A DNA stretch of 64,000 bases from Lachnospiraceae bacterium. GTDB taxonomy: Bacteria; Bacillota; Clostridia; Lachnospirales; Lachnospiraceae. Made by a program: the position numbers and the translations under genes. Below are positions 1-64,000 of this stretch, piece by piece. The stretch is from NCBI GenBank assembly GCA_015057025.1, contig SVFD01000003.1, positions 186,001 to 250,000 of the forward strand, written 5' to 3'. Under the pieces are notes generated by a model, which was given only the letters and a program-made list of their open reading frames with translations, did not search any database and had not been told where the DNA came from. The stretch's first letter is position 1. Each line of letters opens with the position of its first letter.

Positions 1-2
1 TT

Positions 3-551
3 TTAAATAATAAAAAGATAAAAGGGAAAGAGACTATGATTGTTCTTATGTTAATAGGAGTTGTTATAGCAATTATGGTTATACCGACAAAGGAAAAGGA
101 GGAAAAAATTATTACCCGGACAGAGTCGGATATGGAGATGGGGGTAGAATATAAAGGGGAAAACTATGAAGAAGAGTTGGAAGAACGGTTAGAAGAAATA
201 CTTTCACAAATGGAAGGAGTAGGTAAGGTTCAGGTGATGATAACCCTGCAGTCTTCTGCGAAAGAAGTAGTGGAAAAAGATTATTCTACACAAGAAAACC
301 GGGAGAATGTAAGTCTTGATGAGACAAATCAAAGCAGCATATCAAAAGAAGAAAATACGGTATATTCAGAGACAGACGAAGGTAGTGTGCCATATGTAGT
401 ACAGGAAATATATCCTAAGGTAGAAGGCGTTTTGGTGGTAGCGGAAGGCGGAGATAACAGTTATGTAAATATTGCAATTGTGGAAGCAATTCAGGCATTA
501 TTTGATGTTGATATACATAAAATTAAAATAGTTAAAATGAATATAAATTAG
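3..551 (+). CDS. spoIIIAG: Stage III sporulation protein AG (5' end outside window)
   Basis: Component of the SpoIIIA-SpoIIQ channel that links mother cell and forespore during engulfment. The frame is open to the left edge, so the N-terminus is missing; the ATG at 36 lies inside the membrane segment and is probably not the start. Visible parts are the end of a single transmembrane helix (residues such as IVLMLIGVVIAIMV), a charged linker with a short coiled region, and a C-terminal segment beginning near YEEELEERLEEILSQMEGVGKVQVMI, typical of SpoIIIAG. It is followed 14 bp later by spoIIIAH, the canonical order at the end of the spoIIIA operon. Expected to be controlled by SigE in the mother cell (family knowledge). 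Confidence 0.88.
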   Translation, partial: LNNKKIKGKETMIVLMLIGVVIAIMVIPTKEKEEKIITRTESDMEMGVEYKGENYEEELEERLEEILSQMEGVGKVQVMITLQSSAKEVVEKDYSTQENRENVSLDETNQSSISKEENTVYSETDEGSVPYVVQEIYPKVEGVLVVAEGGDNSYVNIAIVEAIQALFDVDIHKIKIVKMNIN

Positions 552-565
552 AAGGGAAGAGAAGT

Positions 566-1351
566 GTGAAAAAAATATTTAAGAAAAATCAAATTATGAT
601 TGTTGCTCTTGCACTTATGATAGCCGTGGCAGGATATTTGAATTTTGCCGGAACCAATGCAACGGAGGAGGTTGCATCTTTGGATGATAATACGGTAATG
701 GATGAAGACGGAGTTGCACTTCTTGATTTATCAGAAGAAGATATAGCAAGTCTGGATAGTGAGTATGTAGAAATCAGTGACCAATATTCGGATGTGGTAA
801 TGGAAATGGAAGGAAATGAAGATTTAAGTGCTTTTATCAGTGAAACAGTGGATAGTGCAGATGTAGAAGCACAGCTTGCAGCAGAAGAAACCACAGGGGA
901 AAGTGTAGATACCCAATTGGGAGATAATCAGTTACTTTCAGAGAACGAAGCAGTTATTGATGAAGTTCCCGGAGAAGCGGTTTTTACTTCTTCCGGAGCT
1001 ATCAGCAATCTTGCAGATGCCAAATTATTAAAAGAGCAGACAAGAGCAAGAAATAAAGAAAATCTTTTAGACATTATTAATAATGAAAACTTGACGGAAG
1101 CACAGAAAACCGATGCGGTAAATTCCATGATTGCATTAACGGATATTGCCGAGCGTGAAATGTCAGCAGAAATTCTTTTGGAAGCAAAAGGATATGAAAA
1201 TGCAGTTGTAAGTATTACAGGAAGCAGTGCAGATGTATGTGTTGCGGTTACAGAGCTTACAGATGTACAGTGTGCACAGATTATTGATATCGTGCAGCGG
1301 AAAACAGGTATTTTAGCAGAAAATATCATTATTACACCCATTCAGTCATAA
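566..1351 (+). CDS. spoIIIAH: Stage III sporulation protein AH
   Basis: Mother-cell membrane protein whose extracellular ring-building domain pairs with forespore SpoIIQ. The 261-residue product has an N-terminal transmembrane helix (about residues 10-27), a long acidic linker (30-130) and a C-terminal YscJ/FliF-like domain (about 150-261). GTG start preceded by AGGGAAGAG. The acidic linker is long, but length and position directly after spoIIIAG fit the family. Last gene of the spoIIIA operon; the next gene, deoB, follows after about 110 bp with no obvious strong terminator. Confidence 0.88.
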   Translation: MKKIFKKNQIMIVALALMIAVAGYLNFAGTNATEEVASLDDNTVMDEDGVALLDLSEEDIASLDSEYVEISDQYSDVVMEMEGNEDLSAFISETVDSADVEAQLAAEETTGESVDTQLGDNQLLSENEAVIDEVPGEAVFTSSGAISNLADAKLLKEQTRARNKENLLDIINNENLTEAQKTDAVNSMIALTDIAEREMSAEILLEAKGYENAVVSITGSSADVCVAVTELTDVQCAQIIDIVQRKTGILAENIIITPIQS

Positions 1352-1460
1352 AACAACTGATGATTTTTATATAAATATGTGATAAAATAATATACTAGCG
1401 AGTTTATGCTTGGAATATAATTTAAAGTACAATAAAAAAGACGTGGAAAGGATGTACCTA

Positions 1461-2612
1461 ATGAAGAGAGTTTTTTTGGTAGTACTGGATAGTTTTGGTA
1501 TTGGTGAATTACCTGATGCCGCAGAATACAATGATAAAAGTACAAATACATTACGTTCGGTATCAACAAGTGAGTATTTTGCCATGCCTAATATGCAAAA
1601 ACTTGGATTTTTTAATATTGACGGTGTAGAAGTCGGTAAAAAAACAGATACATTAAAAGCAGTTGTGGCAAGAATGACAGAGGCTTCCAGGGGTAAGGAT
1701 ACCACAATCGGACATTGGGAGATTGCGGGACTTATTTCAGGGAAGCCTATGCCTGTTTATCCGGATGGATTTCCGGCAGATGTGATAGAGGAATTTGAGA
1801 AACGTACAGGATGTAAAACCTTATGCAATAAGCCTTATTCCGGCACTAAGGTAATCAATGATTACGGCGATGAACACGTTAAAACAGGTGCTTTAATCGT
1901 ATATACATCAGCGGACAGCGTATTCCAAATCGCAGCTCATGAGGATGTGGTTCCTGTGGAGAAGTTATATGAATACTGTAAGATTGCCAGAGAACTTTTA
2001 CAGGGAGAACATGGTGTAGGACGTGTTATTGCAAGACCTTTTATTGGTGAGAGCGGAAATTATACACGTACTGCAAGACGACATGATTATTCTTTGCTTC
2101 CGCCTAAGACAACTATGCTGGATGTGTTAAAAGAAAAAGGTTTGGATGTGCTTGCTGTTGGTAAAATCAATGATATTTTTGCCGGTAAGGGTATTACAGA
2201 ATATGTATATACTACATCCAATGCAGACGGTATGGATAAAATGTTAAAATGGATGGACAGGGATTTTAACGGACTTTGCTTCGTCAATTTAGTTGATTTT
2301 GATATGCTTTACGGGCATCGTAATGATATTGACGGTTATGCAAAAGCATTGGCGGAATTTGATGAAAGATTGCCTGAAATGATAGCAAAATTAGGTGATG
2401 AGGATGTGTTAATGATTACGGCAGATCATGGCTGTGACCCCGGTTATACCATATCAACGGACCATTCAAGGGAATATACTCCTTTTGTTATGTACGGACC
2501 GGATATCACACCGATGAATATGGGTACAAGAGAAAGCTTTGCCGATATTGCGGCTACTACATTGAAATTGCTTGGTGTAGAAGGTGATATCGAAGGTGAT
2601 TCCATGGTCTAA
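1461..2612 (+). CDS. deoB: Phosphopentomutase
   Basis: Interconverts (deoxy)ribose-1-phosphate and (deoxy)ribose-5-phosphate in nucleoside salvage; cytoplasmic, Mn-dependent, alkaline phosphatase superfamily. The N-terminus MKRVFLVVLDSFGIGELPDA carries the metal-binding Asp (D10), the phospho-acceptor Thr region KDTTIGHWE is near residues 80-87, and the metal site TADHGCDPG...STDHSREYTPF is near residue 319. An upstream in-frame ATG at 1410 exists, but the GGAAAGG site 10 bp before 1461 and the conserved start of the family favour 1461, giving 383 residues, usual for DeoB. Confidence 0.93.
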   Translation: MKRVFLVVLDSFGIGELPDAAEYNDKSTNTLRSVSTSEYFAMPNMQKLGFFNIDGVEVGKKTDTLKAVVARMTEASRGKDTTIGHWEIAGLISGKPMPVYPDGFPADVIEEFEKRTGCKTLCNKPYSGTKVINDYGDEHVKTGALIVYTSADSVFQIAAHEDVVPVEKLYEYCKIARELLQGEHGVGRVIARPFIGESGNYTRTARRHDYSLLPPKTTMLDVLKEKGLDVLAVGKINDIFAGKGITEYVYTTSNADGMDKMLKWMDRDFNGLCFVNLVDFDMLYGHRNDIDGYAKALAEFDERLPEMIAKLGDEDVLMITADHGCDPGYTISTDHSREYTPFVMYGPDITPMNMGTRESFADIAATTLKLLGVEGDIEGDSMV

Positions 2613-2708
2613 GCAGTTTAAAATTAATTAGATGCAATTTGTTTTATGAAACAGTATTAAATTGAGTGGGAATAAATACAAACGATTTAGATATCGGAGG
2701 ACAAACAA

Positions 2709-4304
2709 TTGAGTAATTTACAGCATGAAGTGAATCGCAGAAGAACTTTCGCGATTATTTCACACCCGGATGCGGGTAAAACGACATTAACTGAGAAATT
2801 TCTTTTATATGGCGGAGCTATTAATCTGGCGGGTAGTGTAAAAGGAAAGGCAACCGCAAGACATGCGGTTTCGGACTGGATGGAAATAGAGAAGGAGAGA
2901 GGTATTTCCGTTACATCGTCTGTTTTGCAGTTTGAATATGATGGGTATTGTATTAATATTTTGGATACCCCGGGGCATCAGGATTTCTCAGAGGATACTT
3001 ATCGTACCCTGATGGCAGCGGATTCTGCGGTTATGGTTATCGATGCTTCCAAAGGTGTAGAAGCCCAGACCAGAAAGTTATTTAAGGTCTGCAGTATGCG
3101 TGGTATTCCTATTTTTACATTTATTAATAAGTTAGACCGTGATGCAAACGATACCTTTGATTTGTTAGATGAAGTAGAAAAGGAACTTGGTATTGCAACC
3201 TGTCCCGTAAACTGGCCTATCGGTAGCGGTAAAGCTTTTAAAGGTGTATATGATAGGGAAGCAAGAGAGGTGGTTATTTTCTCTGATACGGAGAAGGGTA
3301 CCAAGGAAGGTCATACAGAACGTATTTCGGTAGATGATAAGGACAAACTTCTTGATTATATCGGTGAAGAAGCTTATGCTACATTGTCAGATGAAATTGA
3401 ATTATTGGATGGAGCCAGTGCGGAATTTGATTTGGAAAGAGTGCAGGAAGGGAAACTAACCCCTGTATTCTTTGGTTCGGCATTGACAAACTTTGGTGTG
3501 GAAATCTTTTTGCAGAACTTTTTAAAGATGACAACAACACCTTTGGCTCGTAAGGCGGATATCGGAGTGATTGATCCTTGTGAGAATGATTTTAGTGCTT
3601 TTGTATTTAAAATTCAGGCAAATATGAACAAGGCACACCGTGACAGAATTGCTTTTATGAGAATTTGTTCCGGTAAGTTTGAGGCAGACAGAGAAGTGTT
3701 CCATATGCAGGGAAATAAAAGTATGCGTCTTTCACAGCCTCAGCAGATTATGGCAAGCGAACGTAAAATTTTGGACGAGGCATATGCGGGAGATATCATC
3801 GGCGTGTTTGATCCCGGCATTTTCTCTATAGGAGACACAATTACTACTGCAAAAAACAAGTTTTTATATGATGGTATTCCTACTTTTGCACCGGAACATT
3901 TTGCAAGAGTTCGTCAGGTAGATACCATGAAACGTAAGCAGTTTATGAAGGGAGTAACCCAGATTGCGCAAGAGGGTGCGATTCAGATTTTCCAAGAATT
4001 TAACACCGGTATGGAAGAAATTATTGTTGGTGTTGTAGGTATGCTTCAGTTTGAAGTATTGAAATATCGTCTGGAAAATGAATATAACGTGGAAATCAAA
4101 TTGGAGCCTCTTCCTTATGAGCATATCCGTTGGATAGAAAATAAGGATGAGGTGGATGTAGCTAAGATTGTGGGTACTTCGGATATGAAGAAGGTAAAAG
4201 ACATGCGAGGGAATCCTTTGTTATTGTTTATTAATGCATGGAGCGTTGGCATGACTTTGGACCGAAATGATGGACTTGTTTTATCAGAATTCGGCCACGA
4301 ATAA
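2709..4304 (+). CDS. prfC: Peptide chain release factor 3 (RF3)
   Basis: GTPase that recycles RF1/RF2 from the ribosome after termination. The 531-residue length is typical. The G1 motif SHPDAGKTTLTEK is near residues 18-30, the G3 motif DTPGHQDFSEDTYR near 84, and NKLDRD near 140, followed by translation-factor domains II and III. Start is TTG with a good CGGAGG site 8 bp upstream. Stands as a single gene between deoB and the transglutaminase-like gene. Confidence 0.95.
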   Translation: MSNLQHEVNRRRTFAIISHPDAGKTTLTEKFLLYGGAINLAGSVKGKATARHAVSDWMEIEKERGISVTSSVLQFEYDGYCINILDTPGHQDFSEDTYRTLMAADSAVMVIDASKGVEAQTRKLFKVCSMRGIPIFTFINKLDRDANDTFDLLDEVEKELGIATCPVNWPIGSGKAFKGVYDREAREVVIFSDTEKGTKEGHTERISVDDKDKLLDYIGEEAYATLSDEIELLDGASAEFDLERVQEGKLTPVFFGSALTNFGVEIFLQNFLKMTTTPLARKADIGVIDPCENDFSAFVFKIQANMNKAHRDRIAFMRICSGKFEADREVFHMQGNKSMRLSQPQQIMASERKILDEAYAGDIIGVFDPGIFSIGDTITTAKNKFLYDGIPTFAPEHFARVRQVDTMKRKQFMKGVTQIAQEGAIQIFQEFNTGMEEIIVGVVGMLQFEVLKYRLENEYNVEIKLEPLPYEHIRWIENKDEVDVAKIVGTSDMKKVKDMRGNPLLLFINAWSVGMTLDRNDGLVLSEFGHE

Positions 4305-4337
4305 AAACGAAGAGTTTTTCTGTAAGGAGAAAACTAA

Positions 4338-5672
4338 GTGAAAAAATATATCATTCTTTTAAGTGTATTTGTAGTAATATTCGCAGGCTTATTGATTACA
4401 GTTAAGGTTTTGGAAGGGAATTCACCTTCTGCATCGAATCCTTCTGTATTGGCAGGAAGTGATTCTGCCCAAAGCACCTCCTCTTTTGACAGTATGAATG
4501 GTTCGGGTGTTGTAACGGAATTGGGTGGAGAGAGTAATGCAACCGATAATCCGGAAGGCGACTCCGTTAATCAATATACTATTATTATGAATGCAAAATT
4601 AGAAGAAAGCGATTGGAGTTTAAGGCAGGCGGCAGGATTAACCAATGAAGCAATTGCGGCAACCATGGAAGCGTCTAAAGGGCTTTATGGATATGATAAT
4701 ATTGGCATTGGCTCGCAACAGCTATATGCGGAGATTCTTCTTGTGATGCAGGGACATCATACCAGAATTCCTTTATGCAGTACAGATGCAACACAGATTG
4801 AAACTGTGTCTGAGTGTGTATTGTTAGACCATCCGGAAATCTTTTATGTGGACGGTTATTCCTATGAAAAGTATATGTTTGCCGGGATAGTGGAAAAAAT
4901 AATGTATACAGCAAATTACACTATGACTGTTGAGGAAGCATCTCAAAATGAAATACTGATACAAGAGTATGTTGATGCCTGTATGCAAGGTTTGCCACAA
5001 GGAGCTACAGATTACGATAAAGTAAAATATGTTTATGAATTTGTTATTTTAAATACGGAATATAATCTAAATGCTCCTGAGAATCAAAATATCTGCTCGG
5101 TATTTTTATATAGGGAGTCTGTATGTTTAGGCTATGCTAAAGCGATTCAGTATCTTTTGCAACAAATGGATGTGGAGTGTTGTGTTGTTACAGGTTCTGT
5201 AATTACCGGAGAGGGACATGCATGGAATTTGGTAAAAATAAACGAACAATACTATTATGTGGATGCTACATGGGGAGATGCTTCATATTTAAGTGATGTA
5301 GGAACTGCAAGTGCATTATCTAATATTAATTATGATTATTTATGCATTACGACCACGGATTTGTTAAAAACACATGTCATTGATAACCCCGTGAAGGTAC
5401 CGAACTGTATAATGACGATAGATAATTATTATGTCAAAGAAGGTTTATATCTTAATAGTTTGGACAGCCTTAAGATAAAGAGTATTTTTGATGTTGCATA
5501 TGATAATAATATGGATTGTATTTCCATTCGGTGTGCAAATGAGACTGTTTTTAGAGAAGTACAATCTGATTTGTTGGACAATCAGAAAATATTCAGTTAT
5601 TTACGACCGCAGACAGAAACATTGGCATATATTTATAATGAAGATTTGTATACTTATACATTTATGCTTTAA
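4338..5672 (+). CDS. Secreted or anchored transglutaminase-like protein
   Basis: Probable cell-surface protein with a transglutaminase-core (papain-like) fold; substrate unknown. GTG start after AAGGAG. An N-terminal hydrophobic segment (residues 4-24) acts as signal or anchor, then a Ser/Asn/Gly-rich linker (30-80). The transglutaminase core contains a complete catalytic triad: Cys263 (in ESVCLGYAKAIQ), His294 (GHAWNLV) and Asp309 (YYVDATWGD). Such proteins in Clostridia are often peptidase- or crosslinking-like surface enzymes. Function is inferred from the fold only; the triad is intact so it is unlikely to be degenerate. Confidence 0.8.
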   Translation: MKKYIILLSVFVVIFAGLLITVKVLEGNSPSASNPSVLAGSDSAQSTSSFDSMNGSGVVTELGGESNATDNPEGDSVNQYTIIMNAKLEESDWSLRQAAGLTNEAIAATMEASKGLYGYDNIGIGSQQLYAEILLVMQGHHTRIPLCSTDATQIETVSECVLLDHPEIFYVDGYSYEKYMFAGIVEKIMYTANYTMTVEEASQNEILIQEYVDACMQGLPQGATDYDKVKYVYEFVILNTEYNLNAPENQNICSVFLYRESVCLGYAKAIQYLLQQMDVECCVVTGSVITGEGHAWNLVKINEQYYYVDATWGDASYLSDVGTASALSNINYDYLCITTTDLLKTHVIDNPVKVPNCIMTIDNYYVKEGLYLNSLDSLKIKSIFDVAYDNNMDCISIRCANETVFREVQSDLLDNQKIFSYLRPQTETLAYIYNEDLYTYTFML

Positions 5673-5766
5673 AGAAAAGACTATGCAAAGGTTTATTAAT
5701 TTGGTATAATTTATAAAGATTATAAAATGGTATAATTGTATGTTCAGATAGAAGGAGGATATTGTA

Positions 5767-6123
5767 ATGGCAAAAGAAGCAAGTGAAAAAATCGGTTCTG
5801 TAAGAATCGCAGATGATGTAGTTCCTGTAATTGCAGCTTTAGCGGCAGCAGAAGTGGAGGGCGTCGTAAACGTCGATAATTCACAGAATGATTTAATGAG
5901 CCGTATGGGTGTGCGTAAGGCACCTAAGGGTGTCAAGGTTGATATTGCAGGCAGAACTGTCAAAGTAGATATGGCTCTGGGTATTAATTCAGGATATAAG
6001 GTTCCTGAAACTTGTCGCGAAGTACAGGAGAAGGTAAAAACTGCAATTGAAACAATGACTAATTTAGAAGTAATTGATGTAAATGTAAGAATTGCAACTG
6101 TTGTAGTTCCGACAACAGTATAG
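5767..6123 (+). CDS. Asp23/Gls24 family envelope stress protein
   Basis: Small soluble protein of the Asp23/Gls24 (YqhY-like) family. The 118-residue product shows the family pattern: GSVRIADDVVPVIAALAAAEVEGV near the start, then VKVDMALGINSGYKVPETCREVQEKVKTAIETMTNLEVIDVNV. Strong AAGGAGG site at 5753-5759. In Clostridia and Bacilli yqhY commonly sits just before nusB, as here. TATAAT-like hexamers at 5705-5710 and 5731-5736 suggest a promoter in the 94-bp gap, but no convincing -35 was found. Confidence 0.9.
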   Translation: MAKEASEKIGSVRIADDVVPVIAALAAAEVEGVVNVDNSQNDLMSRMGVRKAPKGVKVDIAGRTVKVDMALGINSGYKVPETCREVQEKVKTAIETMTNLEVIDVNVRIATVVVPTTV

Positions 6124-6133
6124 AAAATAATAT

Positions 6134-6152
6134 GTCTCCCGTTAAGGGAGGC
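6134..6152 (+). other. Hairpin between asp23-like gene and nusB
   Basis: A 7-bp inverted repeat (GTCTCCC/GGGAGGC, one T-G pair) with a five-base loop lies in the 49-bp gap. It has only a short T-rich tail, so it could be a weak attenuator or a processing site rather than a full terminator. Confidence 0.4.
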
Positions 6153-6172
6153 ATTTCTATGATGGAGAGAAT

Positions 6173-6571
6173 ATGGGAAGAAGAGAGCAGAGAGAACAGA
6201 TTTTTAAGTTGGTATTTCAACTTGAATTTAATGATAAGACAGAGATGCCGGAGCAGATGAAATTATATCTTGAGCAGGAAGAGATTCAGTCTGAGAAGGA
6301 TTGTACATACATCTCTGATAAATTTGAAAAAATCCAGGAAAAATTATCTGAAATTGATGGTTTGATTAATGAGCAGACTGTGGGATGGAAAACAGAGCGT
6401 ATGGGAAAGGTAGATCTTGCTATCATTCGTCTTGCAGTATATGAAATTAAGTATGATGATTCTGTACCTGTTTCTGTGGCTATCAATGAAGCGGTAGAAT
6501 TGGCAAAGAAGTTCGGGCAGGACGAATCCTCGTCTTTTGTAAATGGAGTTTTGGCTAAATTTTCCAAATAG
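6173..6571 (+). CDS. nusB: Transcription antitermination factor NusB
   Basis: RNA-binding all-helical protein that joins NusA/NusE/NusG in rRNA antitermination. The 132-residue product begins MGRREQREQIFKLVFQLEF and ends with the family's AIRLAVYEIKYDDSVPVSVAINEAVELAKKFG...FVNGVLAKF signature. TGGAGAG site precedes the ATG. First gene of a tight cluster with xseA, xseB, ispA and dxs, a standard Firmicutes order. Confidence 0.94.
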   Translation: MGRREQREQIFKLVFQLEFNDKTEMPEQMKLYLEQEEIQSEKDCTYISDKFEKIQEKLSEIDGLINEQTVGWKTERMGKVDLAIIRLAVYEIKYDDSVPVSVAINEAVELAKKFGQDESSSFVNGVLAKFSK

Positions 6572-6594
6572 GAATGCTGAATACAGGGGTAAAA

Positions 6595-7812
6595 ATGGGA
6601 AGCATTTATTCAGTAGGGCAGATTAACAACTACATTAAAAATATGTTTACGCAGGACTATCTTTTAAATCATGAAATATCAGTTCGCGGAGAGGTTAGTA
6701 ATTGTAAATACCATTCCACCGGACATGTTTATTTTACATTAAAAGAAAATGGTTCTGCTATTTCCTGTGTTATGTTTTCCTCATATCGTCGTAATTTAAA
6801 TTTTCAGATGGCAGACGGTCAGCAGGTAGTAGTGAAGGGGAAGGTAGAAGTTTTTGTCCGAGACGGTAAATATCAGATTTATGTATCTGCTGTGGAGCGA
6901 GACGGCGAAGGTAACTTATATCTTGCATTTGAGCAGTTAAAAAAGCGCATGGAAGCAGAGGGAATGTTTGCTGCTGAATACAAGCGTGAACTTCCGGCAC
7001 ATATTAAGACCTTAGGTGTGGTAACTGCTCCTACAGGGGCTGCAGTCAGGGATATTATATCTGTGGCAAAACGTAGAAATCCATATATACAGATAGTATT
7101 ATATCCGGCTATTGTACAGGGCGACGGTGCGGCTATAAGTATCGTGAAAGGTATAGAAGCTCTTGAAAATTACGGAGTTGATCTAATGATTGTGGGCCGT
7201 GGCGGCGGTTCCATTGAAGATTTATGGGCATTTAACGAAGAGGCGGTGGCGCATGCAATTTTTCAGTGCAGTGTCCCCGTAATTTCGGCAGTGGGACATG
7301 AAACGGATTTTACCATTGCAGACTTTGTTGCCGATAAAAGAGCGGCTACTCCTTCCGCAGCAGCGGAGCTGGCAGTAGAGGAATTTGCTAAAACCGAAAA
7401 AAGCTTGGAAGAATACAGAATTCTTTTATCAAAGGCAATGGAACAGCATATATTAAGAGCCAGAATGAAGCAACAGCTTATGAAACAAAAGTTGCAGACT
7501 GTATCTCCGGTTGCAAGAGTAAGAGAGTATAGGATGACAAGCGTTCGTCTGACAGAAAAGCTGGATGCACAAATGTCACAGATTATAAGGCTAAAGAGAA
7601 ATAATCTGCGTATTTTGGTAGAGCGTATGCATGCGGTTTCTCCGATAAAACGATTAAACGGCGGTATGGCATATCTTTCTGATGATATGGGCAAACGTGT
7701 TTCAGGAGTAAATGATATGCGGATAGGTGAAGATTTATATATTCGCATGAAAGACGGAGAAGCAAGAGCAACAGTCAGGGAAATGAAATACAGGGGAAAT
7801 GACGAGGAATAA
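6595..7812 (+). CDS. xseA: Exodeoxyribonuclease VII large subunit
   Basis: Catalytic subunit of ExoVII, which degrades single-stranded DNA into acid-soluble oligonucleotides; works with XseB. N-terminal OB-fold nucleic-acid binding domain (about residues 5-100, with SVRGEVSNCKYHSTGHVYFTLK), then the nuclease core with VVTAPTGAAVRDI, GRGGGSIEDLWAFNEE and SAVGHETDFTIADFVAD(K)RAATPSAAAE, and a C-terminal coiled coil. An ATG at 6574 lies 3 bp after nusB, but it lacks a ribosome site; 6595 follows AGGGGT by about five bases and begins MGSIYSVGQINNY as in homologues. Confidence 0.93.
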   Translation: MGSIYSVGQINNYIKNMFTQDYLLNHEISVRGEVSNCKYHSTGHVYFTLKENGSAISCVMFSSYRRNLNFQMADGQQVVVKGKVEVFVRDGKYQIYVSAVERDGEGNLYLAFEQLKKRMEAEGMFAAEYKRELPAHIKTLGVVTAPTGAAVRDIISVAKRRNPYIQIVLYPAIVQGDGAAISIVKGIEALENYGVDLMIVGRGGGSIEDLWAFNEEAVAHAIFQCSVPVISAVGHETDFTIADFVADKRAATPSAAAELAVEEFAKTEKSLEEYRILLSKAMEQHILRARMKQQLMKQKLQTVSPVARVREYRMTSVRLTEKLDAQMSQIIRLKRNNLRILVERMHAVSPIKRLNGGMAYLSDDMGKRVSGVNDMRIGEDLYIRMKDGEARATVREMKYRGNDEE

Positions 7813-7842
7813 TGTTTGACCGGTAATTTGGGAGGTTTTTAT

Positions 7843-8088
7843 ATGTCAGAAAAGAAAACAGCTACTTTAGAAGAAAACTTTGCAAAGATTGAAGAAATTC
7901 TTGCAGATTTGGAACGGAATGATATCAGCATTGAAGATGCATTTAATAAATACAGTGACGGCGTTGAACTTTTAAAACAATGTGATGAAAGCATTGACAG
8001 AGTAGAGAAGAAAGTGTTGAAGCTTATGGAAAGCGGTAAAACAGAAGAATTTGCCGATATGGAGAAGGACAAGCATTTGAATGAATAG
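7843..8088 (+). CDS. xseB: Exodeoxyribonuclease VII small subunit
   Basis: Small helical subunit required for ExoVII assembly. The product is 81 residues with the family core LEENFAKIEEILADLERNDISIEDAFNKYSDGVELLKQCDESIDRVEKKVLKL. Start chosen at ATG 7843, preceded by GGGAGG; an in-frame TTG at 7816 would add nine unsupported residues. Sits between xseA and ispA with gaps of about 20-30 bp. Confidence 0.93.
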   Translation: MSEKKTATLEENFAKIEEILADLERNDISIEDAFNKYSDGVELLKQCDESIDRVEKKVLKLMESGKTEEFADMEKDKHLNE

Positions 8089-8118
8089 AAATGCGGAAAG
8101 GGACAGGTTTTGATTAAT

Positions 8119-9027
8119 ATGAAGGAGAACTTGAAACTTCACGTAGAGGAAGTAGAAGCTATTTTAAATGAATTTCTTTCAGAAGAAAAAGGTGTGTATT
8201 ATGAACGAGTAATAGACTCTATGCGTTACAGCTTTTTTGCAGGAGGAAAAAGACTTCGTCCCATGATGATGTTAGAAAGTTATCGTATGTTTGGTGGAAA
8301 GGATTTAGCAGTAATAAAGCCTTATATGGCGGCTTTGGAGATGATACATACCTATTCCCTGATTCATGATGACTTGCCTGCCATGGATAATGATGATTAC
8401 AGGCGCGGACGTTTGACCAATCATAAACAGTTTGATGAAGCAACCGCAATTCTGGCAGGAGACGGACTTTTAAACAATGCCTTTGAAGTCGTGGCAAATG
8501 CAATGGTTGTTACTGCATCGGCGGGAAATTGTGAGTTACTGAAAAAACAGACAAAAGCGCTTCAGGTGTTGGCAAACAAGGCCGGCGTATACGGAATGAT
8601 TGGCGGACAGGTAGCAGATATTGAAGCTGAGAAAAAGGCAGACGCGACAAGGGAAGAACTGCTTTTTATTCACGAAAATAAAACTGCGGCATTGATTCGG
8701 GCTGCATTAACCATTGGGGCAATTCTGGCAGGTGCGTCTGAAGAAGACATTATGAAGATGGAACAGATTGGTTATAATGTAGGTGTGGCATTCCAAATTC
8801 AGGATGATATTTTGGATAAGATTGGAGATGAAGCCTTGCTGGGTAAGCCTGTAGGAAGTGATGAAAAGAATGAAAAGACTACTTATGTTACTTTGGAAGG
8901 GCTTGAGAAGGCACAGGAAGACCAAAAGCAATTATCTGAAGAAGCAATTTCAATGATGAATGAAATTACTGCAGAAAAGGTGTTTTTAAAAGATTTGATT
9001 ATAAGTCTTGTTAATCGGGAAAAATAA
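8119..9027 (+). CDS. ispA: Polyprenyl (farnesyl) diphosphate synthase
   Basis: Condenses DMAPP/GPP with IPP to make farnesyl (or geranylgeranyl) diphosphate. Both Asp-rich motifs are present: the first, HDDLPAMDNDDYRRG, near residues 85-99, and the second, QDDILD, near residue 230; the KRLRP substrate motif lies near residue 43. The FARM region (residues before DDLPAMD) reads LEMIHTYSLI, as in short-chain enzymes. ATG at 8119 preferred over an in-frame TTG at 8110, which is too close to the GGGACAGG site. Works directly upstream in pathway terms of dxs, its neighbour. Confidence 0.92.
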   Translation: MKENLKLHVEEVEAILNEFLSEEKGVYYERVIDSMRYSFFAGGKRLRPMMMLESYRMFGGKDLAVIKPYMAALEMIHTYSLIHDDLPAMDNDDYRRGRLTNHKQFDEATAILAGDGLLNNAFEVVANAMVVTASAGNCELLKKQTKALQVLANKAGVYGMIGGQVADIEAEKKADATREELLFIHENKTAALIRAALTIGAILAGASEEDIMKMEQIGYNVGVAFQIQDDILDKIGDEALLGKPVGSDEKNEKTTYVTLEGLEKAQEDQKQLSEEAISMMNEITAEKVFLKDLIISLVNREK

Positions 9028-9054
9028 AGGTTACAAAGAATAGAGGACAGCATT

Positions 9055-10908
9055 ATGTTTCTTGAACGAATTGAAAAACCAAATGATATTAAGAGAATAC
9101 CCAAAGAATATTATGAAGATCTTGCACAGGAAATCCGGGAATTTTTAATTGAGAAAATCAGTGTGGCCGGGGGGCATTTGGGTGCTAACTTGGGAGCTGT
9201 GGAGCTTACCATGGCATTGCATTTGTGTATGGATTTTCCGGAGGATAAGTTAATTTGGGATGTTGGGCATCAGTCTTATACTCATAAGATATTAACCGGA
9301 AGAAAAGACGGTTTTGATACATTGCGTAAATTTAAGGGAATGAGCGGTTTCCCTAAGACTGTAGAAAGTGATTGTGATTGTTTTAATACCGGTCACAGTT
9401 CTACCTCCATTTCAGCAGGTTTGGGTATGGCAATGGCAAGAACTCTGCAGGGCAAAAATAATACCATTGTTTCCGTAATCGGTGATGGTGCGTTAACCGG
9501 CGGTATGGCTTATGAAGCCTTAAATAATGCAGCTAAGGCGGAGACAAATTTTATTATTGTTTTAAATGATAATAATATGTCTATTTCAGAGCCCGTAGGT
9601 GGTGTTTCACAGTATTTGAACAGTATTCGTACAACAGAAGCTTATATTGATTTAAAAGACAGCGTTAAGGACAGATTGCGTCAGATGCCCCGTGGTAAAA
9701 ATATGATTCACGGAATTCAGCGAGTGAAGAGTACTTTTAAGCAGATGGTAATTCCCGGTATGCTGTTTGAAGATATGGGACTTACTTACTTAGGTCCCGT
9801 TGACGGACACAGTATTCCGGATATGGTTCGTGTATTTAAGGAAGCCAAAAGATGTAAGGAGCCTGTGCTTGTGCATGTCATGACCCATAAGGGTAAGGGG
9901 TATGCTCCGGCAGAAAGACATCCGGCAAGATTCCATGGTGCAGAACCATTTGAAATTGAAACCGGATTGCCGGCATCTAAGAGAATTAAGCCCAATTATA
10001 CAGATATTTTTTCAACCGTAATGTGTAAAATGGGTGCCAGAAATGAAAAAGTAGTAGCGATTACTGCAGCGATGCCTGATGGTACCGGTTTAAAGCGATT
10101 CCGTAATATGTATCCGGATAGATTTTTTGATGTAGGTATTGCAGAGGAACATGCGGTAACTTATGCAGCAGGTCTTGCTGCGGGAGGCTTGCGTCCGATT
10201 GTAGCGATTTATTCTTCATTTTTACAGAGAGCCTATGACCAGATTTTGCATGATGTCTGTCTTCAGAAACTTCCGGTTGTATTTGCAATTGACAGAGCCG
10301 GATTGGTTGGAAGCGATGGCGAAACTCATCAGGGTGTATTTGATTTGTCATTTTTGTCCTCCATTCCTAATATGACAATTATGGCACCGAAGAATAAATG
10401 GGAACTTTCAGATATGCTTAAGTTCGCAGTGGCTTTTGACGGCCCTATTGCGATACGTTACCCCAGAGGACAGGCATATGAAGGTTTATATGAGAACCGT
10501 GCTGCGGTTGAATACGGCAAATCCGAATGGATTTATAAAGAGAAAGATATTGCAATTTTTGCAATTGGCAGCATGGTAAAAACTGCTGTAGATGTGCACA
10601 AACAATTAAAAGATGAAGGATATAACTGTAGCCTAAATAATGGTCGATTTGTAAAGCCTATTGATGAGGAGGCTTTAAATGAAGCGGCAGAGACACACTC
10701 TCTGATTGTTACAATGGAGGAAAATGTAGCAAGCGGAGGTTTCGGCGAAAAGGTGCGAGAATATCTTGACAGTATTAAAGCCGATTGTAAGGTTTTAGCC
10801 ATTGCAATTCCTGATAAATTTGTAGAACACGGAAGTGTGGATCAGTTATATAAAGAAATTGGTATGGATGCGGATTCAGTTGTGGCACGCATCAAAGAAT
10901 GTTACTAG
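9055..10908 (+). CDS. dxs: 1-deoxy-D-xylulose-5-phosphate synthase
   Basis: Thiamine-diphosphate enzyme that makes DXP from pyruvate and glyceraldehyde-3-phosphate, the first step of the MEP isoprenoid pathway. The 617-residue product has the ThDP-binding GDGALTGGMAYEALNNA and the central and C-terminal transketolase domains (GIAEEHAVTYAAG, GSDGETHQGVFDLSFL). N-terminal His of the VGHQSYTHKIL motif is present. Adjacent to ispA, as is common in Firmicutes. Confidence 0.95.
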   Translation: MFLERIEKPNDIKRIPKEYYEDLAQEIREFLIEKISVAGGHLGANLGAVELTMALHLCMDFPEDKLIWDVGHQSYTHKILTGRKDGFDTLRKFKGMSGFPKTVESDCDCFNTGHSSTSISAGLGMAMARTLQGKNNTIVSVIGDGALTGGMAYEALNNAAKAETNFIIVLNDNNMSISEPVGGVSQYLNSIRTTEAYIDLKDSVKDRLRQMPRGKNMIHGIQRVKSTFKQMVIPGMLFEDMGLTYLGPVDGHSIPDMVRVFKEAKRCKEPVLVHVMTHKGKGYAPAERHPARFHGAEPFEIETGLPASKRIKPNYTDIFSTVMCKMGARNEKVVAITAAMPDGTGLKRFRNMYPDRFFDVGIAEEHAVTYAAGLAAGGLRPIVAIYSSFLQRAYDQILHDVCLQKLPVVFAIDRAGLVGSDGETHQGVFDLSFLSSIPNMTIMAPKNKWELSDMLKFAVAFDGPIAIRYPRGQAYEGLYENRAAVEYGKSEWIYKEKDIAIFAIGSMVKTAVDVHKQLKDEGYNCSLNNGRFVKPIDEEALNEAAETHSLIVTMEENVASGGFGEKVREYLDSIKADCKVLAIAIPDKFVEHGSVDQLYKEIGMDADSVVARIKECY

Positions 10909-10923
10909 GAAGGTAGCGGAAGC

Positions 10924-11796
10924 ATGAAAGTACGTTTGGATGTACTGGTTGTGAAAAAAGGTCTGGCGGAATCCAGAGAAAAAGCAAAAGCATATATTAT
11001 GTCAGGCATAGTCTATGTAAACGGACAAAAGGAAGACAAAGCCGGTGACTTATTTGAGGAGGAGACTGCCAAGGTTGAAGTAAGAGGTGCAACCCTTAAG
11101 TATGTCAGCCGTGGCGGATTGAAGCTTGAAAAAGCGGTTGAGAAGCATAATTTGTCTTTTGAAAATATGGTTTGTATGGACATAGGAGCTTCTACAGGCG
11201 GTTTCACGGATTGTATGTTGCAGAATGGTGCAACTAAGGTTTATGCCGTAGATGTAGGTCATGGTCAGTTGGCATGGAAGCTTCGCAATGATGGGAGAGT
11301 GGTTTGTATGGAGAAAACCAACTTTCGTTACATGGTTAGGGATGATATTCAAGATGATTTGGATTTTGCTTCTGTTGACGTATCTTTTATATCCTTACAG
11401 AAGATTTTGCCTCCTGCATATAACCTGTTAAAACCCGGTGGAAGAATGGTTTGTTTGATTAAGCCCCAGTTTGAGACCACTAAGGAAAAGGTAGGAAAGA
11501 AGGGTGTTGTCAGAGACCCTGCGGTACATAAAGAAGTGGTAGAGACCGTGTTGGTTTCAATTATGAATATAGGTTTTGAAATTCTGGATTTGGATTATTC
11601 ACCCATTCGCGGGCCGGAGGGGAATATCGAGTATTTGGCATATATAAAAAAGCCTGTGGATGCACCTGCATCAGGATCATTATCTGCGGAGGAAATTGCC
11701 AATAAAGGAGTTATCGGGTCGGAAAATATAGAATTATCCAAGGAATTACAAGATAGGATTAGTGAAATTGTAGCCAAATCCCACGAGACGTTGTAA
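10924..11796 (+). CDS. tlyA: TlyA family rRNA (cytidine-2'-O)-methyltransferase
   Basis: Predicted 2'-O-methyltransferase of 16S/23S rRNA, historically called hemolysin A. N-terminal S4 RNA-binding domain (about residues 1-60: RLDVLVVKKGLAESREKAKAYIMSGIVYVNG) followed by an FtsJ-like Rossmann methyltransferase with the SAM motif MDIGASTGGFTDCML and the conserved SFISLQKILP, LIKPQFE. The 290-residue length is slightly long because of a C-terminal tail. AGGAAGG site 7 bp before the ATG. Confidence 0.93.
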   Translation: MKVRLDVLVVKKGLAESREKAKAYIMSGIVYVNGQKEDKAGDLFEEETAKVEVRGATLKYVSRGGLKLEKAVEKHNLSFENMVCMDIGASTGGFTDCMLQNGATKVYAVDVGHGQLAWKLRNDGRVVCMEKTNFRYMVRDDIQDDLDFASVDVSFISLQKILPPAYNLLKPGGRMVCLIKPQFETTKEKVGKKGVVRDPAVHKEVVETVLVSIMNIGFEILDLDYSPIRGPEGNIEYLAYIKKPVDAPASGSLSAEEIANKGVIGSENIELSKELQDRISEIVAKSHETL

Positions 11797-11822
11797 ATTA
11801 TGTTTTCATAGAAAGGAAAACG

Positions 11823-12674
11823 ATGAATTCATTTTTATTGATTACGAATAATCAAAAAGATAAAGATTTGTCTGTTACAAACAGTGTCTGTGATTATCTT
11901 ATGAAGGAAAAAGGTAAGCAGGTAAAGACTTTTGTACCGGAAAGCCGTGACTATGATATATCGGAAGAGCATCTGACGGGAGTGGATTGTGTTATTGTGT
12001 TAGGCGGTGACGGAACCATTTTACGAGTGGCAAAGAAGATTGTAAAAAGTAATTTGCCTATATTAGGTGTAAATATGGGACATTTGGGCTATCTTGCCGA
12101 TGTAGACAAAAGTAATGTGTTTAACGCATTAGATGCTCTGTGCGAGGGTAAATATACTACACAAAATCGTATGATGTTATCCGGCAAGGTAATAAGAGGA
12201 GAACAGGAAATTTGCTCTTTGGATGCGCTAAACGATATTGTCATTACACGTGGCGGTTCCATGCAGATTTTGAATTTCGAAGTACGTGTTAATGATAAGA
12301 TGTTAAAGGCTTACCGTGCGGATGGTATGATTCTTGCTACACCTACAGGCTCTACCGCGTATAATTTATCATCAGGCGGACCTATTGTTGAGCCCAGCGC
12401 AGATATGACATTGCTAACACCGATTGCACCGCACACTATGTTAAGCAGAAGTATTATTTTACAGGCAGAAGATGAAATTGAGGTGACAATTTTACCGCCT
12501 CATGATTTAAATGTAGAACAGCTCATTGAAGTTTATTTTGACGGAATCGAACGTGTCAAATTGGAAGTGGGCGATAAGGTCGAGGTAACGAAATCTGAAA
12601 TGACAACTACATTGATTCGTATCAGTAGTGCAAGCTTTTTGGAAACACTGTACGAGAAGATGAAAGAACGTTAA
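11823..12674 (+). CDS. nadK: NAD kinase
   Basis: Phosphorylates NAD to NADP using ATP or polyphosphate. The GGDGTILR motif is near residue 60, then the NMGHLGYLAD block, and the hallmark TPTGSTAYNLSSGGPIV near residue 180. The 283-residue length matches the family. GAAAGGAAAACG precedes the ATG. Lies between tlyA and argR in the conserved tlyA-nadK-argR-recN order. Confidence 0.95.
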   Translation: MNSFLLITNNQKDKDLSVTNSVCDYLMKEKGKQVKTFVPESRDYDISEEHLTGVDCVIVLGGDGTILRVAKKIVKSNLPILGVNMGHLGYLADVDKSNVFNALDALCEGKYTTQNRMMLSGKVIRGEQEICSLDALNDIVITRGGSMQILNFEVRVNDKMLKAYRADGMILATPTGSTAYNLSSGGPIVEPSADMTLLTPIAPHTMLSRSIILQAEDEIEVTILPPHDLNVEQLIEVYFDGIERVKLEVGDKVEVTKSEMTTTLIRISSASFLETLYEKMKER

Positions 12675-12721
12675 TCTTTATGGTGAAGTGTGGGTATCAC
12701 CGCATATAACGGAGTATTGGA

Positions 12722-13180
12722 ATGAAGAATAAAAGACATCAAAGAATCATGGAATTGATAGAACAATTTGATATCGAAACCCAGGAGGAACTGGTAGGAA
12801 AGCTGTTAGAAGACGGTTTTAATATTACGCAGGCCACTGTTTCCCGAGATATCAGAGAATTGAAAATTACCAAAGTGCCTAACGGTAAAGGTAAGCAGAA
12901 GTATGTGGTTCTTAATAATGATGTAGAGCATCTGGCGGATAAATATATCAGAATCATAAAAGATGGCGTAATCGGTATGGATACGGCACAGAATATTTTG
13001 GTAATTAAAACCGTTTCAGGTATGGCAATGGCGGTAGCGGCAGCTTTGGATGCCATGAATCTGTCAGAGGTGGTAGGCAGCATTGCCGGAGATGATACCA
13101 TTATGGTTGCTGTGAGAACCTCCCAGGATGCCGTATTGGTAAAAGATAAAATTGCAGAAATGATAAAAGCAACCTTTTAA
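12722..13180 (+). CDS. argR: Arginine repressor
   Basis: Arginine-responsive hexameric regulator of arginine synthesis and catabolism. The N-terminal winged helix (residues 1-70, with RHQRIMELIEQFDIETQEELVGKL and ITQATVSRDIRELKI) binds DNA; the C-terminal domain carries the arginine-binding and oligomerisation segment SEVVGSIAGDDTIMVAVRTS. 152 residues, the usual length. Located just before recN, as in most Firmicutes. Confidence 0.95.
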   Translation: MKNKRHQRIMELIEQFDIETQEELVGKLLEDGFNITQATVSRDIRELKITKVPNGKGKQKYVVLNNDVEHLADKYIRIIKDGVIGMDTAQNILVIKTVSGMAMAVAAALDAMNLSEVVGSIAGDDTIMVAVRTSQDAVLVKDKIAEMIKATF

Positions 13181-13227
13181 ACAAAATCCGAAGAATAAGA
13201 GAGAAGGAATGGATAAAAGGAGGCAAT

Positions 13228-14910
13228 ATGTTATTACAGTTACACGTTAAAAATTTGGCCATCATTGATGAGGTGGAAGTAGATTTTACGGAAGGCTTGA
13301 ATATTCTGACCGGTGAGACCGGTGCCGGTAAATCCGTAATCTTAGGCTCCATTCATCTTGCATTGGGAGCTAAAGCGGATAAGGACAGCATTCGTGATGG
13401 TGCGGAATATGCTTTGGTTGAGTTGGTATTTCAGGCAGAAAATGAGGAACAAAGGAAACGAATTCTTGATTTGGATTTACCTATAGAGGATGACAATATC
13501 ATTATTTTGCAAAGAAAAATCATGCCTGCCAGAAGTGTTTTTAAAGTATGCGGAGAAGCAGTATCTGTATCAGTGCTGAAAGAATTGGCACCTGTTTTAT
13601 TAGATATTTACGGTCAGCATGATTATCAAAGTCTATTACAGGACAAGAAGCATCTTGATATTTTAGATTCTTTTGGTGATGGAAGACTTACGGATAAAAA
13701 AGCGATTTTAAAGGAAGAATATGCAAAGTATCTTGAGTTAAAGAAGCTTGCTGATACACCGGAGATGTCTCCTGAGCAGAGAGAAAGAGAGCTTTCTTTT
13801 GCACGTTTTGAAGCGGATGAAATCGATAAAGCAAAGCTTATTCCCGGAGAGTTAGAGGAATTGGAAAGCAATCTGCGAAAAATGGAGAATAGCGGAAAAG
13901 TAAAAGAAGGACTTTCTCGGGTGCTTCAGTTGGTAAGGGATGAAGATACCAGTTGTGAAAACGTATTAAATCGTGCATTAAGAGAGATGAGTAATGTATC
14001 CTCTTTGGATGAGGATATGGAAGAATACGAAGCACGCATGTCTGAGGTAGATTCGCTTTTGAGGGATTTATCCAGAGATATAAGTTCTTATCTGGAGGCA
14101 GATGATTTTGATGAGAGAGAGTTTGCACGATTACAGGAACGAGTGGATTTAATCAATCATCTTCAGATTAAGTACGGTAAGAATATTGAAAAGATTCTTG
14201 AATATGCGGAGGAACGTAAAGCATATATTCAGCGTTTGGAGAATGCCGCAGAAGAAGGCGAACGCATTCAGAAAGAGTTGCAGATGCAGGAGTCTTTACT
14301 TAAAAAGTGTGCAGAAGAAGTAAGTGCACTTCGTAAAGAAGAAGCTCAAAAATTTGAACAGGAAATTATGGAAGCACTGCATGATTTGAATTTTATGCAA
14401 GCTGAATTTAAGGTTTCTTTTGAAGAAGCGGAAACAGTTAGCGCTAACGGTAAGGATAAAATTGTATTTATGATTTCTACCAATCCCGGTGAAAAATTAA
14501 GACCTTTATCGGCGGTTGCAAGCGGCGGTGAATTATCCCGTATTATGTTGGCAATCAAGACAATTTCTGCAAAACGTGATGCGATTAACACCTTGATTTT
14601 TGATGAAATTGACAGTGGAATCAGTGGTAAAACAGCCTGGAAAGTTTCAGAGAAACTGGGAAGGTTATCGCATAGTCATCAGATTATCTGCATAACGCAT
14701 CTACCGCAGATTGCAGCAATGGCAGATTCTCATTACTGTATTGAGAAAAGTGGGCAGGATGGAAAAACGGTTACACAGATTAAAGCTCTTAATGAGAACG
14801 GGGCGTTAAATGAAATTGCAAGACTTCTTGGTGGTGACAGTATAACAGAAGTTGTTTTAGAGAATGCAAGAGAATTAAAGTTACAGGCACAAAATGCAAA
14901 AAATGGATAA
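13228..14910 (+). CDS. recN: DNA repair protein RecN
   Basis: SMC-like ATPase involved in double-strand break repair. Walker A GETGAGKS is near residue 30, two long coiled-coil arms span about 150-370, and the C-terminal lobe holds the ABC signature ASGGELSRIMLAIK, Walker B LIFDEIDSGISG and ITHLPQIAAMAD. 560 residues, normal length. AAAGGAGGC site is optimal. Ends just before an intrinsic terminator. Confidence 0.96.
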   Translation: MLLQLHVKNLAIIDEVEVDFTEGLNILTGETGAGKSVILGSIHLALGAKADKDSIRDGAEYALVELVFQAENEEQRKRILDLDLPIEDDNIIILQRKIMPARSVFKVCGEAVSVSVLKELAPVLLDIYGQHDYQSLLQDKKHLDILDSFGDGRLTDKKAILKEEYAKYLELKKLADTPEMSPEQRERELSFARFEADEIDKAKLIPGELEELESNLRKMENSGKVKEGLSRVLQLVRDEDTSCENVLNRALREMSNVSSLDEDMEEYEARMSEVDSLLRDLSRDISSYLEADDFDEREFARLQERVDLINHLQIKYGKNIEKILEYAEERKAYIQRLENAAEEGERIQKELQMQESLLKKCAEEVSALRKEEAQKFEQEIMEALHDLNFMQAEFKVSFEEAETVSANGKDKIVFMISTNPGEKLRPLSAVASGGELSRIMLAIKTISAKRDAINTLIFDEIDSGISGKTAWKVSEKLGRLSHSHQIICITHLPQIAAMADSHYCIEKSGQDGKTVTQIKALNENGALNEIARLLGGDSITEVVLENARELKLQAQNAKNG

Positions 14911-14933
14911 TTAAAAATGTTTTATTTTCACAT

Positions 14934-14964
14934 AATAAGAAGGACGAAAGTCCTTCTTATTTTT
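14934..14964 (+). terminator. Intrinsic terminator after recN
   Basis: A perfect 12-bp stem (14934-14945 with 14950-14961) with a GAAA loop is followed by a T run to 14964. It separates the nusB-recN cluster from spoIVB, so spoIVB is probably transcribed from its own promoter. Confidence 0.9.
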
Positions 14965-14999
14965 TGCAACAAAATAATAATGTAATTTGGGAGAACATA

Positions 15000-16334
15000 A
15001 TGGGGAATATAGATAATCGTTTTATGAAGTATAGAAGACTTAAAATGTATCGAAGGATATTCTGTTTTTTATTGGGTTTTAGTTCGGTAATTGCGTTTGC
15101 TCTTTTTTATGTTTATGAGTGGAATCGTATGCCGGAGGTGATTTATGTGGAAGCCAATAAGGAGCAGGTACTTGATTTTGGAGTTCCGGCAAGGGGTGAA
15201 TTGTATCTTGAAAGTGTGGAAGTAGGAAATTACGGAGAGCCGATTATAGAGAGTATTAGTCATTCTTCTGCAGGTTCCCAAGCCTTGAAAATAGATTTTT
15301 CAAAAGAAATTGTTTTAAGCGGAGCTTCAGATGAGGTGTATTGCGCTGATTTAAAATTGTTCGGTATTTTACCTTATAAGACCGTTCGAATTGAAACTTT
15401 GGATACTTATGAGGTAATACCTTCCGGTCAGACTATCGGTATTTATGTCAAAATGGATGGTATATATGTAATTGATATCGGAGATTTTCAATCTTCTCAA
15501 GGGCATACTGTGATACCTTGCGAAGGAAAATTGCAGTCAGGTGATTATATAATTGCCGTTAATGGAGAAAAGTTAAGTCGTAAAAAAGATTTTACGGAGA
15601 TAATTCAAACAAGTAACGGAGAAGATTTGCATCTTACAATAGTTCGAGAAGAAAAAGAACTGCAGGTAACTGTTACTCCGGAGATGGCCTTGGACGGACA
15701 ATATAAAATCGGGGCATGGATCCGAGACAGTTTACAAGGTGTAGGAACAATGACATTCGTAGATACAAAAGGCGAGTATGCTGCTTTGGGACATGCGGTC
15801 AGAGATGCAGATACAAATGAATTGGTATCAATATCAAACGGTGCACTTTATGAAACATCAATTGTATCTATCAGTCGGGGAGAAGAGGGAGAGCCCGGAG
15901 AAATTACCGGATTGATACAATATGATAAAGATAAAAAAATCGGTAATATTGAAGGAAATACTATAAGCGGAATTTATGGAGATGTGACTAAAACGGAATG
16001 GCTGGAAGGAAATATTGAACAACCCATGGAAATTGCGTTAAAGCAGGAAATAGAATTAGGAGAAGCCTATATCATATCTGCTATTACGGGAGAATGTGAG
16101 AAGTACGAGGTGGAAATTATTGATATAAATTATAATAATACAGAGAAAAAAAGAGCTTTGACAATTGAAGTTACAGATGAAAAACTTTTAGAACTGACAG
16201 GAGGAATTGTACAGGGAATGAGCGGCAGCCCAATTATACAGAATGGGAAGATTATCGGTGCTGTGACTCACGTATTGGTAAATGAACCGGAGAAGGGGTA
16301 TGGGATTTTTATTGAGAATATGTTGGAGCATTGA
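15000..16334 (+). CDS. spoIVB: SpoIVB peptidase with a replaced C-terminal tail
   Basis: Serine peptidase (family S55) secreted from the forespore that triggers pro-SigK processing. N-terminal transmembrane segment (about residues 17-42), PDZ domain (about 140-215) and the peptidase domain with His265 in LGHAVRD and Ser410 in GMSGSP. ATG 15000 is chosen over the upstream TTG because TTGGGAGA precedes it and the TTG lies in the recN terminator. The last residues (GYGIFIENMLEH) are not followed by the probable native terminator; a second copy of the 3' end with a different tail ([12 protein letters not shown]) plus terminator lies 4.7 kb downstream. The C-terminus therefore appears to have come with the island. 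Confidence 0.93.
   Translation: MGNIDNRFMKYRRLKMYRRIFCFLLGFSSVIAFALFYVYEWNRMPEVIYVEANKEQVLDFGVPARGELYLESVEVGNYGEPIIESISHSSAGSQALKIDFSKEIVLSGASDEVYCADLKLFGILPYKTVRIETLDTYEVIPSGQTIGIYVKMDGIYVIDIGDFQSSQGHTVIPCEGKLQSGDYIIAVNGEKLSRKKDFTEIIQTSNGEDLHLTIVREEKELQVTVTPEMALDGQYKIGAWIRDSLQGVGTMTFVDTKGEYAALGHAVRDADTNELVSISNGALYETSIVSISRGEEGEPGEITGLIQYDKDKKIGNIEGNTISGIYGDVTKTEWLEGNIEQPMEIALKQEIELGEAYIISAITGECEKYEVEIIDINYNNTEKKRALTIEVTDEKLLELTGGIVQGMSGSPIIQNGKIIGAVTHVLVNEPEKGYGIFIENMLEH
16219..16306 (+). repeat. Left 88-bp direct repeat (attL-like), inside spoIVB
   Basis: Positions 16219-16306 are identical to 20979-21066 over all 88 bases. Sequence diverges abruptly on both sides. The repeat starts inside the codons of the catalytic GMSGSP motif and ends about nine codons before the stop. 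Confidence 0.93.
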
Positions 16335-16348
16335 GAAATGTAGCAGAC

Positions 16349-16398
16349 ATAAGGAAAGTCGATATGGGAGCTTGCTCGCAATATCGACTTTTTCTTAT
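16349..16398 (+). terminator. Terminator-like hairpin after spoIVB
   Basis: Inverted repeat of about 17 bp (from 16349 and from 16381) around a GC-containing loop with GCTTGCTCGC, followed by TTTTT within the descending arm. Likely ends spoIVB transcription. It also forms the variable arm of a structured repeat that recurs at 33507-33658. Confidence 0.65.
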
Positions 16399-16455
16399 GG
16401 CTGATATATGGCGATAGCCAAACACTGAGGAAAAGCAAGGCTTTTTCGAAGTGGC
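16349..16455 (-). repeat. Structured intergenic repeat, copy B (inverse orientation)
   Basis: Read on the - strand this region shares an ordered set of short blocks with 33507-33658: GCCAC..TTCG, a CTTTTC block, CTCA.TG, TGGCT.TCGCCATAT, then a GTCG..GCAAGC..CGAC stem and a TTTC.TTA.. tail. The stem sequence differs between copies but the fold is kept. Family unnamed. Confidence 0.5.
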
Positions 16456-16534
16456 TTGGACAGAAAGATTAAGAAAAATAGGGACGAGTTATGTTGGGAG
16501 CAACAAAAATTCGCCCCTTTTTATGGAGAAGAAA

Positions 16535-16774
16535 ATGAATAAATTTATATCATTATCAAGTTTAAAAGATACAACAGGAATTGTTGAATTATGTAATAAG
16601 GCAGGCGAGCCTGTAGTGGTAAACAGAAATGGAGAACTTAAATTAGTTATTATGACAAAGGATATTTTCAATGAATATTTTCGGATTAGAAAACCAAACG
16701 GAGAATTAGATATTGAGAAGGAGTATTTTGGAATAAAAAATCAGAATTATGAATTAGAGGCAATCACGATTTAA
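16535..16774 (+). CDS. Phd/YefM-like antitoxin-type protein
   Basis: A 79-residue protein with the Phd/YefM N-terminal pattern: SLSSLKDTTGIVELCNKAGEPVVVNRNGELKLVIMTKDIFNEY, in which a helix-strand core with GEPV..V..NG is typical of the DNA-binding half. ATG 16535 follows GGAGAAG; a longer in-frame start at 16451 runs through the structured repeat and is not supported. No RelE/ParE/Doc-type small toxin follows. The nearest gene product with the Doc (Fic) fold is the Fic protein 260 bp downstream. Could be an orphan antitoxin or the regulatory partner of the island. Confidence 0.7.
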   Translation: MNKFISLSSLKDTTGIVELCNKAGEPVVVNRNGELKLVIMTKDIFNEYFRIRKPNGELDIEKEYFGIKNQNYELEAITI

Positions 16775-16930
16775 AAACTAAAAAATCCGGCAGAGATTGT
16801 CAGAATATGTGAAAACATCGATATGCTGTTTCCTATCATAAGAAATGGTTATGATGAATTGTATGTAATGAGTTATAGGGAGTACATGAGAAGAAAAGCA
16901 GTTATATCGTTTGTGAAAAAAACTTTTTGA
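16775..16930 (+). pseudogene. Second Phd-like domain, in frame after a stop
   Basis: Directly after the TAA at 16772-16774, the same frame stays open for 51 codons and reads LKNPAEIVRICENIDMLFPIIRNGYDELYVMSYREYMRR, matching the same Phd/YefM pattern (L.N...I...C......I..NGY.EL.VMS...Y). It has no start codon or ribosome site before the pattern begins. Either a decayed tandem copy, or a two-domain protein split by a nonsense change. Confidence 0.55.
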
Positions 16931-17019
16931 AACAAAACACAGAAACAAATACCCTTATTTCAAAAACTTAATGACTTTTTGAAATAAAAGGGGTATAATG
17001 AAGGTAGTTATTTCAAAAA
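16924..17019. promoter_or_regulatory. Four-site operator-like array upstream of fic
   Basis: The 12-mer TTATTTCAAAAA occurs at 16955-16966 and 17008-17019; its reverse complement occurs exactly at 16976-16987 and with one mismatch at 16924-16935. Orientation alternates, and site centres are 31, 21 and 32 bp apart, close to whole helical turns. Site 3 abuts the -35 and fills the promoter spacer and site 4 overlaps the ribosome binding site, as expected for a repressor. A natural candidate regulator is the C-terminal winged helix of the Fic protein or the Phd-like protein. Confidence 0.7.
16971..16999 (+). promoter_or_regulatory. Probable SigA promoter of the fic operon
   Basis: ATGACT (16971-16976), 17-bp spacer, perfect TATAAT (16994-16999). 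Start of transcription expected near 17006, about 27 bp before the fic ATG. Confidence 0.7.
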
Positions 17020-17032
17020 GAGGTGAAAATAT

Positions 17033-18172
17033 ATGAATCGAGCAGGAATATATGTTGACAATTTAACAGGAGAGGCTACTTATCAATCTTTTAAACCAAA
17101 TCCATTACCACCTGTGCCGGAACTTGAAATGGATGAGGAGATTGTAAAACTTTTAATAGATGCCAATAAACAACTTGTAAAACTTGATACTGCATCACAG
17201 TTAATTTCCAATGCGGATTTGTTTATATCAATGTATGTTAGAAAAGAAGCATTAATTTCCTCACAAATAGAAGGCACACAGTGTACTCTTGATGATGTAT
17301 TAGATCCAGAGGTGGAAGCAAATGCAAATCTTGATGTTTCAGATGTTATTAATTATGTGAAAGCAACACAGTATGCATTGAATCGTCTGGAAAGATTGCC
17401 GTTATGCTGCAGATTAATAAGAGAAATACATGAAGTATTAATGGAAAATGTCCGCGGACAGGATAAGACTCCGGGAGAGTTTAGACATTCTCAAAATTGG
17501 ATTGGACCTGCCAATTGTTCATTAAAGGATGCAAGATATATTCCCCCAAATGTAGAAGATATGCAAAACGCAATGTCTGATTTGGAGAAATTTATTAATG
17601 AAAATGTGGATTATGATCCATTAATTCGTGTTGCATTGATTCATTATCAGTTTGAAACAATACATCCGTTTTTGGACGGCAACGGAAGAATCGGAAGACT
17701 TTTGATACTCCTTTATCTGATGGAGCAGGGATTGCTTGCGAAACCGGTCATTTATATATCTTATTTTTTGAAAAAAAACCAGATAGAATATTATGATCGA
17801 ATTAGTGAAGTCAGAAGAAGCGGTAACTTTGAACAATGGATAAGATTCTTTTTGGAGGCATTGAGTAAAGCAGCATCGGATTCTTTGGAAGCAATTCGTC
17901 AGCTTTCTACGTTGCATGATACAAATATAGAAAAACTTCCGAAAACGACTAGAAGTAAAGATAATTTAAGAGCTGTGTTTGATTATATCGAGCAGTATCC
18001 GATTATTGATATTAAGAGAACTGCTAAGGAATTAGATATTAGTTATAATACAGTGGCTACGGCTGTGAAGAAGCTTGTGGGACTTGGCATTTTGCAGGAA
18101 ACAACCAATGCTGCGAGAAATAGAGTGTTTGCGTATGAGGAGTATTTAGGAATATTGAGGAAGGATACGTAA
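17033..18172 (+). CDS. Fic family AMP-transferase with C-terminal winged helix
   Basis: Fic proteins usually transfer AMP from ATP to hydroxyl groups of target proteins. The 379-residue product has a Fic_N region (about 1-90), the Fic core with the complete motif HPFLDGNGRIGR (His211) and a C-terminal winged helix-turn-helix (about 310-379, with IDIKRTAKELDISYNTVATAVKKL). An N-terminal inhibitory motif S76-x3-E80-G81 (SSQIEG) marks it as class II, i.e. self-inhibited. AAAGAGGTG site before the ATG. First gene of an apparent four-gene operon; the next gene starts 4 bp after its stop. Class II Fic-wHTH proteins are often autoregulated, which fits the operator array. Confidence 0.9.
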   Translation: MNRAGIYVDNLTGEATYQSFKPNPLPPVPELEMDEEIVKLLIDANKQLVKLDTASQLISNADLFISMYVRKEALISSQIEGTQCTLDDVLDPEVEANANLDVSDVINYVKATQYALNRLERLPLCCRLIREIHEVLMENVRGQDKTPGEFRHSQNWIGPANCSLKDARYIPPNVEDMQNAMSDLEKFINENVDYDPLIRVALIHYQFETIHPFLDGNGRIGRLLILLYLMEQGLLAKPVIYISYFLKKNQIEYYDRISEVRRSGNFEQWIRFFLEALSKAASDSLEAIRQLSTLHDTNIEKLPKTTRSKDNLRAVFDYIEQYPIIDIKRTAKELDISYNTVATAVKKLVGLGILQETTNAARNRVFAYEEYLGILRKDT

Positions 18173-18176
18173 GAAT

Positions 18177-18935
18177 ATGAGAGAAAAATATACAAATTCT
18201 ATGAAAAAGCATACAGAAAATGCATTTCATAAAGTTAATGATGATTTCAAGATTCAAATAGGAGATATAGAAAGTATTTTAGACTTAGAAGAGGATATGC
18301 TGGCTACATATTGTGCAATTGCACAATTGGATGGAAGAATATTAAATGAATTTACACAAATGGCAATTGTTATTATTAGTAAAAATATAGATTATATTTA
18401 TGCTTCATTTAAACTGACACAGATAGGACAATATGCTGCTGCACGTACAATTTTTAGAAATATATATGAATCAGTAGTAATATTAAAAACGGTTTCTATA
18501 AGTGGTAGCCAACAATTATTATCAGATTGGATGAATGGAAAAAATATAAATATGAGGAAAAAGGTTTTTGAAAAAATACATTCTCCTCAATCTGAAGCAA
18601 TGAAACTCTTGTGGGAAGATTTGTGTAGATTTTGTCATGGAACAGTTTTTTCACGTCAACAATCACATGATTATAATAAGATTAAAGTGGCTATAGAGTA
18701 TAATTTTGTGGTACTCGAAATGCTTTTATATATGAACTATCATGTTTTGAATAGATATGTGTTTTCAGACAATATGAAAGCTATGGCGGATAGAAATATT
18801 TGTACTTTTGAGGATATGGATACAAAGGAAAAGAGAGAGGTGCTACGTCTGAAATTGAAGGAAAGTAAACGTAGTTTATCTAAAGAACCACAAAAAGTAT
18901 TGACTGATTTTTCTAAGGTTTGGAAATATACCTAG
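18177..18935 (+). CDS. Unrecognised helical protein, possibly DUF5677-like
   Basis: A 252-residue predicted soluble, mostly helical protein. No family is certain. The segment QYAAARTIFRNIYESVVILKTV followed about 60 residues later by LCRFCHGTVFSRQQSHDYN resembles the helix-plus-His layout of DUF5677-type proteins, some of which are found near defence genes. It starts 4 bp after fic, with the ribosome site GAGGAAGG inside the end of fic, so translation is probably coupled. Highly AT-rich with frequent ATA codons, unlike the core genes nearby. Function unknown. Confidence 0.75.
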   Translation: MREKYTNSMKKHTENAFHKVNDDFKIQIGDIESILDLEEDMLATYCAIAQLDGRILNEFTQMAIVIISKNIDYIYASFKLTQIGQYAAARTIFRNIYESVVILKTVSISGSQQLLSDWMNGKNINMRKKVFEKIHSPQSEAMKLLWEDLCRFCHGTVFSRQQSHDYNKIKVAIEYNFVVLEMLLYMNYHVLNRYVFSDNMKAMADRNICTFEDMDTKEKREVLRLKLKESKRSLSKEPQKVLTDFSKVWKYT

Positions 18936-19009
18936 TAATACATATAAAAGCTTTTCTAATTTAAAAATGATGTAATTATTTTGCTGTGTAATTAAAACTG
19001 GAGGTAAAT

Positions 19010-19699
19010 ATGCCATTTACAAATGAAATAAAAAAGGAAATATATAAATATTGTGAAAATCATTTGGCAGATGATGCTTGGTATGAAAATCAATTTGACT
19101 TTATTTTGGATGAAGCTATGAAAAAACGTTTAATTAGTGAATTTAAGGCGACTCGTTTTGCTTATAAATTATACGAAGGACTTGAAGCTGAGAATGAAAA
19201 TCTATTGTTTGAAGTTAGAAATCAAATTATAAGTTATGCAACAATATATGAAGCTGTTATTCATTATGTTTTATACAACTATTATCAGGATACAGAACAG
19301 TTTCATGATATGACACATCATACGATTCCAATAAAAATATCGATTCCTGAAGATAAACAAAAAAAACTTCAACAAGAGCTTCTGCATGATAATAAAGAAA
19401 TAGCAACATTTTATTATGGAGAAAAGAAGAAGGAAGAAAAACAAATTAGATTCGATGATAAATGTATTACGGCAAAGAATATAGGGCTTTTGCATGATTT
19501 TGAAAATAGTAAAGGTCAAATAATTGATTTGCCGTCAGAGATTATTGAATTTTATTGGTATCGGAATGGGATTCATTTAATAGCCGAACAAAGAAAAGGA
19601 ATTCAGTATGAGTTAGAACTAAGCAAAAGAGCTTATAGAAGGATGCAACCATTTATTGAACAGATTAAAAGTAAATTAGTAGAAGATGGAAAGTACTAA
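19010..19699 (+). CDS. Unrecognised protein with RNxIH motif (HEPN-like?)
   Basis: A 229-residue protein without a certain family. N-terminal helical half (FAYKLYEGLEAENENLLFEVRNQIISYATIYEAVIHYVLYNYY), a charged linker, then a C-terminal helical part with YRNGIHLIAEQRKGIQYELELSKRAYRRMQPFIEQIK. The R185-N-G-I-H189 spacing is Rx3H, one shorter than the common HEPN Rx4-6H, but RN.IH is seen in HEPN-like proteins. AGGAGG-type site (GGAGG) before the ATG. Same operon direction as fic; the next gene begins within 20 bp of its stop. Confidence 0.75.
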   Translation: MPFTNEIKKEIYKYCENHLADDAWYENQFDFILDEAMKKRLISEFKATRFAYKLYEGLEAENENLLFEVRNQIISYATIYEAVIHYVLYNYYQDTEQFHDMTHHTIPIKISIPEDKQKKLQQELLHDNKEIATFYYGEKKKEEKQIRFDDKCITAKNIGLLHDFENSKGQIIDLPSEIIEFYWYRNGIHLIAEQRKGIQYELELSKRAYRRMQPFIEQIKSKLVEDGKY

Positions 19700-19718
19700 A
19701 AATTGTATGGAGAAAAAC

Positions 19719-20861
19719 ATGGATTCGATTTTAATGGAGCTTAAGGAAACTTTAAAAGACTTTAAAATTATTAATGAAAAAACATATAAAGGAAATGAAA
19801 ATGTAAAAATTGATTATATGGAGAATCCGTTAAACCCTAACTTATTGTCATATTGTTTTAAAAATGTTTTGGGGTTTGAAGTTTATTTTAGAATAGCGGA
19901 AAAAGTGAATTATATTATAGAATTTGATTATAAAAGTACTTATGCAAAGGCTGAGCATAAGAAGATGAGTTATGCTATATATGTTGATGAAAAGTACAAA
20001 ACGGAGATTATTGAAATACTGGAAAACGTAAAGAGTTTATTGGAACAAATATTTACGAGTATAGGAGAACATGCTTTGTTAAATAATAAATTCTATATGA
20101 AAAATGAAGCACCTGAGTATTTTGAAAAAATAAATTTTTTAGAGAATAAAATAGAGCAGTTAAATAGAAATAAGAATAATATTTCTAAAAAACTTAATGG
20201 ACAATTTGATGAAATTAAACAAGAAGGATATATTGTTTGGCGTCCTAAGGGAAGTGACTATTTACATAAGTTAAATTTGGAACTTATATATAATATTGAG
20301 GCATATATCGACACATTTTATTCGGCATTAGAACATGTTTTGACGCTTTTATTTCCATTTACAAATAATTTTTTGAGTGAACACTCATATTATAAATCAT
20401 TTATAAGAAATACAAGATGGGCTTGGGATGCTAAAGTTAATGATGTATGTAAAAATATTATTTCAGACAAATTATTCCAAGAATTAAGAAGGGTTAAAGA
20501 AGTTTATAGAAATCATAATGCGCATGGTGGCTTTTCAAGAGAAATGATGGCATATGTACAGATAACTGATTTTGGTGCCTATCCTTTGTATATTGGAAAA
20601 AATTATTTAAAAGGGTTTCTTGATAATGATGAAGATAAAATTTCGTATGAAATGTATGAGCGCATAAAAGAAATTTTTAATGAATTTTGGACAATGTTAA
20701 AAAAGAACTTTGAAATACCAATGATGATTATTGATAGTGGACTGCCGATTCCTGTTGATACCAAAATATATATGGAAAATATAAAAGGTAAGGATGATGC
20801 TGAGTTGTTTATACAGAAGCAGTGGTATGATATAGATAATCAATCTAATATGGATTGGTGA
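19719..20861 (+). CDS. Unrecognised protein with RNxxAH (HEPN-type) motif
   Basis: A 380-residue protein, no certain family. Charged N-terminal half with a coiled-coil segment (INFLENKIEQLNRNKNNISKKLN), then a helical domain containing LRRVKEVYRNHNAHGGF, where R264-N-x-x-x-H269 is a textbook Rx4H motif of the HEPN ribonuclease superfamily. The start at 19719 has GGAG six bases upstream; an alternative ATG at 19686 would overlap the previous gene by 14 bp. Very AT-rich. As the last gene of the fic operon, it is a candidate RNase effector of a defence or toxin-antitoxin-like cassette (inference). Confidence 0.75.
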   Translation: MDSILMELKETLKDFKIINEKTYKGNENVKIDYMENPLNPNLLSYCFKNVLGFEVYFRIAEKVNYIIEFDYKSTYAKAEHKKMSYAIYVDEKYKTEIIEILENVKSLLEQIFTSIGEHALLNNKFYMKNEAPEYFEKINFLENKIEQLNRNKNNISKKLNGQFDEIKQEGYIVWRPKGSDYLHKLNLELIYNIEAYIDTFYSALEHVLTLLFPFTNNFLSEHSYYKSFIRNTRWAWDAKVNDVCKNIISDKLFQELRRVKEVYRNHNAHGGFSREMMAYVQITDFGAYPLYIGKNYLKGFLDNDEDKISYEMYERIKEIFNEFWTMLKKNFEIPMMIIDSGLPIPVDTKIYMENIKGKDDAELFIQKQWYDIDNQSNMDW

Positions 20862-20877
20862 AAAATATAGTCATTAC

Positions 20878-20904
20878 TAAATTTTGTGCAATGCACAGAA
20901 TTTA
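20878..20904 (+). other. Hairpin after the last island gene
   Basis: A 12-bp inverted repeat (one T-G pair) around an AAT loop, 17 bp after the stop of the preceding gene. No T run follows, so its role as a terminator is doubtful; it may end the transcript by processing or mark the element end. Confidence 0.4.
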
Positions 20905-20978
20905 GGAGTGGTATCGTCATTTATGGAGAAAAACATCAGAATATGCAGAAAATTGTTGCTCCTTACTTGACACGAACG

Positions 20979-21066
20979 TGAGCGGCAGCCCAATTATACA
21001 GAATGGGAAGATTATCGGTGCTGTGACTCACGTATTGGTAAATGAACCGGAGAAGGGGTATGGGAT
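20979..21066 (+). repeat. Right 88-bp direct repeat (attR-like)
   Basis: Identical over 88 bases to 16219-16306 within spoIVB. On its left it is preceded by non-spoIVB sequence; on its right it continues into a different but plausible spoIVB tail. Confidence 0.93.
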
Positions 21067-21100
21067 ATTCCTCGAATCTATATTAAATCATGGAAATTAA
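20979..21100 (+). pseudogene. Displaced native 3' end of spoIVB
   Basis: Encodes only the last 39 codons, beginning at the catalytic SGSP and ending [14 protein letters not shown] before a TAA at 21098-21100. It lacks any start or N-terminal part. The terminator directly behind it indicates that this is the original chromosomal end of spoIVB, separated from the gene body by the island. Confidence 0.85.
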
Positions 21101-21124
21101 GAAGGCCGGTTGGCCTTCTTTTTT
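21099..21124 (+). terminator. Intrinsic terminator (original spoIVB terminator)
   Basis: Perfect 9-bp stem AAGAAGGCC/GGCCTTCTT with GGTT loop, followed by T's. It overlaps the stop codon of the spoIVB remnant. Confidence 0.88.
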
Positions 21125-21239
21125 AATGACTTGTATTATGGTGTATGATATAATTAATGAAGAAAACTTGAAGTTTATAGATTATATATTGATAATATTC
21201 TTATAGTTTAAATCTTGTATAGTGTTTTTAGGAGGAAAA

Positions 21240-22025
21240 ATGATTTATAGTAAAAAGAAAATGGAAGAAATTGTAGGCGAAATTACAAAACTGGTCGCTG
21301 AGTATTCTGAATATCCGAAGGTGAAAAAAGGTGTTAATATTGAAAGTACTGATAAAATTATTTGGTCTAAGGGCAGGATAGAACCTTTTTGTACCGATTA
21401 TATAACAGAGATAAATGATAATACCATTATTCCAAGAAAGTTACTAAAAAAGGAACCCAAAATCAAAGATTATGTATCAGTACATCATATGGCTGATAAT
21501 ACCCCTGTCTATTCAAAGTTTTATAGTGATAAGGATAACGTTATATATGAGCAATTTTTCATAAAAAAGAAAAATTTGCTTATAGGTGCATTGTTCCATT
21601 ACAGTGACAAAAAGTTGTGTAGGTTAACAGTTGAGCATTTTGATGAAAAAGGTCGTCCAATCGAGTTTGACCGTTTTTCGCTGGATGGTGAATCAAAGCG
21701 AAAGCTTGACAGTATATTTTATACTTATGATAACGACAGAATTATTAAGGCTGAATCAATATTCAGTTTAGATATTGATCGTGAATTGAAATTATACGAT
21801 GATGAGCTATATGTAAAGATTGGTTTAATTCTAGATCCATCAATAGAAAGAATGAATCCTGAAAGTGTTGAAACATTTGATTTTAATTATAATGACAAAA
21901 TAGAATTAGACTCTTATACAAGAACTGCATTCTCGTATGGAAGGGTTATAAGTCACAAATGGAAAATCAAGAAAAGTATTATAAAAAGTTACATAGAATG
22001 TGGTATTGGGTGGCTTGGTAAATAA
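21240..22025 (+). CDS. Hypothetical protein
   Basis: A 261-residue protein of unknown family; no signal peptide or membrane segment. A middle stretch (HFDEKGRPIEFDRFSLDGESKRKLDSIFYTYDNDRIIKAE) has an alternating beta-strand look with Y/F-D-x-N/D-G patterns reminiscent of repetitive beta proteins or some immunity proteins, but no assignment is justified. Excellent GGAGG site; a TTG at 21222 would overlap that site and is rejected. Lies just outside the island boundary between two terminators, so it is a single-gene unit. Confidence 0.7.
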   Translation: MIYSKKKMEEIVGEITKLVAEYSEYPKVKKGVNIESTDKIIWSKGRIEPFCTDYITEINDNTIIPRKLLKKEPKIKDYVSVHHMADNTPVYSKFYSDKDNVIYEQFFIKKKNLLIGALFHYSDKKLCRLTVEHFDEKGRPIEFDRFSLDGESKRKLDSIFYTYDNDRIIKAESIFSLDIDRELKLYDDELYVKIGLILDPSIERMNPESVETFDFNYNDKIELDSYTRTAFSYGRVISHKWKIKKSIIKSYIECGIGWLGK

Positions 22026-22162
22026 AATATAAGATAATAAACCTAAATGCTTTAGTTGGTAAATATGTCAATATCGAATATCCTCTTTCTAATGGTAAGA
22101 GGGTGAAATTTTTAGATAACAAGACAACTTATCTGGGTAATCAATTGGAATTAGTCATACAT

Positions 22163-22211
22163 ATAGCCATTATGGAGATGGTGTTCTCTGTAATGGCTAT
22201 TTATTTTTATT
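22163..22211 (+). terminator. Intrinsic terminator after hypothetical gene
   Basis: Ten-bp stem (22163-22172 with 22191-22200) followed by a T-rich tail. The rest of the 292-bp gap (22026-22317) holds a possible -10 TATAAT at 22267-22272 for the next gene and no gene. Confidence 0.75.
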
Positions 22212-22317
22212 ATAAAAATATTTATAAAATAAACACAAATCTCTTTTCTTGTTCGACAAATATTGCTATAATAATACACAATGGTGTTTTTATGCATCGG
22301 TCGAACAGGAGATTGAG

Positions 22318-25254
22318 ATGAGCAGTACACTTGTGGATTTACAGGAATATGTAAAAAGCATAGCGGAGAGATTTGCAGACAGAGATGCCTATCGTTATTT
22401 GGTTGACGGAAAGGTGGTTTCAAAATCCTATCCGGAGTTTAAAGATAATATTTTTTCACTTGCTACATGGTTGAATAAATCTGGATATCAGAGAAAACAT
22501 ATTGCGATTTTAGGCGGAACAAGTTATGAGTGGATTGTAAGTTTTCTTGCGATTGCCTGCAGTAATAATGTAGTAATACCTTTGGACAAAATGCTACCCA
22601 AATCAGACATTTATAACCTTCTCGATATGGGTGATGTGGATTTTGTCTTCTATTCGGAGGAATTTGCTTCATATTTCCATGATTACACAGAAGACAGAGA
22701 AATTCTTTGTTTTACGGATATGCGTTTTACGGATGCGATGAAAACAAAAGAAGAGGAGCTTCCTTCGATTAATCCCAAGGAAATGGCGGAATTGCTTTTT
22801 ACATCAGGAACTACCGGAATGAGCAAGGGGGTAATGCTTTCCCAGGAAAACATTATGGCCAACATTAATGAAATTTATCGCTTGGATTATGCAAGTAATG
22901 TAAAAGGGCAGCCTGTAGTTATGTCTGTGTTACCCATTCATCATACTTTTGAGCTTACCGTAGACAATCTCGGTACGCTTAATTGCGGTGCCACCATATG
23001 CATCAACGATAAAATGGAGAATATCGTAAGTAACATGCAGCTTTTTAAGCCTGCTGTTATCCTTGTGGTTCCTGCCATTGCGGAAGTTTTTTATAAAAAA
23101 TTAAAAGAAGCAACTTCCAAAGGAAAAGAAAAACGTCTGCTTAAGTTTGCAAAGATTGTTTCCAAAGTGCTTCGTGCATTTCGTATTGATGCAAGAAGAA
23201 AGTTGTATAAAAAGATTATTGACCGTCTCGGAGGAAATATTACCAATATTATTGTAGGCGGAGCGGCGCTTCGACCGGAGGTTGTGGAATATTTTAACCA
23301 GTTCGGAATTAATATGTATCAGGGTTACGGTCTTACGGAGTGTGCGCCTTTGGTGGCTGCAGAGAATCCTACTACAAAGCGTACGGGTTCGGTAGGTAAG
23401 GTTGTAAGTTATTTAGAGTCTAAAATCGTGGATGGTGAAATTCTTGTAAAAGGCCCCGGCATTATGCTGGGATATTATAAGGATGAAGAGGCGACGAGAG
23501 AAGCCATTGACGAGGACGGATGGTTTCATACCGGTGACTTGGGGCATTTTGACGAAGATGGCTTCTTGCAGATTACAGGTCGTTCCAAGAACCTGATTAT
23601 TCTGGACAATGGTAAAAATGTATATCCGGAAGAATTGGAAGCCAAGATTAAGCCGATTTCCGGTGTAAAAGATGTTATGGTATATGCAGAAGGAAACCGT
23701 ATTGCGGCGGTGGTTGTTCCCACCCTTTACAGCGACAGAGAGCTTCGCAAGTCCATTAAGGCTGAGATTGTTTTGATTAATGAAAATCTTCCGACTTATC
23801 AGAAGATTACTGCAACGCATTTTGTTTCTTGGGAATTACCCAAGACCACAACCTTAAAAACCAAGCGTAAAGAAACCATGGAGCGCTTAGAAGAACAGTT
23901 AAATAAAAAGAAAGTTGAGTATGTTGCACCTACAACAGAGGAGCAGAAGCGTATTGTTGATGCTTTTGCCCAAGTACTTAGCAAGGAAAAAGTGGGAATC
24001 TATGATGATTTCTTTGAGTTGGGCGGAGATAGTCTGGCGGCTTTTGAAACAGCTGCACTTCTTGGCATTCAGGCACAGGATATTTATGAATATTCCACTC
24101 CGGAGAAGTTAGAGCAGACATTACTTTTAAACGACCACGAAAATGATAAAGAAGGTAATGTAGATGTAAACAGTCTTATTGTGCATAATTCCAATCTGGA
24201 ATATGAAACGCATCCGAAATACATTCTTTTAACAGGTGCGACAGGCTTTTTAGGAGCCCATGTTTTATGGCAACTTCTGAAGAAAAAAATGAATGTAGTC
24301 TGTCTGGTGCGTAACGAAGAAAGATTACATTCCACCATGAAGGAATATTTCCCCAAAGAGTTTGAGTTTATGTCTTATAAAGTCGTTGTGGGAGATATTG
24401 AGAAAGAGCATTTTGGCTTGAAGCGTGAAAAGTATGAGAAACTTGTGGGACGTGTGGATATGGTAATTCACACTGCGGCTAACGTTCAGCATGCCGGTCA
24501 TTATTCGGATTTTGAACGTACCAATGTTATCGGAACACAGAATGTTATTGATTTCTGTAAGGATGCCAATGCGGTACTTCATCATACTTCAACAGCAAGT
24601 GTTTGCGGTGCGGGTACTGTAAGTCAGAGTAACCCGGATGCAATCTTTGATGAGAACTGCCTTGATATCGGTCAGAATTACGTTCAAAATGTTTATATCC
24701 GTTCCAAGTATAAGGCGGAAGAACGTGTTCTGATGGCAAGAAAAGAAGGATTAAAAGCAAATATTTACCGAATCGGTAATCTTACTTGGAGAATGTATGA
24801 CGGTAAGTTCCAAAAGAATGCCCAGGACAACGGTTTTATCGGCAGATGTAAGGGACTCTTGAAGGTAAGGGTATATAGTGATGAGTTGAATGCTTATCCC
24901 ATCGATTTTACGGCAGTGGACGAGTGTGCCATTGCATTTGTAACGCTGGCACTTCATAATCGTGTCAATAATATTTATCACCTGTATAACCCTAATATGT
25001 ACAGTGTGGAAAACCTTACTAAGCGACTTTTGATTCACTGTAAAAGAGTTCCGCAGAAGGTATTTGACAAACAGGTAAAAGAGAAGATTCAGGATAAAGA
25101 AGTTGCGATTTTATCCTTTTACAGTTCTATTGCTACGATTTCCAAGAATATTACCATGCGAAGCGATTTTACCATTAATATGTTAAAAGACTTAGGATTT
25201 ACGTGGTCTAAGGTTGATTTAAAATATCTGAAATATTTAAGAAAGATGGTTTAA
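22318..25254 (+). CDS. Adenylation/carrier/thioester-reductase protein (CAR-like)
   Basis: A 978-residue multidomain enzyme resembling carboxylic acid reductases or NRPS-like reductases. Domain 1 (about 1-515): acyl adenylation with LLFTSGTTGMSKGVM near 160, GYGLTECAPLVA, and GWFHTGDLG...ITGRSKNLIILDNGKNVYPEE. Domain 2 (about 540-610): phosphopantetheine carrier with DDFFELGGDSLAAFE, Ser572 as the attachment site. Domain 3 (about 630-978): Lys2-type NAD(P)H reductase with LLTGATGFLGAHV near 640 and YIRSKYKAEE. It should load a carboxylic acid as thioester and release an aldehyde or alcohol. ATG 22318 follows AGGAG; the longer frame to 22249 is unsupported. Two HgdC/HgdB-like genes follow within 16 bp and 4 bp. 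Substrate unknown. Confidence 0.85.
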   Translation: MSSTLVDLQEYVKSIAERFADRDAYRYLVDGKVVSKSYPEFKDNIFSLATWLNKSGYQRKHIAILGGTSYEWIVSFLAIACSNNVVIPLDKMLPKSDIYNLLDMGDVDFVFYSEEFASYFHDYTEDREILCFTDMRFTDAMKTKEEELPSINPKEMAELLFTSGTTGMSKGVMLSQENIMANINEIYRLDYASNVKGQPVVMSVLPIHHTFELTVDNLGTLNCGATICINDKMENIVSNMQLFKPAVILVVPAIAEVFYKKLKEATSKGKEKRLLKFAKIVSKVLRAFRIDARRKLYKKIIDRLGGNITNIIVGGAALRPEVVEYFNQFGINMYQGYGLTECAPLVAAENPTTKRTGSVGKVVSYLESKIVDGEILVKGPGIMLGYYKDEEATREAIDEDGWFHTGDLGHFDEDGFLQITGRSKNLIILDNGKNVYPEELEAKIKPISGVKDVMVYAEGNRIAAVVVPTLYSDRELRKSIKAEIVLINENLPTYQKITATHFVSWELPKTTTLKTKRKETMERLEEQLNKKKVEYVAPTTEEQKRIVDAFAQVLSKEKVGIYDDFFELGGDSLAAFETAALLGIQAQDIYEYSTPEKLEQTLLLNDHENDKEGNVDVNSLIVHNSNLEYETHPKYILLTGATGFLGAHVLWQLLKKKMNVVCLVRNEERLHSTMKEYFPKEFEFMSYKVVVGDIEKEHFGLKREKYEKLVGRVDMVIHTAANVQHAGHYSDFERTNVIGTQNVIDFCKDANAVLHHTSTASVCGAGTVSQSNPDAIFDENCLDIGQNYVQNVYIRSKYKAEERVLMARKEGLKANIYRIGNLTWRMYDGKFQKNAQDNGFIGRCKGLLKVRVYSDELNAYPIDFTAVDECAIAFVTLALHNRVNNIYHLYNPNMYSVENLTKRLLIHCKRVPQKVFDKQVKEKIQDKEVAILSFYSSIATISKNITMRSDFTINMLKDLGFTWSKVDLKYLKYLRKMV

Positions 25255-25270
25255 AGAACGGAGTTTTATC

Positions 25271-28195
25271 ATGAGAATAGGTATTGATATCGGTTCAACC
25301 ACGATTAAGTGCGTTGTGCTGGATGATCAGGATAAAATCATTCATACAAGTTACGAACGCCATTATACGATGATTACGGAGAAGGCGGAAGAAATCATAA
25401 ACGGTCTAATCGACAGGTTCCAAATTACGGAACCTGTTGTTTGCGCGATTTCAGGTTCGGCAGGTATGGGTATTGCGGAACGTGCAGGGATTCGTTTTGT
25501 ACAGGAGGTGTATGCGACCAAGGTTGCCATCAGTAAACGTCTTCCGGAGACAGATGTTGTGATTGAACTTGGTGGTGAGGATGCCAAGATTCTTTTTATG
25601 CAGGGTAATTTGGAAGTTCGTATGAACGGAACCTGCGCCGGAGGTACAGGAGCTTTTGCGGACCAGATGGCCAGCCTTATGCAGATTACAGCAGATGAAA
25701 TGAATGAATTGGCAGAGAAGTATGAAAAGATTTATTCCATTGCTTCCCGTTGCGGTGTGTTTGCTAAAACAGATATTCAGCCCCTTTTAAATCAGGGTGC
25801 AAGAAAAGAAGATATTTCTGCAAGTATCTTTTATGCAATTGTAAATCAGACTATTACAGGCCTTGCCCAGGGACGCCCTATTGAAGGAAATATTGTGTAC
25901 CTTGGAGGTCCTCTTACCTTTATGTCACAGCTTCGCGAAGCCTTTGATAAAACCTTGAATTGTGTAGGCACTTGCCCTGACGATTCTTTGTTCTTTGTGG
26001 CTTTGGGTGCGGCTTTGTGTGCAGAAGAAGCAGTAGATTTGCAAGAAACCCTTGAGATTATATCCAAAGAACAGGATTCTTTGCGTCAGGCGACCTTGGA
26101 TCCCTTGTTTGCAAGTAAGGAAGACTATGAAGCTTTCGCAATGCGCCATGCATCTCACCAGGTGGCAAAGCGCGCGGAAGAGAACTATTCCGGCGAAGGC
26201 TATTTAGGAATTGATTCCGGTTCCACCACTTTGAAAGTTGTACTTACAGACCCCGAAGGTGCTGTAGTTTATTCAAGCTATCAGTCTAATCAGGGGCGTC
26301 CCATCGAAGTGGTAAAAGATGCCCTGATTGAAATGTATAAGAAGCACCCCAACGTTAAAATTATATCTTCCGCAGTAACAGGTTACGGTGAAGATATGAT
26401 TCGTAATGCCTTGGGTGTGGATTTAGGCGTTGTAGAGACCGTAGCACATTTTACGGCGGCGAAATATTTTATGCCGGATGTAGAGTTTATTATTGATATC
26501 GGTGGCCAGGATATGAAGTGCTTTAAGATTCGTAACGGTGCCATTGATAACATTTATCTAAATGAGGCATGTTCCTCAGGTTGCGGTTCTTTCTTACAGA
26601 CCTTTGCCAATTCCATGAGTTTTGAAATTGATGAATTTGCCAAGCGCGGACTTTTTGCGACCAAGCCTGTGGATTTGGGTTCCAGATGTACTGTTTTCAT
26701 GAATTCATCTGTAAAACAGGCGCAGAAGGAAGGCGTAACCGTAGAGGATATCTCGGCAGGTCTTTCCATTAGTGTTGTAAAGAATGCATTGTACAAGGTT
26801 ATCCGTGTGCATAGCGCGGATGAACTGGGTAAAAGAATTGTGGTGCAGGGCGGCACTTTCCAGAACGATGCAGTGCTTCGTGCCTTTGAAAAAGAGATGG
26901 GTGTAGAAGTTATTCGACCGGATATTGCCGGTATGATGGGTGCTTACGGCGCGGCATTGTATGCCTGTGATATTGCAAAAAAGAAGAAATCTGAAAAAGT
27001 TTCGGAAATTTTAGATAAAGAAGCATTGGAGAATTTTACTTATACCACAAGAAACATTACCTGTAAGGGCTGTAACAACCATTGTAGCCTTACGGTAAAT
27101 GATTTCGGTAACGGCCGTAAATTTATCGGCGGTAACCGCTGTGAAAAGCCTGTGACCAAGAAGGAGCAGGATGATTCGTTAAATCTCTATGAGTATAAGT
27201 TAAAACTTCTATCAGAGTATCAGCCGGATGAAAGTAAGACCAAAGGGGTAATCGGTTTGCCCATGGGCCTTAATATGTATGAGATGTTGCCTTTCTGGCA
27301 TGCATTTTTCACATCTTTAGGTTATCAGGTAAAAACATCAGGCTTTTCGAATCGTGAACTTTACTTAAAGGGGCAGGGAACCATTCCTTCCGATACGGTT
27401 TGTTTCCCGGCAAAGCTGGTACACGGCCATATTATGAAGTTAATTGAGATGAACGTGGATACCATCTTTTATCCTTGTATGACCTATAATTTCGATGAAA
27501 AGAAGGGTAAAAACCATTATAACTGTGCTGTAATTGCCGGCTATCCTGAGGTGATTGAGGCCAATACGGTGCATTTCGGAGATATCAAGTATATCTATGA
27601 ATATGTGGGACCACACCAGCGAAACAAGTTCCCCGGTAAAATGCATGAGATTCTAAATCGCACCCTTGGCACATTTACTAAAGCTGAGGTGAAGAGGGCA
27701 AGCGACCTTGCTTATAAAGAGTATGCGGCATTTACCAAGAAGGTAGAGAAGCAGGCGCAGGTGATTATGGAAGAAGCAAGAAAGCAGGATAAAAAGATTG
27801 TTCTTCTTGCGGGCAGACCTTATCATGTTGACCCTGAAATCAATCACGGTATCCATAAGTTAATTGCGGCCCTTGGTTTTGCGGTAATCACAGAAGATTC
27901 CGTAGCATCCCTGGTGCCGAAGTTTGATGTAAATATCAGAAATCAGTGGACCTACCACGCAAGACTGTTTGCGGCTGCCAAATATGTAACCATGCAAAAA
28001 GATGTTTATATGGTGCATTTGGTTTCTTTCGGTTGCGGTTTGGATGCCATTACGTCTGATGAAACCAGAGAAATTCTGGAGACTGCAGGTATGCTTTATA
28101 CCCAGTTAAAAATCGACGAAGTTACCAATTTAGGAGCGGTTAAAATCCGCTTGAGAAGTTTGCTTGCGGCAATCGAGCAAAAAAAGGAGGATTAG
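25271..28195 (+). CDS. Acyl-CoA dehydratase activase-like protein (BadF/HgdC type)
   Basis: A 974-residue ATPase of the BcrA/BadF/HgdC family that, in characterised relatives, uses ATP to drive a low-potential electron into a dehydratase or reductase. Two ASKHA domains are in tandem: the first starts MRIGIDIGSTTIKCVVLDD with NGTCAGGTGAF and SRCGVFAKTD; the second starts near residue 314 (YLGIDSGSTTLKVVL) with NEACSSGCGSFLQ and SRCTVFMNSSVKQAQ. The Cys residues would bind a 4Fe-4S cluster. A C-terminal DUF2229-like part has CKGCNNHCSLTV. Full-length homologues often carry the HgdB-like part in the same chain; here that part is the next gene. Confidence 0.87.
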   Translation: MRIGIDIGSTTIKCVVLDDQDKIIHTSYERHYTMITEKAEEIINGLIDRFQITEPVVCAISGSAGMGIAERAGIRFVQEVYATKVAISKRLPETDVVIELGGEDAKILFMQGNLEVRMNGTCAGGTGAFADQMASLMQITADEMNELAEKYEKIYSIASRCGVFAKTDIQPLLNQGARKEDISASIFYAIVNQTITGLAQGRPIEGNIVYLGGPLTFMSQLREAFDKTLNCVGTCPDDSLFFVALGAALCAEEAVDLQETLEIISKEQDSLRQATLDPLFASKEDYEAFAMRHASHQVAKRAEENYSGEGYLGIDSGSTTLKVVLTDPEGAVVYSSYQSNQGRPIEVVKDALIEMYKKHPNVKIISSAVTGYGEDMIRNALGVDLGVVETVAHFTAAKYFMPDVEFIIDIGGQDMKCFKIRNGAIDNIYLNEACSSGCGSFLQTFANSMSFEIDEFAKRGLFATKPVDLGSRCTVFMNSSVKQAQKEGVTVEDISAGLSISVVKNALYKVIRVHSADELGKRIVVQGGTFQNDAVLRAFEKEMGVEVIRPDIAGMMGAYGAALYACDIAKKKKSEKVSEILDKEALENFTYTTRNITCKGCNNHCSLTVNDFGNGRKFIGGNRCEKPVTKKEQDDSLNLYEYKLKLLSEYQPDESKTKGVIGLPMGLNMYEMLPFWHAFFTSLGYQVKTSGFSNRELYLKGQGTIPSDTVCFPAKLVHGHIMKLIEMNVDTIFYPCMTYNFDEKKGKNHYNCAVIAGYPEVIEANTVHFGDIKYIYEYVGPHQRNKFPGKMHEILNRTLGTFTKAEVKRASDLAYKEYAAFTKKVEKQAQVIMEEARKQDKKIVLLAGRPYHVDPEINHGIHKLIAALGFAVITEDSVASLVPKFDVNIRNQWTYHARLFAAAKYVTMQKDVYMVHLVSFGCGLDAITSDETREILETAGMLYTQLKIDEVTNLGAVKIRLRSLLAAIEQKKED

Positions 28196-28199
28196 TTTT

Positions 28200-29471
28200 T
28201 TGGAACAGAATAAAACCCATTACAGACCCAGGGTGAAATTTACCAAAAAAATGAAAAAAGAATATACCATTTTGTGTCCTATGATGGCACCGATTCATGC
28301 TTCTATCATTCTTCCTGTTTTTGCTAAAGAAGGATTGAATGTTAAAATTATCGAAAGCGGCGGAGCGGAAGCCATCGAAAAAGGCTTAAAATATGTGCAC
28401 AATGATTTGTGTTATCCCGGCGTATTGGTTACCGGACAGATGATTAACGCTGTGGAAAGCGGTAAATATGACCCCGATAAAATCGCTATGGTTATTACCC
28501 AGTCCGGCGGCGGTTGCAGGGATTCAAACTATATCAATTTAATGCGTAAATCTATGGAGCGCGCGGGTTACTCCCAGATTCCTTTTATCTCTGCAAATAT
28601 TTGGGGTATGGAATTGAATTCCGGTATTGATATCTCCATTCGCGGTTATCGTATGCTTTTATCCGCATTGATGTACGGCGATATGATGATGATTGCGGCG
28701 AACCAGGTGCGTCCTTACGAAGTAAATAAGGGCGATGCGGATCGTATGATGCAGAAGTGGACCGCTTATTTCGGTGAGCGTTATACCAAGGGCAAAGGTT
28801 ACAGCCATAAAGAAATTAAGAAGAATATCCGTACAATGCTTCAGGAGTTTGCAGACATTGAGGTGAAAAAGGTTCCCAAGGTAAAAGTTGCCGTAGTAGG
28901 GGAATTATATTTGAAATACTCTGAGCCTGCAAATAACGGTTTGGAACAGTTTCTTCGTGGCCAGGATTGTGAAACGTATTTCCCCAGTGTTTTAGGCTTT
29001 GGTATTTATAAAACCAACGGCGCCCTGGAAGACCTGCGTCTTTATGGCGGTAAGCCTATGAAACGCCTGATTCTCGAAATTGCAATGAAATATATGTTCC
29101 ATATGGAAAATATGATGATTAGCATTATGGAAGAGTTTGACTGTTTTGTGGCACCGGAGCGTGTGGAAGTATTAAAGAAACGTGCAGAAGGTATTATTAA
29201 TACCGGAAACAGTATGGGTGAAGGCTGGTATATCGCGGCAGAAATGATGGAGTTCGTGGCACACGGATACGAAAATGTAATCTGCGTACAACCTTTTGGT
29301 TGCCTTCCCTGTCATGTGTCTGTTAAGGGTATGCTGAATAAAATACGACGCATTGAACCTAAGTTAAACGCTGTGGACATTGAGTATGATCCCGGCGCAA
29401 CCAAGGTAAATCAGGAAAATCGTATTAAGTTAATGCTTTCCGTTGCAAGAGAGAATATGAAAAAAGAATAG
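28200..29471 (+). CDS. 2-hydroxyacyl-CoA dehydratase (HgdB-like) component
   Basis: A 423-residue protein resembling the catalytic half of HgdB-type dehydratases and the C-terminal region of fused activase proteins. Conserved features include KYVHNDLCYPGVLVTGQ, ITQSGGGCRDSNYINLMR and FGCLPCHV, where Cys residues are candidate Fe-S ligands. TTG start at 28200 follows the strong AAAGGAGG; the alternative at 28164 overlaps the previous gene and has no site. Probably a partner of the activase just upstream; together with the CAR-like gene it forms a three-gene operon. Confidence 0.83.
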   Translation: MEQNKTHYRPRVKFTKKMKKEYTILCPMMAPIHASIILPVFAKEGLNVKIIESGGAEAIEKGLKYVHNDLCYPGVLVTGQMINAVESGKYDPDKIAMVITQSGGGCRDSNYINLMRKSMERAGYSQIPFISANIWGMELNSGIDISIRGYRMLLSALMYGDMMMIAANQVRPYEVNKGDADRMMQKWTAYFGERYTKGKGYSHKEIKKNIRTMLQEFADIEVKKVPKVKVAVVGELYLKYSEPANNGLEQFLRGQDCETYFPSVLGFGIYKTNGALEDLRLYGGKPMKRLILEIAMKYMFHMENMMISIMEEFDCFVAPERVEVLKKRAEGIINTGNSMGEGWYIAAEMMEFVAHGYENVICVQPFGCLPCHVSVKGMLNKIRRIEPKLNAVDIEYDPGATKVNQENRIKLMLSVARENMKKE

Positions 29472-29557
29472 ATAAGTATATTGTATGAGTAGTATATAAG
29501 ATAAGAACGTATGAAGATTCAACAGAAAAATTATCACATAAGATAAGGAAGACCGTT

Positions 29558-30892
29558 ATGAGCGACAAAAAATCAAAGGTAAGTAATATATACCAATTAG
29601 ACGGGCGAGTTCCCTTGTTAAAAGCCATCCCGTTTGGAATTCAGCACATTTTAGCAATGTTTGTTGCAAATTTAACACCCATCACGATTATTGCAGCGGC
29701 CGGAGGTTTGCCACAGAATGAGATTGCAATGTTACTTCAGAATGCGATGTTTGTTGCGGGAATAGCGACATTAATACAGTTATATCCACTTTGGAAGGTC
29801 GGTTCCAAACTTCCGATTGTAATGGGCGTGAGCTTTACCTTTGTTACGGTATTAAGTACGGTTGCTGCTAATTACGGATATCCTACTGTAATTGGTGCAG
29901 TGCTGGTAGGCGGTATTTTTGAAGGTACGCTGGGGTTGTTTGCAAAATATTGGAGAAAGATTATATCTCCCATTGTTGCGGCTTCCGTCGTTACTGCGAT
30001 TGGATTTTCGCTTTTAACAGTAGGAGCAAGATCTTTTGGCGGAGGTTACGCAGAAGATTTTGGTTCTTTGAAAAATTTGATACTTGGCACAGTTACTCTG
30101 GTTACCTGTCTTGCATGGAATTGTTTTGCAAAAGGGTATTTGAAACAGCTTGCTGTTCTGGTTGGTTTGATTGTAGGATACATAGTTGCCATTTTTATGG
30201 GGAAGGTTGATTTGTCGGTGATTCTTGCAGATGGTTTTATATCGTTGCCAAAGATATTACCTTATATTCCTAAATTTAACTTATCTGCGATTTTCTCCGT
30301 ATGTATTATTTATTTGGTATCTGCGGCAGAAACAATTGGTGATACGTCAGCAATGGTCGCAACTGGGTTAAACAGGGAGATAAAAGATGAGGAGATTTCC
30401 GGTTCGCTGGCCTGCGACGGTTATTCGTCTGCGATATCTTCGTTGTTTGGTTGTCCGCCGGTTACATCTTTTTCACAAAATGTAGGCTTGATTGCCATGA
30501 CCAAAGTTGTGAATCGTTTTACAATTATGACAGGTGCGGCTTGTATGATTATCGCAGGATTGCTTCCACCGGTAGGAAACTTTTTTGCATCACTTCCGGA
30601 ATCCGTTTTGGGCGGTTGTACCATTATGATGTTTGGCACCATTCTTACTTCCGGTATGCAAATGGTAGCCAAAGCAGGTTTTAATCAAAGAAACATTACG
30701 ATTGCGGCACTTTCCCTGGCCATTGGTATCGGGTTTACCACAGCAAGTGAGATTGGCCTTTGGCATATTTTTCCAAAAATGATACAGTCTGTTTTTTCGG
30801 CAAATGTAGTGGCGGTTGTTTTTGTTGCTTCCATTATTTTGAATATGGTATTGCCGAAGAATATGGATATTGAAAAAACGAATGAATCATAA
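29558..30892 (+). CDS. NCS2 family xanthine/uracil permease
   Basis: Nucleobase:cation symporter-2 with about 12-14 membrane helices, 444 residues. Family motifs: GIQHILAMFVANLTPI near residue 27, AAETIGDTSAMV in the centre and FGCPPVTSFSQNVGLIAMTKVVNR, the NCS2 signature. Pairing with xpt 28 bp downstream points to xanthine as substrate (PbuX-like), by analogy with xpt-pbuX operons. No purine riboswitch was recognised in the 86-bp leader. Confidence 0.88.
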   Translation: MSDKKSKVSNIYQLDGRVPLLKAIPFGIQHILAMFVANLTPITIIAAAGGLPQNEIAMLLQNAMFVAGIATLIQLYPLWKVGSKLPIVMGVSFTFVTVLSTVAANYGYPTVIGAVLVGGIFEGTLGLFAKYWRKIISPIVAASVVTAIGFSLLTVGARSFGGGYAEDFGSLKNLILGTVTLVTCLAWNCFAKGYLKQLAVLVGLIVGYIVAIFMGKVDLSVILADGFISLPKILPYIPKFNLSAIFSVCIIYLVSAAETIGDTSAMVATGLNREIKDEEISGSLACDGYSSAISSLFGCPPVTSFSQNVGLIAMTKVVNRFTIMTGAACMIIAGLLPPVGNFFASLPESVLGGCTIMMFGTILTSGMQMVAKAGFNQRNITIAALSLAIGIGFTTASEIGLWHIFPKMIQSVFSANVVAVVFVASIILNMVLPKNMDIEKTNES

Positions 30893-30920
30893 ATTCGAAA
30901 CATAAAAGGAGCAACGGAAG

Positions 30921-31502
30921 ATGAACTTTTTAGAAGAAAAGATTGTAAAAGACGGAATTGTAAAAGAGGGCAATGTTCTTAAGGTAGACAGTTTTTTGAA
31001 TCATCAGATGGATATTGAGTTGTTTAATCAGATGGGAGCAGAGTGGAAGAAACGTTTTGCCGGTAAAAATATTAATAAAATTCTTACCATTGAGGCTTCG
31101 GGCATCGGAATTGCCTGTATAGCGGCGCAGCATTTTGGCGTGCCTGTAGTATTTGCAAAGAAGTCCAAAAGCATAAATCTTGAAGGCGAAATGTACACTG
31201 CAGAAGTGGAATCTTTCACCCATAAAAATAAAAATAAGGTAATTGTGTCTAAAAAATTTCTGAATGAAAATGATCACGTTTTATTGATTGATGATTTTTT
31301 GGCGAACGGTTGTGCATTGCAGGGATTGATTCAGATTGTACAGTCTGCTGGTGCAACAGTAGAGGGAATCGGTATTGCCGTAGAAAAAGGTTTTCAGAGC
31401 GGCGGAAAAATCATCCGAAATTTAGGATATCAGTTGGAATCTTTGGCAATTGTGGAATCTATGGATTGGGAAACGGGAAGTATTACATTTAGAGAAGAGT
31501 AG
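30921..31502 (+). CDS. xpt: Xanthine phosphoribosyltransferase
   Basis: Converts xanthine and PRPP to XMP in purine salvage. 193 residues; the PRPP-binding motif [19 protein letters not shown] and the N-terminal region [29 protein letters not shown] are typical of Xpt. Located immediately after the NCS2 permease, so uptake and salvage are co-expressed, and followed by a strong terminator. Confidence 0.94.
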
Positions 31503-31510
31503 CGAGTTTA

Positions 31511-31549
31511 AAATGACAGAGAAATGTTTCTCTGTCATTTTTATATTAA
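31511..31549 (+). terminator. Intrinsic terminator after xpt
   Basis: Twelve-bp or longer stem with TCTCTGTCATTT as its descending arm followed by TTTATATT, nine bases after the xpt stop. Confidence 0.88.
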
Positions 31550-31590
31550 CTGTAGTATTATAAATACAAAATATTGTGTGGGTAAAAAGT

Positions 31591-32253
31591 ATGTTAGATA
31601 TTATAATCGTTGAAGACAATAAAGAAATCGGCACCTTACTCTGTGATTTCTTAAGAAAAGAAAATTATGTGGTAAGTATTGCGGATACAGGGGAAAAAGC
31701 CTTGGCGTTGTATGAAAAGTACGGTGCCAAGTTAATTGTGCTGGATATTATGCTACCCGGTATGGATGGCTTTGCGGTTTGTTCCAAAATCAGAGAGACG
31801 TCCAATACTCACATTTTAATTGCCAGCGCAAAGGTGGAGAAGAATGACAAATTAAAAGGTTTGAATCTCGGAGCGGACGATTATATTGAGAAGCCTTACG
31901 ATATTGATATTTTAATTGCCAAGATAAAAGGCATTTTTAAGAGAAAATACGGACAGGAAGAAATCGTGGAAGGTAATCTTTGTCTAAATACCGTACAACA
32001 GAGCTTATTTGTGGACGGACAGAAAAAAGATATTACCGAAAAGGAATTCGAGCTGTTAAAACTTCTGATTGAAAATAAAAATGTTACAATGAAGAAAGAA
32101 TACCTATTCAATACGGTTTGGGGAAGTGACAGTGACTCAGAGTTACAGACTTTGACGGTACATATCAAGTGGCTTCGTGAGAAGATTGAAGAAGAGCCGA
32201 AGAAACCGAAACATATTATTACGGAGTGGGGAGTAGGATACAGATTTGAATAG
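31591..32253 (+). CDS. OmpR/PhoB family response regulator
   Basis: A 220-residue regulator. Receiver domain (1-115) with acidic residues EDN near 8-10, phospho-acceptor Asp52 (IVLDIMLPGMDGF) and Lys in IEKPYD; C-terminal winged helix (about 125-220, ITEKEFELLKLLIENKNV...HIKWLREKIEE...WGVGYRFE). ATG 31591 fits the family N-terminus; the 31576 start adds five residues. Overlaps the sensor kinase gene by eight bases, so the pair is co-translated. Confidence 0.93.
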   Translation: MLDIIIVEDNKEIGTLLCDFLRKENYVVSIADTGEKALALYEKYGAKLIVLDIMLPGMDGFAVCSKIRETSNTHILIASAKVEKNDKLKGLNLGADDYIEKPYDIDILIAKIKGIFKRKYGQEEIVEGNLCLNTVQQSLFVDGQKKDITEKEFELLKLLIENKNVTMKKEYLFNTVWGSDSDSELQTLTVHIKWLREKIEEEPKKPKHIITEWGVGYRFE

Positions 32254-33481
32254 ATTTAAAGGCTTTGTTTGTTTGATTTTAATCATAGAGGTTGTTTTGG
32301 TTTTGCTTTGTAACGGAATCTATATTCATCAAAGCCAAAGTGATACAGGGCGTCTTTACCGCGTGGAAACTGCCCGCGTGGCAAGAGAAATTGAGGAGCA
32401 AAACTTAACGGTGGAACAGGTTGAGGCAATGGATTTATCCGCCTATGAAACCCTTGTAAAAGTTACTGTTTTTCGTCCGGAAGAGACCTGCAACAATGAC
32501 TATGTGGTAGAAGAAATCAACGACAATTTATATCGAATTGAATATAGGGCTAACCGGCAAAGCAATATTATGATTTGGACGAACCTTGCGTTGGTTGGAA
32601 TGATGATTATTACCGTCGCGGTGCTTTTATACGTGTATAGGAAAGTATTGAAACCCTTCCATGCCATGAGCAATTTATCTTACGAACTTGCCAAGGGTAA
32701 TTTATCTACCCCTGTAAAAGAAGAAAAGAGTAAGTTGTTCGGACGTTTCCTTTGGGGCATGGATATGCTTCGTGAGAAGCTGGAAGATAATAAAGAGAAG
32801 GAACTGGAATTCCAAAAGGACCGTAAGACCTTGATTCTTTCTTTATCTCACGATATCAAGACCCCTTTGTCATCTATCGAATTGTACTCCAAGGCTCTGG
32901 CGGAAGATTTATATGATACGAAAGAGAAACGTGATGAGGCCCTGCAGGGAATTGCACGAAATGTCAAGGAAATCAAAGGCTATGTAGATGAAATTGTAAC
33001 TGCGTCAAGAGAAGATTTCCTAAATTTGGAAGTGAAGAATGGCGAAGTGTATTTGTCTGCAGTAGTTGATTCGATTCAAGCGTATTACCGGGAGAAATTG
33101 TCGGTAGTTCATACGGATTTTACGGTGGAGAGCTTTGACGAATGTCTCTTAAAAGGCGATCAGAACCGTTTAATTGAAGTTCTTCAGAACATTATGGAGA
33201 ATGCCATCAAATACGGTAATGGGCGAAGTGTCCGCATTACGTTTGAGGATGAAGAAGACTGCAAGTTAATTCATATTGAGAATTCCGGCAATGAGTTAAA
33301 AGATGAGGAACTGCCGAATCTATTTGATTCTTTTTACAGGGGAAGCAACAGTCACGGTGTGAAAGGAAACGGACTTGGATTGTATATCTGTAAGACGCTG
33401 ATGCATAAAATGGACGGAGAAGTCTATGCCAAGAGTGGTGAAGAGAGTTTTACGGTGACGGTAGTTGTAAGGAAGGCGTAA
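32246..33481 (+). CDS. Sensor histidine kinase
   Basis: Membrane histidine kinase of 411 residues, TTG start overlapping the response regulator stop. Two membrane helices (about 7-28 and 110-132) flank an extracytoplasmic sensor of roughly 80 residues, then a HAMP-like linker, the H-box LSLSHDIKTPLSSIELYSKAL with His202, N-box ENAIKYGN and G-box KGNGLGLYICKTL. The moderate sensor domain distinguishes it from BceS-type kinases with almost no loop. Neighbours an ABC transporter of the FtsX class, which it may control. Confidence 0.92.
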   Translation: MNRFKGFVCLILIIEVVLVLLCNGIYIHQSQSDTGRLYRVETARVAREIEEQNLTVEQVEAMDLSAYETLVKVTVFRPEETCNNDYVVEEINDNLYRIEYRANRQSNIMIWTNLALVGMMIITVAVLLYVYRKVLKPFHAMSNLSYELAKGNLSTPVKEEKSKLFGRFLWGMDMLREKLEDNKEKELEFQKDRKTLILSLSHDIKTPLSSIELYSKALAEDLYDTKEKRDEALQGIARNVKEIKGYVDEIVTASREDFLNLEVKNGEVYLSAVVDSIQAYYREKLSVVHTDFTVESFDECLLKGDQNRLIEVLQNIMENAIKYGNGRSVRITFEDEEDCKLIHIENSGNELKDEELPNLFDSFYRGSNSHGVKGNGLGLYICKTLMHKMDGEVYAKSGEESFTVTVVVRKA

Positions 33482-33506
33482 GGTTTGCTTAAAAATATGT
33501 AATTTA

Positions 33507-33658
33507 GCGAACTTCAGAGCCACATTCGCAAAATCGCCTCTGCGAGGCTTTTCTTTTGCTCATGTATGGCTTCTCGCCATATGGATGTATGTAAACAGGT
33601 CGTTGTAAGCAAGCTTACACGACCTGTTTCTTACATCCGCATGGTTCTGAAGTTCGGC
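33507..33658 (+). repeat. Structured intergenic repeat, copy A
   Basis: A 152-bp element bounded by a 16-bp imperfect terminal inverted repeat (GCGAACTTCAGAGCCA at 33507-33522 against 33642-33657). Inside are a GCCTC/GAGGC hairpin, an ATGGC/GCCAT hairpin and a long arm with ACAGGTCG...CGACCTGT around GCAAGC. It shares ordered blocks with the reverse complement of 16349-16455. It fills the gap between the sensor kinase and the transporter and may also act as a terminator for the kinase gene. Confidence 0.6.
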
Positions 33659-33723
33659 ATTTAATGATTATTTAATAATTTCTCTTGTATGATGAGTTCA
33701 GAACAAGAGAAAGGAGTTACGAA

Positions 33724-36087
33724 ATGATATTTCATATCTTAAAAAATGATTTAAAAAGAAAAAAGACAATGAACATAATTCTCTTTTTGTTTATTGTATT
33801 GGCAACCATGTTTGTGGCCAGCGGTATCAATAACGTGATTACCGTAATGAACGGCACCGATTATTATCTGGATAAGGCCGGTGTGGGCGATTTTATGATC
33901 ATAACCATGGGTGAGGGTGCGGTTGGTGCCCTTGATGAGATGCTGGAAACGGAAGACACAATAGAAGATTATCGCTTGGAACCTGTAGTGTTTGGTTCCG
34001 GAGCTGATTTTAGAACACAGGATGGTAAAGAAGTAGAGTGTAGTAATACGACGCTTTATCAGTCCATTGATGATTCAGCGATTACATTTTTTGATATAGA
34101 TAATGAACCGATTACGAATGTAAAACAGGGGCATATTTATGTAAAGGGTAGTTTTATGGAAGATAACGGATTAGAGCCCGGCGATGTAATTTGTTTTGAA
34201 CATAGCGGAACAGAACTTGAATTTATTATTGATGGAATAGCAAAAGATGCACTTTTTGGTTCTGAATTTATGGGTAATGCACGATTTATAATGAGTGAAG
34301 AAGATATGAATACAATTCTTCAGAATGAAGAAATTGTTAATAATTACAGCGGTGAAATTTGCTATATTGATACGAATGATTTAGGGGCAGTAAAGTCGGC
34401 AATGACAAAAGTTTCCAATGTGGCATTTGACGGGACTCGCGCAGTTATTAAAACCACTTATGTAATGGATATGATTCTTGCTTTTATCGTACTTATATTA
34501 AGCGTGTGTCTTATTATTGTGTCCTTTGTAGTACTGAAATTCACTATTACATTCACGATTTCAGAAGAATATCGTGAAATCGGTGTTATGAAGGCAATCG
34601 GGTTATCCAACGGTAAAATCAGAAGTTTATATATTGCAAAATATTTGATGCTTGCCATTGCAGGTGCAATCTGCGGTTTCTTTGCAAGCATTCCATTCGG
34701 GGAACTTTTACTGGATTCTGTTAACAAAAAGATGATGCTTGGAAATGACAATGCAATCCTTGTAAATGCATTGGGTGCTGTTTTGGTCGTGTGCATTATT
34801 GTCTTCTTTGCATATCTTTGTACCGGTAAAGTAAAAAAGTCTACTCCGGTAGATGCAATCCGCAATGGACAGACCGGAGAACGATATAAAAACAAAGCTG
34901 TATTACGAATTCAGAAATTTCCGGCAGGAAATGCCATTTTTATGGCATTGAATGATATTCTTAGCAACCCCAAAAGATATCTGACTATTATGATTTCCTT
35001 CAGTCTTTGTACCTTGTTTGTGTTAATGCTGGTAAATACTACGGCAACCATGAAAAGTCCGAATCTTCTGAATACATTGGTAACAGAGAGTCATTTATAC
35101 GTTGACAGTGCTTCGGCGATGATGGATTTAATGACCGGCACAAAAGAAGATTTCCAAAATGTACTGAATGAAAAAGAAGAGGAACTTCAAGAAGCCGGAA
35201 TGCCCGCCACTCTTAGCGTTGATGTAAGGTATAAATATTCTATGACAGTTGACGGAAAGGATTATGCTTTTAGTTGCCAACAGGGATTAGATACCAAAGA
35301 TGAGGAGTATGAATATTTGGAAGGCGTTGCACCCGAAAATAAATATGAGATTGCAATTACACCACAGATTTCTGAATTAACCGGTGCCCAAATTGGAGAT
35401 ACAATTATTATTCATTTTGCAGAAGAAGATATAGAATGTATGGTTACTGCATATTATCAGAGCATGAATCAATTCGGTGAAATCATTCGATTACATGAAG
35501 ATGCGCCTACGGACTTTGGACATTTTTCGTCAATAATGGCAATTCAGATTGATTTCTTGGATGAACCTACGGAAGATGAAATAGAGCTTCGTAAAGAACA
35601 TGTAAAAGAGTTTTTTGATGATGCAGAAATTATGAATGCAACTGAGTATTGTATTAACTGTACGGGAGTAGCAGGCACCTTGGAAAGCGTGCAGTTCTTA
35701 TTACTCGGTATTACATTGGTTGTAGTAATTCTTGTAACGATCTTAATGGAAAGAAGTTTTATTGCAGATGAAAAGAGTCAGATTGCCATTTTAAAAGCAA
35801 TCGGTTTTAAAGACAGTGCGATTATTAAGTGGCATGTATGCCGATTTGGATTGGTAGGATTGATTGCGGTAGTATTTGCAGCAGCACTTTCCATTCCCAT
35901 GACGGAACTTTGTATTACACCGATTTTTGGAATTATGGGGGCGGTTGATGTAGACTTCAACATCGACCCGTTACAGATTTTCTTGCTGTATCCGGGAATT
36001 GTACTTGGAATGACGGTGGTAGTGACCTGGATTACGGCACTGTATACAAAGTCAATCAAGAGTAGCGACACAGCAAATATTGAGTAA
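33724..36087 (+). CDS. FtsX-type ABC transporter permease
   Basis: A 787-residue membrane protein with two FtsX-like permease modules and large extracytoplasmic segments. Helix 1 lies at about residues 19-37; the first helix cluster is around 250-390 (DMILAFIVLILSVCLIIVSFVVLKF), a further helix near 425, and the second cluster at about 660-780 ending DPLQIFLLYPGIVLGMTVVVTWITALY. GAAAGGAG precedes the chosen ATG; 33685 would add 13 residues. With the following ATPase it forms a MacB/BceAB-like complex, probably for peptide sensing or efflux, next to a two-component system. Confidence 0.88.
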   Translation: MIFHILKNDLKRKKTMNIILFLFIVLATMFVASGINNVITVMNGTDYYLDKAGVGDFMIITMGEGAVGALDEMLETEDTIEDYRLEPVVFGSGADFRTQDGKEVECSNTTLYQSIDDSAITFFDIDNEPITNVKQGHIYVKGSFMEDNGLEPGDVICFEHSGTELEFIIDGIAKDALFGSEFMGNARFIMSEEDMNTILQNEEIVNNYSGEICYIDTNDLGAVKSAMTKVSNVAFDGTRAVIKTTYVMDMILAFIVLILSVCLIIVSFVVLKFTITFTISEEYREIGVMKAIGLSNGKIRSLYIAKYLMLAIAGAICGFFASIPFGELLLDSVNKKMMLGNDNAILVNALGAVLVVCIIVFFAYLCTGKVKKSTPVDAIRNGQTGERYKNKAVLRIQKFPAGNAIFMALNDILSNPKRYLTIMISFSLCTLFVLMLVNTTATMKSPNLLNTLVTESHLYVDSASAMMDLMTGTKEDFQNVLNEKEEELQEAGMPATLSVDVRYKYSMTVDGKDYAFSCQQGLDTKDEEYEYLEGVAPENKYEIAITPQISELTGAQIGDTIIIHFAEEDIECMVTAYYQSMNQFGEIIRLHEDAPTDFGHFSSIMAIQIDFLDEPTEDEIELRKEHVKEFFDDAEIMNATEYCINCTGVAGTLESVQFLLLGITLVVVILVTILMERSFIADEKSQIAILKAIGFKDSAIIKWHVCRFGLVGLIAVVFAAALSIPMTELCITPIFGIMGAVDVDFNIDPLQIFLLYPGIVLGMTVVVTWITALYTKSIKSSDTANIE

Positions 36088-36157
36088 AAGGCATCGAAAG
36101 CATATCTGTAATATATCATTAAGATTATGTGCAAAAACTAATTTGGAGGAAAATGAA

Positions 36158-36919
36158 ATGGCAGTTTTAGAAGTAAAAGATTTGTGTAAAACTTACGTTG
36201 TAAATAAAAGACAGAATAATGTATTAAAGAATGTGAATTTTAAGGTGGAAGATGGTGAAATGGTAGCGATTATGGGGCCTTCCGGTTCCGGCAAATCCAC
36301 ACTTTTATATGCGGTATCCGGAATGGACGGTGCTACAGGCGGAAGCGTTGTATTTGACGGTAAGGATATTACTAAGTTAAAAAGCAACGAATTGGCGTCT
36401 TTGCGTCTGGATGAGATGGGTTTTATCTTTCAGCAGATGTATATGATGAAGAATTTGACGATTTTAGATAATATTGTATTGCCCGCAATGGAAAGTAAAA
36501 AGACCAGTGAAAGCAAAAAAGAGAAGACCAAACGTGGTGAAGACTTAATGCGTAAACTTGATATTATCGAAGTAGCAGACAACGATATTAATGAGGTGTC
36601 AGGCGGACAGTTGCAGAGAGCCTGCATTTGCAGAAGTATGATTAATAAGCCAAAGGTTTTATTTGCAGATGAGCCTACAGGTGCCTTAAACAGAACCGCA
36701 TCCAATGAAGTAATGAAGGAATTGGTGAAGTTAAATGAAGAAGGAACCACCATTATGATGGTAACTCACGATGCCAAAGTGGCGGCAAAGTGTTCTCGCG
36801 TGTTGTACATTGTGGATGGTAATATCAAGGGCGAGTATAACAGTCCGAAAGAAAAAGACGTTCAGGAGAAAGACCGTGAGAGAATGTTAAATAACTGGCT
36901 GATGGAACTTGGCTGGTAA
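36158..36919 (+). CDS. ABC transporter ATP-binding protein (LolD/BceA-like)
   Basis: ATPase partner of the FtsX-type permease, 253 residues. Walker A GPSGSGKST, Q-loop FIFQQMYMM, signature VSGGQLQRACICRS, Walker B VLFADEPTGALNRTASNEV and the H-loop MMVTHDAKVAAKCSRVLYIVDG, all intact. ATG 36158 follows TTGGAGG; the open frame upstream to 36080 has no ribosome site and overlaps the permease gene. Confidence 0.92.
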   Translation: MAVLEVKDLCKTYVVNKRQNNVLKNVNFKVEDGEMVAIMGPSGSGKSTLLYAVSGMDGATGGSVVFDGKDITKLKSNELASLRLDEMGFIFQQMYMMKNLTILDNIVLPAMESKKTSESKKEKTKRGEDLMRKLDIIEVADNDINEVSGGQLQRACICRSMINKPKVLFADEPTGALNRTASNEVMKELVKLNEEGTTIMMVTHDAKVAAKCSRVLYIVDGNIKGEYNSPKEKDVQEKDRERMLNNWLMELGW

Positions 36920-36926
36920 GATAAGA

Positions 36927-36968
36927 AATGGCAGGGATATGGTTTCTATGTTCCTGTCATTGCTTTTT
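36927..36968 (+). terminator. Probable terminator after ABC transporter
   Basis: Imperfect hairpin with AATGGCAGGGA against TCCTGTCATT, followed by CTTTTTTA. Confidence 0.65.
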
Positions 36969-37064
36969 TATGCGTTTGTAAATATAATAATTAAGTAAAT
37001 TACATTTGGTTATGATAATGGTAAGAGGATTTACTACTGTTTGCATAAAAGGATTGGAGACGCT

Positions 37065-37991
37065 ATGGAATTCTTAAGATTTTTGGAAGGTATAAGAACG
37101 CCTGTCGGAGATGCTTTTTTCTCTGCGGTAACGCATATGGGAGAAGAAACGATTTTTATATTGGTTGGACTTCTTTTCTTTTGGTGCATCGATAAAAAGA
37201 AAGGCTATTATATTCTTTTCGTAGGTTTTATAGGGATGGTTGCGAATCAGTTTCTCAAACTTTGGTTTCGGGTTCCAAGACCTTGGGTAAAAGACCCAAA
37301 CTTTACTATTGTGGAGAGCGCGAGAGCTGAGGCCACAGGTTATTCGTTCCCCAGTGGGCACACGCAGACTTCGGTTGGTATGTACGGAAGCGTAGCAAGA
37401 GCTTGTAAAAACATTTGGGTGCGCATCGGTTGTATGCTTTTGTGTATCCTGGTTCCGTTGTCCAGAATGTATCTCGGTGTACATACGCCGGCAGATGTGG
37501 GCGTATCCATAGTAATCGCGTTGGTGTTGATTTTTGGATTATATCCCATCATCGGAAAAGTACTTGAGAAACCGAAATATATGCGCTGTTTTTTAGGCGT
37601 GTTGATTATTATTGCAATTGCATTCTTGGCATTTGTATTGTTGTATCCTTTCCCTGCAGACATTGATATCCATAACTACGAAAGCGGTGTAAAAAACGCT
37701 TATAAAATTCTCGGCTGCATCGTTGGTTTATGGCTTTCTTATGAGATAGATATTCATTATACGAATTTTGAAACCAAGGGTATTTGGTGGGTACAGATAC
37801 TGAAATTAGTGCCGGGACTTTTGATTCTGCTAGCAATTAAGTCAGGGTTAAAAGAACCGCTGTATGCGTTATTGAACGGCAGTTTTATCGCGGATGGAAT
37901 CCGATATTTTCTGATTACGGCAGTGGCCGGCGGAGTATGGCCAATGACTTTTAAACTGTGGAATAAGTTAGATAAGAAAGCGAAGAAATAA
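37065..37991 (+). CDS. PAP2 family membrane phosphatase
   Basis: Integral membrane phosphatase, 308 residues, six or more predicted helices. The three PAP2 motifs are present: KLWFRVPRPW (KX6RP-like) near 65, SFPSGHTQTS near 100 and SRMYLGVHTPADV near 140, containing the catalytic His residues. Substrate may be undecaprenyl pyrophosphate or another lipid phosphate. ATG 37065 has GGAG upstream; an in-frame TTG at 37041 is less likely. Confidence 0.88.
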   Translation: MEFLRFLEGIRTPVGDAFFSAVTHMGEETIFILVGLLFFWCIDKKKGYYILFVGFIGMVANQFLKLWFRVPRPWVKDPNFTIVESARAEATGYSFPSGHTQTSVGMYGSVARACKNIWVRIGCMLLCILVPLSRMYLGVHTPADVGVSIVIALVLIFGLYPIIGKVLEKPKYMRCFLGVLIIIAIAFLAFVLLYPFPADIDIHNYESGVKNAYKILGCIVGLWLSYEIDIHYTNFETKGIWWVQILKLVPGLLILLAIKSGLKEPLYALLNGSFIADGIRYFLITAVAGGVWPMTFKLWNKLDKKAKK

Positions 37992-38056
37992 AAGATAGCG
38001 GAATAAAAGAATAGTACGTAATAAATGATAGCGATATAAAAGAAGTGTATGAAATA

Positions 38057-38096
38057 AAAGAGACCGGAGATAAAAAAGATTATCTTCGGTCTTTTA
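38057..38096. terminator. Bidirectional terminator between convergent genes
   Basis: Stem of about 16 bp (AAGAGACCGGAGATA against TATCTTCGGTCTTTT) with A-rich left and T-rich right flanks, so it can serve the PAP2 gene and the opposing SpoU-type gene. Confidence 0.8.
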
Positions 38097-38128
38097 AAAT
38101 GCTTATTTATTGACAAAACAATGAATGA

Positions 38129-38953
38129 TTATTTTCCCAACTGCCAGAACGCTACGGCACTTGCAGCGGCAACATTCAAGGAATCTACATCGTGGGACAT
38201 AGGGATTTTAACCGTATAATCGCAGTTTGCAATGGTAGTGGTGGCGAGCCCGTCGCCTTCTGTACCAAGAATAATCGCCAGTTTATCTTCGGACATAAGC
38301 ACAGCATTATCAATGCTTACGGAATTATCATCTAACGCCATTGCGGCGGTTTTAAAACCTAATTCTTTTAACAGGCGTATGCCGTCTTTGGGCCATACGC
38401 TGTTTTTATTTTCAATGAATGTCCAGGGAATCTGGAAAACTGTACCCATACTGACGCGAAGGGCACGGCGGTATAAGGGGTCACTGCATCCTTTGGTTAA
38501 AAGCACCGCATCCATATTAAGTGCTGCGGCAGAACGGAAGATTGCGCCCACGTTGGTTGGGTTAACTACATTTTCAAGAATTGCGATGCGTCCGGCCTTG
38601 GCACAGATTTCTTCCACGGTAGGAAGGGTAGGACGATACATTGCACATAACATACCGCGGGTTAGCGCAAAACCTGTTAAATTCACTAAGACATCATAAT
38701 CAGCAGTGTAAACAGGAATATTACCGCACCTTGTAATGATAGGGGCGGCTTCGCCTTCGATGTGCTTTGTTTCTACCAGTATGGATACGGGACTATAGCC
38801 CGCGTTCAAAGCGCGTTCAATTACCTTGGGACTTTCTGCTATAAAAAGTCCGGGTTTCGGTTCATAAAGGCGCATTAACTGCACTTCGGATAATCTTGCA
38901 TAAATATCCAGTTCAGGTGTATTAAAATCTGTGATTTGTATAATGTTTGCCAT
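38129..38953 (-). CDS. SpoU/TrmH family RNA 2'-O-methyltransferase
   Basis: Predicted SPOUT-class methyltransferase for tRNA or rRNA ribose, 274 residues. The three SpoU motifs are present: motif 1 ENVVNPTNVGAIFRSA near 126-141, motif 2 LAIILGTEGDGL and motif 3 IPMSHDVDSLNVAAASAVAFW at the C-terminus. The N-terminal part is the substrate-binding region (LFIAESPKVIERAL). It is the only - strand gene between the left edge and 47 kb, convergent with the PAP2 gene. Target nucleotide unknown. Confidence 0.9.
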   Translation of the reverse strand: MANIIQITDFNTPELDIYARLSEVQLMRLYEPKPGLFIAESPKVIERALNAGYSPVSILVETKHIEGEAAPIITRCGNIPVYTADYDVLVNLTGFALTRGMLCAMYRPTLPTVEEICAKAGRIAILENVVNPTNVGAIFRSAAALNMDAVLLTKGCSDPLYRRALRVSMGTVFQIPWTFIENKNSVWPKDGIRLLKELGFKTAAMALDDNSVSIDNAVLMSEDKLAIILGTEGDGLATTTIANCDYTVKIPMSHDVDSLNVAAASAVAFWQLGK

Positions 38954-39105
38954 GGTTGTGTCTGCCTTTTTACAGTAAATAAATTATTTTGAACAGCATA
39001 TTATCGAACTAAAAATCAATATATAAATATTATAGTGTTGAACAAAGACAGTGTCAATTTTATAAAAATTTTATGCGTTAGAATACGAATAATCATAGCT
39101 TTTTA

Positions 39106-39134
39106 TTGACAACCTTTTATGAGGAATTTATAAT
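39106..39134 (+). promoter_or_regulatory. SigA promoter upstream of paaK-like gene
   Basis: TTGACA (39106-39111), exact 17-bp spacer, TATAAT (39129-39134), a consensus housekeeping promoter; transcription start near 39141, leaving a leader of about 58 bp. The rest of the gap 38954-39105 shows no gene. Confidence 0.9.
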
Positions 39135-39198
39135 TTTTTATGTAAAAAAGACCATCATTTTATGAATTAAATCCGGATGGCCATGGGAGGATAAAGAA

Positions 39199-40506
39199 AT
39201 GGCAAAATATTTTCAGCCTGAGATTGAATGCGCTTCCTTGGATGAGATGCGTGCAATCCAGAATGAGAAACTTGTAAAACAGGTAAAACACGTATATGAG
39301 AACGTGGAATATTACCGTAATTTAATGGACGAAAAGGGCGTAAAACCCGAAGATGTCCAGTCAATCGATGACTTACATAAGTTACCTTTTTTGACAAAAG
39401 CAGATTTAAGAGATGCTTATCCTTACGGACTTCTCGGTGCAGACTTAAAAGATTGTGTGAGAATTCATTCAACCAGCGGAACGACAGGACGTCGCGTAGT
39501 TGCTTTTTATACACAGAACGATATTGATATGTGGGATGACTGCTGTGCAAGAGCCATTACGGCTGCAGGCGGAACCAACGAGGATGTATGCCAGGTTGCA
39601 TACGGCTATGGCTTGTTTACCGGCGGTTTTGGATTAAACGGCGGTTCACAGAAGGTAGGTTGCTTAACACTTCCTATGTCTTCCGGTAATACAGAGCGTC
39701 AGATTCAGTTTATGCAGGATTTGCATTCTACCATTATCTGCTGTACACCTTCTTATGCAGCATATATCGGTGAAACCGTAAAAGAAATGGGACTGAAGCC
39801 CGAAGACCTTGATTTGAAAGCCGGTATCTTTGGTGCGGAACCCTGGACAGAAGAAATGCGTCGTGACATCGAGAAGTCTCTCGGAATTAAGGCATATGAT
39901 ATTTATGGTTTAACAGAAAGTACCGGACCGGGTGTTGCTTTTGAGTGTGAAGAGCAGACCGGTATGCATATTAATGAAGATCACTTCCTTGCAGAAATCA
40001 TTGACCCTGAAACAGGAGAAGTACTTCCCGAAGGAAGCAAGGGTGAGTTGGTATTTACCAACCTTGATAAAGAAGGTTTTCCCCTTCTTCGTTACCGTAC
40101 AAGAGATATTTGTATTCTTTCTAGAAAGAAATGTTCCTGCGGACGTACTTTGATTAAGATGGCAAAGCCTATGGGTAGAAGCGATGATATGATGATTATC
40201 CGTGGTGTTAACGTATTCCCTTCACAGATTGAAACAGTTCTCTTGAAGGAAGGTTATACTTCAAACTACTTAATCGAAGTTGACCGTGTAAACAATACCG
40301 ATACGTTGGATGTATCTGTTGAACTTGCACCCGATCAGTTTACAGATACCATGAAGGATTTGGCTGCAAAAGAAAAATCTCTGGCAAACGCAATGAAGAT
40401 TATGCTTGGCGTAAATCCTAAGGTACATCTCGTGGCACCCAAGACCATTACCAGAAGCGAAGGTAAGGCTGTCAGAGTAATTGATAGAAGAAAGCTTCAT
40501 GATTAA
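39199..40506 (+). CDS. paaK: Phenylacetate-CoA ligase family protein
   Basis: AMP-forming acid-CoA ligase, 435 residues. ATP-binding motif STSGTTGRRVVAFYTQND near residues 93-110, IYGLTESTGPGV near 235, and the C-terminal RSDDMMIIRGVNVFPSQIE and GKAVRVIDRR. In gut Clostridia this gene pairs with an ACT-domain gene and is thought to activate phenylacetate, indoleacetate or related aryl acids; the actual acid is unknown. Strong GGGAGG site. Confidence 0.92.
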   Translation: MAKYFQPEIECASLDEMRAIQNEKLVKQVKHVYENVEYYRNLMDEKGVKPEDVQSIDDLHKLPFLTKADLRDAYPYGLLGADLKDCVRIHSTSGTTGRRVVAFYTQNDIDMWDDCCARAITAAGGTNEDVCQVAYGYGLFTGGFGLNGGSQKVGCLTLPMSSGNTERQIQFMQDLHSTIICCTPSYAAYIGETVKEMGLKPEDLDLKAGIFGAEPWTEEMRRDIEKSLGIKAYDIYGLTESTGPGVAFECEEQTGMHINEDHFLAEIIDPETGEVLPEGSKGELVFTNLDKEGFPLLRYRTRDICILSRKKCSCGRTLIKMAKPMGRSDDMMIIRGVNVFPSQIETVLLKEGYTSNYLIEVDRVNNTDTLDVSVELAPDQFTDTMKDLAAKEKSLANAMKIMLGVNPKVHLVAPKTITRSEGKAVRVIDRRKLHD

Positions 40507-40525
40507 ATAAAAGGGGGTTTTAAGA

Positions 40526-40948
40526 ATGAGCGTAAAACAGATTTCTATTTTTATTGAAAACAAGAAAGGTAAGCTTGCACAGGCAACCAAGTTTATTGCA
40601 AACCATGACATTAACTTAAGAGCATTGTCCATCGCAGATACACAGGATTTCGGTATTCTTCGTATTATTTGTGAAGAACCCGACAAAGCGAACGAAGTAT
40701 TAAGAGAGGGCGGATTCCTTACTACAACCACCAAGGTACTTGCAGCACCGATTTCCGATGAACCCGGAAGCCTTGCATCTATCCTTGAAGTGCTTTCTGA
40801 ATCGAACGTTATGGTAGAATACACCTATGCTTTCCTTTCCGAAAAGCATGGCGCGTATATGATTCTTCGCGTAGATGACAATCAGATGGCAGCGGCAGCT
40901 TTGGCAGGCGCAGGCATTAAGACTGTTGATCAGGAAGATTTATTTTAA
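40526..40948 (+). CDS. Tandem ACT-domain protein
   Basis: A 140-residue protein made of two ACT domains (about 1-65 and 70-140: VKQISIFIENKKGKLAQATKFIANHDINLRAL and AAPISDEPGSLASILEVLSESNVMVEYTYAF). Such proteins bind amino acids or related ligands; the gene follows paaK by 19 bp with a AAGGGGG site, a conserved pair in which it probably regulates the ligase. Confidence 0.92.
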   Translation: MSVKQISIFIENKKGKLAQATKFIANHDINLRALSIADTQDFGILRIICEEPDKANEVLREGGFLTTTTKVLAAPISDEPGSLASILEVLSESNVMVEYTYAFLSEKHGAYMILRVDDNQMAAAALAGAGIKTVDQEDLF

Positions 40949-40951
40949 TTC

Positions 40952-40980
40952 TTGACAAATGGAAAAATTTAACTTACACT
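40952..40980 (+). promoter_or_regulatory. Promoter of the Mn riboswitch transcript
   Basis: TTGACA (40952-40957), 17-bp spacer, TACACT (40975-40980). Predicted start about 40987, two bases before the riboswitch P1 stem. Confidence 0.78.
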
Positions 40981-40988
40981 TTAAGCAA

Positions 40989-41092
40989 GTTATGAGGGAG
41001 TAATCAGTACATTTGTTAGAATGTATTGTAATTATCGTCAGTACGGTGCGAATATTGCACCCGGTAATACATGAAATGGTGAGACTCACAAC
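40989..41092 (+). ncRNA. yybP-ykoY manganese riboswitch
   Basis: Matches the yybP-ykoY family in order and position: P1 5' arm GTTATGAG (40989-40996) followed by GGAGTAATC, then an internal hairpin, CGTCAGTAC (loop 3 region), a GGTGC/GCACC hairpin and GGTGAGA just before the P1 3' arm CTCACAAC (41085-41092). The GGAGTA and GAGA loops form the Mn2+ site in characterised members. P1 pairs at 7 of 8 positions. The 3' arm is also part of the terminator below, so Mn binding should favour read-through (an ON switch). Confidence 0.85.
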
Positions 41093-41120
41093 CGGCAGAA
41101 TGCCGGTAGTGGGTCTTTTT
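41082..41120 (+). terminator. Riboswitch expression-platform terminator
   Basis: Hairpin AGACTCAC.ACCGGCA against TGCCGGT.GTGGGTCT with a GAA loop, then TTTTT. Its ascending arm overlaps the P1 3' strand of the riboswitch, so P1 and terminator exclude each other. Confidence 0.87.
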
Positions 41121-41227
41121 AATTTCATAGGAGAACCTATGAAATTAAATTATATGCGCAGCTTGCGGAACTGTAATTTGTTGCTACGCAACACCGCTCG
41201 CGCGCGAAGAGTTTGTGTTCAAACTCT
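41121..41227 (+). other. Hairpin cluster between riboswitch and next gene
   Basis: After the terminator comes a perfect 11-bp hairpin (41121-41131 with 41136-41146), then GTTGC/GCAAC around 41180-41192 and an 8-bp AGAGTTTG/CAAACTCT stem at 41208-41227, with GC-rich GCTCGCGCGCG between them. No gene is seen in this stretch. Possibly degraded structured repeats or a second attenuation stage. Confidence 0.5.
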
Positions 41228-41277
41228 TATTTGGAAGCAAGAGAAAAGAAAGCGACAGCGATTATGGAGGATCAAAT

Positions 41278-41907
41278 ATGGATGACAAAACCGCATTAAA
41301 ACTCGCGAAGAAGTATATTAAAAGAAAGCCCATGCCCAGTAGTTTGGAGAAGGAATTTAAGAAACAAGGATTGTGTGATTTGTTACCGTCGGTTTATCAA
41401 AGAACTGCTGAATTATTACAAGACAATAAAAATGCAAGTGTAGCAGTGATGCAACATTTAAAACAAATTCTTCCAAGTATCGCCTTTTATGAAGCACTTC
41501 TTGCGAAGGAAGGAAACCAAGAGAGGGCACTGGCATTATACGAAGACTGGTGTTTTATCAAAATAAAGAAAATGGCCAAAATAATTCCTGTGACAATGAA
41601 AATTCCGGGTTTATATAAAAAAGCACCGAACATAATGCGTAAAATGTTGGATAGTATGTTTGGAGAAAAGGCAGGATTTCAGTATTGTGAAAAGGAAATC
41701 CGGAATGGTTTTGCGGTAGATATGACAGTTTGTCCTTATGTCGTGACCTGTAATAAATACGGTTGTCCGGAAATTGTACAGTTCTTCTGTAAAAGTGATG
41801 ACATTACATACGGTAACATGCATCCGAAACTTATCTGGGGCAGAACGAAAACCCTGGGAATGGGTGGAGAATGTTGTGATTTTAATTTGTATATAAAAGA
41901 AGATTAA
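41278..41907 (+). CDS. ATC hydrolase-like protein
   Basis: Resembles the L-2-amino-thiazoline-4-carboxylic acid hydrolase family. The 209-residue product has the typical Cys/His-rich C-terminal half: DMTVCPYVVTCNKYGCPEIVQFFCKSDDITY and WGRTKTLGMGGECCDFNLY. ATG 41278 follows GGAGG; an in-frame GTG at 41215 would start inside a hairpin. First gene after the Mn riboswitch. Actual substrate in this family is mostly unproven outside Pseudomonas. Confidence 0.8.
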   Translation: MDDKTALKLAKKYIKRKPMPSSLEKEFKKQGLCDLLPSVYQRTAELLQDNKNASVAVMQHLKQILPSIAFYEALLAKEGNQERALALYEDWCFIKIKKMAKIIPVTMKIPGLYKKAPNIMRKMLDSMFGEKAGFQYCEKEIRNGFAVDMTVCPYVVTCNKYGCPEIVQFFCKSDDITYGNMHPKLIWGRTKTLGMGGECCDFNLYIKED

Positions 41908-41960
41908 TTAAATTTTACAAATAAATAATCATATAGATTGAAAGATGGGAGAATAGGAAT

Positions 41961-42440
41961 ATGTTACTTATTATTGAAGGCTTAGCTATGTGTTTTATTT
42001 TATTGATGATTTGTGTTGTAGGTACTGCGAACGGACCTGTGGGATGTGTATACTTTTATGAGCCGGATGTGCAGGAAAGGGTTGTGGAACTTGGGCTTAC
42101 AACCAAGGCAAAGATTAAGAAAGATTATGCATTGGCCGGTGTTTTCCTGTTTGTTCCGATTCTGGTATTTGTTCCAGCGATGGTATATTTTATCAATGGT
42201 GCAAGAGGATTTATGGATATTTTTGTGCAGATAACCGTTATTTTAATGATTATGGGATTATTCGACCGTATTTTTATTGACTGGTTTTGGGTAGGTAAAA
42301 CCAAGGCTTGGATGATTCCCGGTACGGAAGATTTGATGCCCTACATTCCTAAGAAAACATTAATAAAGAAATGGGTGGGAACAGTGGTTGGCTATCCGAT
42401 GATAGCGGCTGTTTTAGCAGGTATATTGTCGTTGTTTTAA
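41961..42440 (+). CDS. Hypothetical integral membrane protein
   Basis: 159 residues with four likely transmembrane helices (about 2-24, 52-74, 85-104 and 135-158) and a central WFWVGKTKAWMIPGTEDL loop. No family recognised. Follows the ATC-hydrolase-like gene by 53 bp and touches the methyltransferase gene, so it is probably in the riboswitch-led operon. Confidence 0.75.
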   Translation: MLLIIEGLAMCFILLMICVVGTANGPVGCVYFYEPDVQERVVELGLTTKAKIKKDYALAGVFLFVPILVFVPAMVYFINGARGFMDIFVQITVILMIMGLFDRIFIDWFWVGKTKAWMIPGTEDLMPYIPKKTLIKKWVGTVVGYPMIAAVLAGILSLF

Positions 42441-42465
42441 AATGAAAGATATAAGAGAGGTATCT

Positions 42466-43338
42466 ATGGACGGCGTAAATAAAACCTTATACATTCCCTT
42501 GTACGGCAAGGCGAAAGTCAGTAAAAAGAACATTATTCTAAAAGATCCGACAGCGGAGCATATTTGGGCGCAGCAAAGCTTCCTGTTAAAAGGGAAATCC
42601 AAGTCTAAGTGGCTTGCATATTACATGGGCATGCGTGCATGGGTGTTTGATGAGTGGCTTCGAGAGATGATGCGAAAATATCCGGAAGCGACCGTGTTAC
42701 ATATCGGTTGTGGGATGGATAGCAGAATTCACAGAGTGGGAGGGGCATATTGCTCCAATGATGTTAACCAACAGGAAGGTATCGATAGTAACGTATCAGA
42801 GAGCGCGGTAGCAAAAAGTAAATGGTATGACATTGACTTCGAAGATGTTATAAAAGAACGTAAGAAGTATTATAAAGAAACGGATACTTATCATATGATT
42901 GCTTCCGATGCCAGAAATATTGCGTATTTGTCTGAAATGTCCGGAACGGAGGCCATTGTGGTATTGGAAGGTATCAGCATGTATCTAAAACCGGACGAAC
43001 TGGAGAAGTTAATGGCGGATTTAAACAGTCATTTTACAAGCGTTCATATTCTGATGGATTGTTATACGACCAAGGCTGCTAAGGTATCTAAGTATAAGAA
43101 TCCGATTAATGATGTAGGCATAACTTTAGTTTACGGTTTGGATGAACCTACGAAATTATCTGAGAATGTTCGCGGGATGAGTAAAGAATCAGATGCTTTT
43201 AAATTCATCAAAGAGCATGATATGACGCCGGTAGAAAAAATCAATGAATTAAAAGGTTTGGAGAGGTTTATTTTCAGAAGATTGTTTGCGGGTAAGTTCT
43301 CGAAATCGTTGTATCGGATGTATGAGTTTGAGAAATAA
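42466..43338 (+). CDS. TcmP/LCMT-like SAM-dependent methyltransferase
   Basis: A class I methyltransferase of the leucine carboxyl methyltransferase/TcmP type. Motif I ATVLHIGCGMDSRIHRVG near residue 75, an acidic ID-F motif (YDIDFEDVIKERK) and AIVVLEGISMYLKPDE near 170 are typical. Start at 42466 (GAGAGG upstream) preferred over 42442, which has no site. Substrate unknown, likely a small-molecule carboxyl or hydroxyl. Confidence 0.82.
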   Translation: MDGVNKTLYIPLYGKAKVSKKNIILKDPTAEHIWAQQSFLLKGKSKSKWLAYYMGMRAWVFDEWLREMMRKYPEATVLHIGCGMDSRIHRVGGAYCSNDVNQQEGIDSNVSESAVAKSKWYDIDFEDVIKERKKYYKETDTYHMIASDARNIAYLSEMSGTEAIVVLEGISMYLKPDELEKLMADLNSHFTSVHILMDCYTTKAAKVSKYKNPINDVGITLVYGLDEPTKLSENVRGMSKESDAFKFIKEHDMTPVEKINELKGLERFIFRRLFAGKFSKSLYRMYEFEK

Positions 43339-43425
43339 ACCATATAGGAAGAAGAGTGATTATAAATATTGTTATATTGATTCGATATGTAGTTGAACGA
43401 GGAATGCGAAACAAAGGAGAAACAG

Positions 43426-44181
43426 ATGAATTTTTACGAATTTGGAGATGAAACCAACCCGATTATGGTTCTAATTCATGGTGTGATTCAACCATGGAAC
43501 AGTATGATGGAAGAAATCGAATATTTCCGAGGTGACTATCATATTTATGCAGTAGAATTGAATGGACATACTCAGGATAAGTCTACGGCGTTTAAGTCGT
43601 TGGAAGCAGAGGCGAAGGAAATCGAAGAGTTTTTCTTTCAAAAAGGCATAAATCAGGTAGAGGTTTTGTGCGGTTTTTCTATGGGCGGTGCCATAGCACA
43701 CGTGGTTTGGAAGAATCAGCGTTTGAAAGTGCGCAATTTGATTATGGATGGAGCGCCGCTGGTGCCGTATCCTAAGATGATGGATACTTTTATGACGAAG
43801 AATTATCTGGATATTATACATAAGTCTAAGGCGAGGGATGCGAAGACTTTGGAAAATTTCGAGAAGAATTTTCTGCCGAAGAAGTATCTTGATAGTTACT
43901 TAAAACTTGCTGATAATATGAGCGATGAGTCTCTTCGTAATATCGTGCATTCGGCGAGTACAAGCGCCTTGTATACCATTATCAAAAATGATAGCAGGAT
44001 TTTGTATCTCCACGGAACCAAAATGAACGAAATATATTCCAAGAAGTCGGCAAAGTTATTAAAGAAAGCCTATCCGGAGGCGGAGATAATTTGCTATAAT
44101 GGAAAGGCACATTTGGAATGCGCCATCTATGAGCCGCAAGTATGGTGCAAAGATGTGAGGGCGTTTTTAGAAGAAAGATAA
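43426..44181 (+). CDS. Alpha/beta hydrolase
   Basis: 251-residue hydrolase with the oxyanion LIHGVIQPWNSM near residue 16, nucleophile elbow GFSMGG (Ser near 86) and a catalytic His in KAHLECAIYEP near 235. AAAGGAG site supports ATG 43426; 43393 would add 11 residues. Sits just before mntP in the same direction; substrate unknown. Confidence 0.85.
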   Translation: MNFYEFGDETNPIMVLIHGVIQPWNSMMEEIEYFRGDYHIYAVELNGHTQDKSTAFKSLEAEAKEIEEFFFQKGINQVEVLCGFSMGGAIAHVVWKNQRLKVRNLIMDGAPLVPYPKMMDTFMTKNYLDIIHKSKARDAKTLENFEKNFLPKKYLDSYLKLADNMSDESLRNIVHSASTSALYTIIKNDSRILYLHGTKMNEIYSKKSAKLLKKAYPEAEIICYNGKAHLECAIYEPQVWCKDVRAFLEER

Positions 44182-44200
44182 GAAAGCAGGAACATAAAAA

Positions 44201-44779
44201 ATGAATTTAAGTGTAGCATTTTTTATCAAAAACACTATTCTGGGCATTGGTCTCGCAATGGATGCTTTTTCGGTATCTTTGGCAAACGGATTGAATGAAC
44301 CGAAAATGAAAAAGCCTAAAATGTGTGGTGTGGCAGGTATCTTTGCAACCTTTCAGTTTGCAATGCCTATGATTGGCTGGATTTGTGTATCTACCATCGC
44401 AAGACTCTTTAGTGTATTTGAGAAATTCATTCCATGGATTGCATTGATTTTGCTAGGATATATAGGCGGGAAAATGCTTTATGAAGGCATCAAAAATAAA
44501 GGTGCAGAAGAGGAGAAGCCGGGAGTTGGTTTGAAAGGCTTACTGGTACAGGGAATAGCCACTTCCATTGATGCGCTTTCCGTTGGTTTTACCATTTCAA
44601 GGTACAGCTGTATGGAAGCTTTGCTGGCCTGCCTTTTGATTGGTACGGTTACTTTTATCATATGTTTTGCAGGACTTATCATTGGTAAAAAAGCAGGGAC
44701 AAAGCTTGCGGGGAAAGCCGGAATTCTGGGCGGCATCATTCTAATTGCGATTGGTTTGGAGATTTGTTTTTACCGATGA
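44201..44779 (+). CDS. mntP: Manganese efflux pump MntP
   Basis: Six-helix Mn2+ exporter, 192 residues. The two repeated metal-binding helices are GIGLAMDAFSVSLANGL near 17-33 and GIATSIDALSVGFTIS near 113-128, each with the conserved Asp. Mn riboswitches of the yybP-ykoY type most often control this gene; here the riboswitch is 3.1 kb upstream with four genes between, all in the same direction and with no strong terminator noticed between them. Confidence 0.93.
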   Translation: MNLSVAFFIKNTILGIGLAMDAFSVSLANGLNEPKMKKPKMCGVAGIFATFQFAMPMIGWICVSTIARLFSVFEKFIPWIALILLGYIGGKMLYEGIKNKGAEEEKPGVGLKGLLVQGIATSIDALSVGFTISRYSCMEALLACLLIGTVTFIICFAGLIIGKKAGTKLAGKAGILGGIILIAIGLEICFYR

Positions 44780-44871
44780 GACATCAAAAACGACCGAACA
44801 GACAAATTTACACAATTCTCTGTTTTTATCTGCTATGGTGTGATTAGCAAATAAAAACGGAGGAGAAATAT

Positions 44872-45600
44872 ATGCAAGAAATTAAAACAACAGAGCTTGT
44901 CAAACGATACAAAGATATTACTGCCGTTGACAAGCTCAATTTAGATATTGAACAAGGTGAATTGTTTTCATTGCTGGGCGTAAATGGCGCGGGAAAAACC
45001 ACAACCATTAAGATGCTAACCTGTCTAACGAAGCCTACTGCGGGTGATGCATTTGTAGGTGGCAAAAGCATTACAAAGGAGCCCAAACTTGTAAAAGAGA
45101 TGATCGGTGTATCTCCGCAGGAGACCGCCGTTGCACCGAATCTTTCCGTAAAAGAAAATTTGGAACTAATCTGCGGTATTCATGGATTTTCAAAAGAAAA
45201 GACAAAAGAAAGGATTGAGAAGCTTGCTACACAATTTTCGCTTAATGAAGTTTTAAAAAGAAAAGCCGGAAAGTTGTCCGGCGGTTGGCAGAGACGTGTA
45301 AGCATCGCAATGGCACTGATTAGTGAACCGCAAATCTTATTTTTAGATGAACCTACTCTTGGTTTGGATGTTATTGCAAGACATGAACTCTGGGATGTGA
45401 TTCGCACCTTAAAAGGAAAAATTACAATTATACTGACTACTCATTACATGGAAGAAGCAGAGGCGCTTTCAGACCGCATCGGTATTATGAGAAGCGGAAG
45501 TCTTTTGGCTGTAGGAACAGTAGAAGAATTGAACCGAAAGGCCGGAACCGATGATTTTGAAACAGCTTTTGTGTCTATTGTAAAGGAGGGTGCGTTATGA
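44872..45600 (+). CDS. ABC-2 type transporter ATP-binding protein
   Basis: ATPase of 242 residues with Walker A GVNGAGKTT, Q-loop VSPQET, signature LSGGWQRRVSIAMAL and Walker B ILFLDEPTLGLDVIARHELW. Overlaps the permease gene by four bases. CGGAGGAG ribosome site. The operon includes LytTR and DUF3021 genes, a common arrangement in which the transporter is under the control of the LytTR regulator. Confidence 0.92.
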   Translation: MQEIKTTELVKRYKDITAVDKLNLDIEQGELFSLLGVNGAGKTTTIKMLTCLTKPTAGDAFVGGKSITKEPKLVKEMIGVSPQETAVAPNLSVKENLELICGIHGFSKEKTKERIEKLATQFSLNEVLKRKAGKLSGGWQRRVSIAMALISEPQILFLDEPTLGLDVIARHELWDVIRTLKGKITIILTTHYMEEAEALSDRIGIMRSGSLLAVGTVEELNRKAGTDDFETAFVSIVKEGAL

Positions 45601-46328
45601 GAATGATGACTTTTGCCAAAAGATGTACCAAGGAAATTTTAAGAGATCCGCTTAATCTGGCTTTTGGACTGGGATTTCCTTTGGTTTTATTATTTCTTTT
45701 GAGTGCGATACAGGCAAATGTTCCTGTGAGTTTGTTTGAAATTAATAAACTGACGCCGGGGATTACTATATTCGGATTGTCTTTTATGACATTGTTTTCG
45801 GCAACTTTAGTAGCGAAAGATAGGGAGAGTGCACTTTTACAGAGGTTGTATACAACACCCCTTACCGGATTGGATTTTATTATGGGATATATGCTTCCGA
45901 TTCTGCCTATTGCCTTGGGTCAGACCGTTATTTGTTATCTTGCTGCGCTTCCTTTGGGATTGACTTTTAGTGTAAATATTATTTATGCTGTTATTGGGAT
46001 TATTCCCATGGCTATTTTCAATATTGCATTGGGGCTTCTGTGTGGCAGTCTTTTGGGTGTTAAGCAGGTTGGTGGTATTTGCGGTGCATTACTTACGAAT
46101 CTTTCCGCGTGGCTTTCCGGTGTATGGTTTGATTTAAACCTTGTGGGAGGTTTCTTTGAAAAAATAGCAAATGCACTTCCTTTTCTTCATGCAGTAGAAA
46201 TGGAAAAGGCGTTATTTAACGGGAATTTTGAGGCTGCAGCTTCACACATTCTGCCGGTACTTGCATACGGTATCGTTGCATCGGTGATTGCTGTGTTCTG
46301 TTTCCTTAAGCAAATGAAAAAACAATAA
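45597..46328 (+). CDS. ABC-2 type permease
   Basis: 243-residue integral membrane protein with about six helices and the ABC2 permease features (DRESALLQRLYTTPLTGLDFIMGYMLPI). ATGA overlap with the ATPase gene indicates coupled translation. Substrate unknown, probably a drug or peptide. Confidence 0.88.
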   Translation: MRMMTFAKRCTKEILRDPLNLAFGLGFPLVLLFLLSAIQANVPVSLFEINKLTPGITIFGLSFMTLFSATLVAKDRESALLQRLYTTPLTGLDFIMGYMLPILPIALGQTVICYLAALPLGLTFSVNIIYAVIGIIPMAIFNIALGLLCGSLLGVKQVGGICGALLTNLSAWLSGVWFDLNLVGGFFEKIANALPFLHAVEMEKALFNGNFEAAASHILPVLAYGIVASVIAVFCFLKQMKKQ

Positions 46329-46340
46329 GGATTGAAGACG

Positions 46341-46784
46341 ATGAAATATAAACTGGTAATCGATAAAAAAGCGGAAGAAGAAATTATAGCAATTGTCCAT
46401 GAACCGTCCTCATTGACACAACAGATAGAGAATCTGGTGTGTAGTTATTCCGGTGCGGACAGCATTATGGGGCATAGGGAAGATGAGATGCGAAAACTGG
46501 CATTTAAAGAAGTTGAGTGTATCACTATTGTTGACCGAAAAGTGATTGCCATTGATACTGCAGGTAATCAATATCGCATCCAGGACAGGCTTCGTGATTT
46601 AGAGGAAGTTTTACCTTCTTATTTTATCCGTATTAACAAGTCAAGCCTTGCCAATGAGCATCGCATTGCACGTTTTGATGCGGCGTTTAGCGGTGGTGTG
46701 GATGCTGTGTTTAGGTGCAGATATAGGGAATATGTTTCCAGACGATGTTTTGCGGAGATTAGAAGGAGGTATGAAGGCAAATGA
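46341..46784 (+). CDS. LytTR DNA-binding domain regulator
   Basis: 147-residue transcription factor without a receiver domain. The C-terminal LytTR domain occupies about 50-147 (RKLAFKEVECITIVDRKVIAIDTAGNQYRIQDRLRDLEEVLPSYFIRINKSSLANEHRIARFD). Start at 46341, with an alternative ATG at 46332 three codons upstream. Overlaps the DUF3021 gene by four bases; this pair typically senses membrane stress and regulates its own transporter. Confidence 0.9.
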   Translation: MKYKLVIDKKAEEEIIAIVHEPSSLTQQIENLVCSYSGADSIMGHREDEMRKLAFKEVECITIVDRKVIAIDTAGNQYRIQDRLRDLEEVLPSYFIRINKSSLANEHRIARFDAAFSGGVDAVFRCRYREYVSRRCFAEIRRRYEGK

Positions 46785-47224
46785 AAAAGATTATTGAAGA
46801 ATTCTTTCGTCGTGGTTTGATTGCATGCGGTTTCGGCCCCATTGTTTTGGCGATTGTATATTTGGTTTTGCAGAACAATGGTGCTATTGAGACTCTGACA
46901 GTAAATCAGGTCTGTATCGGAATATTTTCCATAACCGCACTTGCTTTTATTGCGGGTAGTATGAATACTCTCTATCAAATTGAGCGTCTGCCTCTGATGG
47001 TGGCAATTTTGATTCACGGAGTTGTTTTGTATTTTACTTATTTAGGAACGTTTCTGTTTAACGATTGGCTGAAATTGGGATTGATTCCGTTTTTGATTTT
47101 TACCGGTGCTTTTGTGGTTGGCTATTTGGTGATTTGGGTGATTATTTATTCAATTATCAGCAAGAGAGCAGCTACACTTAATATGCTGTTGGAGCAAAAA
47201 CAGCAGAGTCTGGGAGAAATGTAG
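46781..47224 (+). CDS. DUF3021 family membrane protein
   Basis: 147 residues with four predicted helices (about 12-33, 43-62, 72-92 and 98-125), matching DUF3021 proteins that accompany LytTR regulators and are thought to inhibit or sense for them (family knowledge, not proven here). GGAGG site lies inside the end of the LytTR gene. Confidence 0.88.
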   Translation: MKKIIEEFFRRGLIACGFGPIVLAIVYLVLQNNGAIETLTVNQVCIGIFSITALAFIAGSMNTLYQIERLPLMVAILIHGVVLYFTYLGTFLFNDWLKLGLIPFLIFTGAFVVGYLVIWVIIYSIISKRAATLNMLLEQKQQSLGEM

Positions 47225-47256
47225 AAAACCAGATTTTAAGTTTAAATTGAAATATG

Positions 47257-47287
47257 ACCCCGCCGAATATGGCGGGGTTAAAAAATT
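47257..47287. terminator. Terminator between convergent genes
   Basis: Eight-bp GC-rich stem (ACCCCGCC/GGCGGGGT) with a GAATAT loop, followed by A/T tract, placed between DUF3021 (+) and the amidase gene (-). Confidence 0.78.
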
Positions 47288-47300
47288 TTTAATTTATGTC

Positions 47301-47783
47301 TTACCATGTTCTTACCCCGTCAATACGGAGAAATCTTGCCCTATCATACACATAAGTTGATAAGGGCCTATCCAGGGCATCAAAGGTATGGGCAGCAACA
47401 AGAATCTCAGGTGAGACGGAGGTTATCACCGGCGAATGATAAAAGTGCCCGTCGGCAGTGCCAAGTTGAACGATATCGCCGGGCTGAGCTTCTGCGGCAG
47501 ATACTTCGCGGGCATAAGGTCCTACGGAGCTATTATGGATTAAAAAGTTATACAGATATCCTACGCCACTCCAGGAGGGACTTCTGTCAGAAGAGGAGCG
47601 ATAATACCAGCCGAAGGTAGGAGTATAATTCATGACACGGGCACCGGCATAAATACTTTGGGAAGCAAAGTTGGTGCAGTCACCTCCGATTTTTTCAAAA
47701 TTATAATAAGCAGGATTGCGACTCATAGCCCAATTGCGGGCATAAGCTACAACGGCGGCTCGGTTATAAGGAATTTCACGCAT
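47301..47783 (-). CDS. Amidase_6-like small peptidase
   Basis: 160-residue single-domain protein of the amidase domain type often found in Clostridial wall hydrolases. Catalytic Cys is in GGDCTNFASQSIYAG near residue 35 and the His in GHFYHSPVIT near 115. No signal peptide is visible, which is unusual for a wall enzyme. ATG at 47783 has CGGAG six bases upstream on the - strand; the longer start at 47801 has none. Confidence 0.8.
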   Translation of the reverse strand: MREIPYNRAAVVAYARNWAMSRNPAYYNFEKIGGDCTNFASQSIYAGARVMNYTPTFGWYYRSSSDRSPSWSGVGYLYNFLIHNSSVGPYAREVSAAEAQPGDIVQLGTADGHFYHSPVITSVSPEILVAAHTFDALDRPLSTYVYDRARFLRIDGVRTW

Positions 47784-47899
47784 AAGGTCTCCGATTTGCA
47801 TTTTTATTCTGATTAGTATATATTATATTCATTAAATACGAGAGGTGCGCCTATGTGTGGAATAAATCCGATGAAATAATATATTAATCGGAGGTTAAA

Positions 47900-47947
47900 A
47901 TGAATTATAAAATAAGAGAAATGTTACCCTGTGAATATCGCGGTTGA
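47900..47947 (+). pseudogene. Remnant of a GNAT acetyltransferase N-terminus
   Basis: ATG with a strong CGGAGG site opens a frame of only 15 codons (MNYKIREMLPCEYRG) before TGA. The first residues match the usual start of GNAT acetyltransferases (M.Y.IR.M...EY), so this is probably the left-over start of a deleted gene, though a coincidental short ORF is possible. Confidence 0.4.
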
Positions 47948-47979
47948 GGTATGGGTACTGCTGATGAGGAGAAACTTTT

Positions 47980-48417
47980 ATGTACTTTGACGATTTTAAA
48001 TTAAATGATACCATTGAGATAGCACCGGCATTGATAAAGAAAGAAGAAATGCTGGCATTTGCCAAAAGATACGACAATGTTCCATTACATACGGATGAAG
48101 AATATGCCAAGAATACCTTTTTTGGTCAATTAATTGCACCGGGCGTTATGTCTTTTATGGCAGTTTGGGCTAATTATCTGGAGGTGGATTTGGTAGGCGA
48201 GGAATTAATTGCAGGGAAATCTACCAAAATTGAGTGGTTTAAACCGGTATTTGCAGGAGATGTGCTTACCGGGAAGGCAGTGATTACGAAGTTGACCGAG
48301 CGTAATGAGAAAAACGGAATTGTGGAGATTACCTTTTACGTAAACAATCAGAGAGATGAGTTGGTATTAACCGATGTGACAGAGGTTATAGTAAAACGTA
48401 AAATACATAAAAAATAA
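47980..48417 (+). CDS. MaoC-like hot-dog dehydratase
   Basis: 145-residue hot-dog protein of the MaoC family, in relatives an enoyl-CoA hydratase. Features: F.....A...DN.PLHTDEEYAKNTFFGQLIAPGVM, the hydratase motif with Asp/His in DNVPLHTD. GAGGAG site. Stands alone between the GNAT remnant and the lipoproteins; substrate chain length unknown. Confidence 0.85.
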   Translation: MYFDDFKLNDTIEIAPALIKKEEMLAFAKRYDNVPLHTDEEYAKNTFFGQLIAPGVMSFMAVWANYLEVDLVGEELIAGKSTKIEWFKPVFAGDVLTGKAVITKLTERNEKNGIVEITFYVNNQRDELVLTDVTEVIVKRKIHKK

Positions 48418-48418
48418 A

Positions 48419-48456
48419 TTGACTTTAACAAAAAAATAATGCACAATAATATTGTG
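48419..48456 (+). promoter_or_regulatory. Promoter with overlapping palindrome upstream of lipoproteins
   Basis: TTGACT at 48419-48424 with a CACAAT hexamer 17 bp on. A perfect palindrome CACAAT-AAT-ATTGTG occupies 48442-48456, right over the -10, consistent with a repressor site. Confidence 0.5.
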
Positions 48457-48506
48457 TACATATTTGTACCATAATATTTTACGGACATGCAGAGGGGAGA
48501 AAGAAA

Positions 48507-49238
48507 ATGTTAAAAAAAGCACTTGTTATTGTATGCGCACTGTCTGTCTTTATGATGAGCGGATGTAGCATATTAGGTTTAGTCTCAAAGTCAGATTATG
48601 AAATGGCGATGGGAGACAGAGATTACTATATGGCTGAATATGAGAGATTAACTTCTGAAAATGAAGATCTTGATACTCAGGTTACAGACTTAACTGATGA
48701 AGTTGCAACTTTAGAAACTGAAAAAGCAGAGTTAGAAACTGCTTTGGAAGAAACTTTGGTAGCCTATGAAGCTGCACAGTATCCGGGATTAGATGAAGAA
48801 GTTCTTGTTGAGGTTACAGATGATGTTGCAATTAAAGTAAGAATGCCTGAAGATTTTCGTGAGGTAAGAGACGGAGAGTATGAGGCAAAAAGTGATGCGT
48901 CATATATTTTGATTGATGTAAGTGATTCCTATGCACCGGAGATGGATTTAACGCAGTCGGAATTTGAAGAAGCTATGGAGTATATGTTGGAGGAATCCGG
49001 TTTAAACGTTGAAACCTTTGAGGTTACTCAATTTAAGGATAGTGAAATTAACGGATATGATACATTGTTAATTGAGATGAAGTATTCCATTGAAGGTTTA
49101 GAAATTTGGCAGATTCAGTTTATTATTGAAGCAGATGGTTCTTCATGTTCAATTATTTATACCACATCTCCTGATTTGGGTTGGTATGATGAATTTGAGG
49201 CCAGTGTAAATTCTATTCAGGTTGGTGTAGCAGAATAA
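48507..49238 (+). CDS. Coiled-coil lipoprotein
   Basis: 243-residue lipoprotein: signal peptide with lipobox MSGC (Cys20), then a coiled coil (about 35-85, rich in Leu and Glu, ENEDLDTQVTDLTDEVATLETEKAELETALEETL) and a C-terminal globular domain of about 145 residues of unknown type. Paralogous to the next gene in its first 80 residues. AGAGGGGAGAAAG site. Function unknown; probably surface exposed. Confidence 0.8.
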   Translation: MLKKALVIVCALSVFMMSGCSILGLVSKSDYEMAMGDRDYYMAEYERLTSENEDLDTQVTDLTDEVATLETEKAELETALEETLVAYEAAQYPGLDEEVLVEVTDDVAIKVRMPEDFREVRDGEYEAKSDASYILIDVSDSYAPEMDLTQSEFEEAMEYMLEESGLNVETFEVTQFKDSEINGYDTLLIEMKYSIEGLEIWQIQFIIEADGSSCSIIYTTSPDLGWYDEFEASVNSIQVGVAE

Positions 49239-49263
49239 GTAAACGGTAAAGGTGGAATACAAA

Positions 49264-49869
49264 ATGAAAAAAAGATTATTATTTACAGTATGTGCATTGT
49301 CAGCTATGATGTTAAGCGGATGCGGATTATTTGTATCTCAGGAAGAGATGGATTCTGTTATTGCAGAGCGTGATTATTATATGGAAGAGTATGATGCTGC
49401 TGTAGAAGAGCAGGAATCTTTTGAAACTGAAGTGGAAGATTTGGAAGGGCAGGTCTCTGATTTAGAAGATGCAAATGAAGCATTAAGCAGTGAAATTACT
49501 GATTTGGAAGCGCAAATTGAGGAAATGCTGAAAATTACATTGGAAGATTTCTTTGAGGACAGCCCGCAGTATGCTAATGCAATGAATGCTCAAATGGAAT
49601 TATATAAAGAGACAGAAGCAGATACATATTCTGATCTTGGTTGGAAAGTGGAAGAAAATACTCTTACATTTTGGTATCAGATAAAAGAACAGATTCCTAA
49701 TGCAGATGAAGCGTGGGATATAATGAAGGAATATATTGATACAAATCAGCTTGCAGGTATGATTGAAGACTTGGAAGAAGAAACAGGAGTAGAAGGTATA
49801 GTTGTACAGTATATATATTACAATGCTGATGGTAGTGAAATAGGAACACTTACATATCCTGAAGAATAA
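49264..49869 (+). CDS. Coiled-coil lipoprotein, paralogue
   Basis: 201-residue lipoprotein with lipobox LSGC (Cys20) followed by DRDYYMEEYD-like and coiled-coil segments very similar to the preceding protein (SQEEMDSVIAERDYYMEEYDAAVEEQESFETEVEDLEGQVSDLEDANE), but a shorter unrelated C-terminal domain (DFFEDSPQYANAMNAQ...). ATG 49264 follows AAAGGTGG; the GTG at 49252 adds four residues. Tandem duplication of the lipoprotein/coiled-coil module with different tails. Confidence 0.8.
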   Translation: MKKRLLFTVCALSAMMLSGCGLFVSQEEMDSVIAERDYYMEEYDAAVEEQESFETEVEDLEGQVSDLEDANEALSSEITDLEAQIEEMLKITLEDFFEDSPQYANAMNAQMELYKETEADTYSDLGWKVEENTLTFWYQIKEQIPNADEAWDIMKEYIDTNQLAGMIEDLEEETGVEGIVVQYIYYNADGSEIGTLTYPEE

Positions 49870-49891
49870 AATTAATTAGAATAAAAATACT

Positions 49892-49936
49892 ATCACCCTT
49901 ATAAACAATAATCGGTTTATAAGGGTGATTTTTTTA
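49892..49936. terminator. Terminator between lipoprotein and ABC genes
   Basis: Fifteen-bp stem (ATCACCCTTATAAAC/GTTTATAAGGGTGAT) with eight-base loop, followed by TTTTTTT. It can also serve the opposing gene that ends at 49938. Confidence 0.92.
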
Positions 49937-49937
49937 T

Positions 49938-51821
49938 TTAGTCCAATTCTGCAATTTCGTTATATAAATCTGCATATCTGCCGTTGGCAGCAATTAATTC
50001 CTCATGGGTGCCGCGCTCTACAATATGTCCTTTTTCCAATACCATAATGGCGTTTGCTTTACGAACTGTTGATAAGCGGTGAGCAATTACAAAGGTGGTG
50101 CGGCTTTCCATAATAGCATCCATACCTTCTTCAATATGCTTTTCAGTTCTGGTATCTACGGAACTTGTTGCTTCATCCAAAACTAAAATAGGAGCCTTGC
50201 TGATAGCAGCTCTGGCAATGTTTAGAAGCTGACGTTGTCCTTGTGAAAGGTTAGCACCGTCACATTCCAATACTGTATCATAGCCTTGTGGCAAATGCAT
50301 AATAAAAGAATGGGCAGAGGCAATTTTTGCGGCTTGAATTACTTCCTCATCGGTAGCATCTAATCTGCCATAGCGAATATTTTCCCTGACGGTTCCCGTA
50401 AAAAGGTGAGTATCCTGTAAAACCATGGCAATATTCTGTCGTAAAAAAGCACGTTCTAAACGTTCAATGGGAATATCATCAATGGTAATTTCTCCGGTCA
50501 GATTATCATAAAAGCGGGAGAGTAAGTTAGTTACGGTAGTTTTACCTGCACCGGTAGAACCGACAAAAGCAATTTTTTGGCCGGGTTTTGCGTATAGTGT
50601 AATATCATGTAAAACAGTGACTTTGGGAACATAACCAAAGCTTACGTTGTTTAATTTTATATGACCTTTTATTTTGTTTGGTCTTATAGTATTTGTGTCC
50701 GGTGTTTCCGGTTCTTCATCTAAAACTTCAAAAATTCGTTCTGCACCTGCAAGAGCAGAGAATACTGTATTCATCTGCATAGATATTTCGTTAATTGGTC
50801 TGTTAAAAGAGCGTGTATAATTTAGGGAAATGGTTAAACCACCGATGTCAAATCCCTTAAAAATGACTAAAAGTCCGCCGACGCAGGCAGTAATTGCATA
50901 GGATACATTACAAAGCTGGTGGGTTACCGGTCCCATAATGCCTGCCGTGAATTGCGCTTTGATTTGAGCCTCGCATAATTGGTTGTTTAAATATTCAAAT
51001 TCTTCATTTGCAATTTTTTCGTGGTTAAATACTTTTACTACTTTTTGACCGGAAATGGTTTCTTCTGAAAAAGCATTTAACATACCCAGATTTTTTTGCT
51101 GTTGTATATAGGCACTTTGGCCCGACTTGATAATCAACTTACTTGCCAGTGTAAGTAAAGGTGTCATAATGATTGTTATACCACCAAGAAGAGGATTGGT
51201 ATATAACATCAGAATAATGGTTCCTACGATAGTTATTGCACCGGAAATAATCTGAATTAAAGTGGTATTGAGCATTTCACCGATGGCGTCCACATCGTTG
51301 GTAAAACGGCTCATAATATCTCCGGTAGCATGTGTATCATAATAACGCATAGGCAATGTTTGCAGTTTGCGATATAAATCGTTTCGCATGTGTTTTAAAG
51401 CATTTTGCGAAACGGTTAACATAATACGTTGCTGCGCATATTGACTGATAACTGCTACGGCATATATTGCTGCCATTATAAGAAGTCCAAGCCCCAGTCC
51501 CTCCAGTCGTGATATAAGACTGGAATTGTCCGGAGAGTAGTATATAAAACCATTCATAATAGGTCGTAAAAGATAGGAAGCTACTAAATTTGCCAAGGTA
51601 AAAAGAATGGCAAAACTGACTGCCGCTATAAAAAGATAAGCTTCTTTTGATAGATAGGAAAGCAATCTTTTAATTGTTTTCCACGTGTTTTTGGGCTTTC
51701 CGGTTGCTCCTATATTGCCGCGCTTACCGGTTACATTTATGGTAGCGGATGAAGACCCCGATTCGTTTTTGGCGGAGGAACCGTATTTGGCAGCAAGACG
51801 ATTTTGTGTTTTAACATCCAT
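49938..51821 (-). CDS. ABC exporter subunit with canonical ATP site
   Basis: 627-residue ABC half-transporter: membrane domain about 55-345 (six helices) after a Ser/Gly/Thr-rich tail, then the ATPase domain with Walker A GSTGAGKTT, LSQGQRQ signature and Walker B ILVLDEATSSVDTRT, with the catalytic Glu present. It pairs with the other half encoded 3 bp upstream on the same strand. Together they form a heterodimeric exporter of the BmrCD/TM287-288 kind; substrate unknown. Confidence 0.93.
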   Translation of the reverse strand: MDVKTQNRLAAKYGSSAKNESGSSSATINVTGKRGNIGATGKPKNTWKTIKRLLSYLSKEAYLFIAAVSFAILFTLANLVASYLLRPIMNGFIYYSPDNSSLISRLEGLGLGLLIMAAIYAVAVISQYAQQRIMLTVSQNALKHMRNDLYRKLQTLPMRYYDTHATGDIMSRFTNDVDAIGEMLNTTLIQIISGAITIVGTIILMLYTNPLLGGITIIMTPLLTLASKLIIKSGQSAYIQQQKNLGMLNAFSEETISGQKVVKVFNHEKIANEEFEYLNNQLCEAQIKAQFTAGIMGPVTHQLCNVSYAITACVGGLLVIFKGFDIGGLTISLNYTRSFNRPINEISMQMNTVFSALAGAERIFEVLDEEPETPDTNTIRPNKIKGHIKLNNVSFGYVPKVTVLHDITLYAKPGQKIAFVGSTGAGKTTVTNLLSRFYDNLTGEITIDDIPIERLERAFLRQNIAMVLQDTHLFTGTVRENIRYGRLDATDEEVIQAAKIASAHSFIMHLPQGYDTVLECDGANLSQGQRQLLNIARAAISKAPILVLDEATSSVDTRTEKHIEEGMDAIMESRTTFVIAHRLSTVRKANAIMVLEKGHIVERGTHEELIAANGRYADLYNEIAELD

Positions 51822-51824
51822 GTC

Positions 51825-53552
51825 CTAATCCTCCTTATCTTTCTGGGAATAATATATTTCCTGATATTCAGAACAATTCTGAATCAGTACTTTGTGGGTA
51901 TCAAATCCTACAACTTTTCCCTCATCTAAGACTATAATACGGTCTGCGTCCATAATGGAGGATATGCGTTGGGCAATAATTAATTTGGTAACTCCCGGAA
52001 GTTCTTCACGAAATGCTTTGCGAATAGATGCATCTGTGGCATTGTCAACTGCTGAGGTTGAATCGTCAAGTATAATGATGCGGGGCTTTTTTAATAAAGC
52101 TCTCGCAATACAAAGTCTTTGTTTTTGACCGCCGGACAAATTAACGCCGCCTTGACCCAGTTCTGTTTCATATCCTTCAGGGAAGCCTGATATAAAAGCA
52201 TCCGCCTGCGCAACAGAGGCGGCATGTCGGACTTCTTCATCGGAAGCATTTTCATTTCCCCAACGTAAGTTTTCTGAAATAGTCCCGGCAAATAGCGTGT
52301 TTTTTTGTAAAACCATGGCAATGCTGTCTCGAAGGTTAACAAATGAAAGTTCTTTTACATTTATGCCATCTACCAAAACTTCGCCTTCATTGGCATCGTA
52401 AAGTCTTGGGATTAAAGAAACCAAAGTACTTTTACCGCTTCCGGTGGAACCTACAATACCAACAAGTTCACCTGCATTAATTTTTATATTAACGTCTTTT
52501 AATACATAATCTTTATTATCCTTAAAATATTTAAAGCATACGTTTTTGAATTCAATTTCTCCGTTTTTGATTTTTTTATCGGCATGTGAGACATTCGTAT
52601 CTGACAATTCCACAACTGTTTCCAAAACTTCACAGATACGTTTATCGGAAGCTGCAGCACGGGTTCCCTGCAGAATAATGTTTGCAAGAAAAGTTAAGGC
52701 GGTAAGAATCTGGGACAGATATGTAATAAAAGCGGTTAAGGTACCAAGTTCCATATCGCCTACCATGATTTGTCTGCCGGAAATCCAAACAACAGCCAGT
52801 GTTGTTATGTTAACTGCAAGAGCGGAAACCGGTTGCATTAGAAGCATTACTTTAAGGGCAGAAGTACTTTTATAAACCAAATCATCATTCACCATACCAA
52901 AGCCTTTGATTTCATATTCTTCCCTGACAAAGGACTTAATTACTTTTATATTTGTGATGGTTTCACCGATGTCATTGTTTAACGTATCAATGGCCTGTTG
53001 CATTTTTGTATAACGGGGAGAGGCAAATTTAATTATCAGTGCGATGGCTACAGCTAAAATCGGCACGATTATTAAAATTGCCCATGCAAGAGAAGGATTC
53101 ATAATAAATGACATAATCAGCGCACCTATCAGCATGACAGGACTTCTGAAAACACCACGAAGCATGGTTTGCGCAAAATTCTGAATTTGTGTGATATCAT
53201 TTGTAATTCGTGTAATCAGGGAGCCGGTAGTAAATTCGTCGATATCCGCAAAAGAAAAGGTCTGGATTTTTTCAAAGACTTCCTTTCGAATGCCCGCTGC
53301 CAGCCTCGTGGAAGCACGAACGGAAAAATTAGCTCCCAGTACTCCGGTAATCAGCATGGCAAGTGCAATCAATGCCATATAAATACCATGTCTTATAATG
53401 TATTCAACATCTTGATTGGCTGCCCCTGTGTTGATTAAATTGGCATTGATATAAGGCAGTATAAATTCACCACAGGCTTCCAAGACCATAAAAAGAGGGC
53501 CTAAAAGAAAGCTGTACCAGTATTTTTTTGCATACTTTGCGTATTTTTTCAT
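51825..53552 (-). CDS. ABC exporter subunit with degenerate ATP site
   Basis: 575-residue ABC half-transporter with six membrane helices (about 15-310), Walker A GSTGSGKST and signature LSGGQKQRLCIARALL. Walker B reads IIILDDSTSAVD, so the usual catalytic Glu is Asp, as in the degenerate half of heterodimeric ABC exporters. First gene of the two-gene - strand operon. Confidence 0.93.
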   Translation of the reverse strand: MKKYAKYAKKYWYSFLLGPLFMVLEACGEFILPYINANLINTGAANQDVEYIIRHGIYMALIALAMLITGVLGANFSVRASTRLAAGIRKEVFEKIQTFSFADIDEFTTGSLITRITNDITQIQNFAQTMLRGVFRSPVMLIGALIMSFIMNPSLAWAILIIVPILAVAIALIIKFASPRYTKMQQAIDTLNNDIGETITNIKVIKSFVREEYEIKGFGMVNDDLVYKSTSALKVMLLMQPVSALAVNITTLAVVWISGRQIMVGDMELGTLTAFITYLSQILTALTFLANIILQGTRAAASDKRICEVLETVVELSDTNVSHADKKIKNGEIEFKNVCFKYFKDNKDYVLKDVNIKINAGELVGIVGSTGSGKSTLVSLIPRLYDANEGEVLVDGINVKELSFVNLRDSIAMVLQKNTLFAGTISENLRWGNENASDEEVRHAASVAQADAFISGFPEGYETELGQGGVNLSGGQKQRLCIARALLKKPRIIILDDSTSAVDNATDASIRKAFREELPGVTKLIIAQRISSIMDADRIIVLDEGKVVGFDTHKVLIQNCSEYQEIYYSQKDKED

Positions 53553-53751
53553 AAATAACTCCGTTTCGTGTAATATGATATCTTTATAATATTAAACCTT
53601 ATTAGGAAAAAGTTTCAAGCATTCTTGCGCAAAATAATAAATGCTCATACACATTTTATATAAAAATAATTAGTTAATCATTTGTTTAAAAAAGAGATTT
53701 ATTATGAAATAATATAAAATACATGTTACTCGATCAGGAATGGAGCGGAAG

Positions 53752-54609
53752 ATGAAAATCGGTATGGTTTTGGAAGGCGGCGGTATGCGGGGAATGTATA
53801 CGGCAGGCATATTGGATGTGATGTTGGAGAATGAAATTAAAATAGACGGAATTGTTGGTGTGTCTGCGGGTACTGTTTTCGGATGCAACTATAAATCAAG
53901 GCAAATCGGAAGAACTATACGCTATAATAAAAAATATTGTAAGGATCCCAGATACGGAAGTATGAAATCTTTCTTAAAAACGGGAGATATTTTTGATAAA
54001 GAATTCTGTTATAATCAATTACCCAAAGAATTGGACCCGTTTGATTATAAAACATTTTCGGAGAATCCTGTGGAATTTTATGCAACCTGTACCGATGTAA
54101 ATACAGGTAAAGCCGTGTATAAAAGATGTTATAACGGAGATGATAAAGAACTTGAATGGTTTCGGGCATCTGCATCCATGCCGCTTGTTTCTAAAGTGGT
54201 GGAAATTGACGGAGGTGCATATCTTGATGGTGGAATTGCGGATTCCATTCCCATCCGTTGGATGCGTGAAAAAGGATTCGAAAGAAATATTGTGATTCTT
54301 ACCAGGCCTGAAGGGTATCGTAAATCATCCAATAAGCTGATGTGGTTAATGAAGATTGTATTACATAAATACCCTAATTTTATTAAGACAATGAAACAAC
54401 GCCATATTAATTATAATGAATCCTTGGATGAGGTATACAGATTGCGAAATCAAGGTGAAGTGCTTGTTTTTAGACCGGATAGCGGTTTTGAAATCAGCAG
54501 GACTGAGAATAATCCCGATAAGTTGGAAGAGGTATATCGAATGGGAAGAAAACATGCTTTTGACCGATTACCGGAAATCAGAGCTTTTATGAATGAAGTA
54601 TCTGAATAA
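53752..54609 (+). CDS. Patatin-like phospholipase
   Basis: Serine acyl hydrolase of 285 residues with the patatin dyad: oxyanion G-rich loop LEGGGMRGMYTAG near 8, nucleophile GVSAGT (Ser near 39) and DGG in YLDGGIADSIP near 160. ATG 53752 follows GGAG; an alternative ATG at 53740 adds four residues. Divergent from the ABC exporter. Confidence 0.9.
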   Translation: MKIGMVLEGGGMRGMYTAGILDVMLENEIKIDGIVGVSAGTVFGCNYKSRQIGRTIRYNKKYCKDPRYGSMKSFLKTGDIFDKEFCYNQLPKELDPFDYKTFSENPVEFYATCTDVNTGKAVYKRCYNGDDKELEWFRASASMPLVSKVVEIDGGAYLDGGIADSIPIRWMREKGFERNIVILTRPEGYRKSSNKLMWLMKIVLHKYPNFIKTMKQRHINYNESLDEVYRLRNQGEVLVFRPDSGFEISRTENNPDKLEEVYRMGRKHAFDRLPEIRAFMNEVSE

Positions 54610-54664
54610 AAGATTTTCGATAAAAAAAGATAAAAATTATGTCGTATTTACAATACAAGAAACG

Positions 54665-54699
54665 AAAAAAGAAACTTTGGTACAAGGTTTCTTTTTTTA
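54665..54699 (+). terminator. Terminator after patatin-like gene
   Basis: Stem AAAGAAACTTT/AAGGTTTCTTT with GGTAC-type loop and TTTTTTT tail. Confidence 0.8.
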
Positions 54700-54745
54700 T
54701 GTTACCCGGCTGTCGAATTCTGGATGTAAATGCGGTTGAAATCAG

Positions 54746-54775
54746 TTGAAAGAAAGGAAGTTTGTCTTATATAAT
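54746..54775 (+). promoter_or_regulatory. Promoter of the Spo0A-like gene
   Basis: TTGAAA at 54746-54751, 18-bp spacer, TATAAT at 54770-54775. Confidence 0.7.
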
Positions 54776-54813
54776 CAGAATCACCCCGAAAAAAAGAGAC
54801 AATGGAGGAAATC

Positions 54814-55332
54814 ATGGAACAGCTTAATGTAATGACTACACAAGATAACGACAAGATGTTTAAAATGTTGTCAGATTTACTTCATGAAGAGAAAGAGTTT
54901 CAGATTATGATTACGGTTCCGGGAGGTAAAAAAAGTCAGGCATCCGTAAAAGCATATCAGGAGGCACTTAAACCGGAAGCGGAGCACGATTTAGAAAAGG
55001 ATGTAACGGATATGATTCACGAAATCGGAGTACCGGCGCATATTAAAGGATATCAGTATTTAAGAGAGGCAATTATGATTTCGGTAAGCGATGTTGAGAT
55101 GTTAAATTCCATCACAAAAATATTATATCCTACCATTGCAAAGAAATTTCAAACTACTCCCAGTCGTGTAGAGCGTGCTATAAGACATGCGATTGAAGTA
55201 GCATGGAGCAGAGGTAAAATGGAGACTTTGGATGCACTTTTTGGCTATACAATCAATACCGGAAAAGGAAAACCTACCAATTCGGAATTCATTGCTTTGA
55301 TTGCAGATAAAATTCGTTTACAATATCGCTAG
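54814..55332 (+). CDS. Spo0A effector-domain protein without receiver
   Basis: 172 residues. Residues about 63-172 are a near-perfect Spo0A C-terminal DNA-binding domain: [57 protein letters not shown] and [24 protein letters not shown]. The phosphorylatable receiver domain is absent; the short N-terminal part ([37 protein letters not shown]) is not a CheY fold. ATG 54814 has GGAGG five bases upstream; 54802 would place that site inside the gene. Predicted to bind 0A boxes without phosphorylation control, or with another input (inference). Confidence 0.9.
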
Positions 55333-55416
55333 ATTTTGGGAAAATATGTCTTTCATTCGTTGTTAAAATGATGTATAATATTTCATACCAAAGGAAAAAA
55401 CGCGGAGGACGAAGTG

Positions 55417-56862
55417 ATGAAAAACATTTTGTTTGTGGCTTCAGAAGGAGTTCCATTTATTAAAACCGGAGGATTGGCTGACGTTGTCGGATCTCTTCCT
55501 AAATGTGTTGACAAGCGCTATTTTGATGTGCGTGTCATGATACCGAAGTATACCTGTATTCCGCAGGAATTGAGAGATAAAATGGTATACAAAACATCTT
55601 TTTACATGGATTTTAACTGGAAGAATGAATACGTTGGAATTCTGGAAGCAGAAGTGGACGGCGTAATTTATTATTTTATTGATAATGAATCCAAATTTGG
55701 CGGTTTTCGCCCTTACAGCAGTAATGTATTGGAGGATATTGAGAAGTTTTCTTTCTTTTCCAAGGCGGCTTTATCAGCAATGCCTTTGTTAGGTTTCAGA
55801 CCTGATGTCATTCATTGTCATGACTGGCAGACCGGTTTGGTTCCCGTATATTTGAAAGAACGTTTTCAGGGTAATGAATTTTTCCATGGAATTAAGTCTA
55901 TTATGACTATTCATAATCTGAAGTTCCAGGGTAAGTGGGATGTTAAGACGATTAAAGATATGACAGGACTTCCTGATTATTTCTTTACTCCGGACAAGTT
56001 GGAAGCGTATAAGAACGCTAATCTTTTAAAAGGTGGATTGGTATATGCGGACGCTATCACCACAGTAAGTGAGACTTATGCAAAAGAGATTATGACTTCT
56101 TTTTACGGCGAAAGTCTTGATGGCTTAATGCGAGCAAGGGAACATGATTTACGTGGTATTGTAAACGGTATCGATTATACGGATTATAATCCTGAGAATG
56201 ATAAATACATTGATGTAAATTATGATGCTAAGAATTTCCGAAAAGAAAAGGTAAAAAACAAGAGACTTCTTCAGAAGGAGCTTGGTCTGGAAGAAAATGA
56301 TAAGATTATGATGATTGGTATTGTATCACGTCTGACAGACCAGAAGGGCTTTGATTTGATTGCATATATGATGGATGAGTTGTGTCAGGATGCGGTACAG
56401 ATTGTAGTTCTTGGTACGGGTGAAGAGCAGTATGAGAATATGTTTCGCCATTTTGACTGGAAATACAACAATAAGGTATCTGCCAATATCTATTATTCAG
56501 AGGCTATGTCTCATAAGATTTATGCAGCCTGTGATGCATTTTTGATGCCTTCCTTATTTGAACCTTGCGGTTTGAGCCAGTTAATGGCGCTTCGCTATGG
56601 TACTTTACCTATCGTAAGAGAAACCGGTGGTTTGAAGGATACGGTAGAGCCTTACAATGAGTATGAAGGTAAGGGTACAGGCTTCAGCTTTGTAAATTAC
56701 AATGCGCATGAAATGCTGGATACCATCCGCTATGCAGAGAAGATCTACTATGATAAGAAGCGCGAATGGAATAAAATGGTTGACCGTGCTATGGCAGCTG
56801 ATTTCTCATGGGAAGTATCTGCAAAGAAGTATCAGGAAATGTATGACTGGTTAATCGGTTAA
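55417..56862 (+). CDS. glgA: Glycogen synthase
   Basis: ADP-glucose:glycogen glucosyltransferase (GT5), 481 residues. N-terminal KTGGLADVVGSLPK near 18, VIHCHDWQTGLVP near 125, and the GT-B C-terminal EPCGLSQLMALRYG near 375. GGAGG site fits ATG 55417 or the GTG at 55414. Alone, without glgB/C/P nearby. Confidence 0.95.
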   Translation: MKNILFVASEGVPFIKTGGLADVVGSLPKCVDKRYFDVRVMIPKYTCIPQELRDKMVYKTSFYMDFNWKNEYVGILEAEVDGVIYYFIDNESKFGGFRPYSSNVLEDIEKFSFFSKAALSAMPLLGFRPDVIHCHDWQTGLVPVYLKERFQGNEFFHGIKSIMTIHNLKFQGKWDVKTIKDMTGLPDYFFTPDKLEAYKNANLLKGGLVYADAITTVSETYAKEIMTSFYGESLDGLMRAREHDLRGIVNGIDYTDYNPENDKYIDVNYDAKNFRKEKVKNKRLLQKELGLEENDKIMMIGIVSRLTDQKGFDLIAYMMDELCQDAVQIVVLGTGEEQYENMFRHFDWKYNNKVSANIYYSEAMSHKIYAACDAFLMPSLFEPCGLSQLMALRYGTLPIVRETGGLKDTVEPYNEYEGKGTGFSFVNYNAHEMLDTIRYAEKIYYDKKREWNKMVDRAMAADFSWEVSAKKYQEMYDWLIG

Positions 56863-56879
56863 TTAAGAAAAGAGAATAG

Positions 56880-56908
56880 AAAGCGTTGCCACAGCGCAAC
56901 GCTTTTTC
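56880..56908 (+). terminator. Terminator after glgA
   Basis: Ten-bp stem AAAGCGTTGC/GCAACGCTTT with six-base loop and T tail. Confidence 0.9.
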
Positions 56909-56964
56909 TATGCGATACGGAGATGTTACATAAAATGATGTGAACCCGGCGGAAAGGAATTAAA

Positions 56965-58725
56965 ATGGCATTTGACGGAATTACAATTGCATGTATGGTC
57001 CATGAGTTATCCGAGAAACTTGTAGGAGGCCGTATTACTAAAATTTCACAGCCTGAGAAGGAAGAGGTATTACTGACAGTAAAGAGCTTAAGCGGTCAGT
57101 ACCGCCTTTTTATTTCTGCGTCTGCATCCCTACCTCTTATTTACTTGACGGAAGAAAATAAACCGGCGCCGTTAACGGCTCCTAATTTCTGTATGGTTCT
57201 TCGTAAATATTTGCAGGGAGGACGTGTTGTTTCGGTAACACAGCCCGGTCTGGAAAGAGTTATTCAGATTAAGGTAGAGCATTTGGATGAAATGGGGGAT
57301 ACCTGTATCCGCGTACTTTGTTTTGAATTGATGGGCAAGTACAGCAATCTGATTTTATGTGATGATAAAAATGTAATTTTGGACAGTTTGAAGCATGTTT
57401 CAGCGGTTATGAGCTCTGTCAGAGCGGTTTTACCTCAGAGAGAATATTTTATTCCGGTTACGGTAGAAAAAAAGGATGCATTAAATACGGATTATGTTCA
57501 ATTTGCAACATTGGCGAAAGAATATCGTCAGGCACCGTATAAGATGATTTATCAGTCTTATACCGGTATTTCTCCCTTTATGGCAAGAGAAATGTGTAAT
57601 AATGCGAATATTGATGACCGTATTATGGCAGGTGATTTGGATGAACAGGCAGTGAAACGTTTGTATCAGGCATTTGAAGATGTAATGCATGTTATTCGAA
57701 ATAAAAGTTTTGCTCCCTGCATGATTTCCGAAAAGGGTAAGGTAAAAGAATTTGCGGTAATGGATATTCCGTCCTATCCGGTAGAGCAAAAGCAGAGTTA
57801 TGAAAGTGTTTCAAAGCTTTTATTTGAGTTTTATTCATCTAAAAACAAAGAAGACGTTATGCGTCAAAAATCCATAAATTTACGTAAAACCGTGCAAACC
57901 ATTCTGGAACGTGATTATAAAAAGCTGGACCTTCAAAAAAAACAGCTTGAGGATGCATCGGAGCGTGAAAAATATAAGATATACGGTGAATTGCTCAATG
58001 CTTACGGCTATCAGCTTGAGGACGGTTTAAAGGAAGCAAAGGTTTTAAATTATTATACCAATGAAGAACTTGTGATTCCTTTGGATGAAACCTTAAGTAT
58101 AAAAGAGAATGCAGTCCGTTTCTTTGATAAGTACGGTAAAATGAAGCGTACTGAGGAAGCACTTGCAATACAAACCAAAGAAAATAAAGCGGAAATTGCT
58201 TATTTGGAATCAGTGCAAACCTTTTTAAACATTGCATCTACCAAAGCGGATTTACAACAGATTCAGGCAGAGTTGGCAGAACGGGGGTTTGTGAAAAAAA
58301 ATTATGATAAAAAGAATAAAAAAATAATCAATAAACCGTTGCATTACGTTATGTACGATGAATATGATTTTTATGTGGGTAAAAATAATTTGCAAAATGA
58401 AGAGGTTACTTTTAAAATTGCCAACGGAAATGATTGGTGGTTTCATGCCAAAGGTGTTCCCGGGGCCCATGTAATTGTAAAGTCAAGAACTGCCAATCCG
58501 GCTACAGAGTGGGATATGCCGGATGAGGTATTTGAAGCGGCTGCATGCTTGGCTGCCATATATTCAAAGAACGGCAGTCAGGAGAAAACGGAAGTGGATT
58601 ATATACGTAAAAAACATGTGAAACGTCCCGGTGGTGGTGAGCCCGGTTTTGTTGTGTATTATACCAATTTTTCCATGATGATTGATACAAATCTGCAAAG
58701 GTTTGCGTTGACGTTAATAAATTGA
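56965..58725 (+). CDS. NFACT family protein (RqcH-like)
   Basis: Bacterial homologue of Rqc2/NEMF, in B. subtilis RqcH, which adds C-terminal Ala tails to nascent chains on stalled ribosomes; sometimes named fibronectin-binding protein. N-terminal NFACT-N domain (FDGITIACMVHELSEKLVGGRITKISQP), a helical central coiled region (about 290-460) and the C-terminal NFACT-R domain with NDWWFHAKGVPGAHVIVKS. 586 residues. The last 18 codons contain the promoter for the next operon. Confidence 0.92.
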   Translation: MAFDGITIACMVHELSEKLVGGRITKISQPEKEEVLLTVKSLSGQYRLFISASASLPLIYLTEENKPAPLTAPNFCMVLRKYLQGGRVVSVTQPGLERVIQIKVEHLDEMGDTCIRVLCFELMGKYSNLILCDDKNVILDSLKHVSAVMSSVRAVLPQREYFIPVTVEKKDALNTDYVQFATLAKEYRQAPYKMIYQSYTGISPFMAREMCNNANIDDRIMAGDLDEQAVKRLYQAFEDVMHVIRNKSFAPCMISEKGKVKEFAVMDIPSYPVEQKQSYESVSKLLFEFYSSKNKEDVMRQKSINLRKTVQTILERDYKKLDLQKKQLEDASEREKYKIYGELLNAYGYQLEDGLKEAKVLNYYTNEELVIPLDETLSIKENAVRFFDKYGKMKRTEEALAIQTKENKAEIAYLESVQTFLNIASTKADLQQIQAELAERGFVKKNYDKKNKKIINKPLHYVMYDEYDFYVGKNNLQNEEVTFKIANGNDWWFHAKGVPGAHVIVKSRTANPATEWDMPDEVFEAAACLAAIYSKNGSQEKTEVDYIRKKHVKRPGGGEPGFVVYYTNFSMMIDTNLQRFALTLIN

Positions 58726-58736
58726 TGAAGTATAAT
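58708..58736 (+). promoter_or_regulatory. SigA promoter for yicC-remA-gmk-rpoZ
   Basis: TTGACG (58708-58713), 17-bp spacer, TATAAT (58731-58736), overlapping the end of the NFACT gene. Predicted transcription start about 58743, exactly where the structured leader begins. Confidence 0.88.
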
Positions 58737-58742
58737 AAAGAA

Positions 58743-58812
58743 GAGTATGCCGTCAGATATCTTAAAAGATTTTAAGATATCGCTACCGAGGGGAAGGTTA
58801 CCGGTGCATACT
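58743..58812 (+). ncRNA. Structured 5' leader RNA before yicC
   Basis: Compact fold starting at the predicted +1: outer stem AGTATGC/GCATACT (58744-58750 with 58806-58812), a perfect 12-bp palindromic hairpin GATATCTTAAAA/TTTTAAGATATC (58756-58767 with 58770-58781) and a third arm with GGGGAAGG..CCGG. No T run follows, so if regulatory it would act on translation or stability. I do not recognise a named family. Confidence 0.6.
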
Positions 58813-58845
58813 TAGATTCGGTTAATGAGAATGGAGTATAGTTAA

Positions 58846-59721
58846 ATGGTTAAAAGTATGACAGGGTTTGGCAGATTTGAGATTGCCGACGGAAACCGTA
58901 AATGTACGGTAGAAATCAAATCCGTGAACCACAGATACCTTGATTTGAATATCAAGATGCCCAAGAAATTAAATTTCTTTGAAGCGGCAATCCGTAATGT
59001 ATTAAAAGAGTATATCCAGAGAGGTAAAGTGGATGTATTCATTACTTATGAAGATTTAACAGAGCAGAACGTAAGTATTAAGTACAATAAAGAAGTTGCA
59101 TCAGAATATTTGAAGTATCTTCGCCAGATGGCAGAAGAATTTGGCTTGGATAATGATATTCGTGTATCTACTTTGTCCAGATATCCTGAAGTTTTTTCAA
59201 TGGAAGATGTAGATATTGATGAAGAGGAACTTTGGAATATTTTAGAAAAGACAATTCGTAAAGCCGCTGAAGGCTTTGTAGAATCCAGAATTAAAGAAGG
59301 TGAGAATCTTCGCGATGATATGATTTCAAAGCTTGACGGCATGTTAAAGCTTGTGGATTACATTGCAGAGCGTTCACCGGCTATTGTGCAGGAATATAAG
59401 AAGCGTTTGGAAGAAAAGGTAAGAGAATTGCTCGACAGCAATGTAGATGAAAATCGTATTTTAACAGAAGTTACAATTTTTGCGGACAAGTCCTGTGTGG
59501 ATGAGGAACTGGTTCGTCTTCGCAGTCATATTGAAACAACCAAGGAGACTTTGCTTGCAGGCGGCAGCGTAGGACGTAAACTTGATTTTATAGCACAGGA
59601 AATGAATCGTGAAGCCAATACCACACTTTCCAAAGCAAATGATTTGGAAATTTCCAATGCGGCAATTGAATTAAAGACAGAAATTGAAAAAATTCGTGAA
59701 CAGATTCAGAATATTGAATAA
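58846..59721 (+). CDS. yicC: YicC/YloC family endoribonuclease
   Basis: 291-residue protein of the YicC family (RNA endonuclease in E. coli). N-terminal MVKSMTGFGRFEIADGNRKCTVEIKSVNHRYLDLNIKMP is diagnostic; C-terminal GRKLDFIAQEMNREANTTLSKAND is also conserved. Followed by remA, gmk and rpoZ, the standard Firmicutes order. Confidence 0.93.
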   Translation: MVKSMTGFGRFEIADGNRKCTVEIKSVNHRYLDLNIKMPKKLNFFEAAIRNVLKEYIQRGKVDVFITYEDLTEQNVSIKYNKEVASEYLKYLRQMAEEFGLDNDIRVSTLSRYPEVFSMEDVDIDEEELWNILEKTIRKAAEGFVESRIKEGENLRDDMISKLDGMLKLVDYIAERSPAIVQEYKKRLEEKVRELLDSNVDENRILTEVTIFADKSCVDEELVRLRSHIETTKETLLAGGSVGRKLDFIAQEMNREANTTLSKANDLEISNAAIELKTEIEKIREQIQNIE

Positions 59722-59736
59722 TTAAGGTGATGAAAG

Positions 59737-59973
59737 TTGAGTAAGTTTGTTCATATCGGATACGGAAATATCGTAAATGCAGAGCGCATTAATGCCATTG
59801 TGAATCCGGATGCGGCACCGGTGAAAAGAATGGTGCATACCGCAAGGGAAGAGGGCAAGGCAATTGACGCCACCCAAGGAAGAAAAACAAAAGCAGTTTT
59901 GGTAATGGAAGACGGTCAGATTGTTTTATCAGCACTTTTACCGGAAACTATAGCTACCAGAGCACAGGAGTAA
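59737..59973 (+). CDS. remA: RemA-like DUF370 regulator
   Basis: 78-residue DUF370 protein. In B. subtilis RemA is a DNA-binding regulator of biofilm and osmotic genes. The segment [35 protein letters not shown] and the [12 protein letters not shown] end are typical. TTG start with AAGGTGATG upstream. Confidence 0.9.
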
Positions 59974-59979
59974 AATGTC

Positions 59980-60612
59980 ATGAAGAATGAAGGAATTTTA
60001 GTTGTTTTGTCCGGATTTTCCGGTTCGGGGAAAGGGACTTTGGTAAAGCGCCTTTTGGAAGAATATGATAATTATGCATTAAGTATATCCATGACAACCC
60101 GCATGCCAAGGCCGGGAGAAGAACATGGTAAATCATATTTCTTTGTAACAAAAGAGGAATTCCAAAGTACCATTGATAGGAATGGCTTGTTAGAATATGC
60201 ACAGTATTGTGATAATTTTTACGGAACGCCGAAGGCCTATGTGGAAGAGCAACTTGCCAACGGAAAAGATGTTATTCTTGAAATCGAGGTTCAGGGTGCC
60301 TTGCAGATTAAGGAGAAGTTCCCTAAAACGTTATTATTGTTTGTAACTCCGCCTTCTGCAAATGTATTAAAAGAACGTCTTACAGGAAGAGGAACCGAAA
60401 CAGAAGAAGTAATCAATAAGCGCATGCAAAGAGCGGCAGAAGAGTCTGTAAGCATGTCTTTATATGATAATATTATTGTGAATGACGATTTGGAAGAATG
60501 TGTGAAGTATACACATCAGGTAATTCAGTCAGCACACAGTACCCCTGACAGGGTTATTAAATTAATTGAAAATTTAAAGGAAGAGCTTTTAAGCTTTTCG
60601 GAAGGAGAGTAA
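59980..60612 (+). CDS. gmk: Guanylate kinase
   Basis: Phosphorylates GMP to GDP, 210 residues. P-loop FSGSGKGTLVKR near 12, SISMTTRMPRPGEEHGKSYFFV GMP-binding near 40 and the ILEIEVQGALQIKEKFP core. Located 6 bp after remA. Confidence 0.95.
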   Translation: MKNEGILVVLSGFSGSGKGTLVKRLLEEYDNYALSISMTTRMPRPGEEHGKSYFFVTKEEFQSTIDRNGLLEYAQYCDNFYGTPKAYVEEQLANGKDVILEIEVQGALQIKEKFPKTLLLFVTPPSANVLKERLTGRGTETEEVINKRMQRAAEESVSMSLYDNIIVNDDLEECVKYTHQVIQSAHSTPDRVIKLIENLKEELLSFSEGE

Positions 60613-60615
60613 AAT

Positions 60616-60849
60616 ATGTTACACCCGTCTTATTCAGATTTAATGAATGTTGTAAACAGTGAGGTTGAGCAGGGCGAAGCTCCTGTAGTAAACAGCCGTT
60701 ATTCCATCGTTATGGCTACTTCTAAGAGAGCCCGTGAAATTATTGATGGTGATGAACCTATGGTAAAGGGAGAAAATAAAAAGGCCCTTTCTATTGCGGT
60801 GGAAGAATTAAACAGTGCAAAGTTGAAAATCGTCGGTGACGAGGAATAG
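60616..60849 (+). CDS. rpoZ: RNA polymerase omega subunit
   Basis: 77-residue omega subunit assisting RNA polymerase assembly. PSYSDLMNVVNSEVEQGEAPVVNSRYSIVMATSKRAREI matches the family helix pattern. Separated from gmk by 3 bp and followed by a terminator overlapping its stop. Confidence 0.93.
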   Translation: MLHPSYSDLMNVVNSEVEQGEAPVVNSRYSIVMATSKRAREIIDGDEPMVKGENKKALSIAVEELNSAKLKIVGDEE

Positions 60850-60871
60850 TGCCCTTTTTGGGCACTTTTTT
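60848..60871 (+). terminator. Terminator after rpoZ
   Basis: GTGCCC/GGGCAC stem with a loop of T's, then TTTTTT. It overlaps the rpoZ stop codon and separates gmk-rpoZ from rimO. Confidence 0.87.
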
Positions 60872-60928
60872 AGAAATATCGTTAAAAGTATTTCTAAAAG
60901 AAAATGTAAAGTTTCGGAGTTACAGAAC

Positions 60929-62269
60929 ATGAAGATACTTTTTATATCCCTTGGTTGTGATAAGAATTTGGTAGATACGGAAACTATGTTAGGGTATCTG
61001 ACACAGAAGGGTTACGAAATAACAGATGATGAAAATGAAGCCGAAGCAGTGGTGGTAAATACCTGCTGTTTTATCCACGACGCAAAGCAGGAAAGTGTGG
61101 ATGTGATTCTTGAAATGGCGGATTTGCGTAGGGAAGGACATATTCAGGCATTGATTGTAACCGGATGTCTTGCACAACGTTACAATGATGAAATTCAGGA
61201 AGAGATTCCGGAAGTGGATGTCATTATGGGAACGCAGGCTATTGAAGATATTGTAGATGCATTGGAAGGTGTACTGGAAGGTAAAAAGAAAAATTATTTG
61301 CCTGATATCGATAAGCCTCTTCCAAAGCTTGGTAAAAGAATGGTAACAACCGGCGGACATTATGCTTATTTGAAAATTGCTGAAGGCTGTGATAAGCATT
61401 GTACCTACTGCGTAATACCTAAGGTGCGCGGTACCTATCGTTCCGTACCTATGGAGGAGTTATTAGAACAGGCAAGGCATTTGGTGGAAGATATTGGTGT
61501 TCGGGAATTGATTCTGGTAGCCCAAGAGACTACTATTTACGGTACGGACATTTATGGTGTTAAAAAATTGCCGGAGCTTTTAAATAAGTTGTCTGAAATC
61601 AGAGGCTTAAGATGGATTCGTGTTCTTTATTGTTATCCGGAAGAAATTGATGATGCATTAATAGAGGTTATTGCAACCAATGACAAGGTTTGTAAGTATC
61701 TGGATATTCCCATTCAACATGCTTCGGATAAAATTTTAAAAAGAATGGGACGCAGGACTACCCGGGCAGAATTGGAAACAAAGATAAATAAGTTAAGAGA
61801 GTGTATTCCGGATATTTGCTTGAGGACAACATTAATCAGCGGTTTTCCGGGAGAAACTGAAGAAGACCATGAAGAAGTAATGGAATTTGTAGACACCATG
61901 GAGTTTGACAGATTAGGTGTATTTACATATTCCAAAGAGGAAGATACACCGGCTGCTTTGATGGATAATCAAATCGAGGAAGAAATAAAAGAAGAACGTA
62001 GGGGTGAGATTATGGAACTCCAACAGGCTATTGCTTTTGAAAAAGCGGAAAAAATGATTGGACGAACCGTGCTTGCCATGATCGAAGGCCGTATTGCAGA
62101 TGAAGAGGCATATATTGCCCGGACATATATGGATGCGCCCAATGTGGACGGTTATCTTTTTATCAATACTACCAAAGATTTGATGACGGGCGATTTTGCA
62201 TATGTTCGCATTACCGGTTCAAATGAATATGATTTGATTGGAGAATTAGAGGATGAATTTAGCGAATAA
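60929..62269 (+). CDS. rimO: Ribosomal protein S12 methylthiotransferase RimO
   Basis: Radical SAM enzyme that adds a methylthio group to Asp of ribosomal protein S12. 446 residues. N-terminal UPF0004 domain begins MKILFISLGCDKNLVDTE; radical-SAM CxxxCxxC is CDKHCTYC near 153; a TRAM domain ends the protein. ATG 60929 (CGGAG upstream) is chosen; the longer frame from 60836 overlaps the rpoZ terminator. Overlaps pgsA by 17 bp. Confidence 0.95.
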   Translation: MKILFISLGCDKNLVDTETMLGYLTQKGYEITDDENEAEAVVVNTCCFIHDAKQESVDVILEMADLRREGHIQALIVTGCLAQRYNDEIQEEIPEVDVIMGTQAIEDIVDALEGVLEGKKKNYLPDIDKPLPKLGKRMVTTGGHYAYLKIAEGCDKHCTYCVIPKVRGTYRSVPMEELLEQARHLVEDIGVRELILVAQETTIYGTDIYGVKKLPELLNKLSEIRGLRWIRVLYCYPEEIDDALIEVIATNDKVCKYLDIPIQHASDKILKRMGRRTTRAELETKINKLRECIPDICLRTTLISGFPGETEEDHEEVMEFVDTMEFDRLGVFTYSKEEDTPAALMDNQIEEEIKEERRGEIMELQQAIAFEKAEKMIGRTVLAMIEGRIADEEAYIARTYMDAPNVDGYLFINTTKDLMTGDFAYVRITGSNEYDLIGELEDEFSE

Positions 62270-62828
62270 AATTACTTTGGCGCGAGTGATTCTGGTTCCG
62301 GTCTTTATTGTTTTACTTATGGCATCCCGGATTCCGGGGCTTTCGGGATTGGTTGAAAACGGGACAGTATCACAGTCGGTATTAAACTGGTGTGCATTGG
62401 CAGTTTTTATTCTTGCATCCGTAACGGATTTTTTAGATGGTTTTATTGCAAGAAAATATAATATGATTTCTAATTTTGGTAAATTTATGGATCCCTTAGC
62501 GGATAAGCTTCTTGTATGCAGTGCGTTAATTTGCCTGCTTGCTCTGGGACGTATTAATGTTTTTCTTGTATTAATTATTATTGCAAGAGATTTTATTATA
62601 AGTGGATTTCGTTTGGTGGCGTCCGATAAAGGCGTTGTAATTGCCGCTAATATGTGGGGTAAGGTAAAAACCACCATGCAGATGATAATGATAGGATTTA
62701 TGATTCCGGGATTGGATATATTCTACTGGATAAACGTGGCATTGGGATGGATTGTTTTATTCCTGACAGTATATTCGCTGATAGATTGTCTTGTAAAAAA
62801 CAAACATGTATTAAAAGATGAAAAATAA
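62253..62828 (+). CDS. pgsA: CDP-diacylglycerol-glycerol-3-phosphate phosphatidyltransferase
   Basis: Integral membrane enzyme making phosphatidylglycerolphosphate. 191 residues with five or six helices and the CDP-alcohol motif DFLDGFIARKYNMISNFGKFMDPLADK near 50-75. Starts inside the end of rimO, so translation is coupled. Confidence 0.94.
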   Translation: MNLANKITLARVILVPVFIVLLMASRIPGLSGLVENGTVSQSVLNWCALAVFILASVTDFLDGFIARKYNMISNFGKFMDPLADKLLVCSALICLLALGRINVFLVLIIIARDFIISGFRLVASDKGVVIAANMWGKVKTTMQMIMIGFMIPGLDIFYWINVALGWIVLFLTVYSLIDCLVKNKHVLKDEK

Positions 62829-62871
62829 AATCGTATGTATTCTTTAATTAAGAACAAAGGACGGAAAAGAA

Positions 62872-64000
62872 AATGGTTGTTGAATTGATTTCAGTTGGTA
62901 CGGAACTTTTACTTGGTAATATTGTAAACACCAATGCAGCTTATTTGGCAGAGCAGTGTGCGTCCTGCGGATTGTCCTGCTTTTATCAGACGGTAGTCGG
63001 AGATAACGAGGAAAGATTGCAGGAAACCGTAAAGGCTGGTTTAAAACGTTCGGATATTTTGATTTTAACCGGAGGTTTGGGACCTACCGATGATGATTTG
63101 ACCAAAGAAGTGGTTGCAAAAGCAATGAAGAAAAAGCTTGTGGAAGATAAAAAGGCCCGCGAGATGATTCAGGCTTATTTTGACAACAGGGGAATGGAAA
63201 TAACAGAGAATAACTGGAAGCAGGCGCTGGTTCCAGAAGGCGCTATAGTTATGTACAATCATAACGGAACTGCTCCGGGACTTATTGTGGAAAGCAATGA
63301 AAAATGTGCAATTTTACTTCCGGGACCGCCTAAAGAAATGAAGCCTATGTTCGAAGAATATGTAGTGGATTATTTGAAAAAGAAGAATCCCGAGGTGATT
63401 GTTTCGACGACGGTTAAGCTTTGCGGTATCGGAGAAAGTAAGGTAGAGGATATGATTCACGATATGCTTGAGAATCAAAGTAATCCTACAATTGCACCTT
63501 ATGCCAAAACAGGTGAAGTACATCTTCGTGTAACCGCCAAAGCGGCAGATATGAAGAGTGCCAATAAACTGATTAAACCGGTTGTAAAACAATTAAAAAC
63601 AAGGCTGGCAGAATACATTTATACTACGGATGAAAATACAGCTTTAGAAAATGCAGTAGTGGATTTGCTGATAGCAAATAATCTCACTGTATCTACGGTA
63701 GAATCCTGTACCGGTGGTATGGTAGCGGCGAGATTAATTAATGTTTCAGGTGTATCCGAAGTATTTAAAATGGGTCATATTACCTATTCCAACAAAGCCA
63801 AGAAAAAGATTTTGGGTGTTAAAAAGAAAACACTGGAAAAACATACTGCAGTAAGTGCAGAAGTTGCAAAGGAAATGGTAAAAGGTGTTGAAACAGTTTC
63901 GAAAGCAGATGTATGTGTATCCGTAACCGGTTTGGCCGGTCCTGACGGAGGCACTGCCGAGAGACCTGTGGGTCTTGTATACATTGCCTGCAGCGTAAAA
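62872..64000 (+). CDS. cinA: CinA family protein (right end outside window)
   Basis: Competence/damage-inducible protein A, NMN deamidase and ADP-ribose pyrophosphatase family. Frame opens at ATG 62872 (AAAGGACGG upstream) and is still open at the window end after 376 codons; full proteins have about 410-420. N-terminal MoaB/MoeA-like domain (VGTELLLGNIVNTNAAYLAE, TGGLGPTDDD, LLPGPPKEM) and C-terminal PncC domain (VESCTGGMVAARL, SVTGLAGPDGGT). Last gene in view, after pgsA. Confidence 0.93.

Follow-up and report, generated by a model that had tools for sequence, protein, structure and literature searches.

Introduction

The elements skin and SPbeta are phages or phage-like, reside in sporulation genes that act in the mother cell, and are excised only there; as serine-recombinase elements in sporulation genes, they resemble the spoIVB elements described below, whereas spoIVB in the DNA studied here is uninterrupted (PMC4191935). 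The gin element of Bacillus cereus ATCC10987 splits the mother-cell gene gerE, which is rejoined during sporulation (PMC5595907). Like the large element at spoIVB, gin is not a phage, has three serine recombinases and targets a sporulation gene, the comparison with GirABC being by description only; its recombinase genes, however, comprise girA-girB and a distant girC, and gerE is split whereas our spoIVB is whole (PMC5595907). Streptococcal ICEs with serine integrase triplets insert in mutT, traG and hsdM, disrupting these genes, and share with the large spoIVB element a terminal run of three serine recombinase genes, intragenic insertion and very short direct repeats (PMC4701971). The section of that paper on these ICEs does not describe gene-restoring islands that lack a recombinase, such as the one reported here (PMC4701971). 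Finally, the SCCmec and ECC elements at rlmH resemble the spoIVB elements in their large serine recombinases, their position in the 3' region of a conserved gene, their variable cargo and the inverted repeats at their att sites (PMC6222049). They differ in using CcrA and CcrB rather than three recombinases, in their target and in the direct repeats of about 50 bp in ECC, while the island studied here has no recombinase (PMC6222049).

In the open-licence literature, we found nothing on spoIVB as an integrase insertion site, nothing linking spoVB with a serine recombinase, and nothing on sporulation serine recombinases in Lachnospiraceae prophages. Here we analyse a stretch of 64,000 nucleotides from a Lachnospiraceae bacterium (the window), in which an island of 4.76 kb adjoins spoIVB. 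We propose that, in gut Lachnospiraceae, elements with three recombinases use the 3' part of spoIVB for their attachment, and that the island is a non-autonomous relative whose spoIVB tail was supplied with the island or its insertion (probability about 0.7).

The spoIVB locus and its 88-bp repeat

The spoIVB gene of the window is intact (15000..16334; ATG at 15000, stop codon at 16332-16334) and, like all features given here, lies on the + strand. Its product matches the peptidase S55 family (NCBIfam TIGR02860; 362.6 bits, cut-off 305.25), carries the catalytic motif GMSGSP at a TG core and ends in IENMLEH. Bases 16219-16306 and 20979-21066 form a perfect direct repeat of 88 bp, the copies being 4760 bp apart, and identity is lost abruptly past both edges of each copy. 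The runner-up direct repeat, among the 20 of 27 repeat families listed, is just 32 nt at 72%; the 88-bp repeat is therefore not due to chance. Based on the repeat and the alignment of junctions, the left copy starts with the core TG (16219-16220) and holds a proposed second core, GA (16304-16305), such that the repeat would span the two cores plus one base.

The right copy begins a headless spoIVB tail (20979..21100), recognized from its ORF (20978-21100, 40 aa), the repeat and a comparison of tails, that ends in LESILNHGN. The end of this tail runs into a perfect terminator (21092..21124) of sequence AAGAAGGCC-GGTT-GGCCTTCTT followed by a run of T. An earlier reading of the DNA, made from sequence only, had described the sharp-edged 88-bp identity, the in-frame left copy and the headless right copy with its terminator, and sequence comparison bore out all of these.

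Between the two copies, the 3' spacer of spoIVB (16335..16483) contains a strong hairpin (fold of -50.8 kcal/mol) and is akin to the spacer that follows the second tail in a relative, G001 (score of 54, whereas 500 single-base shuffles reached 45 at most). It is followed by a copy of the P' arm (ACGAGTTATGTTGGGAGCAACA; 16484..16505), in which 20 of 22 bases agree with the large element's left end. This copy is unique within the window, with 0.01 expected by chance, and starts 150 bp past the spoIVB stop, away from any core. At the right end of the island lies the P arm (TTGTTGCTCCTTACTTGACACG followed by AACG; 20953..20978), the sole copy in the genome when up to 3 mismatches are allowed. The same spacing of this arm to TG was seen in 15 of 19 aligned junction rows. 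Using 500-base windows, GC content was 0.26-0.35 within the island and 0.36-0.45 in its flanks. The low GC that the sequence-only reading had assigned to the 4.76-kb island is thus present, but it extends to about 22.5 kb, beyond the island end given there.

A large element with three recombinases at the same dinucleotide

Gut Lachnospiraceae carry elements with three large serine recombinases inserted at one TG dinucleotide within the GM^SGSP codons of spoIVB. This large element splits spoIVB: in 5 of the 10 genomes searched, heads of the gene break off at query residue 411 and are in every case followed by the same left end. The right end is ordered as third recombinase, P arm (CTTGACAC-N5), TG and spoIVB, with the three recombinase genes directly preceding the arm, TG and spoIVB tail in G188, G181 and L083-L085. 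P and P' are inverted copies that flank the TG core. The arm with a spoIVB tail is common to 7 of 22 loci from the genome scan, though the host tails differ, and to 4 of 8 loci from the viral collection. Searching that collection for the P arm at the correct spacing returned three contigs, the same as L162-L164, and the left-junction pattern had no match there. The pattern search over 397 genomes identified five hosts, four of which had been used to build the pattern itself. L083 and L084 were used for the junction only, as they may be misbinned: the full spoIVB in their bins has a tail unlike that of the contigs. A MobA/VirD2 relaxase is encoded about 14 kb from the left end of the large element in G344. 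The third recombinase of the relatives matched the models of CcrA and CcrB, but with scores far under the respective cut-offs. Distant relatives of the same three recombinases end at spoVB; sporulation genes may therefore be favoured homes for such elements.

The junctions of the window and the relatives align in register. The P arm of the island is in register with the TG of spoIVB, as in the elements with three recombinases. Unlike these, the island has neither three adjacent large serine recombinase genes nor a P' directly beside the core at its other end. The gene is whole, unlike the split sporulation genes of skin, SPbeta and gin. As in SCC-type cassettes, a conserved gene carries the insertion in its 3' region and remains intact, but Ccr recombinases are absent from the island. 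We also considered the 88-bp repeat as a single long att site; this was rejected because the junctions of other hosts have just the TG core in common and a variable spoIVB side.

The sequence-only reading had proposed integration at the 3' end of spoIVB with restoration of the reading frame. Site-specific insertion into a sporulation gene with the frame kept agrees with our data. The crossover, however, lies in the catalytic GMSGSP codons, 116 bp before the end of spoIVB, and restoration belongs to the small islands rather than to integration as such, because the large element breaks the gene.

Cargo and the missing recombinase

The island encodes five proteins. The first gene (16535..16774) specifies a Phd/YefM-like antitoxin, based on a weak Pfam match below the cut-off (E 0.0029). 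It is followed by genes for a SoFic-like Fic-domain protein (17033..18172; PADLOC SoFic, 1.4e-122; Pfam Fic_N and Fic; below the NCBIfam SoFic cut-off) and a weakly DUF5677-like protein (18177..18935; Pfam E 1e-4, below the cut-off). Searches of Pfam, PADLOC, PHROGs and NCBIfam gave no informative family match for the 229-aa protein (19010..19699) and no match for the 391-aa protein (19686..20861). Judging from the family names, the cargo is probably for anti-phage defence.

None of the five proteins had a recombinase match in Pfam, PADLOC or PHROGs, as the sequence-only reading had claimed, and there were no relaxase or other transfer genes among these matches. The same reading found a spoIVB target without a recombinase unusual; the absence is real, and is accounted for by relatives at the same site that have three large serine recombinases. 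Elsewhere in the genome, the Recombinase domain was found in six places, with at most 28% identity to the three recombinases over alignments of at least 200 residues, apart from one 44-residue piece at 36%. As no relative exceeded 28% over at least 200 residues, no helper is in sight today. G282, a genome with several spoIVB tails, had no match to the Recombinase domain.

Restored loci and the origin of the second tail

G001 and G326 each contain a full spoIVB, defence-like cargo that differs from that of the window, a P arm and a headless tail. In G282, three headless tails occur in a row, the join to the full spoIVB spanning a contig break. Contigs in other genomes often end at these tails, as would be expected if the arrangement were an assembly artefact at the repeat. 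This is very improbable, as the same layout with other cargo lies on single contigs in independent genomes of other genera (G001 and G326).

The data are consistent with the following origin. Recombinases of this kind would have placed the island in trans, and a second spoIVB tail, brought by the island or in the course of its placement, would have completed the cut gene, comparable to how SCC cassettes keep rlmH whole. Afterwards, the tails may have been homogenised, or swapped, over the 88 bp separating the two cores. The left 88-bp repeat and the spoIVB head together are an intact attB. With the gene whole and attB regenerated, islands could pile up at spoIVB. The island itself would now be stuck, because P' has lost contact with the left-hand core and close relatives of the three recombinases are absent from the genome. 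Several points count against this best explanation, the lack of a helper in the genome among them. With P' off the core in the window and not found in the other restored loci, the boundary on the left differs from a normal attL. An element-borne tail would also make the site of the island a P-TG-tail hybrid, a substrate that would not normally be expected for serine integrases.

In the window (91%), G001 (96%) and G326 (96%), each tail is most similar to the other tail of its own genome. Such similarity would follow if a recombinase-less element had cut spoIVB at the TG and unequal or illegitimate recombination with an uncut copy had restored the gene and duplicated its tail, no tail ever having been borne by the element. 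The persistence of P' 150 bp after the restored stop points the same way, as does the left tail of the window, which looks genus-typical and whose ending, IENMLEH, is the common one among 42 distinct endings in the fetched loci. We nevertheless consider this repair by duplication rather unlikely. In the window, G001 and G326 alike, the duplicated segment stops close to the stop codon, a position that would not be predicted from breakpoints arising by chance. In addition, the layout is seen again in several genera, and the G282 tails are 78-84% identical to each other, the same as to those of other genera, in a table that leaves out the third G282 tail.

Either tail of the window may be the native one, since the left looks genus-typical while the right adjoins a conserved downstream AMP-ligase. 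The right tail has an ending foreign to the genus sample, and the stretch from the last tail to the AMP-ligase differs among the window, G001 and G006. Both observations would fit acquisition of the island together with flanking spoIVB and downstream DNA by ordinary homologous recombination among relatives, with the att arms as relics of an old insertion in the donor. This transfer is an unlikely source of the locus: it still requires a site-specific insertion in a donor and leaves the exact start of the repeat at TG unexplained. The sequence-only reading had predicted an empty site with the 12-residue ending of the right tail. Among the 42 distinct tail endings of the fetched loci, however, this ending occurred in the window only. 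The same repeat without an island, which that reading considered evidence for a simple local duplication, was not seen among these loci.

Forespore function and a possible cassette hotspot

In Bacillus subtilis, SpoIVB is a protein of the forespore. Excision confined to the mother cell, as for skin and SPbeta, could therefore not rescue spoIVB, and the forespore role of the protein may favour gene-restoring islands. Tentatively, spoIVB could be a cassette-chromosome-like hotspot of gut Lachnospiraceae, in which elements with three recombinases open the catalytic codons and recombinase-less defence cassettes bring their own spoIVB end, gene-restoring cassettes being the evolved response to insertion in a gene of the forespore. 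With this locus, a signalling protease of the forespore joins the targets of serine-recombinase elements, and simple assays can draw on the att arms, core and recombinase genes described here. A question that becomes testable is whether an element can persist in a forespore gene and, if so, through excision, loss of sporulation or a replacement gene end.

The second core and further tails

The second core, GA, is proposed from one junction in G020 that lies 86 bp further on. This was the sole case, with no other in 172 loci or the viral collection. The G326 tails have four differences before GA and are identical after it, a pattern that does not fit a boundary at GA. A second match to the spoIVB tail was also observed in G168.

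Repeat structure and gene content of the island

The window genome (G000; 2.65 Mb, 97.9% complete) was the source of the region analyzed, G000:C12:186001-250000. Bases 16219-16306 and 20979-21066 proved identical across all 88 bp, as the sequence-only reading had claimed. Also borne out were its statements that the left copy is in frame in spoIVB, which it completes, that the right one is a headless tail (a spoIVB 3' end lacking the gene head) followed by a perfect terminator, and that the island lacks a recombinase: none was found among its proteins using family-model searches. The island is indeed low in GC, and the low GC runs past the right repeat to ~22.5 kb.

Of the five island proteins, one is a weak Phd-like antitoxin and one is SoFic-like; the other three are of unknown function, with weak DUF5677 similarity in one of them. 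At 16535-16930, the Phd-like gene is followed by the apparent end of a second such gene; in the family genome G019, a gene start similar to that of the Phd-like gene comes after spoIVB. The spacer 3' of the left spoIVB has a predicted fold of -50.8 kcal/mol and is related to the spacer 3' of the second tail of G001, a genome of the same genus. A reverse-strand self match revealed a long imperfect palindrome directly 3' of spoIVB (16338-16409). Between the headless tail and an AMP-ligase gene lies an AT-rich 261-aa ORF without a family match (21240-22025), a slot occupied by a glutaminase-like gene in G006 and by an ATPase and another gene in G001.

A large element with three serine recombinases at spoIVB

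SpoIVB as query recovered full copies and, in G001 and G006, both of the same genus as the window organism, short matches confined to the protein end. A 38-residue spoIVB tail was matched in 191 of the 299 family genomes searched, and five of these 191 had more than one match (G000, G168, G181, G282, and G326); the individual places listed cover part of the 191 genomes. In G282, a full spoIVB lies close to one contig end and three consecutive headless tails end another contig. Three large serine recombinase genes (the trio; domains read for G188) lie immediately 5' of the headless tail in G188 and G181, and the DNA 5' of the G006 tail is identical to the end of the third G188 recombinase plus its arm.

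Scans with this third recombinase yielded 22 loci. In seven (L082, L083, L084, L085, L101, L102, and L103, of which L082 is G188 and L101 is G006), the same arm is followed by the core dinucleotide TG, within the codons for GM^SGSP, and a spoIVB tail; the tails differ. The contigs of L101-L103 hold just the final 22-23 recombinase residues. Relatives with 25-45% identity make up the other 15 loci. The viral collection (IMG/VR) gave eight loci, four of which (L162-L165) end in arm-NTG-spoIVB tail; these contigs resemble fragments of trio elements fused to spoIVB. Of ten genomes searched with full SpoIVB, five have a head that stops at query residue 411 (G006, G188, G344, G347, and G348), adjoined in all five by TTCACGAGTTATAATGGGAGCAACA; the gene is complete to its end in G181, G282, G326, G345, and G346.

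The right-end arm (P) and left-end arm (P') of the large element are inverted copies flanking TG. Inverted arms around a core are expected for the attP of a serine integrase. The element, known from two ends on different contigs, is probably integrative and conjugative, since in G344 a MobA/VirD2 relaxase is encoded ~14 kb from the element's left end. An ORF of 78-82 aa occurs just 5' of the trio in two distant elements (L083:554-790 and L077:408-656); the L083 copy had no NCBIfam match, and the ORF is a candidate directionality factor. Another trio element seemingly ends within a serine recombinase gene (L088, ~11641; motif judged by eye).

Published accounts describe triplets of serine integrases in ICEs of streptococci, at mutT, traG, and hsdM (PMC4701971), three serine recombinases in the gin element in gerE (PMC5595907), and serine-recombinase cassettes, SCC and ECC, in the rlmH 3' region (PMC6222049). 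No report of spoIVB as a site of such elements was found in the open-licence literature.

Junctions and the restored layout

Nineteen junction rows were aligned on the core. In 15 of these (window, G001, G326, G006, G188, G181, L083, L084, L085, L102, L103, and L162-L165), TTGACA occurs at a fixed distance 5' of TG and the SGSP/SGAP codons 3' of it. A variant arm, with TGACAATCAC 5' of the same TG, occurs in the three G282 rows, and in the G020 row the arm precedes GA. Of 397 family genomes, five contained the pattern TTGACAC-N5-TG-spoIVB; the reversed control had 0 among the matches listed. The search gave no new host: four of these genomes had been used to build the pattern, and L083 comes from the fifth, G266.

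The window's P' copy agrees with the left end of the large element at 20 of 22 bases. Searched with the two differing bases left open, it is unique within the window (0.01 expected), and the string has one further place in its own genome, with 3 mismatches. No second copy of the window P arm was found in that genome at ≤3 mismatches. Recombinase domains occur at six places in the same genome, none of them closely related to the trio, and among 31 genus genomes, G015 alone matched the third recombinase at 1e-60 (31-32% identity).

P' of the large element abuts TG, and spoIVB is disrupted. The window has a complete spoIVB, with P' located 150 bp 3' of its stop codon; here it is P that abuts TG, at the headless tail. 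In G001, a full spoIVB is followed by a DUF4143 ATPase matching PADLOC PDC-S01, an HTH protein, the P arm, and a headless tail; in G326, by ~10 kb with HEC-02, NsnA, and NsnC matches, the P arm, and a headless tail. Both restored loci share the layout of the window but lack P', which was sought and not found. The island is best explained as a recombinase-less relative of the trio element at the spoIVB TG, with a second tail supplied (probability about 0.7). More tentatively, at somewhat under even odds, spoIVB may be a hotspot like that of cassette chromosomes, with gene-restoring cassettes as the answer to landing in a forespore gene. Both readings carry slightly less weight because the 397-genome search gave no new host and because G326 misfits the GA boundary described below.

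In the favored history, the second tail would have been element-borne and later homogenized; the main rival is that it arose by duplication repair. Over 105 bp, tails within one genome are 91% identical in the window and 96% in G001 and G326; those of G282 are 78-84% identical among themselves, no closer than between genera. Across the 88-bp stretch, matching positions number 88 for the two window copies, compared to 74 for G001, 79 for G020, 67 for G006, and 62 for G019. The duplication ends near the stop codon. Among 42 tail endings, LESILNHGN of the right window tail is unique and IENMLEH of the left is common, a distribution predicted cleanly by neither element-borne tails nor duplication repair.

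The G020 arm keeps the usual spacing but adjoins GA and the final portion of spoIVB, at a point 86 bp past TG; a near copy of the genome's own tail end comes next, then the beginning of that genome's terminator. From this sequence, we propose GA as a putative second attachment core; alternatively, the junction is an internal deletion within a tail at the first site. In favor of the core, the window's 88-bp repeat reaches from TG to one base past GA, and the two tails of G001 show no differences between TG and a point a few bases beyond GA. Against it, four differences separate the G326 tails ahead of GA, with none after it until beyond the stop codon, and neither the 172 loci nor the viral collection yielded a second arm-GA junction.

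Sporulation genes as integration sites

SPbeta and skin leave the chromosome in the mother cell only and are hence retained by spores (PMC4191935), GerE acts in the mother cell (PMC5595907), and SpoIVB of Bacillus subtilis is a secreted forespore protease (PMC12251134). If spoIVB also acts in the forespore of the window organism, excision there would lose the element; an element at spoIVB should therefore either prevent spore formation, disappear, or make the gene whole again.

Of the 18 genomes tested, 12 had the spore-coat gene spoIVA (G000, G001, G006, G019, G181, G188, G266, G282, G326, G344, G345, and G347), among them four of the five in which spoIVB is cut; it was not found in G004, G005, G012, G015, G020 (74% complete), or G348. 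Sporulation is probably being lost in the genus of G000, as 20 of 25 sampled genus genomes had no SpoIVB match. Several of these also lacked spoIVA. The window strain keeps both genes.

In three of the 15 distant trio relatives (L091, ~9870; L092, ~14924; L098, ~11612), arm-like sequence ends at a gene matching spoVB. This gene covers the first ~279 positions of the 488-position SpoVB model with a score below the cut-off, as expected for a cut gene; spoVB appears to be cut after about position 279 in all three.
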